From: Oligoflexales bacterium
Lineage (GTDB): Bacteria > Bdellovibrionota_B > Oligoflexia > Oligoflexales > RGVZ01
Direction of reading: 5' to 3'
NCBI GenBank assembly: GCA_947468665.1
Contig: CANILH010000021.1
Location: 1-41,806, forward strand
Length of the DNA stretch: 41,806 nt
Below, in pieces: positions 1 to 41,806 of this stretch. Under the pieces are notes generated by a model, which saw only the letters and a program-made list of their open reading frames with translations, did not search any database and was not told where the DNA came from. Every line of letters begins with the position of its first letter. The stretch's first letter is position 1. Made by a program: the position numbers and the translations under genes.

Positions 1-114
1 CCAATCCTCTCCCCACCGTAACAATCAAATTCGCGCTATTTACGCCATGCAACAAATGAACGCTATATCCTGAGCCTATTGCCTTAATAGGGCACGATGG
101 GTTCTAAACGGGGG

Positions 115-134
115 GCGGCCGGGCAACCGGCCGC
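115..134. repeat. Perfect GC-rich hairpin with GCAA loop
   Basis: The sequence gcggccgg-gcaa-ccggccgc forms a perfect 8-bp inverted repeat around a GNRA-type tetraloop on the + strand. On the - strand the surrounding bases (ctcagctatctggtagagc, then ggccggttgcccggccg) resemble a tRNA D-arm followed by an anticodon arm containing TTGCC, as in tRNA-Gly(GCC). The D-loop is too long and no T-arm pairs, so this is not a working tRNA. The rest of bases 1-146 shows no gene. Confidence 0.6.
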
Positions 135-146
135 TCTACCAGATAG

Positions 147-380
147 CTGAGACGTCCGTCAAGCAACCCCCGCTATGTATCCAAAGACATCAAAAGCATT
201 GTGTGGCAACGAGACCGCGGGGTTTGCCGCGGATGCGGGAGCAGACGCGGGCTTAACTTTGATCATATAGTGCCGGTCGCAAGAGGTGGGCAGGGGACGC
301 CGGATAATTTACGGCTCCTTTGCTTTGCCTGTAATCAGCGTGCGGGGATCAAAGCTGGGCTGATTACATACGGCTGTTAG
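147..380 (+). pseudogene. HNH endonuclease C-terminal remnant
   Basis: Frame 147-380 is absent from the ORF track because it has no ATG. It reads ...RYVSKDIKSIVWQRDRGVCRGCG...LNFDHIVPVARGG...NLRLLCFACNQ. The two Cys pairs (CRGC and CFAC), the DH of the HNH core and the downstream N are the zinc-finger HNH fold of small nucleases. An in-frame stop lies at 144-146 and no normal start codon follows before the domain. Only the C-terminal nuclease module survives, so this is probably a decayed gene. A non-canonical CTG or internal GTG start cannot be excluded. It would act on DNA if expressed. Confidence 0.6.
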
Positions 381-455
381 GCCTGTTTGTGTTACGCAAT
401 GGCAAAGTTCGAGTGATCAGCGCAAGGGCCGCGAATAGAAAGGAAAGGCATCGTT

Positions 456-698
456 ATGAAGAAATCCTACGCAAAATCTCGCAAGGAATATGATGAGCCG
501 TTTGAGCTGGACTCCACGAAAATTTTAGCGGCTATGAAGCGATTCAAAAACAAGAAGAAAAAACCTACCAGCGTCGCGTTAGATGAGACTACAATCCGCG
601 AACTTAAAAGTATGGCTGAAAAACAGGGCATTCCTTATCAGGTCTTGATCCGCGTATTTATTCTAGACGGGTTACAGCGGTTAAAAGGCGCTGCTTAA
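456..698 (+). CDS. CopG/BrnA-like antitoxin (orphan)
   Basis: This 80-residue basic protein has a Lys-rich N-terminus and a C-terminal ribbon-helix-helix type pattern: a beta strand (PTSVALDE), then TIRELKSMAEKQGIPYQVLIRVFILDGLQRL. That matches CopG/BrnA antitoxins, whose helix often carries a GIPYQ-like motif. A Shine-Dalgarno-like GGAAAGG lies 7 bases before the ATG. Such proteins normally repress their own operon and neutralise a BrnT-like or RelE-like toxin. No toxin ORF is visible on either side, since upstream is the HNH remnant and downstream only a 42-codon frame. It is therefore an orphan or a solitary regulator. The family call is from pattern, not from a search. Confidence 0.65.
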   Translation: MKKSYAKSRKEYDEPFELDSTKILAAMKRFKNKKKKPTSVALDETTIRELKSMAEKQGIPYQVLIRVFILDGLQRLKGAA

Positions 699-712
699 GC
701 GCGGCAAGAGGA

Positions 713-841
713 ATGCATTTATATCGGCGTGATAATTGCCTTGAGGATGTAGGTGTACCCACGAAAAAAAAATTGGAGGCACAGTTAAATTTGAATTTCA
801 CGCCAGAGTTCAAAGAAGACGAAATTTGGAAGATTGGTTAA
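713..841 (+). CDS. Possible 42-residue small protein
   Basis: A short frame begins with ATG just after an AAGAGG sequence and encodes MHLYRRDNCLED...FTPEFKEDEIWKIG before TAA. It lies 14 bases downstream of the CopG-like gene in the same direction, so it could be a small second gene of that operon or the tail of a lost gene. No domain is recognised. It is too short for the ORF track and the evidence for translation is weak. Confidence 0.25.
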   Translation: MHLYRRDNCLEDVGVPTKKKLEAQLNLNFTPEFKEDEIWKIG

Positions 842-889
842 TTCTGACTTGACACTAGCTAAATCTCAATCTAATTGTTGGAATAATCC

Positions 890-1531
890 TCAACCAAGAT
901 TGTCATCGGCATCTTGATCTCGCTTTGATACTGCAGTTGGTCTTCCATGAATATTCTTAACCGTGTAGCCGTCATATCTACCCTGCTGAATTGCCGCAAC
1001 AAAGACCTCATCAGTCATTATTTCTTCCGTGTGCAAATCAAAAAAAGTAATATTTCGTCCCGATTTATTTTGCTGAAGTGTTACCACCTGTTTTTCAACA
1101 CCGTCCTTGATCATTGCCGCGCCGCCATACTTTCGCGCATCACCTGGATCAATAATCAATTCACCATTTTTTAATGCTCGCTTAAGCTCATCGAGTAATT
1201 TGACTCGATCACTTATTTTGCCTCCATATTTTCGACCCACTGAATTATTCCACAGATCCATATTTTGCTCGGCGGGATCTACAGTCGGCGAACTTGTCGG
1301 AAATAATTCATTAAGCCTCCCAAAAACATCCGCCGCATTTGCATCGTATTCTTGCGTAAAGACCCCACTTACATACGCATGCCGAAATGCGTCTACGTCA
1401 TTGTTATGATAGCCTGAAGCAAATTCATTAAAGGTTCCATCTTCGTTTTTGGGCAACGATCTGATATTAGCGTCAAAATATCTATAAGCTTCATTTTTGG
1501 ACTCGGTCCTTAAACCAAATGGATTCTTCAC
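890..1531 (-). CDS. DUF6973-like protein
   Basis: This 213-residue soluble protein has no signal peptide. Its core reads DVDAFRHAYVSGVFTQEY...AADVFGRLNE...NMDLWNNSVGRKYG (about residues 45-103). The spaced motifs FRHA, then MDLxNNxxGR, are the hallmark I associate with DUF6973, a helical domain often found at the C-terminus of secreted or polymorphic-toxin-like proteins. The start is GTG at 1531, overlapping the stop of the upstream membrane-protein gene (GTGA), with GAGGAG about 8 bases before it, so the two genes are translationally coupled. The biochemical activity is unknown to me. An effector or toxin partner of the membrane protein is possible but inferred only from the pairing. Confidence 0.6.
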   Translation of the reverse strand: MKNPFGLRTESKNEAYRYFDANIRSLPKNEDGTFNEFASGYHNNDVDAFRHAYVSGVFTQEYDANAADVFGRLNELFPTSSPTVDPAEQNMDLWNNSVGRKYGGKISDRVKLLDELKRALKNGELIIDPGDARKYGGAAMIKDGVEKQVVTLQQNKSGRNITFFDLHTEEIMTDEVFVAAIQQGRYDGYTVKNIHGRPTAVSKRDQDADDNLG

Positions 1532-1869
1532 CTGATAAGCTCCTCATTTATAGGCTTATTATAAAAAGCGAGAACGACCACTACAATAGCACCCGCAAAC
1601 AAATAGGGAGAATAATACTCCGCCATTAACAACGTGATAACCGCGCTCGGCACAAGTGCCGCAAAGGCTCGCAAACGGAATTTTTTCGAATAGGATGTAC
1701 TCATCAACCAGATGCAAAGGCCGCTGGCCAAGGAAATGATAAGAATAACTGCTCCTGAAAAAAAGTTAAGCCCCCCATCGATACGAGGGCACTCCGATAG
1801 AAGAATAAACAAACCAAATACATGTAAAATCGCTGCGAATCGAAGAATAAACGTTCTGATTTCATTCAT
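1528..1869 (-). CDS. Small integral membrane protein paired with the DUF6973 gene
   Basis: The likely start is MNEIRTFILRF (ATG at 1869) because AGAGG sits about 7 bases upstream; the ORF-track start 12 codons earlier has no ribosome site. The resulting 113-residue protein is almost entirely hydrophobic, with four probable membrane segments: FAAILHVFGLFILL, FSGAVILIISLASGLCIWL, AFAALVPSAVITLLM and LFAGAIVVVVLAFY. No family is recognised. It is the first gene of a two-gene operon with the DUF6973 gene, sharing a GTGA overlap. Small multi-pass proteins next to toxin-like genes can be immunity proteins, but nothing in the sequence proves that here. Confidence 0.6.
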   Translation of the reverse strand: MNEIRTFILRFAAILHVFGLFILLSECPRIDGGLNFFSGAVILIISLASGLCIWLMSTSYSKKFRLRAFAALVPSAVITLLMAEYYSPYLFAGAIVVVVLAFYNKPINEELIR

Positions 1870-1997
1870 CACGGGACCTCTCAGGTATCCTTTCCAATAA
1901 CTCATATCGAAAATATAACATACATTTTGAGACTATAAATCAGCGCGTAGGTCAGTGTGGTGGAATGGAGTAGGTACCATCACAAAAAACGCTGAAT

Positions 1998-3791
1998 TTA
2001 AGCTTTGGCGTAGGACGTCGCGCGGCCTTTACCGAGGCGGCGGAGGAGTCCTTTTTTGACAAGTTCTGTAAGGTCGCGACCGGCAGTGACTTCCGTGGTC
2101 TTAAACGCGTCGCAGACGTCTTTATTGGTTATATTTCCCATTTGCTCACACAGATCCATGATTTTGGCGTGACGGGCGCTTAGATCGGGATGTCTTGCCA
2201 GTAGTTCACTCGCGACATGCGGTCTGTTTTGGGGTGCGGTAATTTTTTGTGATATGTCACGGATAGTGATCGCTTGATCGATCAGATATTTTCCGTCATT
2301 GACAGTCAGCCAGGCGTCATAGGGCTCAAGCATTTTGCGGGCCCTGGCTACCAGAGCATATATTAACGGATCATGTCTGAGGGGGTTATAGACCTGATTC
2401 CAGACTTTTACCGTGATTTCCTCTTTGTTGAGCTCACTTTGGGCCGCGAGCGCGAGAAATAACTTTTTGACAAGATCAGGCCATCCATCGGGTTCATGCC
2501 GTACATGACCTTTGGCGAGAATCGTGACGGAGTCTCCCAGGTAGCCGAATAAAATCGCCTGACTGAATTGAGGGACCTCAATAAGTGATGGAATCAGACC
2601 CAGAAATCCGCTGTCGAGAATCCGCTCACGGATATCTGTGGCGTGATACGCGAGGTCATCCATGAGGTCCCCGAGCAGATCCTCACCGCGCCGAATATCT
2701 TCTCTGGGAGAAATCCCGAGTCTTTCATTGATTCGCCTGGCGAGCAGAAGACCCGATTTTGCCTCAAGGTGGCGAATCTCGCCGGCCAGCGTCTCTGACT
2801 CGGTGGTTTTTCCGGACTGTAAAAGAATTTTGGCCTCGAGCCCTAAAATCCTGGTTTCCATCGCCGCGTCATTGGCCTCGCTGACGCGCATTTTCGCGGA
2901 ACGGACAAGTTCCAGAGCTTTCTTATAGTCGCCCTTCAGGCAGGCCAGATGCGCGTAGCGAAAGGACAGATTCGCGTCAAAAAAAGGCTGGTCAAGTTTA
3001 TACACCCAATCGCCTGCTTCTTTGAGACTTTGTTCGGCAATGTGCCCTGACCCACTTAAAATCTGGAGTCTTGCGAGCTCAATATAAAGATTCGCGAGCG
3101 TGTAGCTATTCTCAAAGGAGCTGGCGCGAATGGCGCCCTCAAGTTCAGCTAATAACACCGACGCGCGATCCAGCCCAAATGTAGAGCGGTACAGGCGAAG
3201 TGACACCTCGGTGGATTGTCTGATAGCTCCCCTGCCAAGCGCGTCCGCGATGGCAGACGAATTATTTAGGTTTTTGATCCCCGCCCGGATCTCGCCGAGA
3301 TTAAGTTGCGCGTGACCCATGAGATCATATCCGACCAGACGTCCAAAGGAGAACTGTGCCCTGAACGCGTGATCGTACGCCTTGCGCGCCCACTTCAGAG
3401 CCTGCGTAAGTCTGGTGTCGGTATACCGAAAGAAGGCAAGCGAGCAAAAAAAGAAATATTTAACGAAATCATCCGATGAGCCCGAGAGTCGCAGATCTTT
3501 GAACATCGAGACTAAAATCAAGCTGGCCTTCCGCGTGGAGGACTTTTTCCGTAGTCTGCGATGGGCTAGCACCAGGTAAAAGCGGGACTCCATGGACTCA
3601 CGAAGTGTCATCTGCCGCTGGTTGGCGTCGAAAATCGCGTCGGCCTCGTCGGTTCGTCCCAGAAAGCTCAAAGACCCGGTGGCGTACACCGCGTCGGGGG
3701 CGGTAAGCCTTTTACTTGTCGGGGAATCGATCAGTTCCGCGACGATGTCCGCATAAAGCCCTGAATAAAATTTTTCAGCGATTATCGTCAT
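1998..3791 (-). CDS. TPR-rich regulator with two C-terminal winged helices
   Basis: A 597-residue cytoplasmic protein. Residues about 1-400 are helical repeats of TPR character (for example ALKWARKAYDHAF, ALELVRSAKMRV), suited to protein or ligand sensing. Residues about 425-520 (LFLALAAQSELNKEEITVKVWNQVYNPLRHDPLIYALVARARKML...WLTVNDGKYLI) follow the OmpR/PhoB-type winged-helix layout, including a VW helix, a recognition helix ending in RKML, and the wing strand. Residues about 535-597 (NITNKDVCDAFKTTEVTAGRDLTELVKKGLLRRLGKGRATSYA) form a second, MarR/DeoR-style winged helix. It is probably a transcription regulator without a receiver domain. It has no strong Shine-Dalgarno, so the start is uncertain. 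It lies 42 bp downstream of maeB on the same strand. Confidence 0.65.
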   Translation of the reverse strand: MTIIAEKFYSGLYADIVAELIDSPTSKRLTAPDAVYATGSLSFLGRTDEADAIFDANQRQMTLRESMESRFYLVLAHRRLRKKSSTRKASLILVSMFKDLRLSGSSDDFVKYFFFCSLAFFRYTDTRLTQALKWARKAYDHAFRAQFSFGRLVGYDLMGHAQLNLGEIRAGIKNLNNSSAIADALGRGAIRQSTEVSLRLYRSTFGLDRASVLLAELEGAIRASSFENSYTLANLYIELARLQILSGSGHIAEQSLKEAGDWVYKLDQPFFDANLSFRYAHLACLKGDYKKALELVRSAKMRVSEANDAAMETRILGLEAKILLQSGKTTESETLAGEIRHLEAKSGLLLARRINERLGISPREDIRRGEDLLGDLMDDLAYHATDIRERILDSGFLGLIPSLIEVPQFSQAILFGYLGDSVTILAKGHVRHEPDGWPDLVKKLFLALAAQSELNKEEITVKVWNQVYNPLRHDPLIYALVARARKMLEPYDAWLTVNDGKYLIDQAITIRDISQKITAPQNRPHVASELLARHPDLSARHAKIMDLCEQMGNITNKDVCDAFKTTEVTAGRDLTELVKKGLLRRLGKGRATSYAKA

Positions 3792-3833
3792 TTAGTAACA
3801 AAGCCTTGCTAAAAATATTCCTGCCCTAAGTGT

Positions 3834-6119
3834 TTATTTCTGGTTTTTTACGTACCTGTTCCCGATCATGTAAATCATATTGCATATGTCCTCGGTATTG
3901 CTTCCGCGCTCCATAACGGAGACTGGATATTGCGGTCCAAGGAGTACTGGTCCGATTCCGGTACTGCCGGAAATCGCGGAAAATATCTTATAGGCGATAT
4001 TGGCGCTGGTCAGATCCGGGAATATAAGCACATTGGCCTGGCCTTTAAGTTGGCAGAACGGGAAGTCTCTTTCCTGGAGTCTTTCACTAAGCGCCACGTC
4101 GGCTTGAATCTCGCCGTCAAAAATAAAATCACATTTGCGTTCATGAAGGATCTCTACGGCTTCGGCCACCCGCTGGCTTTTCTCGTGCCGGTTGCTGCCA
4201 AAACTTGAGAAGCTCAGCATGGCGACTCTTATTGTATCCTCGGTATACTGCTTCGCAAAACTTGCGGTGTTGACCGCGATGTCGGCCAGTTCCTTAGCCG
4301 ATGGCTCAATACAGACAGTGCAGTCGGCCAGGAAATACATTTTTTTGTTCCAGGAGAACATATAAAGGCCGTTCATGATGCGGCCTGGTTTAGTCCGGAT
4401 GATTTCCATGATGGGTTTTAGACCGTTGACGTATGGCTCAACGACTCCACCGATAAGTCCCTCTGCGGCGCCGCTGCGGACGAGCATGGATGCGAAGTAG
4501 TTATTATTGCGAAGCATCTGCTGGGCCGCTGATTTCGTTACACCCTTACGTTGACGCATTTTATAAATGCTGTCAGCGAACTCAGTAAGTCTTCCATCAT
4601 GATGGGGATCAATAATAGTGGTCTTTTTGGCAAAATCGCGAAATCCGAGGGATTCCGCCTTGGCGATGATTTCAGCGGGAGACCCCAGTAAAATTGTAGA
4701 TACATCACCTTCGTAGTCCATCTGAGCGGCGGCCTTGATGACACGTTCATCATGCCCGTGCACAAGAACGATACGGGGTTTTGTCGCAGACTTTCTGCTC
4801 CAGCCGCCAATGTTATTGCGCATCTGGCGAATGAGTCTCTTAGTGGGCCCAAGGATTCTCTCAATGTGCTGTGTATATTGCTCGATATTCACTTGCTTGC
4901 GGGCCACTCCGGATTTCATGGCGGCTTCAGCCACGGCAGGTGCGACATAAAGCAAAACGCGTGGGTCCATTGGTTTTGGGATCAGGTACTCTCTTCCGAA
5001 GATGTAGCCTTCCGCCGTGTTGTAGGCACGAAGCACTTGCTCAGGTACGTCTTCTTTCGCTAGTCTCGCGATGGCCCGGACGGCGGCCATTTTCATCTCT
5101 TCATTTATGGTCGTTGCCCGCACATCAAGGGCACCACGGAAAATAAATGGAAACCCCAGAACGTTATTCACCTGATTGGCGTAATCACTACGTCCGGTCG
5201 CCATAATGCAGTCAGGGCGGGCTTTTCTCGCGTCGTCTGGCGTTATCTCTGGATCAGGATTAGCCAGGGCGAAGATAATGGGATTAGGAGCCATCGGCAT
5301 AATCATCTGGGGCTTAAGTACACCGGCAGCTGAAACGCCCACAAAGGCGTCTGCTCCCTTAAGAGCATCGGCAAGTGTGCGCAGCGGTGTATCAAGCGCG
5401 AACTTGTCTTTATATTTATTCATGCCGTCAGTGCGACCCTTGAAGATCACGCCTTTGCTGTCACACATAATGAGATTGGCTGGTTTTACGCCAAGGGAAA
5501 TGAATAAATTGGCGCAGGCCACAGCCGCGGCTCCGCCGCCACTGAATACAACTTTGACTGTCTCGAGTTTTCGGTTTGTGATTTCAAGAGCGTTTATAAA
5601 AGCTGCTCCGGCAATTATGGACGTACCGTGCTGATCATCGTGGAAGACCGGGATTTTCATCCGCTTGCGGAGTTCTTCCTCAATATAGAAGCACTCGGGG
5701 GCTTTGATGTCCTCAAGGTTGATGCCGCCAAAGGTGGGCTCAAGAGTCGCGACGGCGTTAATAAACGCGTCCGGATCCTTAGCGTTGACCTCAATGTCGA
5801 AAACATCGATGTCGGCGAATTTTTTAAAAAGAACTGCTTTGCCTTCCATAACTGGTTTGGAGGCCTCAGGCCCGATGTCACCAAGTCCAAGGACTGCCGT
5901 GCCATTTGTGATGACGCCTACAAGGTTGGCTCGGCCTGTGTATTCAAACGAAAGATCCGGGTCTTTCGCGATTTCCCGACAGGGTCCGGCGACACCAGGC
6001 GAATAAGCGATAGCGAGGTCTTTTTGGCTGGAGACTGGTTTTGAGAGGCCCGTGAATATTTTGCCCTTTGGCTCACGGGAGTGGTATTCAAGGGCTATTT
6101 TCTCGTAATCAGTGGTCAT
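3834..6119 (-). CDS. maeB: NADP-dependent malic enzyme with phosphotransacetylase-like domain
   Basis: MaeB oxidatively decarboxylates malate to pyruvate with NADP+ and supplies NADPH in the cytoplasm. Residues 1-420 contain malic-enzyme motifs: the tyrosine loop [15 protein letters not shown], the metal-binding region [16 protein letters not shown], the dinucleotide site [17 protein letters not shown], and the late [11 protein letters not shown] segment. Residues about 430-761 are the phosphotransacetylase-like regulatory domain ([16 protein letters not shown]...[11 protein letters not shown]) typical of the roughly 760-residue MaeB class. I start it at MTTDYEK because GAGGTG lies 6 bases before that ATG; the ORF track starts five codons earlier. 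The PTA-like domain binds acetyl-CoA in characterised relatives. The upstream gap before divergent galE is about 120 bp and would hold both promoters. Confidence 0.95.
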
Positions 6120-6238
6120 AAATTCACCTCGCAACCCTGTCGCAGGAGTTGTACAATGTCCGTTTAATTTGACTTGGGACTTTCACAGGAGCATTGTGAG
6201 GCTTTAAGATCAATTGCGCAAATGGGAATTCACCTTAA

Positions 6239-7297
6239 ATGACCGCAAACCCCGATCATTCAGCAAAAAACCGGGGCAATATTCTGGTGACTGGCGGTGC
6301 AGGCTATATCGGCGCCACGGTGTACTCAGCATTATTGGACGCCGGGTGGACTCCGATCATTTTGGATAACCTCTGCCAAGGGCGACGAGAATTTACCGAA
6401 GGCCGTGTGTTTTATGAGGGTGACATCGCTGACCGCGCGCTTTTAAGAAAAATCGTTAATGAGCGTGGCGAGTTATATGGCGCGATTCATTGCGCCGCGT
6501 TGATTGTTGTTCCGGAAAGTGTGGATCGTCCTGAGGATTATTACCGGGAGAACGTGTCAAAGTCGGTGGAGCTTTTCGCCGGTCTTCGAGACGTCGGATG
6601 TAAACGAATTGTCTTCAGCTCATCGGCCGCAATCTACGGTACGGTTCCCGGATTTATGGTGACTGAGGCATCACCTTTGGAGCCGTCAAGCCCATATTCG
6701 CGGACTAAATATATGATGGAAATGGTGCTTCGTGATTTCTGCGATGCTTACCAAATGAAAGGAATCGCGCTCCGGTATTTTAACCCAATCGGCGCTGACC
6801 CAAAAATGCGAACTGGTGCCTATCTGAAATCCCCTACTCACGTTCTTGGTCGACTTGTCAGCGTCGCCACGGGGAAATCTCCTGTGTTTGAGATCACGGG
6901 CACAAGCTGGCCTACACGTGACGGAAGCGGCATTCGTGATTATATACATGTCTGGGATTTGGCACGTGCCCATGTGAACGCGATCGAGAATTTTGACCGG
7001 GCCTTTGCGGGTAAGCAATCTGCTTCACCTTTGTCAGACAACTATCGGGTCATCAATCTTGGTACTGGCCGCGGCGTTACCGTCAGAGAGCTTGTCACGG
7101 CTTTTGAGACTGTTCACGGCTCGTCCATCAACAAAAAAGAATCAGCCGCGCGCCCTGGCGACGTGGCCGGAAGTTTCGCGAGTTGTGACACCGCAAAAAG
7201 TCTTATTGGCTGGAGCGCGGAATTGAGCATTGAGCAAGGAATTCGCGACGCCATGTCTTGGTCCAATAAGTGGGACCGGCTCAGAGCAAAAGCTTAA
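6239..7297 (+). CDS. galE: UDP-glucose 4-epimerase
   Basis: GalE interconverts UDP-glucose and UDP-galactose using bound NAD+, feeding envelope polysaccharide and lipopolysaccharide synthesis. The 352-residue protein is a short-chain dehydrogenase of the extended type. It has an N-terminal TGGAGYIG Rossmann motif (about 19-26), SSSAAIYG at the catalytic Ser region, and SPYSRTKYMME giving the YxxxK pair. Further GalE signatures are LRYFNPIGADP and IRDYIHVWDLARAH. The length is normal for the family. No strong ribosome site precedes the ATG. Its last 17 bases overlap the end of the convergent outer-membrane gene. The gene stands alone, with no other gal or polysaccharide genes nearby. Confidence 0.95.
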   Translation: MTANPDHSAKNRGNILVTGGAGYIGATVYSALLDAGWTPIILDNLCQGRREFTEGRVFYEGDIADRALLRKIVNERGELYGAIHCAALIVVPESVDRPEDYYRENVSKSVELFAGLRDVGCKRIVFSSSAAIYGTVPGFMVTEASPLEPSSPYSRTKYMMEMVLRDFCDAYQMKGIALRYFNPIGADPKMRTGAYLKSPTHVLGRLVSVATGKSPVFEITGTSWPTRDGSGIRDYIHVWDLARAHVNAIENFDRAFAGKQSASPLSDNYRVINLGTGRGVTVRELVTAFETVHGSSINKKESAARPGDVAGSFASCDTAKSLIGWSAELSIEQGIRDAMSWSNKWDRLRAKA

Positions 7298-8243
7298 TGC
7301 CCGCGACATAGCCGCGTTCTAGGGTAGAGGTTTTCTCGGCGCTCCAGGTGGCGCTCCAGCGTTCCTCATAGATGCCGCCTTGCAGGCGCAAAATACCGAT
7401 CTCAATAAATCCAAGCTCCTCACCGTAAGTGCCGTCAAGCGTGTGATTACCATAGGCTACAGCGGTCGCGTGATACTTATGGGCTGTTCCCTCTACACCA
7501 AGCCATTTGGTAACATAAAGTTGAAGTTCTGCTCCAACCGTGGATCCTGATGCCGTGACAGAGTCAGATTCTTTTGAAAGGACTGGGGCGAGCTTAGAGT
7601 TCGAGAGCTGAAAAGAGTTTTTGGTTTGCATCAGCCCGTATTTCAGCACAAGCGACGAGTCCTGGACGTTTTTACCAAATAGCCTTACATCCATGGTGTA
7701 CCAGTTGGATTTAGCGGATGGCAGGTCCGCTGGAATAGACGCCGCGACAGTTGACGAGGTCGCCGCGTTCTTTGGGGAAAGAAGACCGCTGTCGCGGCCT
7801 CCAGCCTCAAAGCCAAGATCAATATTAAGGGTCCTGATTCCGACCCTTGACGACACCAGGTTGGTCATCCACACCTGGGCCTTCATGGTGTTGCCCTGGC
7901 TAGTACCATCTTCCGTGATGGCTCCGTCAATTTTGCGCTGCATTGTAGAGCGCGTGGCCAGAAAAGACGCATTGAGCTCGGGACGGAATTTATCTTTGTT
8001 AGGGTCAGAGAACATGGTGAGCCAGACATCCATGAGTTTCGTACGCTCCTTGATGCGAAGCCATTCCGTGAGCGTCCACCTGGTTTGTTCGCGCTCTTCC
8101 TGAGTGCGTACAACATAGGTGGTGACCGTCGTGATCGAGTCCCCCGCAAACGCATTGTCTGACGCCATAATGAGCGGCAGGAGCGTCACGAGAAGGTATA
8201 TCGTCCATACCTTCGGACGTTGAAAACTAAGTGGCATCTCCAT
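7281..8243 (-). CDS. Predicted outer-membrane protein, unknown family
   Basis: A 320-residue protein with a cleavable-looking signal (VWTIYLLVTLLPLIMASDNAFA then GDS). The start is supported by GGAGG five bases upstream of the ATG. After a helical stretch (residues about 45-75, RWTLTEWLRIKERTKLMDVW), the rest alternates polar and hydrophobic residues in beta-strand-like runs (VGIRTLNIDLGFEAGG, NWYTMDVRLFGK, GAELQLYVTKWLGVEGTAHKYH). It ends in a strand finishing GYVAGIKLLL. That suggests a beta-barrel in the outer membrane. I do not recognise the family. The C-terminus lacks the usual terminal Phe, which slightly weakens the barrel prediction. Its coding end overlaps galE by 17 bases. Confidence 0.6.
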   Translation of the reverse strand: MEMPLSFQRPKVWTIYLLVTLLPLIMASDNAFAGDSITTVTTYVVRTQEEREQTRWTLTEWLRIKERTKLMDVWLTMFSDPNKDKFRPELNASFLATRSTMQRKIDGAITEDGTSQGNTMKAQVWMTNLVSSRVGIRTLNIDLGFEAGGRDSGLLSPKNAATSSTVAASIPADLPSAKSNWYTMDVRLFGKNVQDSSLVLKYGLMQTKNSFQLSNSKLAPVLSKESDSVTASGSTVGAELQLYVTKWLGVEGTAHKYHATAVAYGNHTLDGTYGEELGFIEIGILRLQGGIYEERWSATWSAEKTSTLERGYVAGIKLLL

Positions 8244-8602
8244 GTTCTCCTCCCATAACCGGTCGGTTGCCTCCGGTCCGTGGAAGCTTTGATTTCTCTG
8301 CCTTGAGTGTGGTCAATATGAGATGAAGCAAGGGGCGTGCCGTTGGAAAAACCCAAAGGTTCGGCTAAAAAACCCAATAATTATATTATGTTGAGTGTAT
8401 CCAAAAGGACACATGGGTGCCTGTTTAAAGTGCTCAGGTCAGATACGGGTGGCTGGCTTTGGCTGGATTCCATCCACAAAATTGTAACAAGATGGGCTAA
8501 TTTCATTGGCTCATGCCATTCTTAGCGTCCTTTGATTATTCTTGGTGTTACCTAATTACCGTCCCGCATTCTCTCCATCCGTTCGAACTGAAGAGGTTGG
8601 AA
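8244..8602. other. Intergenic region between an OMP gene and the dab operon
   Basis: About 360 bp between divergent genes must contain promoters for both. The ORF-track frame at 8337-8525 has no ribosome site and no recognisable content, so I treat it as noise. No convincing -35/-10 pair, operator or LysR-type (CbbR-like) T-N11-A box could be picked out by eye. Confidence 0.4.
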
Positions 8603-11182
8603 ATGAGCTCGTTTAATATTGATCTCGACAGCGTGATTCAGAAGACAGGTAAGTACCTGGCGCCTCAGGGGCCCTTGAAGGAATTCGTCGCGCAAAACCC
8701 CCTGCGTGGTTTTCTTGATCTTGAGTTTCACGACGCTCTTCGGAGATCGGCCGCTACATACGGTGCTTGGAGCTATCAGCCACTTGGTTTTTACCGTGAG
8801 GCCTGGGAGAAGGGGCAGATCTCGGAAAGCGCTTTAAGACGCAGTCTTGAGTGGAATATTTCCGACTCCGAGGCTCGCGAGCGCGCGAGATCTGATCTTT
8901 TTGAGTATCCAGAAGGATCCAGCAAAAAACCAAGATCCTTGGTTCGCACGGGCATTCGCGCCCAGTGGGAGCATTTCACGGGCCTCAATGTCATTGATAA
9001 ATCGTTGCCTGTCATGTTTCGCCTGCTCGGCGCCTATCTAGATCAGGGGATCTCAGTCTGGCGTATGCCTGGTGTCGAGCTTGGTTTTTTTGAGGCGGTC
9101 AAACAGCTTGTGACCAGCGGGTTCATCCCGTATCGGCCGTTTAATGAACCCCTCGTGCGGGATTTACTGAATTCTGATGTAGACACGATGATTCCGCGCG
9201 CTCTTGAAAGGTTGCTTGGAAATCCTGACTACGCTGAGCGTTACGTCATGGACTTAATCATGTCCCACCCTGGCTGGTCGGCGACAGTGAGCTTTATTGC
9301 GGCTAATCCCAATGCGTTGGTTCTGTCTCGTAAGATCACCATTAAAGAAATGATTGCCGTGGAGCTACTTTTGGATTTGGGATTTCTTAGTCGGGCGTTT
9401 GGCGGGGACTTTTCCGCGATGGCGCATTACGGCGCGAAAATTAATCCGATTCCAATGGATCAAAAAAACCCGATGGCCAGGGTTGATTTTGTTAAGAGCA
9501 TTTGGCATGAAGCGTGGGAATGGGGATTTTACGAGCAAAGCCTTTCTCTTATGTCCAGTCTGAGGGCACTGTCCCGGAAAGACGAGAAGCCCAGTGTGCA
9601 GGCGCTTTTTTGTCTCGATGACCGGGAGTGCTCGATGCGCCGCTATCTTGAGGCGGAGGACTCCTCGATCAAGACCTATGGTCTGCCTGGGTTTTTCGGC
9701 GTGGACTTTATGTATCAATGCGCTGATGAGCTGTTCCCGACCCGTCATGCTCCCATTGTGATCAATCCAACTCACCTGATTAAGGCAAGTTATAATCACG
9801 TGGGCAAGACAAATCCCCCCAGGCTCAAGCGGCGATTAATGATTCTCGATCACGCCACGCACACCATGTTTCGTGGATGGTTAATCACTCAAGTCATGGG
9901 TCTGATGGCAGCTGCTCGTCTGGCATTGGCCGTGTTCAGACCAACAATGACACAGGCAACCGCCAGCTCTCTCAGTAAAGTTAACGAGAATGTGCGTATG
10001 AAAATCCAGAGAGAAACTGGCGATCAGAAGTCTCCGGACGGATATTTTCATGGGTTCACTATTGACGAGATGGGCGAGAAGGTCGGGCTTCAGCTTGAGG
10101 CCATCGGGCTTATTAAAGACTTCGCACCAATAGTAGTTTTGTTCGCCCATGGAAGCAGTTCAACTAATAATACGCATTTCTCGGCCTATGACTGCGGCGC
10201 CTGTTCTGGTAAGCCGGGGTCGCCTAACTCCCGTGTCTTCGCTGAAATGGCTAACCATCCCGAGGTGCGTAGAGTTCTCACTAAGCGTGGGATTGTTATT
10301 CCTGACGAGGTCAGGTTTGTTGCGGCGCTTCACGATACGACCAGGGATGAGGTTAAATACTTTGACCTGAAAAGTCAGCCGGAACCAACGCGTAAGGCAC
10401 TCCGTGATTTCTCAAAAAAGATGTCGAATGCGCTGGGGAAAAACGCCAAAGAGCGGTGTCGTCGGTTTGAGATGGTTAAAAAAACGATCAGTGACCATGA
10501 CGCGCTTGATGAGGTTCGGCGCAGGTCGGTCTCTATTTTTGAGCCTCGTCCTGAGCTTACCCACACCGGAAACGCGATGGCGATCATCGGTCGAAGGCAC
10601 CTTACGGGCGGAGGGTTCTTTGATCGCAGGGCGTTCTTACATTCTTATGACGCCACAATCGATGCCGATGGTCAGATTCTCAGAAGGATTCTTGCCGCGG
10701 TGGTCCCCGTTTGCGGGGGCTTTAATCTTTGTTATTATTTCTCCAAGCTTGACGGGGATGTCTACGGGTCGGGCACAAAGCTTCCACATAATATTATTGG
10801 CTTAATAGGTGTCTCCAACGGTGTTGAGGGTGACATTCAGACCGGCTTACCGCGGCAAATGGTGGAGTTTCATGACCCGGTCCGTTTGCAGCTGGTTATT
10901 GAGCAGAAGCCAGACGTTGTCACGGCTGTTTTTGAGAAGGAGCCGAATCTTTTTGTCTGGATCCGCAATAACTGGATGCGGCTTGTGTGTATAGATCCGG
11001 CATCAGGTCAAATTCACCTTTGGAAAAATGGAACTTTCGTTGAGCTTTCCACCGGAGAGTTACCGGTGGTCGAGGTGAAGCAAAGCGCAAGAGAGTGCTA
11101 CGAGGGGGAAGTCCAGAACGTTCCACTGCGCATATTGAACGCGGTGATGCCAGAGGGGGGTTCTTCATGGCGCTTGATTTGA
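8603..11182 (+). CDS. dabA: Inorganic-carbon pump subunit DabA (DUF2309)
   Basis: DabA is the cytoplasmic, beta-carbonic-anhydrase-like subunit of the DAB system, which couples a cation gradient to conversion of CO2 into bicarbonate inside the cell. The true start is MSSFNIDLDSV at 8603, preceded by AAGAGG; the ORF track starts 30 codons early. This gives 859 residues. The N-terminus has the family pattern YLAPQGPLKEFVAQNPLRGF. The zinc-site residues are visible as Cys337 and Asp339 in FCLDDREC, His516 in FAHGSSS, and Cys531 in YDCGACSG. The His-to-Cys distance of 15 matches the experimentally studied Halothiobacillus DabA (C351, D353, H524, C539, recalled from the literature). It overlaps dabB by 16 bases. 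Confidence 0.93.
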   Translation: MSSFNIDLDSVIQKTGKYLAPQGPLKEFVAQNPLRGFLDLEFHDALRRSAATYGAWSYQPLGFYREAWEKGQISESALRRSLEWNISDSEARERARSDLFEYPEGSSKKPRSLVRTGIRAQWEHFTGLNVIDKSLPVMFRLLGAYLDQGISVWRMPGVELGFFEAVKQLVTSGFIPYRPFNEPLVRDLLNSDVDTMIPRALERLLGNPDYAERYVMDLIMSHPGWSATVSFIAANPNALVLSRKITIKEMIAVELLLDLGFLSRAFGGDFSAMAHYGAKINPIPMDQKNPMARVDFVKSIWHEAWEWGFYEQSLSLMSSLRALSRKDEKPSVQALFCLDDRECSMRRYLEAEDSSIKTYGLPGFFGVDFMYQCADELFPTRHAPIVINPTHLIKASYNHVGKTNPPRLKRRLMILDHATHTMFRGWLITQVMGLMAAARLALAVFRPTMTQATASSLSKVNENVRMKIQRETGDQKSPDGYFHGFTIDEMGEKVGLQLEAIGLIKDFAPIVVLFAHGSSSTNNTHFSAYDCGACSGKPGSPNSRVFAEMANHPEVRRVLTKRGIVIPDEVRFVAALHDTTRDEVKYFDLKSQPEPTRKALRDFSKKMSNALGKNAKERCRRFEMVKKTISDHDALDEVRRRSVSIFEPRPELTHTGNAMAIIGRRHLTGGGFFDRRAFLHSYDATIDADGQILRRILAAVVPVCGGFNLCYYFSKLDGDVYGSGTKLPHNIIGLIGVSNGVEGDIQTGLPRQMVEFHDPVRLQLVIEQKPDVVTAVFEKEPNLFVWIRNNWMRLVCIDPASGQIHLWKNGTFVELSTGELPVVEVKQSARECYEGEVQNVPLRILNAVMPEGGSSWRLI

Positions 11183-13038
11183 TTTATTGTTTGTTGGGGC
11201 TTCCGTTTGTCGCTGGATGCATTGTCGCGTTTGGTGGTGGGGGACGCGAAGACTTTATTTCGAAGGTCGCGGTAATAGCGGGTTGGCTTTACGCGTTGCT
11301 GACCGCCACGCTGGTGGTTGTTTGGGCGTCAGATGGCGGTCGGCATATTGATTTAAGGGCCTTTGTGCTCTACAGGACCGCCGAATACACGTTTCCGATC
11401 GCGTTTTATGTGGACAGTATGTCGGTGGTTTTTTTGACGTTGGTTGCCTTTTTGACCAACATCGTTTTCAAGTACAGCACTTACTATATGCACCGTGAAC
11501 CTGGTTATCAGAAGTTTTTCGCTTGTCTGCTTTTTTTGATGTTTGGGCTGACTTTGCTGACTCTGGCGGGGACTTTGGATCTTTTGATGGCCGGGTGGGA
11601 ATTTGTCGGAATCTGCTCATTTCTTCTTATCAGTTTTTACCAGACCAGGCTTAATTCCGTCCGCAACGCCTTTAAGGTTCTGTCTGTTTACAAGTTTTGT
11701 GATGTTGGACTACTTCTTGGAGCGTGGCTGAGCCACTTACTCTGGCATGAAACGCAGTTTTTCGCGGTTTTGTCGTCACCGGAGGCCAGAGCGCATTTGG
11801 CAGACGTGGGGTCTTGGCAGTTACTACTTCTTTCGGTCATGATTTTAATCGCCGCCGCGGGGAAATCGGCACAATGGCCATTCTCGTTTTGGCTCTCCCG
11901 GGCGATGGAAGGGCCTACGCCATCATCTGCGATCTTTTACGGGGCGTTGAGCGTACATGCTGGCGTTTTGTTACTGCATCGTATGCATCCCATCTGGTCA
12001 GCGACGGAATATGGTCCGTGGCTTGTTGGAGGTCTTGGCCTGACGACTGCCATAGTCTGTACGGGGATCGGTCGAGTTCAGTCCAATATCAAAGGTCAGA
12101 TCGCATACTCCTCCGCGGCGAACGTCGGGATTATGTTTGTGGAGATGGCTCTGAATCTTAAAGAACTCGCCATGCTACATATGGTCGCTAACGCGTCTTT
12201 GCGATGTTTCCAGCTGCTTGTTTCGCCATCGGTCATGGCCTATTTGTTGCGGCTTCAAGGGAGCACGAATTCTCAGCTTCGTCCCATAGGCGGATCAATT
12301 GAGCGATTTTTACCGCCAAAGGTCGCCCGTAGTATTTATGTGTTCTGTATCAATGACGGTTATTTAGAGGAGATGGTCCGCTCTATTATCTGGCGCCCGG
12401 TGAAGATTATTGGGCGCTTTCTGCATAGGTTTGATAATTTCTTTTATTGGTTTGTTATGCCGGTATTACTGATGGCTATAGGTTTTCTGCGGGTGAATAT
12501 TCATGAGGATGTGCGGGAGTCGATTTCGGTTCTCTCGGCGTTATTGACTTTGGGGCTTGCAGTAGCCGCATTCTCGGAGTCGAAATCTGCGATTCGCGCG
12601 TGGAACACAGCCACATTGAGCGCATTGTTCGCGGGCGCTACAATTTTGGTCATTGAACCAAATGCTTTTGCCGATGTTGCTATATATGCCAGCGGGTTGC
12701 TATTTTTTGGCGTGTTGGGGCTTCAGTCACTTCTTTTCATGGCGGATAAAAAATCAGGATTGGATCTGGGTGTTTACAGTGGAATGAGTGTCGAAAATCC
12801 GGGGGGGTCCGTTGTTTTATTTGTCGCCGTTCTGGGTGTCAGTGGGTTTCCGATTAGCCCTACCTATTTGGGGCAAGATTTGATTCTGCATCACGCCGCA
12901 GGTCAGGATATATGGTTGGTTTTCGCCATGGCGACCGCTATAGTGATAAACGGCGTGTCCCTGGCGAGAATTTATACCAAAGTCTGCATGGGAAGTCCTG
13001 TCGAGAGGCTCAAAAGTGAATTTACGCATTCTGCATGA
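11167..13038 (+). CDS. dabB: Inorganic-carbon pump membrane subunit DabB (NuoL-like)
   Basis: DabB is the membrane partner of DabA, related to proton-pumping antiporter subunits (NuoL/MrpA) of complex I, and supplies the ion-translocating channel. I start it at MALDLIYCLLG (11167), inside the end of dabA, with a GGGGG run 6 bases upstream; the track start 24 codons earlier is in dabA coding sequence. It has 623 residues and around 14 probable membrane helices. It carries the antiporter signature SFWLSRAMEGPTPSSAIFYGALSVHAGVLLLHR, with a conserved Lys before it (AAAGKSAQWPF). The FYVDSMSVVFLTLVAFLTNIVFKYS N-terminal region is typical of the family. The context beside DabA decides DabB over a stray NuoL, since no other nuo genes are present. 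Confidence 0.92.
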   Translation: MALDLIYCLLGLPFVAGCIVAFGGGGREDFISKVAVIAGWLYALLTATLVVVWASDGGRHIDLRAFVLYRTAEYTFPIAFYVDSMSVVFLTLVAFLTNIVFKYSTYYMHREPGYQKFFACLLFLMFGLTLLTLAGTLDLLMAGWEFVGICSFLLISFYQTRLNSVRNAFKVLSVYKFCDVGLLLGAWLSHLLWHETQFFAVLSSPEARAHLADVGSWQLLLLSVMILIAAAGKSAQWPFSFWLSRAMEGPTPSSAIFYGALSVHAGVLLLHRMHPIWSATEYGPWLVGGLGLTTAIVCTGIGRVQSNIKGQIAYSSAANVGIMFVEMALNLKELAMLHMVANASLRCFQLLVSPSVMAYLLRLQGSTNSQLRPIGGSIERFLPPKVARSIYVFCINDGYLEEMVRSIIWRPVKIIGRFLHRFDNFFYWFVMPVLLMAIGFLRVNIHEDVRESISVLSALLTLGLAVAAFSESKSAIRAWNTATLSALFAGATILVIEPNAFADVAIYASGLLFFGVLGLQSLLFMADKKSGLDLGVYSGMSVENPGGSVVLFVAVLGVSGFPISPTYLGQDLILHHAAGQDIWLVFAMATAIVINGVSLARIYTKVCMGSPVERLKSEFTHSA

Positions 13039-13336
13039 TCAGCTCACCCGGCGCGTTCAGCAATGGGGTAATGATGCCAGGGAAAATCGGCAGGTTTACC
13101 GGCGATTGGCCCAGGTGCTGCCTGACAGGCTGAAGGATTTGGTTTCGCGGCACCGTGGCCGGGGAATGGGTCCCGCCGACTCGACTCGTGCGGCCTTGGT
13201 GTCTGAGGAGCTTATTGCTCATATTGATGAGATGGTACAGGTTGGCGCGAACAGCGTTGAGGCTAGAATTCAATATGAGACACATATGATGCTGATTGAC
13301 GCTCGCCGCGCTTTGAGAGCTTTTAGGGCAAAGTGA
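13016..13336 (+). CDS. Small helical protein, third gene of the dab operon
   Basis: This 106-residue, strongly charged (Arg-rich), soluble protein begins with GTG at 13016, overlapping the end of dabB by 23 bases, with GAGAGG 7 bases upstream. The overlap shows it is translated with dabB. The sequence is predicted almost wholly helical (QLTRRVQQWGNDARENRQVYRRLAQVLPDRLKDLV, then VEARIQYETHMMLIDARRALRAFR). It has no Cys, no signal and no membrane segment. I do not recognise a family, and it is not the PII-like protein reported beside some dab genes. The coupling suggests a role in assembly or regulation of the DabAB complex, but that is inference. Confidence 0.7.
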   Translation: MNLRILHDQLTRRVQQWGNDARENRQVYRRLAQVLPDRLKDLVSRHRGRGMGPADSTRAALVSEELIAHIDEMVQVGANSVEARIQYETHMMLIDARRALRAFRAK

Positions 13337-13367
13337 TTCTCTCAAACGTTAAGTCGAGATCTGAAGA

Positions 13368-14717
13368 TTACGATTTCCCGTTAGGACGCCATTTTGAAAC
13401 TATTTTGGCAAGTTCTGAGCCGATACTATCCTCATTTGGGCCGAGGGCGGTAACACAGAGCCGCTCTGGCCGGAATATATTTTTGGCGGTATTCATTACG
13501 GTTACCGAGTCGATTATCTCAAAACGCTCTGCCCAACGTGAGAGTTGAGCCTCGGTATTCGAGATGATCGCCCAGCTTCCACGCCATGCCAGGGCCGTTG
13601 GTTCCGAGGTTGTGATATCCAGGTCTGTCAGAGCCCTGTGTTTGTGCCTGTTCAGTTCGGATTCCGGTACGACCTCGTTGGTTAGGCTATCGAGAACCGA
13701 GAATACCTCTTTGAAAAACGGCTTCAAATTCTCTCCGAGGACGCTCGCTGTGATGTTGATCAGGCCGGATCCATCATATTGATGCAAATCAGCGCTGATG
13801 TCATAGACAAGGCCCAACTCCTCGCGGACTCTCCGCGTTAGTCTGCTGCTGAAACCATCGGCAAGGATACGTGTAATGATCTCGTAGGCGACGGTTTTCT
13901 CACTTCCGGTTCCCTCGCAGACAAAGCTCATTTGAACCTGGAATTCATTGTCGCTGTTATCAACCCAAAACGCGTGTGGCCCAGTGAACGTTGATGAGAT
14001 TTTCGTGGGCGACGTTTTTGTTTGCTGCCCGCGCCATGGCCCGAAGTTTGAGCTAAGTAAGTCCCTAATTTGGATCTCACTGCCGCCGACCACGCAAACG
14101 ACGGCATTATCCGGTGTATAGTTTGTTTGATACCAGTCGCGAAGCTGCGCCTCACCGATAGCGGCGAGAGTCTCAGGGGTTCCGATTATTGGCATGGCCA
14201 TTGGCGTTCCTGGCCATACTTTAGTCGCGATATGATAGTCGGGGTCAGTGCTGATGTCGTGCTCATTTAACTCTCCCTCAAGCTCACGCTGGACAATTCT
14301 GCGCTCGGTCTCAAGATCATGGAGTGCTGGTCTGATGATAAAGTCAGCGAAAAGAGAAATAGTCTCGTCAATTTTTCCGGTGGTTCCGTTAAAGTAAAAC
14401 TCTGTGTACTCGTGGCCAGTGGCCGCGTTCCACTCACCGCCAAGGCTCTCAAAGGCTACACTGAGATCAGAAAATGATGGGTAAAGAGCGGATCCCCGGA
14501 ACATCATATGCTCAAGTAGGTGACTGATACCCGCATACTGTTTTGGTTCGTGACGGCTACCCGTGCCAATCAATAAAGTGATCTGAAATCTGGGATCCCC
14601 TTCAGGTAAGGGTATGTAGAGGCACCGTAGCCCATTTTCCATGGTCCACATTCGCCATTTGGTGTCAAATTGTTTCAGATGACTGAGGGAGTTACCAGCT
14701 ACGCGGTTGTTTGACAA
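13368..14717 (-). CDS. M16 family zinc peptidase (insulinase type)
   Basis: A 449-residue metallopeptidase. The inverted zinc motif HxxEH is intact as H66-LLE-H70 (GISHLLEHMMFRG), with the third ligand Glu in the downstream stretch IVQRELEGELNEH (about 145-149), at the expected spacing. The C-terminal half has the second M16 fold (ADGFSSRLTRRVREELGLVYDISA, with the R and Y residues seen in active subunits). It resembles the processing-peptidase-like M16B proteins of about 420-450 residues, which cleave peptides in cytoplasm or periplasm. No signal peptide is apparent. It follows the polyprenyl synthase gene with an intervening gap of 17 bases and is probably co-transcribed. Confidence 0.9.
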   Translation of the reverse strand: MSNNRVAGNSLSHLKQFDTKWRMWTMENGLRCLYIPLPEGDPRFQITLLIGTGSRHEPKQYAGISHLLEHMMFRGSALYPSFSDLSVAFESLGGEWNAATGHEYTEFYFNGTTGKIDETISLFADFIIRPALHDLETERRIVQRELEGELNEHDISTDPDYHIATKVWPGTPMAMPIIGTPETLAAIGEAQLRDWYQTNYTPDNAVVCVVGGSEIQIRDLLSSNFGPWRGQQTKTSPTKISSTFTGPHAFWVDNSDNEFQVQMSFVCEGTGSEKTVAYEIITRILADGFSSRLTRRVREELGLVYDISADLHQYDGSGLINITASVLGENLKPFFKEVFSVLDSLTNEVVPESELNRHKHRALTDLDITTSEPTALAWRGSWAIISNTEAQLSRWAERFEIIDSVTVMNTAKNIFRPERLCVTALGPNEDSIGSELAKIVSKWRPNGKS

Positions 14718-14734
14718 GGTATGGGCCCCGCGTG

Positions 14735-15820
14735 TTACGAAAAGCGCATGAGAAGCCGACGTGCAAGTGTCTCTAAGTCGGTTCTCGCCGCGGATTCAGG
14801 AAAACAAGTGAGCGCGCTAAGCGCGCGATCAGTCCACTTTGAGGCCTCTTTCAGAGTTTTTCCGGCGGTGTCATAGTGGTCTACTAAATTAAGAACTTTG
14901 AGCATCGCCTCCTGAGATACACTTTCCTCATGAATCAGGCTCTCAACAAACCCCCATTCAGATTCCGTGGCAAGTGAGCGCAATAAAATAATCGGAAGCG
15001 TGACTTTACCCTCAGGCAGGTCTGCCAATGTTTTTTTGCCGAAGACGCTGTCTTTTCCGGCGTAGTCCAGAGCGTCATCAAGTAGCTGAAACGCGTAACC
15101 GACGCAGCGACCAAACTCACTTAACGCATCCCGTTGATCCTGAGGCGCGTTGGCAAGCACCGCCGGTGCCTGGCAGGCCGCTGCGAGAAGCACCGCTGTC
15201 TTATGCTCAATAATTTTGTAGTAGGTGGCTTCAGGCATATCGGGATTATATAAGTTCTCGAGCTGAAGCAGCTCCCCGTCACTCATTAAACGAATCGCCC
15301 GGGCGAACATGGATACGATTTCGAGGCTTCCGGTGTCAGCCATAAGCTCACTAGCGCGTGAGTAAATCAGGTCACCAACCAAAACGGCAGCCTCATCACC
15401 CCAAATGTTATTTGGGGTGGGTTTTCCGCGGCGGAGGCTGCTGTTGTCGATAACATCGTCATGGAGCAAGCTGGCGGTGTGAATATACTCACACACTGCA
15501 GCGATAGGCATCAAGTGCCTGCCATCGTACTCAACAACCCGGCTAGCAAAAAAATAAAGTGCCGGGCGAACGCGCTTACCGCCTCCGGTCAGTACGTGAT
15601 TAATGATGTGCTTTGCGGAGGCGGTCTGTGCCTCAAGCAGGATTACCAAATGGGGGGCGAGAGTAGACAGGCTATCAGCGACCGGAAGCAGCGCCTCCTC
15701 GACGAGTCGCTTGGGATCACTTAGACCGAGATCAAAGCTGAGCGGGTTTAAGGCTAAGGCTCGATCGGATGTTGTTTGTGACAGAGGCACTTTGAATCGC
15801 TTTCCTGATAAGGCTTTCAT
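14735..15820 (-). CDS. ispB: Long-chain polyprenyl diphosphate synthase
   Basis: This enzyme condenses isopentenyl diphosphate units onto an allylic primer, making the isoprenoid tail of quinones. Both aspartate-rich motifs are present: D121-D-V-I-D125 (SLLHDDVIDNSSLRRG) and D248-D-A-L-D252 (FQLLDDALDY). GGGKRVRP at about 79-86 binds the diphosphate. The residues four and five places before the first motif are Ser and Ala rather than aromatic, which is the long-chain (IspB-like) pattern rather than farnesyl synthase. The N-terminus carries about 35 residues more than usual and no Shine-Dalgarno is clear, so the real start may be a downstream non-ATG codon. The exact chain length cannot be read from sequence. 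Confidence 0.88.
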   Translation of the reverse strand: MKALSGKRFKVPLSQTTSDRALALNPLSFDLGLSDPKRLVEEALLPVADSLSTLAPHLVILLEAQTASAKHIINHVLTGGGKRVRPALYFFASRVVEYDGRHLMPIAAVCEYIHTASLLHDDVIDNSSLRRGKPTPNNIWGDEAAVLVGDLIYSRASELMADTGSLEIVSMFARAIRLMSDGELLQLENLYNPDMPEATYYKIIEHKTAVLLAAACQAPAVLANAPQDQRDALSEFGRCVGYAFQLLDDALDYAGKDSVFGKKTLADLPEGKVTLPIILLRSLATESEWGFVESLIHEESVSQEAMLKVLNLVDHYDTAGKTLKEASKWTDRALSALTCFPESAARTDLETLARRLLMRFS

Positions 15821-15959
15821 CGAGTCGGGACTTATACCCCGGATTACGGATATTAGGAAATCATTAATTCATACGCCCCCTTAGGCCTGACTAAAAAAGT
15901 TGCATTATACTCGCCGTTTTGGTAGAAACGGCCCTCATTTTCAGGGGAGGAATACCAGC

Positions 15960-17378
15960 ATGGCAGGTCGTTTATCCGAAGAAGCCGTCGTACAGTCGTT
16001 GGACACCGGTTGGCAGTCGCTCGTCTGGAAGAGTAAATACTCTAGTAAAAACATATCCCTGTCCCCGTCTGTGGACTTTACGGCGATTCTTGACGCGAAA
16101 GACCCGGCGGAGGCCGCTCAGGCTGTTCCGCGGCGGGATATGTATCTGGCTCTCGTGACCGGCGGGTCAGAGGTCGCTCTGGATATCTTGCCGTTATTAT
16201 CATCCGAGCAGCTTGTTACCATTATGGATAATGAAGCATGGCATGACGGCCAGCTGGCAATACACCAGGCGATCCGTTGGCTGGATCTCTACAAGAACAT
16301 GGATCCTGAGTTTCTCTATCAACGTTTTCGTGAGCTCGACGAGGAGTATCAGGTCGGGTTTCTCAATCCCTACATTGATATGGTGGATGAGGAGTCGTTT
16401 GAGAAGCTTCCTCATGACGAGCAGGATAAATTTACCGCGATGCCTTGTAATACTCTCTGGTGGCGCGTCAAGTCTGGCGATGAGAAAATCCAGGAGTTCG
16501 TATCTTCGCTTATTCAGTCGTCAATTAGTGAGGACGCGGCCTATATTTACACGTTGCTTGGAATGGCGGCGATGCTCCCGCCCAATGAGCAGGAGGCTTT
16601 GCTACGTCAATTTCGCGACGCCAGACTTGAGGAGGACGGCTTTGTTACCACCGAGGAAAGTCGCGCGCTGTTTGGCGAATTTGATGGTGAGGCTCTTTAC
16701 TCAAAATGGAAAGCAGTCAAATCGGATTGCTCCTCCGATCTGAGCGTAACGGGTGATGCTGGTGTTTTATTTCTTGACGCAGTTATGTCAGTCGCTCTGT
16801 CAACCGGTCGCGCTGATCAGGTTGCCGTGGACAATGTAATGCGTGGCTTTGGTTATTTGGCGAACGCTGTATCGGGAGCCTGCCATGTTGAGCCAGATGA
16901 TATTCATGGTCTGTCGAGTCTTCTTTCGCAGGTTCGGCATACGGTAAGTTTTGGTCTGGAAGTTCTATCATCAGGTGATGTGACCAAGGCTCTTGAGATT
17001 TTATTTACGGAGTATCCCAAAGTGGTATTCCAGTTCGCCATTTCTACGGTGAACTCGATACGCGCTGAGGCAATTTCCGGGCTTATGGCGCTTAGTCCCG
17101 CCAACGCCTCTAAGCTTGAGTCTTTGTGGAAGTCCGGTAAATTCGGTTCGGCATTGTGGCTGATCGACCGTGATTTTCTTGAAACCCTTGGGTTTGATAG
17201 CGCGGAGGTTTTAAAGGGTTTATTTAACCGCTTTCCGCTGGTTAAAGAAGAGGTTTCGAGTCTTGAGGGTGTTGAGCGGGTAGTATTCAGGCCCCTGGCG
17301 ACGACGGAGGATTATTCCGCGTTGCTGAGTGATGTGAGGAAATATTTGTCATTCAATTCTGGAGGAACGCTGCAATGA
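15960..17378 (+). CDS. DUF6178-like protein
   Basis: The start is MAGRLSEEAV at 15960, with GGGGAGGAAT upstream; the ORF track begins 20 codons earlier. This gives 472 residues, acidic and soluble, with no signal peptide. Recognisable stretches are DFTAILDAKDPAEAAQAVPRRDMYLALVTGG (about 40-70), WHDGQLAIHQAIRWLDLYKNMDPEFLYQRFRELDEEY (about 98-135) and TAMPCNTLWW. I associate these with DUF6178, a family of unknown function in delta-proteobacteria-like groups. It is coupled by an ATGA overlap to a 141-residue partner. No catalytic motif is visible. A scaffold or regulatory role is possible. Confidence 0.6.
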   Translation: MAGRLSEEAVVQSLDTGWQSLVWKSKYSSKNISLSPSVDFTAILDAKDPAEAAQAVPRRDMYLALVTGGSEVALDILPLLSSEQLVTIMDNEAWHDGQLAIHQAIRWLDLYKNMDPEFLYQRFRELDEEYQVGFLNPYIDMVDEESFEKLPHDEQDKFTAMPCNTLWWRVKSGDEKIQEFVSSLIQSSISEDAAYIYTLLGMAAMLPPNEQEALLRQFRDARLEEDGFVTTEESRALFGEFDGEALYSKWKAVKSDCSSDLSVTGDAGVLFLDAVMSVALSTGRADQVAVDNVMRGFGYLANAVSGACHVEPDDIHGLSSLLSQVRHTVSFGLEVLSSGDVTKALEILFTEYPKVVFQFAISTVNSIRAEAISGLMALSPANASKLESLWKSGKFGSALWLIDRDFLETLGFDSAEVLKGLFNRFPLVKEEVSSLEGVERVVFRPLATTEDYSALLSDVRKYLSFNSGGTLQ

Positions 17379-17800
17379 GTTCAGGAACATCTGTTGAGCT
17401 TTCTCAAAAAAACCAACTTGTGGCTCAATTGCTTGAGCGGAAATATGGCGCGTGGCTGGGCCAGCGATTTGTTGAGGTGGAGAGCCATTCCGACGGGGCA
17501 GTCCTGACGATAAAAATAACTCTCAGGAATCGTGATAAGTCATACGTCTACCCAATTGAGGGACGTATCATGTTCGCTGATCAGGATATGACGGCTGATG
17601 AGACGCGTGATTTTCTGATGGACTTTATGGATGCTTACATTCAGGAATACTTGTCAGGTGGTGAGGAGACATATCTTACCATTGACTGGTCAAATTACGA
17701 TTGTGATGGAGTCGAGCTGCAACTTCGGGGTCAAATCCTGAATGTAAATCTCGAGGACCTGGCCGAGCAGTTGATCAACGGATCAGAGGCCGTTCATTAA
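17375..17800 (+). CDS. Hypothetical partner of the DUF6178-like protein
   Basis: A 141-residue acidic soluble protein whose ATG overlaps the stop of the upstream gene (ATGA), showing translational coupling; GGAGG lies before the start. Sequence features are an N-terminal helix (SQKNQLVAQLLERKYGAWLGQRF) followed by alternating strands (VLTIKITLRNRDKSYVYPIEGRIMF), a helix (ETRDFLMDFMDAYIQEYLS), and a WSNYDCDGVELQLRGQI strand near the end. No signal, metal motif or known family is recognised. The constant pairing implies a functional complex with the DUF6178-like protein, which is inference. Confidence 0.6.
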   Translation: MSSGTSVELSQKNQLVAQLLERKYGAWLGQRFVEVESHSDGAVLTIKITLRNRDKSYVYPIEGRIMFADQDMTADETRDFLMDFMDAYIQEYLSGGEETYLTIDWSNYDCDGVELQLRGQILNVNLEDLAEQLINGSEAVH

Positions 17801-17820
17801 TAACATGTTTCCGGGCCCGC

Positions 17821-18783
17821 TCAGGCCGCGACTTGCTTATGGTTTATAATCGCCGCACCGGTATGCATGCTGACCTGGTTGCGTCCATTGTGCTTAGACT
17901 GGTAGAGCGCCGCGTCAGCCCTGCTGATAGTGTCTTTGCCGAGTTCCTGACCGACGATCATCTGAGCCACGCCAAGCGACATAGTAACTGGAATCGTGAT
18001 GCCCTCGAACTCAAACTTGAACTTTTCGATGGCATCACGGACTTTATCCGCGGCGACAACTGATCCTTTAGCGTCACTTGCTGGAAGTATGACAAGAAAC
18101 TCCTCGCCGCCGTAACGGCAGACGATATCTGTTCTGCGGAATGTCTTCTGAAAGATCTGAGCGACCATCTTAATGACATAGTCACCAGCCGGATGACCGT
18201 ATTTGTCATTGATTTTCTTAAAATGGTCGATGTCGCCCATGATTACCGATAGGTTGCGATGATCGCTCCCAACAGGAAGGCTCGCGATTCGTGGCTCCTC
18301 ATTTCTCATAAAGTCCTCGAAGTGAGCCCTGTTAAAGAGGCCAGTAAGAGAATCTGTAATGGATTTTGAGGCTTTGTCTTTATATTTACCCTGGAGCTGT
18401 GTCTCAGCAGTGACGTCACGGATTAAAACGAACGCACCGATAATAGCTCCGTCGACAACAAAGGGAAAATACCCGATAGTCAAGTTTAACTCCGAGCTTT
18501 GGCCTGTGGTAGCGGTGATGTCATCGATTCTGGTTGGTCCGATGTTTTTCAGTAGTTCTCTGCTTGATAGTGTTTGTCCGGCTACTGACATCGTTAGAAC
18601 TTCGTCCACGGAGCTAACCTTGAGCAGGTGCTTTGAGCTAACTCCCGTAAGCAGGGCCGCCGCGGGATTGGACTTCATGATTTTGCCATTTGTATCAATG
18701 ACAACGAAAGCGTCCAGCATGGCCTTGCAAAATTGCTCGTAAGGCTTGAAGGCACACATAATCTTGTCTTTGTCGGTTTCCAT
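17821..18783 (-). CDS. PAS-GGDEF diguanylate cyclase
   Basis: It makes cyclic di-GMP from two GTP in the cytoplasm. An N-terminal PAS domain (about 12-128: AMLDAFVVIDTNGKIMKSNPAAALLTG...IIGAFVLIRDVTAET) is joined through a short helix to a GGDEF domain (about 143-305). The active-site loop is GGEEF at 225-229, and the metal/substrate Asp motif is VIMGDIDHFKKIND. An inhibitory site RxxD (R216-D219) lies exactly five residues before GGEEF, so product inhibition is expected. There are no membrane segments. The gene lies 41 bp downstream of the STAS/zinc-ribbon gene on the same strand, suggesting one signalling unit. Confidence 0.93.
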   Translation of the reverse strand: METDKDKIMCAFKPYEQFCKAMLDAFVVIDTNGKIMKSNPAAALLTGVSSKHLLKVSSVDEVLTMSVAGQTLSSRELLKNIGPTRIDDITATTGQSSELNLTIGYFPFVVDGAIIGAFVLIRDVTAETQLQGKYKDKASKSITDSLTGLFNRAHFEDFMRNEEPRIASLPVGSDHRNLSVIMGDIDHFKKINDKYGHPAGDYVIKMVAQIFQKTFRRTDIVCRYGGEEFLVILPASDAKGSVVAADKVRDAIEKFKFEFEGITIPVTMSLGVAQMIVGQELGKDTISRADAALYQSKHNGRNQVSMHTGAAIINHKQVAA

Positions 18784-18824
18784 CTGTTGACTCGCTTTCA
18801 GACTTTGTCACTACAATTGTGGAT

Positions 18825-19301
18825 TCAAGACTCAACCCAGGCGAAAAATTCTTCCTCAATCTCATCCATTTCAGTAGGCTTAGCGCATTTGCCACACGCT
18901 ACGTCGCCCCCCCCGTCTCCGGCAGTCTGTGGGAGGTTTTTTCCTTTAACAAAAAGATGCTGCTGATGATTTCCGCAGTGCTGGCAGGTATAGGTCGCAT
19001 ATACGGACTGCACGTCCGCTTTTCCGCGGAAATTAGGAATCATATTAATCTGACCGACGATATCCGCCGTGCATTCCTCAAATATAATCGAGCGCCCTTT
19101 CTCAAGTTCCCGCATAAATGTTATCCAGGCTCGTACGCCGCAGGAGTTGACGGACTCTACCGCTTTGAAGTTGACGATGATTTTCGCTCCAAGTGCCTGT
19201 AACAGCTTAGGCAGGTGCAGTTCCGCGTCTTCGTTGATTGGGCCGAATAAACTCAGCTTCTCCCAGTCACCGTTCTTCGCGATTTGAGTTGTGATGCTCA
19301 T
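18825..19301 (-). CDS. STAS-like protein with C-terminal zinc ribbon
   Basis: The start is taken as MSITTQIAKNG (19301), since GGGAGAG lies upstream; the ORF track adds 14 residues. The first about 100 residues look like a STAS / anti-sigma-antagonist fold (KLSLFGPINEDAEL, AKIIVNFKAVESVNSCGVRAWITFMREL, RSIIFEECTADIVGQINMIPNF). The usual phosphorylatable Ser position is in SVNSCGVRAW. The C-terminal part has two Cys pairs, CQHC and CGKC, 30-odd residues apart, consistent with a zinc ribbon, and ends in an acidic tail. It probably acts as a protein-protein switch upstream of the coded diguanylate cyclase. Related single-domain STAS proteins occur in many signalling operons; the ribbon addition is unusual. 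Confidence 0.75.
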   Translation of the reverse strand: MSITTQIAKNGDWEKLSLFGPINEDAELHLPKLLQALGAKIIVNFKAVESVNSCGVRAWITFMRELEKGRSIIFEECTADIVGQINMIPNFRGKADVQSVYATYTCQHCGNHQQHLFVKGKNLPQTAGDGGGDVACGKCAKPTEMDEIEEEFFAWVES

Positions 19302-19493
19302 AAAAAACTCTCCCTGGTTAGATATCCCGACCGCCGGTGGCATAGCACCCTGTTCCCCTCTTATCGGAAGTCATTGGGCGGTCTTAAATCGGCGAGGCCC
19401 CGCCATTAAGATGACGAGGCCTGGATTTCCGGGAATTATTTCTGAAATATGGGAAAATTATTAAAAGACCAAATCACAGATCTTACCAGAGAG

Positions 19494-21410
19494 TCACCCT
19501 TCAACAAGGTAAGGGTAGCCCTTTGTATACTGAACTAGCTTGTCATAAATTTCGTTACGAGATTGCTCAGTCATTTTTCCGGCAGCGACGGCGTCATTCA
19601 ATTGATTACTGTAAGCGTCCGTGATTTCTGTCATGTCATAATTACGGCTTACCAGTAGTTCATCAATAGGGTCGCCCTGGGTGATTTTAGTTATTTCCCA
19701 CTCGCCTTCCTGGTTCGCGTGAACCTCTGCCTCGTGAATCGCGCCGAAAAGGTTATGCTCGTTGGCGAGGGACTCCTGATAGGCGCCCACGAGGAAAAAC
19801 CCGATATAGTACGGGGAGTCACTTGGCGGGTGAAGCTCAAGCACGGTTTTTGTGTCTGAGCGGTCAATGAACGTGGTGAGGCACCCATCGGAATCACAAG
19901 TAATGTCTACGATGGTGGCTTTGAGGCTCGGCTTTTCGTCGTGTCGCGAAAGGGGCATTACAGGGAAAAGCTGATTGATCGACCACGAGTCTGGTATGGA
20001 CTGGAAGATTGAGAAGTTGGCCAGATACTTGGAGACCATGACCTTTTGGAGGTTCTCAAACTCTTCCTGGATATGGCGCTCAAACCCAGAGAAATACAAG
20101 GCTTTACGGCAGATGCGATAATAGAGTTCTTCCGCGACGGCGCGGTCTTTAAGCTGAAGGTAGCCGAGATTAAAGAGTGTAAATAACTCTTCCTGGTACA
20201 CGATGGAGTCGTGGTAGTACTCAACATAATTCTTGCGATTCATGCTGGTGACAATATAGCGGAGCTCATTTAACGCCTTATGAGCAGTCGGGTCGATGTG
20301 CTCAAGGTCAAGGATATCGTCAGCGTCGATATTGACGTCAGCGCCTTGAACCTCCCTGATATTTGTTACTACGACGCTGTGATACGCCGCGATAACGCGT
20401 CCGGATTCCGTCACGATGGTTGGGTGCGGCACGGCCTCGTTATCGCAGACTTCCATAAGTACATAGACGGCGTCGTTGGCGAACTCCTGGAGACTGTAGT
20501 TGGCGGACGACTCGAAACTTGTCTTGCTGCCGTCATAGTCGACGCCAACGCCTCCTCCAATGTTGAGGTAGCGCGGGGTGAAGCCGATTTTGATGACCTT
20601 GGAGTAAACTCGGGCCGCCTCTTTCAGTGCCCCTTTAAACCGCTTGATTTCGGTAATCTGACTTCCGATGTGGAAATGGAGCATCGCGAGTTTGTCTTTA
20701 AGATTTGCTTTCTCAAGCATCTGAAGTGCGTGAATCACCTCAGTGGTTGTCAGGCCGAACTTGGACTGTGCACCGGAGCTTTTCTCCCACTTTCCGGAGC
20801 CCTTTGAATAAAGGCGGACTCTCAGACCGATTTCCGGGCATTCTTTGTAATGCGCGGCCCGATCAATGATCATCTGCAGTTCATCGGGACCTTCAACGAC
20901 CATCACGACATTTTTGCCCATGGCCTTCGCGATAAAGCCCATCTCAATGAATTCCGCGTCTTTAAATCCGTTGCAGACCATGAGGGCGTTATCCTGGAGC
21001 TTGTAGCCCAGGGCCGCGATAAACTCAGTCTTGCTGCCTACTTCGAGACCGTAATCGACTTTCCGTCCCGCGCTTACAATCGCGTCAATGAACTCACGGC
21101 GCTGATTGACTTTAAATGGGAAGACTCCCATGTGCCGACCCTTAAAATTATTGTCAGCAATCGCGTTCTTAAATGAACTATGCATGCGCTCAAGCTGTCC
21201 CTCAATGATTTGAGGAAAGCGGATAATAAGTGGCGCTGTCAGTCCTTTTTTGCGGACCTCCTCCATAACCTCAGGAAGGGAGACGCTGATGTGCTCTTCA
21301 CCAGTTGGGTTGGCAACGACGTGCCCCTGGTCATTAATGCCGAAATATCCAGCACCCCAGCCATCAATGCCGTAAAGTTCACGAGCTTCCTGAATTTGGC
21401 GAATGTTCAT
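19494..21410 (-). CDS. speA: Biosynthetic arginine decarboxylase
   Basis: SpeA converts L-arginine to agmatine, the first step of the agmatine route to putrescine and spermidine. It uses pyridoxal phosphate. The 638-residue length fits the biosynthetic fold-III enzyme. The PLP-binding Lys is in MGVFPFKVNQRREF (about 100). Further signatures are LHFHIGSQITEIKRFKG, YLNIGGGVGVDYDGSKTSFESSANYSLQEFAND, TESGRVIAAYHSVVV, and the C-terminal FFLVGAYQESLANEHNLFG with PYYIGF. The start MNIRQIQEARELYGIDGWGAGYF matches the family. It lies divergent from rsmD and ends about 190 bp before the STAS gene; no strong terminator was seen there. No other polyamine genes (speB, aguA) are in the window. Confidence 0.95.
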   Translation of the reverse strand: MNIRQIQEARELYGIDGWGAGYFGINDQGHVVANPTGEEHISVSLPEVMEEVRKKGLTAPLIIRFPQIIEGQLERMHSSFKNAIADNNFKGRHMGVFPFKVNQRREFIDAIVSAGRKVDYGLEVGSKTEFIAALGYKLQDNALMVCNGFKDAEFIEMGFIAKAMGKNVVMVVEGPDELQMIIDRAAHYKECPEIGLRVRLYSKGSGKWEKSSGAQSKFGLTTTEVIHALQMLEKANLKDKLAMLHFHIGSQITEIKRFKGALKEAARVYSKVIKIGFTPRYLNIGGGVGVDYDGSKTSFESSANYSLQEFANDAVYVLMEVCDNEAVPHPTIVTESGRVIAAYHSVVVTNIREVQGADVNIDADDILDLEHIDPTAHKALNELRYIVTSMNRKNYVEYYHDSIVYQEELFTLFNLGYLQLKDRAVAEELYYRICRKALYFSGFERHIQEEFENLQKVMVSKYLANFSIFQSIPDSWSINQLFPVMPLSRHDEKPSLKATIVDITCDSDGCLTTFIDRSDTKTVLELHPPSDSPYYIGFFLVGAYQESLANEHNLFGAIHEAEVHANQEGEWEITKITQGDPIDELLVSRNYDMTEITDAYSNQLNDAVAAGKMTEQSRNEIYDKLVQYTKGYPYLVEG

Positions 21411-21580
21411 CTCTTTGTGGTTCCTCGCATGCCGGAGTCTGGTGCTGCCGATAAAATGTTATAAAAACTGAAAAACCTTCATAAGGCAACTGGGCGAAAT
21501 ATCAAGTGCAAATTGATCCCAAGCGGGATAATAAAATTTATTGTTTTTTTAGGGACATTCACCAGAGCGGGGCTGAGCAA

Positions 21581-22162
21581 GTGAAAATTTCATCGGGCTG
21601 GAGCAAAGGCCTGAATATATTGACACCTGAAGGGCTAGAGACCCGTCCCACCCGGGAGCGGGTTCGTCAGGCTGCCATCAATATGCTTCAGCCATGGATT
21701 TTAGAGGCGAGGGTCTTGGACCTTTTCGCCGGTAGCGGTGCCGTGGGTATTGAGCTCGTGAGCCGGGGAGCCTCCGGCGCCCATTTCGTCGAGAAGTCTC
21801 CAGCGGCCCTTGCCTGTCTTAAGAAAAATACGGCGGAGGCCGCCCTTCGTGCTGATAAGCAGGACATACACCTTAGTCCCTGGTTGGTTGAGGCGGCAGA
21901 TGTCTTATCCCGGTTAAAGTCCTTTCAGGCTGGAAGTTTTGATTTGGTATGGGCTGACCCTCCCTATGAAATGGTGCCTGAGTTTTTGGACTCGGCAGCG
22001 GTATTCCTGCCCGGAGTCATAGCCCCGGAAGGCGTTTTTGTTCTGGAGTCTGGCGCTGAGTCGCTTGAGGTTGTGAAGCCGTGGAGCGCCTCCGCTGGGC
22101 TGGAACTGGTAAAGCACCGGAATTACGGTGCTACTCTGATAACGATATGGCAAAAGAAGTGA
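21581..22162 (+). CDS. rsmD: 16S rRNA guanine-N2 methyltransferase RsmD
   Basis: RsmD methylates G966 of 16S rRNA in the assembled 30S subunit with S-adenosylmethionine. I prefer a GTG start at 21581, giving MKISSGWSKGLNILTPEGLETRPTRERVRQAAINML, which matches the family N-terminus; the ORF-track ATG adds 25 residues unlike the family and has no better ribosome site. The SAM site is VLDLFAGSGAVGIELVSRGA and the catalytic motif is DLVWADPPYE. The 193-residue length is typical. Upstream lies the divergent speA. The gene is followed 82 bp later by coaD, a common rsmD-coaD order in bacteria. Confidence 0.93.
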   Translation: MKISSGWSKGLNILTPEGLETRPTRERVRQAAINMLQPWILEARVLDLFAGSGAVGIELVSRGASGAHFVEKSPAALACLKKNTAEAALRADKQDIHLSPWLVEAADVLSRLKSFQAGSFDLVWADPPYEMVPEFLDSAAVFLPGVIAPEGVFVLESGAESLEVVKPWSASAGLELVKHRNYGATLITIWQKK

Positions 22163-22244
22163 TCATTTGAGACACTTTATTGTGAGGTATGAGGTGGGTC
22201 CAAGACCCCGAAATTGAAATTCTTTTAGCGGGAGACTCCCAACA

Positions 22245-22739
22245 ATGGCGGCTAAGGCACTTTACGCGGGTAGTTTTGATCCGGTGACCATGGGACATTT
22301 GGATATTATTGAGCGGGCCAGCCGGATGTTTGGTCATGTTGTTGTGGCTGTGGGGGTAAACCCCAAAAAGCCTGGATTATTCACCACTGAAGAGCGGGTC
22401 GCCCTTCTGACCGCATCCTGCAAGGGAATACGCAATATTACTATAAAGTCTTTTTCGGGCCTGACAGCTGATTTCGCGGCTCAGGAAAAATGCTCCGTTC
22501 TGGTTCGTGGACTGCGGGACGCTCAGGATTTTGGGTTTGAGATGCAAATGGCACACATGAATCATCACCTGACCGCGTCACTAGAGACGGTTTTTATTCC
22601 ATGTCTCCAGCAGTACTCAAGTGTCAGCTCGTCTCTGGTAAAGGAAGTCGTTTTTTTGCTTGGAAAAGACGGTGGAAAAATCAAAGGTCTTGTTCCGGCG
22701 GTTGTTGAGAAAGCGCTCCTGAAGAAATTTAAGAAATGA
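22245..22739 (+). CDS. coaD: Phosphopantetheine adenylyltransferase
   Basis: CoaD transfers AMP from ATP to 4'-phosphopantetheine, the penultimate step of coenzyme A synthesis. The 164-residue protein has the nucleotidyltransferase motif GSFDPVTMGHLDII near the N-terminus (the TxGH signature), and VRGLRDAQDFGFEMQMAHMN in the centre. The C-terminal SSVSSSLVKEVVFLLG is the ISSTxVR-like motif. It follows rsmD and overlaps the next gene by ATGA. The ATG is supported by GCGGGAG upstream. Confidence 0.96.
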   Translation: MAAKALYAGSFDPVTMGHLDIIERASRMFGHVVVAVGVNPKKPGLFTTEERVALLTASCKGIRNITIKSFSGLTADFAAQEKCSVLVRGLRDAQDFGFEMQMAHMNHHLTASLETVFIPCLQQYSSVSSSLVKEVVFLLGKDGGKIKGLVPAVVEKALLKKFKK

Positions 22740-25144
22740 TTTCGGTGATGCCAATTCCCCAATGGCGGGTTCTCGTTTTTTTTACTGCGAGCATTGCCAC
22801 GCTCCAGACGGGACCAGCCTCAGGGGCTGGCATCGCCGCGATGACTCAGGGGCCATTTGCCCTCAACAGGGGCGATCAGATTATTATCGACGCGCGCCCC
22901 GTGACGCCGTCTTCCCATGTGGAATGGTGGAGTGGCGGCGCGTTGATATGCGATAAGCCCCGGTGTGTCATTGATACCTCGTCATATACTCCGGGCGAGT
23001 ACAAATACGAGGTTATTGTATCTGACGGTGAGGGGATCGCGACGGCAGGCTTGTCGGTCAGCGCGAATGACTCGCCGCCCCTTTACGTACCAAAAACTGT
23101 GAACCCAACACTGACGCAAGTGAATTCCGGGCTAACGGTCGTTAAAAATGGCGAATGGCTGATCGTGGCGCGGGCCGGCAGCATTACGACTCCAAACGCC
23201 CGCAATCCATCAAAACCAACGCGCGTCGACTCAGTCGGGGGCGTGCTCGAGGGCGCGATTTATTCCGTTGCCGGTGGAAGCCAGGCGATTTTGCGAAAGA
23301 TTGGTTCTGCGGAGGAGTGGCTCATATCATCCGGATCTACCTTTAAGTTTCGCCAAAATGCATTCGAGTTGCTTTCTGGCCAGGGCATTTGGCGCGTTCT
23401 ACAGGGAAGTCAACCGACTCCCGGCGTGGCGCTCGTCGCGGGGGCTCAAATAAAGACTTTGGGAAGTGTTTTTCTCAGTGTCACGATGGGGCAATCAGCG
23501 GACGGAGCGGCCAAGGTTCTCGCGCGAAATTTTGAGGGGGATAAGGTTACTTTGTCCTGCGCTGGTGGCGCCCCTGAATCTGTTGATAGTGGCTCTTCTA
23601 AGGTAATTAATTTGGGCGCGACGGGCGCATGTGTCTCTTTGGAAAGTCAGGCGTTTAACGCCGGAGATCCCGCGCCTCTGGTTCGGACGTGGTCCCCCTG
23701 GTGGCTTGGAAAGGGTTCTCCAACGAATGCTGACAGATGGCGCGCGGAATGGGGTCATCTAAAAGACAATCGCTCTGAGGCCCTGATCCTTGCTGATGCC
23801 TTAGCGGCACAGAAAGGTCGGCGGTGCGCGGATGGTTTGGATCTGGTCGGCATCCGCCAGCCATCAGCGGGAGGGCGTGGAACGTTCACACGGCTCATGG
23901 GTGATTGTCAGTTTGAGCTTGGGCTGTTCGCCAAAGCTCTCGCAACATTTACTGAGCTGGACACTTCCGGTGCTGATCCATTATGGGCGGCCTTTATGGT
24001 CGCGAGATCCCATCAAATGTCAGGTCATCATAAATTAGCCCTTGAATGGTTTCGTGAGGCTTTTAAACGAGGTTTTGAAGACCGATCGGCGCTCGCCAGA
24101 TACGCCATCGAGGCAGCCGTGGTCGATGAGAATCCAATCGAGAGGCTGCGTTGGCTTGAGGTGGCGATGATTTATGAGACCGATGATGCCCGGTATCCCC
24201 AGGATATTAGGGACGCGTCGAATTGGCGCACTTACCGGCCATGGGGAAGCGTGGTCAAAGGGCTTATGTTTATGGATAGCCAGGCGCTGCCTGTAAACTC
24301 AAAAAAGATCTCTGTAATGCCCCAAAACGCGAAGGTGAGTCGATCACTTGTGTTCGGTATTACTGGTGATTGGTGGACGACTCGTCACCTGGCGCGGGAT
24401 CTCAATCTTAAAATTTCTGGAACTCACGACGTTTACGTGCCAAAAGAATCAAGTATCTCGTTTGCCTCGAGATCGGTTCACGAGATCTCCGCGGAAGTAA
24501 TCGCTGGCGGGGATATTGATGAGCGAAATGAGCCGGTGGACCGGTGGACCGGGGCTCTGGCCGGAACAATCGGAACCGGACTCGCTGGCGGTGAGAGGCA
24601 GCGTGACCGTATGGGCTGGTCAATGACCGTGGGGCGTCCCAGTTGGAGTCATCTGTCATGCGGCATAAAATCAGATAAATATCTTGATCCAAAACCAGGC
24701 GGCGCTGATGTCATTGATCTGGATCTGAGCCTTTATACGGGTGAGGCTGATCATAGTCATTTAGATTTGGCCTTTTTAGTCAATGCGGCCGCCATGAACG
24801 GGGAGTTGTCCTGGTGGTTGGGTAGTGAGTATGGAACGGTCGATTACCGGACTGGAATTATGGATCAGTATGATCATTCACTTATCAGGTTATCGGCGAA
24901 GCTTGGCTGGGTCGTGAGCAGGAGAGTTGAGTTATTTATGGATCCGGAATTTTTGTCGAGAACCTTTAAAGACAATGGTGGCACAGATCAGTCAACGGGC
25001 GCTCATGTTGGTGCTCGCTTGATGGTGGCTCCGCTTTGGAACCTGATTGTTGACACAGCTATTGAGAACCGCGCCGTCAGTAAAGATGAAACATCATCGT
25101 GGTCGAGGCTTATCTACGGGATTGGGCTGTCGGCGGAGCTTTGA
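22736..25144 (+). CDS. Exported FecR-like / TPR protein with C-terminal barrel-like region
   Basis: An 802-residue exported protein. The start ATG overlaps coaD's stop, and a signal peptide (VLVFFTASIATLQTGPASGAGIA) is clear. Residues about 40-105 form an immunoglobulin-like module (DQIIIDARPVTPSS...YEVIVSDGEGIATAGLSV). Residues about 165-320 have the glycine-rich strand pattern of a FecR-type domain (GGVLEGAIYSVAGGSQAILRKIG...EWLISSGSTFKFR...GQGIWRVLQG). Residues about 355-480 hold helical TPR-like repeats (FELGLFAKALATFTEL, ALEWFREAFKRG). The final 250 residues alternate as beta strands (MGWSMTVGRPSW, LDLDLSLYTGE, LIYGIGLSAEL), suggesting an outer-membrane anchor. It is a modular envelope protein of unknown role. 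Its 3' end overlaps the convergent secretin-like gene by 31 bp. Confidence 0.6.
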   Translation: MISVMPIPQWRVLVFFTASIATLQTGPASGAGIAAMTQGPFALNRGDQIIIDARPVTPSSHVEWWSGGALICDKPRCVIDTSSYTPGEYKYEVIVSDGEGIATAGLSVSANDSPPLYVPKTVNPTLTQVNSGLTVVKNGEWLIVARAGSITTPNARNPSKPTRVDSVGGVLEGAIYSVAGGSQAILRKIGSAEEWLISSGSTFKFRQNAFELLSGQGIWRVLQGSQPTPGVALVAGAQIKTLGSVFLSVTMGQSADGAAKVLARNFEGDKVTLSCAGGAPESVDSGSSKVINLGATGACVSLESQAFNAGDPAPLVRTWSPWWLGKGSPTNADRWRAEWGHLKDNRSEALILADALAAQKGRRCADGLDLVGIRQPSAGGRGTFTRLMGDCQFELGLFAKALATFTELDTSGADPLWAAFMVARSHQMSGHHKLALEWFREAFKRGFEDRSALARYAIEAAVVDENPIERLRWLEVAMIYETDDARYPQDIRDASNWRTYRPWGSVVKGLMFMDSQALPVNSKKISVMPQNAKVSRSLVFGITGDWWTTRHLARDLNLKISGTHDVYVPKESSISFASRSVHEISAEVIAGGDIDERNEPVDRWTGALAGTIGTGLAGGERQRDRMGWSMTVGRPSWSHLSCGIKSDKYLDPKPGGADVIDLDLSLYTGEADHSHLDLAFLVNAAAMNGELSWWLGSEYGTVDYRTGIMDQYDHSLIRLSAKLGWVVSRRVELFMDPEFLSRTFKDNGGTDQSTGAHVGARLMVAPLWNLIVDTAIENRAVSKDETSSWSRLIYGIGLSAEL

Positions 25145-26088
25145 AGAATCTCAAACCATAGAAGGAGCTTTGAGGTCGAAAGAGATTCCTCCGAGTCTTT
25201 AAAGAGCGGTCCGAGGATCGGTATTGAAGCCAGCCAGGGTTGCTCTCTTATGGATGTCGAGGATGAGGACAGATTGATGATGGCAGCGAGTGTTTTTTGT
25301 CCTAGTTTAACGTTAATCGATGATGTTACATCGCTTAATCCATAGGAGCCCTTTCCCCGCGACGGCGTCCTGAGTGATACCGAAAAAGGAATTTTGAGAC
25401 TTTGTGCATCCAGGGGAATTAGTTTCATTTTTATGTCCAGGCCGTGACTTTTCCACGTGCTGATTACGTGTCCCTGATCGGTTTTTGACTGAAACTCGTC
25501 TTCGGCACCCGCCCTGATTGTCAGGTCCTCACATGGCGTAGAGGTCAAAACCGGATCTCCGATGATATGGCGCTTGTATTGACTATGGCGCGGATCAAGG
25601 CTGATGCCAAGGCCCGTGGTGAGGCTTCCATTCCGCCAACGTAATATCGTGTCGATATCGATGCCGGCCGATTGAAGATCGTAGTCGTCGACCAGCTCAA
25701 TGGTTGCGTGTGTCTCATATTGTGTCCTTCCATCCGTTGGGGCGCAAGTGACGTCTCCGGGCTTTATTGTCGAAATATTATCCACCAGGGCGCGTTTGGT
25801 TTTTTCCGGCCGCGGACGGACGTCAGCGTAGAGTGTTCTTGGCTCGCTTGATTTTAGTTTTGTCTCAATAGCAACGACCCCCGTCCTGAGCGCCGTTACA
25901 GACCAGTAGTCGTCGTGATCGTGAACCAGATGAATAATTCCTTTGCGGGTGACGTGCACCCGAACCGCGTCTTTTAACTCGATGGTTCTGGCATCGCCTG
26001 TGTGGAGGATTATCTTTTCAACATCAGCCTCCCCGTAGGCTGATGTTTGTATCATGAGCACCACGAGCGTGATGTACCAGCGTTTCAT
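25114..26088 (-). CDS. Compact secretin-like protein (CpaC/RcpA type)
   Basis: I start it at MKRWYITLVVLM, one base after the stop of the upstream gene, with GGGGAC as ribosome site; this gives 324 residues with a signal peptide ending SAYG. Residues about 22-75 (IILHTGDARTIELKDAVRV...YWSVTALRTGVVAIETK) resemble the N-terminal pilus-assembly domain of CpaC. The rest fits the secretin domain: DPVLTSTPCEDLTIRAGAEDEF, STWKSHGLDIKMKLIPLD, IPFSVSLRTP, then GQKTLAAIINL and the terminal signature WLASIPILGPLFKDSEES...LLLWFEI. Secretins form outer-membrane gates for pilus or protein export. It is much shorter than CpaC (about 450-500 residues). It is the last gene of a four-gene operon. Confidence 0.7.
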   Translation of the reverse strand: MKRWYITLVVLMIQTSAYGEADVEKIILHTGDARTIELKDAVRVHVTRKGIIHLVHDHDDYWSVTALRTGVVAIETKLKSSEPRTLYADVRPRPEKTKRALVDNISTIKPGDVTCAPTDGRTQYETHATIELVDDYDLQSAGIDIDTILRWRNGSLTTGLGISLDPRHSQYKRHIIGDPVLTSTPCEDLTIRAGAEDEFQSKTDQGHVISTWKSHGLDIKMKLIPLDAQSLKIPFSVSLRTPSRGKGSYGLSDVTSSINVKLGQKTLAAIINLSSSSTSIREQPWLASIPILGPLFKDSEESLSTSKLLLWFEILQSSADSPIP

Positions 26089-26089
26089 G

Positions 26090-26524
26090 TTAGTCCCCAT
26101 ATGTGACCCGAGGGTGTTGACGGCAGGCATGGATAGTCTGGCCAGCGCCCGCGTCAAGTAATTGAATAGAACGAAGATCTCCTGGTGTAATCGCGAGAGC
26201 CGTATTTTCGAGTGATTCCAGTGGCCCGGAGAAAATCGCGAAACTCTCATGAATTGAGAATGTCAGGGGTATGTGCTCGATAACGCACGGGTCAGACTCG
26301 ACTCCGGAGACTCTCAAAAATCGAACTGATTTCCCCCGTAGGGTCTCCGCATCAGTCATCCGGCGCAGCTGAGTCAATGGAACCGTGATCGAGAACCCTT
26401 GCTTCGCTGAGCTGACGCGGGGTTTTGAGTCGAGAAGTGGCATGCACCACATGGCAAGAATAAATCCTGAAATCACGCAGGCTCCGCAGGTCAGAGTTTT
26501 GCGAGGCAGGTTTTCGATCGTCAT
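26090..26524 (-). CDS. Single-pass membrane protein, possibly CpaB-like
   Basis: The start is MTIENLPRKT at 26524, where ATGA overlaps the upstream stop; the track start is 7 codons earlier. The product is 144 residues with one N-terminal membrane segment (CGACVISGFILAMWCMPLL). After it come FSITVPLTQLRRMTDAETLRGKSVRFLRV and TALAITPGDLRSIQLLDAGAG, which weakly recall the SAF-like and xVTPxxAxxLxLA parts of CpaB/RcpC pilus proteins. That match is by eye and tentative. It sits directly before the secretin-like gene, the order cpaB-cpaC seen in Tad/Flp clusters, which is the main reason for the suggestion. Confidence 0.5.
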   Translation of the reverse strand: MTIENLPRKTLTCGACVISGFILAMWCMPLLDSKPRVSSAKQGFSITVPLTQLRRMTDAETLRGKSVRFLRVSGVESDPCVIEHIPLTFSIHESFAIFSGPLESLENTALAITPGDLRSIQLLDAGAGQTIHACRQHPRVTYGD

Positions 26525-26826
26525 CCGCAGCCCCCCGAGGCGCAAAATTGAGTGAGCTCCCGAAAAAGTTCTGGCAAAGGACTTTCCTTACCGCGTCCGG
26601 CCTCATGGAGGTGTGGGATAAGGCAATTTATAGACACATGTTCAAAGGGAGTGATGAGCTGGTCTTCAGGGCTGGTCACGACGCTTGCGGTATCCTCGCA
26701 ATCGTGACGGGTTTCCTGCCAAGAGAGTAATCGAAAATGTACAGAGTGATATTTGAGGCTAAATCCCGCCAGCGTAAGTGACAGTATCAGGCTAAACGTC
26801 GCCGAAAGAATGGGGGCTACTTCCAT
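26521..26826 (-). CDS. Small single-pass protein of the secretin-like operon
   Basis: A 101-residue protein beginning MEVAPILSATFSLILSLTLAGFSLKYHSVHF: a short head, one membrane helix, and a roughly 70-residue outside part containing three Cys at the C-terminus and centre (HDCEDTA, NCLIP, FCASGGCG). It overlaps the gene before it by 10 bases and the gene after by 4, so it is translated as part of one unit. The shape resembles TadE/TadF or other pseudopilin-like minor proteins, but no diagnostic motif is seen, so that is only a suggestion. Its Cys-rich tail could form disulfides in the periplasm. Confidence 0.55.
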   Translation of the reverse strand: MEVAPILSATFSLILSLTLAGFSLKYHSVHFRLLSWQETRHDCEDTASVVTSPEDQLITPFEHVSINCLIPHLHEAGRGKESPLPELFRELTQFCASGGCG

Positions 26827-27260
26827 AGGTCGGGGTCCTCATTTAGATTGGTTTCACTGAGGCGGTAGGTGTAGTTTGGTGTGTCTGGTTTTTCCTCATC
26901 CGAATTTCTTAGATAAAGCTCAGCCACTGGCATAAGTGACCTGATGTCGAGACAATGATCCGACGTGATCTCAAATTCTGCGGCGTAGCGTGCGGTGATG
27001 GATTTTCTAAAAAAGCTATCCGTAACGCCGAAGAGCTTCCTGGACCGGGGGTGTTTCACGACCTGCTGTAAAGCAAAGGCGTGAAAGTTTGTGATGGCCG
27101 CAAGGGCCCGTCCGCAGGCATTGGCCTTGTATTCTGACACCCAAAGAGACCTTGAAATCTGATGGTTGCGGTCAGATATTTTTAGCAGGGCTAAGCAGGT
27201 CCAGGCAAATAGCCCCAATCCAAAAACAATACTGATAAAAGCGCTAAACGACTGGCTCAC
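26817..27260 (-). CDS. First gene of the secretin-like operon, single-pass protein
   Basis: A 147-residue protein that starts with GTG at 27260, preceded by AAAGGAG seven bases upstream. It has one N-terminal membrane helix (FISIVFGLGLFAWTCLALLKI), then a helical region (SEYKANACGRALAAITNFHAFALQQVVKH) and a polar C-terminus ending DLWK. No family is recognised; the topology is that of TadE-like minor pilins. The first bases and the whole upstream region are repeated 940 bp further up, beyond the HigBA-type module. It is the leader of four overlapping genes, so it probably sets expression of the secretin-like cassette. Confidence 0.55.
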   Translation of the reverse strand: MSQSFSAFISIVFGLGLFAWTCLALLKISDRNHQISRSLWVSEYKANACGRALAAITNFHAFALQQVVKHPRSRKLFGVTDSFFRKSITARYAAEFEITSDHCLDIRSLMPVAELYLRNSDEEKPDTPNYTYRLSETNLNEDPDLWK

Positions 27261-27417
27261 GGTAGTCTCCTTTAGGGGGACGTTATGAGCTCAATCAAAC
27301 CATTTTAATTGGATGACCGCCAACGACATGAGTGCGCGCTAATTCTGGGAGGCATTAAAAAGACTCCGGGAATTACAGGCAGTAAGTAAGATTTCCACAG
27401 GCTTGAACTGTCGGTGA
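27253..27417. repeat. Direct repeat, copy 1 (upstream region of the secretin-like operon)
   Basis: Runs from ggctcacggtagtctcc to cttgaactgtcggtga and is repeated at 28193-28358 with few differences (for example gacatgagtgcgcgc against gacttgagcgcgcgc). The repeat carries the ribosome site and first codons of the operon's lead gene. The 940-bp spacing exactly brackets the toxin-antitoxin module. Confidence 0.85.
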
Positions 27418-27499
27418 CAGACGTCATGACGCGCCATCATTGTTCTGGACTAATATTTCGGGACATTTTTGGGGTCGGCAATCGGAACGCGCTCCGTTT

Positions 27500-27847
27500 T
27501 TAAGACGCGACTCGTACCTGGACGCGAAGTCCTGACTCATCCACTAAAGTCTGTAACGCTAACTGGATAAATACAACTTCCGGTTGACCAAGCGCTCTGG
27601 CAAACGCTACGGCCTTGAGAAGGCTTACAGATCGTCGTCCTTTTTCGATATCATTGAGGTGTTGGCGAGGTATGCTTAACACTCTCGCGAACTCCGCTTG
27701 GGAGATCTCGTCAGACAGGCGAAGAGCGGCTAGAGCTCGCCCGATATTAAGTGGACCACCAGTAAGTCGTTGTAAGATTACTTCTGAGTCTTTTGATCCA
27801 GGTGCTTTCTTCCTGGCGGGTGGCTTTTGTTTTTTCTTAATATTCAT
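27500..27847 (-). CDS. HigA-like XRE antitoxin
   Basis: A 115-residue DNA-binding antitoxin. A basic Lys-rich tail precedes LTGGPLNIGRALAALRLSDEISQAEFARVLSIPRQHLNDIEKGRRSV, a standard helix-turn-helix of the XRE family, and the C-terminal part (FIQLALQTLVDESGLRVQVRV) would bind the toxin. Toxin and antitoxin genes overlap by 11 bases, with the toxin first, as in HigBA. It is homologous over nearly its whole length to the antitoxin at 34391-34726. It would repress the promoter carrying the ACCCA/TGGGT palindrome upstream of the toxin gene. Confidence 0.88.
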   Translation of the reverse strand: MNIKKKQKPPARKKAPGSKDSEVILQRLTGGPLNIGRALAALRLSDEISQAEFARVLSIPRQHLNDIEKGRRSVSLLKAVAFARALGQPEVVFIQLALQTLVDESGLRVQVRVAS

Positions 27848-28118
27848 GATTATTTACCTCAACAACTCTCACGAATGTTACAGTGCCATCCGAAGTGACT
27901 TCATAAATTGCCCGATAAGACTTATTTAAACGAATTGATCGTTGACCCCTGTGGTTTCCAATGAGTTTTTCATCATGGTAGCCGGGAATCTCTCGAACTT
28001 TTCCCAAGCCAATGTCTTCCACGGACCGTTTCCAAAGATAGAATTTATCCACAATAAAAAATGGTAGTCGTCGAAGTTGTTTGACGGCCAACGCTGAGAT
28101 TTTAACGTGGTTAATCAA
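27837..28118 (-). CDS. HigB/RelE-family mRNA interferase toxin
   Basis: The toxin would cleave mRNA at the ribosome, blocking translation when its antitoxin is lost. The ORF track starts at a TTG that is really the -35 box of the promoter. The likely start is the TTG at 28118 (LINHVKISALAVKQLRRLP), with GGAAGG five bases upstream, giving about 93 residues, the normal size. Family features are the N-terminal KISxxAxKQLRRLP helix, GYHDEKLIGNHRGQRSIRLNKSYRAIYEV, and the C-terminal VEVNNHEY. It overlaps its antitoxin by 11 bases. Confidence 0.88.
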   Translation of the reverse strand: MINHVKISALAVKQLRRLPFFIVDKFYLWKRSVEDIGLGKVREIPGYHDEKLIGNHRGQRSIRLNKSYRAIYEVTSDGTVTFVRVVEVNNHEY

Positions 28119-28134
28119 GCGGGCCTTCCCTGTA

Positions 28135-28163
28135 TATGTACCCACAAATTGGGTACATGTCAA
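28135..28163 (-). promoter_or_regulatory. Sigma-70-like promoter of the HigBA-type module
   Basis: On the - strand TTGACA is followed after exactly 17 bases by TACATA. The -35 lies where the ORF track placed the toxin start, which is why I moved the start downstream. The operator palindrome fills the spacer. Confidence 0.8.
28136..28158. promoter_or_regulatory. Operator palindrome of the HigBA-type module
   Basis: ATGTACCCA-caaat-TGGGTACAT is a perfect 9-bp inverted repeat that spans the -35 to -10 spacer and overlaps the -10. Binding there by the XRE antitoxin would block RNA polymerase, the usual autoregulation of such modules. Confidence 0.8.
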
Positions 28164-28192
28164 CTGGTTTTGTTGTAAATGAGTTGCGCGGC

Positions 28193-28358
28193 TGGTTCAC
28201 GGTAGTCTCCTTTATGGGGACGTTATGAGCTCAATCAGACCATTTTAAATGGATGACCGCCAACGACTTGAGCGCGCGCCTATTCGTGATAGGCGTTAAC
28301 AAGACTCGCATAATTTCGGGTGTTAGGCGAGATTTCCACAGGCTTGAACTGTCGGTGA
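28193..28358. repeat. Direct repeat, copy 2 (flanks the TA module)
   Basis: Second copy of the 165-bp segment, running from ggttcacggtagtctcc to cttgaactgtcggtga. It keeps a ribosome site and a GTG followed by codons for N-Q, like the real gene start (M-S-Q) in copy 1. It also contains the hairpin cgcctat-tcgtg-ataggcg, absent in that form from copy 1. It sits between the HigBA-type and AbrB/PIN modules. Confidence 0.85.
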
Positions 28359-28409
28359 AGGAAGGTTGTACAAACATCTAACCAAGTATCCTTAAACACA
28401 GTCTGGGTG

Positions 28410-28438
28410 TTGACGGGGAGTGGCGCATGAGCTACAAT
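28410..28438 (+). promoter_or_regulatory. Sigma-70-like promoter of the AbrB/PIN module
   Basis: TTGACG, a 17-base spacer, then TACAAT. It lies 59 bp before the antitoxin ATG and its -10 runs into the palindromic operator. Confidence 0.8.
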
Positions 28439-28453
28439 TACAATTGTATTTGT
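28434..28453. promoter_or_regulatory. Palindromic operator of the AbrB/PIN module
   Basis: ACAATTACAATTGTATTTGT is a near-perfect palindrome around the perfect core TACAATTGTA (28439-28448), with one mismatch per arm. It covers the -10 and likely transcription start, a suitable site for AbrB-type antitoxin autorepression. Confidence 0.75.
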
Positions 28454-28496
28454 ATTTTATGCGCGCGAATTCGAATGACCTTGGAGACTGAATCAA

Positions 28497-28757
28497 ATGG
28501 CTGCCCCGAAGAAATTCACCTCGAAAATCGCCGCAAACGGCCAGGTTGTCGTTCCTAAAGAACTGCGGGACTTACTTAGTTTGAAGGGCGGAGATTCTAT
28601 AGTCTTCATAGCGGAAGAGACAGGGACTGGCATGATCAGGATTGAGTTAAAAAAACCCACAAAATCCTTCAAAAACATGCTGGGACTTTTTTCAGACCTC
28701 AAGGGACGTTCAACGGCGAAAATTCTCCGTGAGCTTGACGACGAGGAAATGCCATGA
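28497..28757 (+). CDS. AbrB/SpoVT-type antitoxin
   Basis: An 86-residue antitoxin with the swapped-hairpin AbrB domain at 7-55: FTSKIAANGQVVVPKELRDLLSLKGGDSIVFIAEETGTGMIRIEL. The motif NGQVVVPKELRDLL is the classic DNA-binding signature of MazE/AbrB/VapB-like proteins. The C-terminal MLGLFSDLKGRSTAKILRELDDEEMP would bind and inhibit the toxin. It overlaps the PIN toxin gene by ATGA (28754). GGAGAC precedes the ATG. The promoter overlaps a palindrome, consistent with self-repression. Confidence 0.9.
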   Translation: MAAPKKFTSKIAANGQVVVPKELRDLLSLKGGDSIVFIAEETGTGMIRIELKKPTKSFKNMLGLFSDLKGRSTAKILRELDDEEMP

Positions 28758-29203
28758 TTATTCTGGACTCCTGCGCGGTGCTTGATATTGTTTTTGGAGA
28801 GGCGCAGGCGACGAGCCTGACAGAATTTCTTGATCGAGAACAGGCCAACGGACGAGACATCGTCTTTCTTCCGCTCACGGTTCTTGAAAGCTTCTCAGTA
28901 GTGGCTGTGAGATTTAAAGAAGGAAAATCGAAAATCCACGATCTGGATTACTACCTGGGCATTATCCGGGATTTTGGCTCGGTCACGACTCTGGGCGATC
29001 TGTCTTCTGACATTATTGTAGAGTCGGCTAAAATCAAGGCGACACATGCCGCGAGCATGGTCGATTGCTACCTTATCGCAAACGCGGTCGCCCGAGGTGC
29101 TGAGATTATAACGGCTGACCAGGAGATCTTAAAATTTCGCTCAAAAAGCTCCAAGACCAGAAAAATAAACAAAAAATTCTCCGGCATTAAATGGCCTAAA
29201 TAG
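28754..29203 (+). CDS. PIN-domain toxin (VapC-like)
   Basis: A 149-residue PIN ribonuclease. The first acidic ligand is in MIILDSCAVLDIVFGE (Asp5), a second in PLTVLESFSVVAV, and the third group is HAASMVDCYLIANAVARGAEIITADQEI, with Asp in MVDCYL and ITAD. These four acidic positions coordinate the divalent metal that cuts RNA. Start overlaps the antitoxin stop. The C-terminus is Lys-rich (KSSKTRKINKKFSG). It is a type II toxin-antitoxin pair with its neighbour. The target RNA cannot be told from sequence. Confidence 0.9.
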   Translation: MIILDSCAVLDIVFGEAQATSLTEFLDREQANGRDIVFLPLTVLESFSVVAVRFKEGKSKIHDLDYYLGIIRDFGSVTTLGDLSSDIIVESAKIKATHAASMVDCYLIANAVARGAEIITADQEILKFRSKSSKTRKINKKFSGIKWPK

Positions 29204-29245
29204 GCAGGTCCAATGCTCGTCGGTAATTTTACAAAAATTAAATGA

Positions 29246-29261
29246 CATTTACGCGTAAATG
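29246..29261. repeat. Perfect 16-bp palindrome downstream of the PIN toxin
   Basis: CATTTACGCGTAAATG is a perfect palindrome in AT-rich noncoding sequence, with a further half-like aaatttacgt about 15 bp on. It could be an operator or a recombination site. The rest of 29204-29416 shows no gene. Confidence 0.5.
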
Positions 29262-29410
29262 ACAATTTTCAAAGTTAAATTTACGTAACGGCACACAGTG
29301 AGGCGCGTTTCTAGTACTCAGACCAATTAGACCTTTTTAATCGGTATGAGTTACAGAAAGTGACGCGAGTGGCTTTCAAAGCTCCATCTTACGCATTGAT
29401 TAATCGTCGA

Positions 29411-29490
29411 GCAGAACTCCGGCGTCGGAGCTGCCCGATCCGGCGGAGTAACGAAATAAAATTTTCACTAGGATGCTTAGTTGTCGCCAT
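29411..29490. repeat. 80-bp repeat, copy 1 (carries a terminator)
   Basis: Nearly the same sequence occurs at 29934-30013 (caaaactccggcgtcggagctgcc... to gtcgccat), where it includes the stop region of the alcohol dehydrogenase. This copy contains the hairpin at 29417-29448, in - strand order after the VOC pseudogene. It probably arose by duplication from the dehydrogenase 3' end. Confidence 0.75.
29417..29448 (-). terminator. Candidate terminator after the VOC pseudogene
   Basis: CTCCG and CGGAG arms enclose a GC-rich loop and are followed on the - strand by TTCTGC. It is a degraded copy of the better hairpin at 29941-29972. Confidence 0.45.
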
Positions 29491-29511
29491 TTGTGCGATG
29501 ACACGAAGTCG

Positions 29512-29893
29512 CTACCTGCTCTTGTAATTTCTTCCCCGACCGCCTTTGGTCATGTCGAGTATGCTCCAAACATGTTTGAGCGGGTCTCGGATAACGGCGC
29601 ACTTCCCGATGGGGATGTCAAACGGTTGGACGAGAACGTCGCATCCATTCTGGCATAAATGAGTCACGGCCTGTATCACGTCATCAACAAGACTAATTGA
29701 CGTCGACCTCCACCGGTATTGCCTCGATGCAGTGCAATACAAGCTCTGTCCCGCGGTCGCCCTCAGGAAACCTCATGCCAATCGACTGTTCGTCTTCCCA
29801 GATGGGAGTCATACCAAAGACCCGTTGGTAATATTTGGCAGCTTCCCAGGGGTCAGCCACCTTAATCATCACACAGTCGATTTGTTTGAACAT
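29512..29893 (-). pseudogene. VOC (glyoxalase/bleomycin-resistance-like) protein, frameshifted
   Basis: The N-terminal half lies in one frame (29893-29693: MFKQIDCVMIKVADPWEAAKYYQRVFGMTPIWEDEQSIGMRFPEG...ELVLHCIEAIPVEVDVN stop). The C-terminal half lies in another (29742-29512: SLVDDVIQAVTHLCQNGCDVLVQPFDIPIGKCAVIRDPLKHVWSILDMTKG). Together they make a complete single-domain VOC fold of about 125 residues. The break is at gtcaattagtctt, and removing one T joins the halves as EVDVNSLVDDV. VOC proteins bind metal and small molecules or antibiotics. A sequencing error is an alternative explanation. The gene follows the alcohol dehydrogenase on the same strand. Confidence 0.8.
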
Positions 29894-29933
29894 CTTCGGA
29901 TACTTTGGATGCTGACGCGGCGATCAAGCAATG

Positions 29934-30013
29934 AGCAAAACTCCGGCGTCGGAGCTGCCCGAGTCGCCGGAGTAACGAAATAAATTTTCACTAAGCTACT
30001 TAATCGTCGCCAT
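29934..30013. repeat. 80-bp repeat, copy 2 (dehydrogenase 3' end and terminator)
   Basis: The partner of 29411-29490. It spans the last codons of the alcohol dehydrogenase gene and the adjacent terminator hairpin. Identity between copies is high, with a few substitutions and one-base gaps. Confidence 0.75.
29941..29972 (-). terminator. Terminator of the alcohol dehydrogenase gene
   Basis: On the - strand CTCCGGCG and CGCCGGAG pair perfectly over 8 bp around a 16-base loop and are followed by TTTTGC. This is a plausible intrinsic terminator 24 bases after the stop. Confidence 0.6.
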
Positions 30014-31042
30014 ATCAATTACAAACCGGTAGCGGACGTCACTTTTGAGGACGCGTTCATAGGCTTCGTTGACTTTGCTGATGGGGATTACCTCAATGTC
30101 AGAGCCGAGATTGTGCTTGCCGCAAAAATCCAGCATCTCCTGTGTCTCAGCGATGCCGCCAATCAATGATCCGGCGAGGCTGCGGCGTCCCATGACCAGA
30201 GGGAACGCGTGAACGGGTGTTGGTTTTTCGGGAATGCCGACGACGACCATGGTGCCGTCGACTTTTAAAAGTCCAAGGTAAGCGTTCCAGTCGAGGTCGG
30301 CTGATACGGTGTTAATAATCAGATCGAAATGTCCCGCGAGTTTTTTGAATGTCGACTCATCTGAGGTCGCGTAGTAGTGATCTGCCCCTAGCTTTTTGCC
30401 GTCCGCTTGTTTTTTGAGGGATTGGCTTAAAACGGTGACCTCAGCACCCATGGCGTGAGCGATTTTTACTCCCATGTGGCCAAGTCCACCAAGGCCAATA
30501 ATGGCAACTTTTTTGCCCGGGCCGCAGTTCCAGTGTCTCAGTGGAGAGTAAAGTGTAATGCCAGCACATAGAAGAGGAGCTGCTTTGTCGAGCGGGATAT
30601 TCGCGGGGATTCTTAAAACGTAGTTTTCATTCGCGACGATGTGATTTGAGTAGCCACCATAAGTGGGGGTCTTACCGTCGCGCTCAAGTGAATTATACGT
30701 GCCGGTCATTCCTTCCTGGCAAAATTGCTCAAGGCCTTGTTTGCACGATGAGCATGTCCGGCAGGAGTCCACGAAGCAGCCAACACCCACGTGGTCTCCG
30801 ACTTTATATTTGGTCACCTTTGGACCGACGCGGGTCACAACGCCTGCGATCTCGTGACCGGGAACCATGGGGAATGTTGCCCCGCCCCACTCGTCACGGG
30901 CTTGGTGGATATCTGAGTGACAGATTCCGCAAAACTTAATGTCGATCGCCACATCGTGAGCTCCAGGCTCCCGACGCTCAAATGTGAATGGTACAAGTGG
31001 TGTGGTGGCTGATTTAGCGGCGTATCCAAGGGTGTGTGTCAT
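29996..31042 (-). CDS. Zinc-dependent NAD(P) alcohol dehydrogenase (cinnamyl-alcohol/YahK type)
   Basis: A cytoplasmic medium-chain dehydrogenase that reduces aldehydes or oxidises alcohols. Catalytic zinc ligands are in FCGICHSD (Cys38) and PGHE (His62, Glu63), with a further Cys at 153-like position in LLCAGIT. Structural zinc ligands are C94, C97, C100 and C108 ([16 protein letters not shown]). The coenzyme fold is [15 protein letters not shown]. The overall layout ([34 protein letters not shown]) is that of the cinnamyl-alcohol dehydrogenase/YahK subgroup, usually NADPH-dependent. The physiological substrate is unknown. It is followed by its own terminator. Confidence 0.93.
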
Positions 31043-31147
31043 GATGAACCTCCAGGTTATGGTGGGATTATATGCGAATATTTGGTTTTAGGACAGACTG
31101 AATCATGTTAGAATTTCCAACTCTATTCTGATTACCGGAGTTTTTAA

Positions 31148-32143
31148 TTGATGCGTTTTTGCGCGATATTTTTTGTGGTCATAGCGGCGAGTCTCACCGC
31201 GTGTAAGAGTCCGCGCACTGGCGAGTACAGCCAGACCGTTGGCGCTCCGGATGGTGCCGGGCTTGACGACATTAAGTCTCACGGACGAATTGAAAGTACT
31301 CGGGCGATCCGGTTCGGTTTAGATGAGTTCTCCGGGATGGATAGCGTTATCGATCCACGAACCGGCAAAGTTACCATTTTCGGAGTTGGAGACGGGGGCT
31401 TTGAGATCATCGCGTCGGAATTTTCGCGTGATTTCACAGGAGGGACCTCAAACACGGCCCAATTAAAGAAGCTTGTTCCCCGTAATGGTGATGGATCTCA
31501 ATGGGAGGGGATTTCCGCGGACGCTAATGGGCTATTATTTGTCCTGGAGGAATCCCCTGGTACTGTTCACGTTTTTGATTCCTCGGCGAAACGCCTGATT
31601 CAAACCATCACGCTCGATTACAAACATGAGGGTTTGCGGGCAGGTGATTTTGAGGAAAACTCGCTAGGAGAGGGCATAGCTCTACTTCAAAATGGGCACA
31701 TACTCATATTAAAAGAGAAAGACCCCGCCATGCTGATTGAGTTTGGCCCGGATGGAGACGAGCCTTACGGCGTGTCACCTGAAACTTTGATCGCAAAACG
31801 AGAGCCGTTTGCGTTGTCAGCTGGAGAAAAAATTAAATATAAGCCTCTTAAGTGGTGGCGTTTTACAGATAAATCCAGGTCGTTCATGCAGGATTTGAGT
31901 GAACTTGCTGTAGGTCCTGATGGTATTCTTTATGCTTTGAGTGATGAAAGCAACAGACTTGCCAGGCTTGAGAGTCGCCTTCGAGTTAAAGAGGACAAGG
32001 TGAATATTAAAGCGTACTGGGATCTTCCAAAATCAATGGAGCATCCCGAGGCATTGACGTTTATAGGTAACGCACCAGTCGTCGGCGTCGACACGAAAAA
32101 CGGCAGGGAAAACCTCTTTGTTTTTGGGCCGTTACCGGAGTGA
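31148..32143 (+). CDS. Lipoprotein with SdiA-regulated-like beta-propeller
   Basis: A 331-residue lipoprotein: the signal peptide ends LTAC (lipobox LTA-C), so Cys19 would be lipidated and the protein anchored at the outer or inner membrane. The body has repeated strands like SdiA-regulated and esterase-like phytase proteins: FSGMDSVIDPRTGKVTIFGVGDGG, WEGISADANGLLFVLEESPGTVHVFD, GIALLQNGHILILKEKDPAMLIEFG, LSELAVGPDGILYALSDESNRLARLE. That points to a propeller fold. No catalytic residues can be assigned. The tandem ATGs at the start leave a one-codon choice. It precedes another lipoprotein on the same strand, whose own promoter lies between. Confidence 0.75.
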   Translation: MMRFCAIFFVVIAASLTACKSPRTGEYSQTVGAPDGAGLDDIKSHGRIESTRAIRFGLDEFSGMDSVIDPRTGKVTIFGVGDGGFEIIASEFSRDFTGGTSNTAQLKKLVPRNGDGSQWEGISADANGLLFVLEESPGTVHVFDSSAKRLIQTITLDYKHEGLRAGDFEENSLGEGIALLQNGHILILKEKDPAMLIEFGPDGDEPYGVSPETLIAKREPFALSAGEKIKYKPLKWWRFTDKSRSFMQDLSELAVGPDGILYALSDESNRLARLESRLRVKEDKVNIKAYWDLPKSMEHPEALTFIGNAPVVGVDTKNGRENLFVFGPLPE

Positions 32144-32192
32144 CATGAGCGCTCAGCGCGGGTATCAGCAACTCTGCCGGTAATGCTTCGTC

Positions 32193-32221
32193 TTGACATT
32201 ATATGTGCATTCTATTAGATA
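32193..32221 (+). promoter_or_regulatory. Sigma-70-like promoter of the S41 peptidase gene
   Basis: TTGACA, a 17-base spacer, then TAGATA. It starts 76 bp before the ATG, so the peptidase gene has its own promoter downstream of the lipoprotein gene. Confidence 0.75.
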
Positions 32222-32268
32222 CGTCCTGATTCTATCGGCCATTTTGACGTTGTAGCAGGAGTTTTAAT

Positions 32269-34110
32269 ATGAAGTCTATAATTATACCAATATTGGCAGT
32301 CGCTGGTTTGTTCACCTCCTGCGGAGCACAGAAGGCGCCCAAACAAGCGTCTCGCTTAGCAGATGAGTTCTCGGGTGACCATTTTTACTATCTGACGGCT
32401 GAAGACCGCGTAAAAATTCTGACCGATCTTCGCGATATGGTTCTAGATAACTATGTTTTGCTTTCTATTAAATCCAGTCTTGGCATCGTAACTGAGCCAC
32501 AGACACTTTTTGATGACGCGATGACCCGTGAGTCTCAGATCGACGCCAGTTCGTTGACGGATCCCCTCGATCAGGCTCGTTCTAATTTAAGATTTATTGA
32601 ACGGGCTGAGATAATCATCGCGAGTTTTAAGGATACCCATTTCAGTGGTCGTCCCGTTGTTGCCGCTCCCCAGATTTTGAACGGAATCACCCTTGCCCGC
32701 GTGGGCGCTGATGTTCGGGTTATCGCGAAAATTCCACAGGTCATCGCTTATGACGCGAGTCACGCGGCCGTACCGGCTGACTACGCGAAAATCACTCTGG
32801 GCAGTAAAGTTGTAAGTATTGATGGCCAGCCGGTAAATGACGCAGCCGCGGCTCTTCGCCCGTTGATGTCAGCTAGTACGCCTGAGTTCGGTGATAGCCG
32901 ATCAGTCATGGCACTGGCGCAAAGAAGCGTTAGCTACCCTGAGAATTCTTTTGCCGATTGGGAGTTCGCCGTCGAGGGTGCGCAGGAGCATGTTCTCGTG
33001 CGTCTTCCATATTTTTACGCGCCAGCTGCCGATCAACGCCCCGACGCCTTGTATTTTCTTAAGACCAAAGGCTTTCAGAAAATCGATGATTTAAAGCTCA
33101 CCTGGGACGATGCGACCGCGTCCTGGAATTATAGCCATGCGCTTCCGGTTGAGGGTTACAGCTCAACTGAGATTCCTCAGGGCATGGTAGGGGCTACGAC
33201 TTGGGTCAGTGTCGACAAGGATAAAAATGGAGTTGTCTCGGGCGCGACGAGTATGCGTACGGGCTATATGATGCGTAGCGGCAAGGCTTATGGAGTGATT
33301 CAACTTTTTGAGTTCGTATCAGAAAAAGTCGCCCTCAAAGCTGACGCGCCGGAAGCGCAGCAAAAGGCTTACAAAGATCCAGTGGTCTCCTTCGTAAAAG
33401 ATCTTAAAGCTGCCGGTTTGCCGCTCATTCTTGATCTTCGAGTCAATGGTGGTGGTAATCCACTTAATTCGGTATCTGTTCTTGAGGCGGTCGCCAAAAC
33501 TGGCGAAACCTATCCGCCCAGTGTCAGAGCGCTTCGCGTTACGCGTATTATCCGCCAAATGATTGAATCTGGGGCTCTAGATCAGATTCCGCCTGTCGGG
33601 CACTACGATTATGATTACACGACAGTCGTGGAGCTTCGTAAAGCCATTGCCGACCACCGTGAATATACGTCAGCATTTACACTGACAGATGACATCAAAG
33701 CCTCTCCTGATGTCGGAGGCTACGATCAAAAAATGGTGGCTCTTGTAACTCCATTTTGTATCAGTGCCTGTGATGGTATGAGTACTCTTCTTAACACAGC
33801 AAAACGCGCGACAATTATTGGTACGCACACGAATGGCACTGGCGCTGGATTTATCGGGTCCGGGCCGTTTGAGGAGCTTGTCTGGCAAGATCGCTATAAG
33901 GTCATGAATCTCAGGATTCCAAATCGTCTTTTTGGACCAGGTGGATCAGTGGGCACTCATGTTTATGACACTCCCACCGCCTACGCGGATATGAACTCCG
34001 AGAACCGTCCGACGGTCGCTGATGTTACCTATGATTGGGCAATTGGTGATTACACGGGTAAGGGACAAGGGTGGTATCAGAAGGCTATGGATACGTTAGA
34101 TCAGCCTTAA
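32269..34110 (+). CDS. S41 family peptidase lipoprotein
   Basis: A 613-residue exported serine protease of the tail-specific (CtpA/Tsp) class. The signal ends LFTSC, giving a lipidated Cys. Residues about 165-215 (VPADYAKITLGSKVVSIDGQPVNDAAAAL) look like a PDZ domain that would select unstructured C-termini. The catalytic part has LPLILDLRVNGGGN and MVALVTPFCISACDGMSTLLNTAKRATIIGTHTNGTGAG, with the nucleophilic Ser in CISACD. Insertions make it longer than a standard Ctp. It is ended by a strong terminator and would process envelope proteins. Confidence 0.88.
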   Translation: MKSIIIPILAVAGLFTSCGAQKAPKQASRLADEFSGDHFYYLTAEDRVKILTDLRDMVLDNYVLLSIKSSLGIVTEPQTLFDDAMTRESQIDASSLTDPLDQARSNLRFIERAEIIIASFKDTHFSGRPVVAAPQILNGITLARVGADVRVIAKIPQVIAYDASHAAVPADYAKITLGSKVVSIDGQPVNDAAAALRPLMSASTPEFGDSRSVMALAQRSVSYPENSFADWEFAVEGAQEHVLVRLPYFYAPAADQRPDALYFLKTKGFQKIDDLKLTWDDATASWNYSHALPVEGYSSTEIPQGMVGATTWVSVDKDKNGVVSGATSMRTGYMMRSGKAYGVIQLFEFVSEKVALKADAPEAQQKAYKDPVVSFVKDLKAAGLPLILDLRVNGGGNPLNSVSVLEAVAKTGETYPPSVRALRVTRIIRQMIESGALDQIPPVGHYDYDYTTVVELRKAIADHREYTSAFTLTDDIKASPDVGGYDQKMVALVTPFCISACDGMSTLLNTAKRATIIGTHTNGTGAGFIGSGPFEELVWQDRYKVMNLRIPNRLFGPGGSVGTHVYDTPTAYADMNSENRPTVADVTYDWAIGDYTGKGQGWYQKAMDTLDQP

Positions 34111-34132
34111 CTCCCCGTAAGAGAATGAATTT

Positions 34133-34166
34133 AAAGAGCCGGTCACTGAGGTGGCCGGCTCTTTTT
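34133..34166 (+). terminator. Rho-independent terminator after the S41 peptidase
   Basis: AAAGAGCCGGTCAC and GTGGCCGGCTCTTT form a 14-bp stem (one T-G wobble) around TGAG, followed by a T run. The A-rich start allows use from both sides. Confidence 0.92.
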
Positions 34167-34205
34167 GCGTCTTGGGGCAAGGCATTCTTACCACTTGTCG
34201 CATAG

Positions 34206-34234
34206 TTGCCTAACACCCCTGATAAGGGTATTAT
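34206..34234 (+). promoter_or_regulatory. Promoter of the second HigBA-like locus
   Basis: TTGCCT, a 17-base spacer, then TATTAT. The spacer holds ACCC-ctgata-AGGGT, a shortened version of the operator found in the intact module, in the same place between -35 and -10. Confidence 0.65.
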
Positions 34235-34249
34235 CTACGAGGTTCTGGT

Positions 34250-34401
34250 ATGCCGGATATTCGAATCGTTATAATCGAAACAGAGGCGCAAAAAAAACTT
34301 CGTAAGGTTCTAATCGCTCCTATCGCGCGATTTATGCTGAGATTGAGCAAAAGGCCGTTGAATTCATCAGTATTGAGGAGGTGCATAAGCATGAATATTA
34401 A
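34250..34401 (+). pseudogene. HigB-like toxin with internal deletion
   Basis: The start encodes MPDIRIVIIETEAQKKLRKV, like the N-terminal helix of the toxin at 27837-28118. The sequence then shifts frame to NRSYRAIYAEIEQKAVEFISIEEVHKHEY stop, matching that toxin's LNKSYRAIYEV...VEVNNHEY end. About 46 codons of the middle, including the conserved HDE/RGQRSIR region, are gone, and the deletion is out of frame. The toxin must be inactive. Its end still overlaps the antitoxin ATG by 11 bases, exactly as in the intact module. The ORF track fused this remnant with the antitoxin. Confidence 0.88.
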
Positions 34402-34726
34402 AGGCAAGTCTAAAAAAAGCTCAGCGGTCTCGTTTCTCGAAGATCTTACTGGTGGACCACTAAGTCTCGGGCGACTTGTAGCCGCGATTCGTCTTGGCGA
34501 GGAGGAAACACAAAGCGAATTTTCCAAGCGCCTCGGAGTGTCAAAAGCGCATCTTTGTGACGTTGAGAAAGATCGACGTATTGTCAGTCCAATCAGAGCT
34601 AGTCAGTGGGCAAAAAAGCTTGGCTATGACCCAGAACAATTTATTGAGCTCGCCCTACAGGGAGAGCTGCGGAAGTGTGGCCTCTCCTATAAGGTCACAA
34701 TCAAGCCCATGGGCAAAGCCTCGTAA
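34391..34726 (+). CDS. HigA-like XRE antitoxin (orphan)
   Basis: The true start is MNIKGKSKKSS at 34391, with GAGGAGG nine bases upstream; the ORF track adds 47 residues of toxin remnant. The 111-residue product has LTGGPLSLGRLVAAIRLGEEETQSEFSKRLGVSKAHLCDVEKDRRIV, an XRE helix-turn-helix, and a C-terminal YKVTIKPMG. It is a paralogue of the 27500-27847 antitoxin and starts with the same MNIK. Its toxin is deleted, so it remains as a lone repressor; it might still neutralise or regulate the other HigBA module. Confidence 0.88.
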   Translation: MNIKGKSKKSSAVSFLEDLTGGPLSLGRLVAAIRLGEEETQSEFSKRLGVSKAHLCDVEKDRRIVSPIRASQWAKKLGYDPEQFIELALQGELRKCGLSYKVTIKPMGKAS

Positions 34727-34739
34727 AATAAATTTTCAT

Positions 34740-35603
34740 TTATTTTATAATGCTTTTAACCCAATTGACTCGCGATTTTTTCGATTCAATTGAGTTCATG
34801 TTGTGATCGTCATCAATCCATTCAAGTTTTTTTGGCTGTTTTGCGGTTGTGTACAGGGCTTCGACAGCCTTAGTTGTTAACCAATCATCTTGTTTTCCAT
34901 ATTGCAAAAACAGCATTTTGGCCCTCGTTGCCGGAAGTGTCTCAGTTAGATCGGTTGGCATTAAAATTGATCTGAACCGGTCAAGCTGTGCTTTGTTCGC
35001 GCCGTCACGGGCCTTTAGCGCTACGGGATGGAGACTTGTGGTCCAAAAATTGGAAAGGTCTGGAATCGCGCCTGTCAAGAGGGAGGCATAAATTCGATGT
35101 TCCGTTGTCATCCACAATCCACCAATTCCGCCGCCTAAATTCCTTCCTATAAAAACAACGCGTTCGGGATTTACTTGATATTGCGATAATAGCAAATCAA
35201 CCCACAGTGAAAGTTCGGCGCTTGTTAGTTTCCATATTTCCAATTCTTTGTCTGGATTTTGTATGCCTCTGGGCACTTTCCACTCGGATCGGCCATAGGG
35301 AGCTTCTGGAAGTATAGATATTGCTCCCTGTTTTGCGAGATCCTTAGCTTCATCTAGAAAGGAGTCTTTATGCGATGTGGCGGAGTGTAAAAAAATAATC
35401 GCTGGCTTGCGGTTTTTGCCCGCTTGCTCGCTTTGGACAACAAAAGCCGAAGCATGAGGGGACGTAGGTAAAAATATTTCTTTAGTGGAGATCAAGTTAT
35501 TTGCCGCAAATCCAGTATGATTGACAAAGAACGCAAAGGCCACAATCGACCAACTGACCAGCGTTCTAATTTGAGAGGTTTCATCGAAGCGACAGTCTAT
35601 CAT
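34740..35603 (-). CDS. Exported alpha/beta-hydrolase with atypical nucleophile elbow
   Basis: A 287-residue protein with a signal-like N-terminus (TLVSWSIVAFAFFVNHTGFAANN). The fold is alpha/beta hydrolase of dienelactone-hydrolase or acyl-peptidase type: KPAIIFLHSATSHKD carries the oxyanion-side loop, LQYGKQDDW (Asp239/240) the acid, and DDDHNM (His267) the base. The nucleophile elbow reads G153-R-N155-L-G157, so the expected Ser of GxSxG is Asn. Either it is not a hydrolase or it uses another residue. Its ATG follows directly after the stop of the HAD gene (TAAATG), with AAGGAGC upstream, so the two are co-translated. Confidence 0.8.
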   Translation of the reverse strand: MIDCRFDETSQIRTLVSWSIVAFAFFVNHTGFAANNLISTKEIFLPTSPHASAFVVQSEQAGKNRKPAIIFLHSATSHKDSFLDEAKDLAKQGAISILPEAPYGRSEWKVPRGIQNPDKELEIWKLTSAELSLWVDLLLSQYQVNPERVVFIGRNLGGGIGGLWMTTEHRIYASLLTGAIPDLSNFWTTSLHPVALKARDGANKAQLDRFRSILMPTDLTETLPATRAKMLFLQYGKQDDWLTTKAVEALYTTAKQPKKLEWIDDDHNMNSIESKKSRVNWVKSIIK

Positions 35604-35984
35604 TTATGTTCGCTCCTTCCAGCGGTAGAATTTTTTATGAGCCAAACTCAGCATGGCCTCGTCTTCGGGTGAGTCACCATAGGCGTAGATCGTGGAATAG
35701 GCTTCTAAATTGAAGCTCTTGCGGATCCGCCGCGCTTTCTCCATTCCCGAGCAGTCGCCGCCGCGATATCTGCCAGTGTAAACTCCATAAAATCCAATCC
35801 AGGCAATAAGCTGGCGCAAAACCGTTCCTGGCAGGATGCGAAGTTTATAAGCAATTAGCATTGGAGCTAAAACCACCTTACCAATTGCCAGCCTCGTGCT
35901 GGAGACACCGTAATAAATGAAGTTCGTAAAATTATCATTTGTTGTGAGAGTATGGTCAAAATCAAACAGAGCCAGATTCTTCAA
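35604..35984 (-). pseudogene. HAD-IB phosphatase with missing centre
   Basis: The likely start is the TTG at 35984 (LKNLALFDFDHTLTTNDNF) with GGAGG seven bases upstream; the ORF-track extension of 29 residues is unlike the family. The protein keeps motif I (DFDHT), the K of motif III (SGMEKARRIR) and motif IV (YAYGDSPEDEAML). Between GFYGV and YTGRYRG about 60-70 residues normal for HAD-IB enzymes are absent, including motif II (the Ser of SAS). The deletion is in frame, so a 126-residue product can be made but should be inactive as a phosphatase. It is co-translated with the downstream hydrolase. Confidence 0.7.
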
Positions 35985-36524
35985 GCTTGATCCTCCGATG
36001 ATTTGAATTCTAACTACGCAACGGCGTTGACCTCGTTTTGGATCATTTCTTGGCGGTAAAAATCTTATCAAAGTGAGGGAAATATTGCGTCATAATTGGC
36101 ATCGACGCCGGGTGGGGACATCTGGCTCACGTTTAATGCTCTCCAATACGACGCAGCCCAAATCGTGGCAGACACTTACGCTATGTCGACGTAGAGCCTA
36201 AAAAAAAGGCGCTACCACCGACGCAGGAGTGAAACTTCGGTGGCGGACTTACTCAAATACCGATTTATGGAACGATGACACATGCCGTGTCGACCCGGAG
36301 ATCCGTCACTGCGGCGCAAAGATGATTGTGGATGATGCCATCACTAATCGGCGTCATTCAGAGGCCATTATCCTGAACATTTTGAAGGGCCTCGATGGAC
36401 AGCCCTATAATCAAAACGCGACATTGATTTAGGTCGCGATAACTCACGCGGCAAAATTTGCCCTATTAAGTTTCAAATATACCCTCCGATAGCAGATCTA
36501 TTCTGAATTCTAATAGGAGGTTTT
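35985..36524. other. Long region with no clear gene
   Basis: About 540 bp between the HAD remnant and an outer-membrane gene. The only frame, 36229-36432 + (67 codons, CRVDPEIRHCGAKMIVDDAITNRRHSEAII), has a GTG start with GCAGGA almost touching it and matches nothing I know; it might be a decayed gene. No hairpin, promoter pair or RNA gene was recognised by eye. Confidence 0.35.
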
Positions 36525-37085
36525 ATGCTTTCAGTTAAGACTATTTTAACCAGCACCCTGATTCTTCTGGCAACTCCTGTCAGCGCTGGGGCTCTTGTAC
36601 AAGGTGGCTATTTCCAAAACTACTCCAATTATCAAGACGATGATTCCGACAATTTCATCCGTGAGAGCATGGCCCACGTGGTGGCTGCAGGTCAAGTTGC
36701 GGGATGGGCTGCTGGAGCGTGCTATCATTTTGAGGAAATGTTTTATGGCGGAGAGCAGCAAAAGCTTGAAGCTTATGGCCCCACCATTGGATATATGAGT
36801 GAGTCTCTAGGAACATTCGCGCTCGGCACTTACTTAATAAATCCACGCCTGACCTATTCGGACAGCTCAGACAAATCATACGGCGGCAGTGGCTATATCG
36901 CCGAAGTCGGAAAGATTTGGAAAGTATACGGGCAACTATCCGCCGGCGTTGAATTGGTTCGGACACAGATCATATTCAAAAAAGAGGAATCCACGTCAAG
37001 TAACACGGGCGACGTTACAACGACAGAAAAGACGAGCAAGTCAATCGTCACCAAACCAATGGTCTCAGCCGTCTATGCGTTTTGA
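36525..37085 (+). CDS. Small outer-membrane beta-barrel protein
   Basis: A 186-residue exported protein with signal MLSVKTILTSTLILLATPVSAGA and a strong ribosome site (TAGGAGG) eight bases upstream. The mature part alternates strands (ALVQGGYFQNYSNY, MAHVVAAGQVAGWAAGACYHF, YGPTIGYMSESLGTFALGTYLI, YIAEVGKIWKVYGQLSAGVELV) and ends TKPMVSAVYAF, with the C-terminal Phe typical of barrels assembled by BamA. About eight strands would fit an OmpA/OmpW-sized barrel. Function is unknown. Two nearby secreted proteins are on the same strand. Confidence 0.7.
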   Translation: MLSVKTILTSTLILLATPVSAGALVQGGYFQNYSNYQDDDSDNFIRESMAHVVAAGQVAGWAAGACYHFEEMFYGGEQQKLEAYGPTIGYMSESLGTFALGTYLINPRLTYSDSSDKSYGGSGYIAEVGKIWKVYGQLSAGVELVRTQIIFKKEESTSSNTGDVTTTEKTSKSIVTKPMVSAVYAF

Positions 37086-37146
37086 TCACTAATACAATCT
37101 CAAAAGGTCAAAGTTCTGCACTAAACTAATGATCGCTCGCGTCAAT

Positions 37147-37165
37147 CCACTGGGGCCCCCAGTGG
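37147..37165. repeat. Perfect inverted repeat CCACTGGGG-c-CCCCAGTGG
   Basis: Nine-base arms around one central base, in the 226-bp gap after the barrel gene. There is no T run, so it is not a standard terminator. It may be an operator or a weak end signal. The rest of the gap up to 37311 is AT-rich and presumably holds the promoter of the metalloprotease gene. Confidence 0.6.
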
Positions 37166-37311
37166 TATCAATTATATACCTCGCCATAATGACTTTATAA
37201 GGTCTAATATGGCATATTATGATTTTTACATTGATTTCTATAAAAAAGCTGCTATTGTCCTCCCCTGCTGTAGGTTTTAGCTGTCATCAATAAGTCAATT
37301 GTGGGGGATTT

Positions 37312-39906
37312 ATGCGGAATTTTTCTTATAAAATCGGCTTGTTGGCTATTTTTATGACTGGTTGCGGAGTTTTTAGCCCGAAAGCTAAGATACATCAGCA
37401 GGCACCCATCGCGTCTAATTTGGCCGTCACCCAAAAGCCCACAGTGGTATCTTCCGCGTTGATCGCAGCCGACGCCCGTGGCGCAGGAACAGGCGCCACC
37501 GCAGCCTCTGAGACAGTCACAGGCGAGATCACCCTCAAAAAATCACTGATTTTAAACCGCGTATTTCTTTACGGGTTTGACCTTCAGTATTCCTCCGGGC
37601 AAAACGCGGACTATGCGTTGATTGATCAGAGCATGGCGCTCGGTCACGTGCCCGTTACCTTCAGAATTTTGGGAGATAAGCTTCAGGTTGTTTCTGACTC
37701 ATCCAGGCTTTTTGAGAGCGCTGTGAATCACCCTGAGATTCTCGTCAACGAGTACCGGATTCTCGGCCAGACGGCCGATACATTGACTGTCGCAATGGAT
37801 AGTCCCGGTATGCTTCTTCACAAAACAGTTAACGGCGCTGACGCTGCCGCGCCACAAAGAACTTGGGTCCGCTCCCTTCAGTACATCGAAGACGGCAATT
37901 ACATCCTCCAAGAATCAGCGATCATGCAAGCCAATGGTAATGTGCAGACCTTTATGGAATCCCTGTTCCCGAGAGACTCGCTTGTTCCCGAGACGTACAA
38001 AGGTATCGAGGACAACAGGGACAAGAACCCTTTAGCATCGCGCTTTATGATGATCACCAATGAGAAGGTTTTTGTTGAGCGCGGTCTCACTAACGGCGTG
38101 CCAAAGCGTGAGAAAACTGCGTTCGCCAACCGTTTTAATCTCGCCACCTCAACCAGCACCATTGACTGGTATGTGACACCCAATGTGCCAGATGATTTTA
38201 TGAAGGAAATGAAAAGCGCCACTGAGGGCTGGAACCGTTACTTTCACGATCAACTTGGCCGCGACGTCGTTCAGTTTAAAGGCCGCCTGCCTGAGGGCGT
38301 GAAACTCGGCGATCCACGTTATAACGTCATTAACTTTGACACGGTCGCAGAAGCTGGTGCCGCGTACGAAACACAGGCAGCCGATCCTATGACCGGTATC
38401 CAAAGTCACAGCATGATTTATATGCCCTACGCCTGGTACAATATCGCCGCTGGCTTAAGTGATGCCCGTGAGCTTCCCGTGGCGGCGACCGCGAAACTCG
38501 GCCCGAAATCTCCGGAGGTTCTTTTTGGCGCGACCATCGACGTTATCCGCTGTGCCCGGGACGTCAGCGAAGCCGCCACGACTCCGGTTCAGGCAGATCT
38601 CGCGGCAGCCGCGACTCCTGAGGACGCTGTGAAAATTGTCGACGAATTTGGCCGCAGGATTTTTATCTCGACCTTATTTCATGAAATGGGTCACGCGTTT
38701 GGTCTTGGCCATAACTTTAAAGCATCCCTTGCCTACGACGGCGAGAAGCCGGTGGACTTTGGGACCAATCCGACCACCTACTCGACTATGGATTACAACT
38801 ACTATCAGCACGAAGTGGATCTTGTTGGCGCGATTGGGACAACCGACGGTCCAAGACTTGAGTACGATCGTCAGATGATCAGCTTTCTCTATAACGAGAG
38901 CCGTGACATCAAGCCAACTGACAAGGTTATTCCTGCTTGTAATGATGAGGACGCCGATAACATCGATGGTGGCTTAGATCCTGATTGTATTCGCTATGAC
39001 GCTGAGTCAAACCCGCTTGTTGGCTTAAGACATGCCATGAATCGACTGGTTGACGCTTCGGGCGCCAAGGGTATAGAGACTTTGACTTTGAGTCAGGCCA
39101 TTGATCGTCAGAGAGATCAGCTGCTTGGTCGCCTCGCCGACACGTCGCTGACGCCAGACGCGGCTGCCGCGGAGAAGCTTGTTACAGAACGCGGCACGGC
39201 TCTCGCGAAGCTTGTTAGTTACTATACCGATAAGGGAGCTCAGTCTCTTCGGGTTAACCTCAGTCTTAACGCCGGCGCTCTTCGCGCCTGGAACTCAACG
39301 CCGACAGTCGATGGTATCTTGATGCCGGAATCAGACAGACGCGCGGAGTACGTCGCGATTTTGACGAAAGCCGCACAAATGACGGCACTTCCTGACGCGC
39401 CAAAACAGTCAATTAAGGAACTGAATGATATCTTAAGCGCGTTTATAACTCAGAATGATCGTTTTGGATCAACAGATGAGCGGACAGCTCTCGCGACTAA
39501 GCTCACAAAATCAGTCCAGGATGCCGTTAATGCTGGCACTGTCAAATCACTTGGCGCGCTTAGAGTGACGATCGCTGGCGCGTTAAGCGCGGCGAAAGAA
39601 AAAGCCAAATTCGCGTCGTACTCGACGGATGGTAAAACCGCCGAGCAGATCGCCGTTGAGACACTCCGTGGTATCGCTATGAAGGGCCTCAGCGCGACGG
39701 ATCTTGGTGACGCCAAAAGTCAGGCTGCCCGTATCGCGGGTGTAAAATCTCTGGCCACATTCGCCGCCCTGGGAGATGACTACGCGGCTGAGATTCAGGC
39801 AGTTAGGTCTGAAATTGTCGCGGTCCGCAACAGCGCCCGCCAGGCCGGTAAGCAAGACATCGTGGATCATACGAGAGAATTAATTCAGCAGCTGGATGCC
39901 CGGTAA
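37312..39906 (+). CDS. Metzincin-type zinc metalloprotease lipoprotein
   Basis: An 864-residue exported protease. The signal IGLLAIFMTGC gives a lipidated Cys. The zinc site is the complete metzincin motif HEMGHAFGLGH (His457, Glu458, His461, His467), and STMDYNYYQ provides the Met-turn. The sequence resembles bacterial DUF4953/DUF5117-type zinc metalloproteases (large N-terminal beta region RILGQTADTLTVAMD..., then the protease domain with SMIYMPYAWYN). A calcium-like acidic loop NDEDADNIDGGLDPDC follows. The last 250 residues are helical and Ala-rich. It is ended by a strong terminator. It would degrade proteins at or outside the outer membrane. Confidence 0.88.
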   Translation: MRNFSYKIGLLAIFMTGCGVFSPKAKIHQQAPIASNLAVTQKPTVVSSALIAADARGAGTGATAASETVTGEITLKKSLILNRVFLYGFDLQYSSGQNADYALIDQSMALGHVPVTFRILGDKLQVVSDSSRLFESAVNHPEILVNEYRILGQTADTLTVAMDSPGMLLHKTVNGADAAAPQRTWVRSLQYIEDGNYILQESAIMQANGNVQTFMESLFPRDSLVPETYKGIEDNRDKNPLASRFMMITNEKVFVERGLTNGVPKREKTAFANRFNLATSTSTIDWYVTPNVPDDFMKEMKSATEGWNRYFHDQLGRDVVQFKGRLPEGVKLGDPRYNVINFDTVAEAGAAYETQAADPMTGIQSHSMIYMPYAWYNIAAGLSDARELPVAATAKLGPKSPEVLFGATIDVIRCARDVSEAATTPVQADLAAAATPEDAVKIVDEFGRRIFISTLFHEMGHAFGLGHNFKASLAYDGEKPVDFGTNPTTYSTMDYNYYQHEVDLVGAIGTTDGPRLEYDRQMISFLYNESRDIKPTDKVIPACNDEDADNIDGGLDPDCIRYDAESNPLVGLRHAMNRLVDASGAKGIETLTLSQAIDRQRDQLLGRLADTSLTPDAAAAEKLVTERGTALAKLVSYYTDKGAQSLRVNLSLNAGALRAWNSTPTVDGILMPESDRRAEYVAILTKAAQMTALPDAPKQSIKELNDILSAFITQNDRFGSTDERTALATKLTKSVQDAVNAGTVKSLGALRVTIAGALSAAKEKAKFASYSTDGKTAEQIAVETLRGIAMKGLSATDLGDAKSQAARIAGVKSLATFAALGDDYAAEIQAVRSEIVAVRNSARQAGKQDIVDHTRELIQQLDAR

Positions 39907-39914
39907 AATAAAAC

Positions 39915-39945
39915 AAAAACCCCCGCTATCTGGCGGGGGTTTTTT
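39915..39945. terminator. Bidirectional rho-independent terminator
   Basis: AAAAACCCCCGC and GCGGGGGTTTTT form a 12-bp stem around TATCTG. The A and T runs on both sides let it serve the metalloprotease gene on + and the NifU-like gene on -. Confidence 0.95.
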
Positions 39946-39956
39946 ATTGGAAAATT

Positions 39957-40382
39957 TCAGTCGAGAGAGGGCGTGACATCGACAATGACGTCCTCACCGA
40001 AGCGATCTTGAAGCTTGTCGCGGACACCGGAGAAAAGCGTAATTTGAGACGATGGGCAACCTCGGCAGCCGCCGCCCAGCCTGATATGGGCAGTGCCATT
40101 CTCAAAAGCGTCCAGACGCGCAAACCCGGAGTGAACGGCGAGGGCATTAGAAACAGGACCCTCCAAAAAAAGAGCGATCGCTTGCGATAGACCAGAGAAT
40201 ATGTCGCTCGTAAGCGGCTCGTCAAATGTGCCTGAAGAGGTGAGCCCTAACGCATCTCGCATCAGGCCCTGGGCTCCATCAACGGTATCACCGATCACAA
40301 GACGTCCCGACGGGAGATGTCTGGCTTCCCACTTGCCGTCCGAATTTCCTGAAATTACAACACCTTGAAGGTCATTGTTCAT
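39957..40382 (-). CDS. NifU-like iron-sulfur carrier domain protein
   Basis: A 141-residue protein whose C-terminal part is the NifU/NFU domain: ENGTAHIRLGGGCRGCPSSQITLFSGVRDKLQDRFGEDVIVDV. The CxxC pair (GCRGCPSS) binds a 4Fe-4S cluster for delivery to apoproteins in the cytoplasm. The N-terminal about 70 residues (DLQGVVISGNSDGKWEARHLPSGRLVIGDTV) are not a Nfu-N domain I recognise, so the protein may be a variant of the GR..NfuA type. The ribosome site is weak. It shares the bidirectional terminator with the metalloprotease gene and is divergent from phoU. Confidence 0.88.
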   Translation of the reverse strand: MNNDLQGVVISGNSDGKWEARHLPSGRLVIGDTVDGAQGLMRDALGLTSSGTFDEPLTSDIFSGLSQAIALFLEGPVSNALAVHSGFARLDAFENGTAHIRLGGGCRGCPSSQITLFSGVRDKLQDRFGEDVIVDVTPSLD

Positions 40383-40480
40383 TTGATTTTCCCGTCAAAG
40401 TGTCTGGCTTCGTGAGTGCGTCAAAAATTAACAAACATTGTCTAGGTGATTCATATATAACATCGCCCATTGTTCGGCCA

Positions 40481-40509
40481 TTGCAAAATGAATCATCAAA
40501 AAATATACT
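40481..40509 (+). promoter_or_regulatory. Sigma-70-like promoter of phoU
   Basis: TTGCAA, a 17-base spacer, then TATACT, ending 59 bp before the ATG. No clear Pho box was seen nearby. Confidence 0.7.
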
Positions 40510-40568
40510 ATTATCAGTAAATTCAGCTATATGGATGGACTGACAATTAAGCGGAAAAGGGTGTCAAA

Positions 40569-41249
40569 ATGCCTCAAAAGTCTGCGGGTGAGCGCGAGCT
40601 CCAGGCCATCAGTGGAAAATTAGAAGAACTCATGCAAACCGTCATGCAGCAGTTCGTCGGGCTCAAGCGTGGGCTGGATGGGGCTGATTTTACCCTTTTG
40701 AGTTCGATTATTGAGGGTGATGAGAAGGTGGACGCGATTGAGATTGACCTCGATGACCTCTCGATGCTTTTTGTCGCGAACCGGGCTCCCATGGGAGCGA
40801 GCCTCAGATTTATGTTTGGAGCCATTGATGTTGCGGCTGCTTTAGAGAGAATTGGCGATTGTATTGAGTACGTCGCGAGACATCTTATTGAGTCAAAGGA
40901 TCTCCGCGAGGACTGTCCCGATGGTTGGCATCTTTTACAGGATATGACGACCAAGTCATTTTCGGTCTATGAGCGGGCCATTACAGCCGTCAGCAATCGT
41001 GACCCAAAGCTGGCAAAATCAGTACCCGCGATGGACGACGCCGTCAACGCGCTTCAAGACCGGGCCTATAAAATGGTGATCGACCGGGTTCGCGCCGGGA
41101 CTCTTGATGTTGAGATGGGGATTCACATGATCCTTATGGCCAATAAGCTTGAGAGTATCGCGGATATCGCCTGCCATGTGGCGCAGACTGTCGTTTATAT
41201 AGTTGAGGATGAGCGCATTCGTCATAGACATGACATTGAGCGTCAGTAG
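40569..41249 (+). CDS. phoU: PhoU-type phosphate regulator
   Basis: PhoU links the phosphate transporter PstSCAB to the PhoR/PhoB sensor and keeps phosphate uptake in check. The 226-residue protein is two related three-helix bundles. Each carries the metal-binding E/DxxxD pattern: ALERIGDCIEYVARHLIE (about 95-112) and NKLESIADIACHVAQTVVYIVEDE (about 193-216). SIIEGDEKVDAIEIDLDD is the first-repeat counterpart. The length and motifs are normal. No pst or pho genes are next to it in the window, so it stands apart from its usual operon unless they lie downstream. Confidence 0.92.
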   Translation: MPQKSAGERELQAISGKLEELMQTVMQQFVGLKRGLDGADFTLLSSIIEGDEKVDAIEIDLDDLSMLFVANRAPMGASLRFMFGAIDVAAALERIGDCIEYVARHLIESKDLREDCPDGWHLLQDMTTKSFSVYERAITAVSNRDPKLAKSVPAMDDAVNALQDRAYKMVIDRVRAGTLDVEMGIHMILMANKLESIADIACHVAQTVVYIVEDERIRHRHDIERQ

Positions 41250-41270
41250 CGAGATTATGGGGATTAAAAG

Positions 41271-41806
41271 GTGATCATAACCGCGTTAAGAAATGGAATT
41301 CTGGCCGGCGCCTTGGGGTGTTTGCTCATGGTCGTATCTGGCGTATCAAGCGCGCAGGAATCAACCATGAACGCATTGACCCTTGGTCCGGTCGTGATTG
41401 GCGAGGACCGTGTTCCGCTGTCTCTTAGTCAGGTTCATGTTGAGACTGATATTCCACAGCTGATAGCCGAAGCGAAATTTATTGAGAAAAGTGTGCAGTG
41501 GGTTCGGCTCGACAGCGTTTTGCTGGTGCCACGGGCGAGATTTCAGTTGACTCTGAAAGTGGATCCCAAAGATGTTATTTTGCAGTACGAGGGTAAATCC
41601 TTCGTAACCCAGGACAAAAACGGTCAGGCCTATATTGAGGTGTTTGTACCTTTGTTTTTCCCGGGAAGTATTGATGTCGTGATCAAAGGCGAGCATCAGG
41701 GGAGCATTGGCTTTACCGTTGATGCCAAGGGCAAGGCCAAAAAACAGGTTATCGACTATAGTTGCGCGTCGGTGGATTTGCAGTTTACCGGAATTGATAA
41801 TGAGTA
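41271..41806 (+). CDS. Exported protein, unknown (cut by the window end)
   Basis: This frame has no stop before the window edge and is missing from the ORF track. It starts with GTG at 41271 (MITALRNGILAGALGCLLMVVSGVSSAQE), a signal peptide with a clear SSA-Q cleavage-like site, 22 bases after phoU, so probably co-transcribed. At least 178 residues are visible. The mature part reads VVIGEDRVPLSLSQVHVETDIPQL, WVRLDSVLLVPRARFQLTLKVDPKD and YIEVFVPLFFPGSIDVVIKGEHQG, i.e. beta strands. No family is recognised. A periplasmic or surface role is inferred from the signal peptide only. Confidence 0.65.
   Translation, partial: MIITALRNGILAGALGCLLMVVSGVSSAQESTMNALTLGPVVIGEDRVPLSLSQVHVETDIPQLIAEAKFIEKSVQWVRLDSVLLVPRARFQLTLKVDPKDVILQYEGKSFVTQDKNGQAYIEVFVPLFFPGSIDVVIKGEHQGSIGFTVDAKGKAKKQVIDYSCASVDLQFTGIDNE

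Follow-up and report, generated by a model that had tools for sequence, protein, structure and literature searches.

Loss of the toxin with retention of the antitoxin is a common fate of HigBA/GraTA-type units and is already known from other bacteria. In the part of the toxTA (HI0660/HI0659) study of H. influenzae on which we draw, 97 of 181 strains carried a 178-bp deletion inside the toxin gene, the commonest deletion at this locus, with promoters and antitoxin intact; the recognisable antitoxins were all full-length, no strain had the toxin only, and the antitoxin was under purifying selection with a dN/dS of 0.037 (PMC6957337). Antitoxins without a toxin are also abundant in populations of Klebsiella and E. 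coli and are largely the remains of degraded pairs (PMC7192599, PMC10790755). In the GraTA module of P. putida and the HigBA module of P. vulgaris, dimers of the antitoxin bind a palindromic operator (PMC6393540).

Here, the window, that is the whole stretch of 41,806 nucleotides that was analysed, is a complete contig of a 2.6-Mb draft genome estimated to be 85% complete. It contains two loci that resemble GraTA and HigBA in that a RelE-fold toxin comes first, an HTH antitoxin second, and a palindromic operator is present, but at one of these loci (positions 34206-34726) the toxin is absent. We consider it very probable that this is a degenerate HigBA/GraTA-type locus in which the toxin was gutted by a deletion while the antitoxin remains equipped for expression and autoregulation; an action of this antitoxin on the related module about 6 kb away, which is intact, is not supported. 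The features of the two loci are as follows.

27500 to 27847, minus strand: intact cognate antitoxin of 115 aa (HTH_3, 40.5 bits)
27837 to 28118, minus strand: intact RelE/HigB-type toxin with a TTG start (RelE fold, pLDDT 89)
28136 to 28158, minus strand: perfect operator palindrome ATGTACCCAATTTGTGGGTACAT inside the promoter of the intact module
34133 to 34164, plus strand: terminator-like hairpin of the preceding S41 peptidase gene (14-bp stem, -24.5 kcal/mol, z -5.2)
34206 to 34234, plus strand: predicted promoter, -35 TTGCCT, 17-nt spacer, -10 TATTAT, at the same distance from the start codon as TTGACA-17-TACATA of the intact locus
34211 to 34233, plus strand: operator-like palindrome TAACACCC-CTGATAA-GGGTATTA in the promoter spacer, with 7 of 8 half-site positions paired and with the place and geometry of the family palindrome
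34250 to 34309, plus strand: toxin head MPDIRIVIIETEAQKKLRKV (beta1-alpha1), in the antitoxin frame; contains the top-ranked 18-mer of the family profile
34250 to 34726, plus strand: single open frame of 158 codons, comprising toxin head, out-of-frame stretch and antitoxin
34306 to 34310, plus strand: deletion junction, net 136 nt of the toxin gone (alpha2, alpha3, beta2, beta3)
34309 to 34401, plus strand: toxin tail with beta4-beta5 and the C terminus, still read in the toxin's own frame, stop at 34399-34401 (toxin HMM 29.6 bits; position profile 69 bits)
34376 to 34383, plus strand: antitoxin Shine-Dalgarno AGGAGGTG inside the EEV codons of the toxin (8-nt match, 7 nt before the ATG)
34391 to 34726, plus strand: complete orphan antitoxin of 111 aa (Pfam HTH_3 28.9 bits, cut-off 23; family HMM 142 bits)

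A first-pass annotation of the window had described the ends of a gutted toxin at the orphan locus, and both ends are recognisable. Using a position profile built from 49 intact relatives, with the window's own toxin left out, the head DIRIVIIETEAQKKLRKV, from 34256 onwards (start codon at 34250), ranked first among the 41,415 stop-free 18-residue words in the six frames of the window, ahead of the head of the intact toxin itself. The tail SNRSYRAIYAEIEQKAVEFISIEEVHKHEY (34309-34398) scored 69 bits, compared to 71 bits for the intact toxin and -13 for the next word in the window, and the remnant fits the same profile as the RelE-fold toxins of the family. Family columns 18 and 64 are normally spaced by 138 nt and in the remnant by 2 nt, so that a net 136 nt, or 45 1/3 codons, are missing and head and tail lie in different frames, which agrees with the initial estimate of about 46 central codons lost out of frame. 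On the model of the intact toxin, the missing part corresponds to alpha2, alpha3, beta2 and beta3 and includes five strongly conserved residues (W29, D49, G54, R60 and R63). Since the lost part encoded strands 2 and 3 and helices 2 and 3 of the RelE fold, together with most of the core's invariant residues, no active toxin can be produced, and the active toxin of a functional type II module is indeed lost here along with the reading frame. The remnant is unable to form the RelE fold. The same scar was found in no close relative of the orphan in the window, and the deletion may be recent.

The antitoxin next to this damaged toxin had been called complete and is full-length, which makes it an orphan antitoxin with an adjoining toxin that is not intact. 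It has an HTH of the HigA kind, with the HTH_3 score above the cut-off, and its structural model (pLDDT 87) gave HigA-like matches, the HigA of P. vulgaris being one of the top hits by fold, at an E-value of about 4e-3. The TIGR02607 model recognised 43 of 50 family members at E <=1e-3, and the orphan in the window obtained an E-value of 0.014. The toxin gene precedes and overlaps the antitoxin gene at both window loci, and the 11-base overlap ATGAATATTAA that the first-pass annotation had reported as preserved is identical at the two; such an overlap is the norm in the family and is present in most intact relatives. Throughout the family, the Shine-Dalgarno sequence of the antitoxin is encoded within the conserved EEV codons at the 3' end of the toxin gene, a placement that may explain why toxin tails survive deletions.

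A promoter is likewise present at the orphan locus, as judged from the sequence, although the promoter scan by itself performed at chance level, with 2 sites found versus 1.1 expected. The spacer had been described as half-operator-like, a wording that falls short of the 7 of 8 paired positions in TAACACCC-N7-GGGTATTA. A palindrome of the form GTAC(A/C)CC-N-GG(G/T)GTAC is located in the promoter of intact and gutted family loci alike, and is perfect in the intact locus of the window and in the gutted loci L004, L129 and L095. The orphan operator is more diverged than most family operators and is weak by sequence alone, patterns with 3 mismatches being not rare in the window; its position within the promoter, as in the family, makes it a convincing candidate. 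By analogy, the orphan antitoxin would repress its own promoter, since P. putida GraA and P. vulgaris HigA do so, acting as repressors in the form of free dimers (PMC6393540).

The orphan locus is set apart from the S41 peptidase gene by the terminator-like hairpin on one side, and on the other it is followed by a gene of unknown family in convergent orientation (34740-35603). When the flanking genes were used to look for an orthologous site, whether empty or intact, none was found: the S41 peptidase was at most 47% identical within the genus and the downstream protein had no relative. There was no match to phages and no Rfam or tRNA feature. The model of the toxin in the intact module matches the RelE, YafQ, YoeB and HigB structures, and its sequence narrowly misses the cut-offs of NCBIfam RelE/StbE and Pfam ParE and also stays below that of HigB. 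Adjoining this module in divergent orientation is a VapBC-like pair (28497-29203, plus strand), consisting of an AbrB/MazE-like antitoxin followed by a PIN-domain protein.

We collected 112 distinct family loci in searches anchored on the antitoxins; with the orphan antitoxin as the sole query, the named genomes gave no match, and a query with the alignment succeeded. The family extends over Bdellovibrionota, Myxococcota, Acidobacteriota and Gammaproteobacteria. The automatic call yielded 62 loci with an intact toxin, 36 with a broken or partial toxin, 12 in which no toxin could be recognised and 2 located at the edge of a contig. Four of the broken ones (L079, L051, L121 and L017) may in fact be intact, since they only miss the initial codons or carry a stop close to the start. 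By hand reading, 34 of the 93 loci included in the tree were orphans, with no working toxin and the antitoxin frame kept, and about a third of the family loci are thus of this kind. The toxins were broken by central deletions, frameshifts, nonsense codons and loss of the 5' half. In a counter-search anchored on the toxins, covering 43 and 58 genomes, an intact toxin without an antitoxin was never seen among the loci read; the antitoxin frame followed directly, except for L172 and L177, both of which are cut off by the end of their contig. Antitoxin-only loci were hence common and toxin-only loci unseen, an asymmetry as predicted for a harmful toxin. Other arrangements were also observed, such as a tandem of two different family antitoxins behind a single intact toxin (L181/L185/L186; G056:C110, 12369-13307), and a family antitoxin without a HigB-like toxin right behind a small antitoxin-looking gene of another type (L054/L019; G019:C51), possibly BrnA/CopG-like as judged by eye.

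The first-pass annotation had interpreted the locus as an antitoxin retained after toxin loss. This interpretation held up, as relatives with an intact toxin and the same gene order, overlap and operator represent the ancestral state and the losses recur independently. The tree, inferred from 93 rows and about 107 columns and with deep forks that are not resolved, required 22 changes of state, of which at least 13 were forced by well-supported branches. The nearest relative of the window orphan by identity (L004, 57-61%) is also gutted. Shared ancestry of the two deletions was considered and rejected: the junctions differ, and the tree joins L004 to an intact locus in a supported clade to which the window orphan does not belong, so the two toxins were lost separately.

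To follow selection after toxin loss, one gutted locus whose scar is shared by two congeneric species (L060/L024) is informative. Its antitoxin has accumulated 11 synonymous and 7 replacement changes, corresponding to a dN/dS of 0.19, which is below 1 (p = 6e-4) and shows that the antitoxin has been under purifying selection after the toxin was lost. The paired antitoxin of the same two genomes (L023/L009) likewise has a dN/dS of 0.19. The gutted toxin of L060/L024 is fused in frame to the antitoxin, and the operator is GTACTTCTATGGAAGTAC in L060 and near-identical in L024; this locus lends itself well to a natural test of what orphan antitoxins are used for. A dN/dS estimate for the window orphan itself was discarded due to saturation of the synonymous sites. 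Overall, orphans resemble the family as closely as paired antitoxins do (p = 0.64; by region p 0.55-0.97), which fits continuing use and recent losses alike. The idea that orphans keep the DNA-binding half only was rejected, as no region differs from the paired antitoxins.

It could be argued that the deletion is an artefact of assembly or binning that is absent from the organism, given that this is a draft, metagenome-type assembly of limited completeness. We regard this as highly improbable, since the junction is embedded among coherent neighbours in a contig of 41.8 kb, deletions of this kind recur in independent genomes, and 136 missing nucleotides is not a typical base-calling error. Scarcely more credible is the view that the fusion of the toxin head to the antitoxin is a new functional protein selected as such. 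The deletion, as the first-pass annotation had not seen, brings the head in frame with the antitoxin, such that a start at the old toxin start codon, which has a GAGGT ribosome-binding match, would give 47 residues followed by the antitoxin in one open frame; moreover, the head in the likewise fused L024/L060 locus is unchanged in two species. The stretch between the head and the antitoxin is however out-of-frame toxin code, and the antitoxin retains its own, stronger start. By our own reading of six independent central deletions, the head has come to lie in frame 0, the antitoxin frame, in two cases (the window and L024/L060), in frame +1 in three (L004, L120 and L129) and in frame +2, the toxin's own, in one (L147), which is as chance would distribute them, and the in-frame fusion is therefore probably due to chance. 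In L147, at about 154 nt upstream of the antitoxin, an in-frame central deletion of about 40 codons has brought the two ends of the toxin together in its own frame, and a non-toxic mini-toxin is a possible product.

The first-pass annotation had also proposed an anti-addiction role against the module at 27.5-28.1 kb, a suggestion that found no backing in our comparisons. The two window antitoxins are about 42% identical over the folded part and are located in different parts of the tree, and because of this they are not a recent duplicate pair. Among the 58 genomes of the class, assigned by hand as having the orphan or the intact module, the intact module was also present in 3 of 9 orphan-bearing and 12 of 49 other genomes (p = 0.68), and a genome of the same genus (G001, L100) has the orphan but lacks the intact module. 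More generally, the orphan may have been kept because it binds and neutralises a related toxin, be it the intact HigB-like toxin of the window or family members that arrive on incoming DNA. Anti-addiction has been suggested as a role of orphan antitoxins at large, though not demonstrated as a common use (PMC7354431), family members are carried by two Legionella plasmids, and the antitoxin is complete, with an N-terminal helix region that is unusually family-like (2nd of 60). We nevertheless consider it unlikely, since the intact toxin already has its own antitoxin, from which the orphan is as distant as described above, and orphans and intact modules are not linked at the genome level.

A role as a transcription regulator, in which the orphan would be a solo HTH repressor of its own promoter and perhaps also of the same-geometry operator of the intact module, is a tentative possibility with somewhat more in its favour. 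The palindrome lies in the promoter with the same geometry at both loci, the HTH part of the orphans shows no sign of relaxation, and the HigA/GraA proteins repress in their free-dimer form. On the other hand, the recognition helices are just 50% identical, the outer half-site bases differ (AACACCC/GGGTATT versus GTACCC/GGGTAC), with the orphan operator the less perfect one, and nothing except the antitoxin is located downstream of the orphan promoter. It would be most surprising if the locus were a domesticated two-form regulator, with the 158-residue fusion (toxin beta1-alpha1) and the 111-residue antitoxin jointly controlling the intact module in trans via the matching operator geometry.

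We thus favour degeneration of a HigBA/GraTA-type locus. What remains is the promoter with its operator, the ribosome start of the toxin, the tail with the antitoxin Shine-Dalgarno and the antitoxin, which is the minimum for expression and control of the antitoxin. By stripping the net 136 nt from the toxin gene, the deletion has left no active toxin. Most of the antitoxin would be translated from its own strong ribosome-binding site, initiation at the old toxin start would add some of the 158-residue fusion, and the antitoxin would repress its own promoter. It would then have persisted because toxin loss does no harm or is favoured and the antitoxin costs little or is of slight use.

Taken by itself, the locus is an ordinary one, and what is of some value is the family comparison, in which toxins are often lost and antitoxins kept; these natural and independent examples make the open question of how orphan antitoxins are used a testable one. 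In contrast to the Klebsiella and E. coli surveys, which relied on identity to known pairs (PMC7192599, PMC10790755), the evidence here consists of scars, frames and selection in one family across phyla. The orphan locus differs from toxTA in that it belongs to a different subfamily and was observed in one draft genome; toxTA is under CRP-S competence regulation and is polymorphic within a species for which many strains are available, and the portion of its description used here does not mention a head-antitoxin fusion such as that in the window (PMC6957337). As described there, toxTA is nevertheless similar to the window locus in its essentials: a toxin-first pair of the RelE/HigB type, in which the toxin has been gutted and the promoter and the antitoxin are left.
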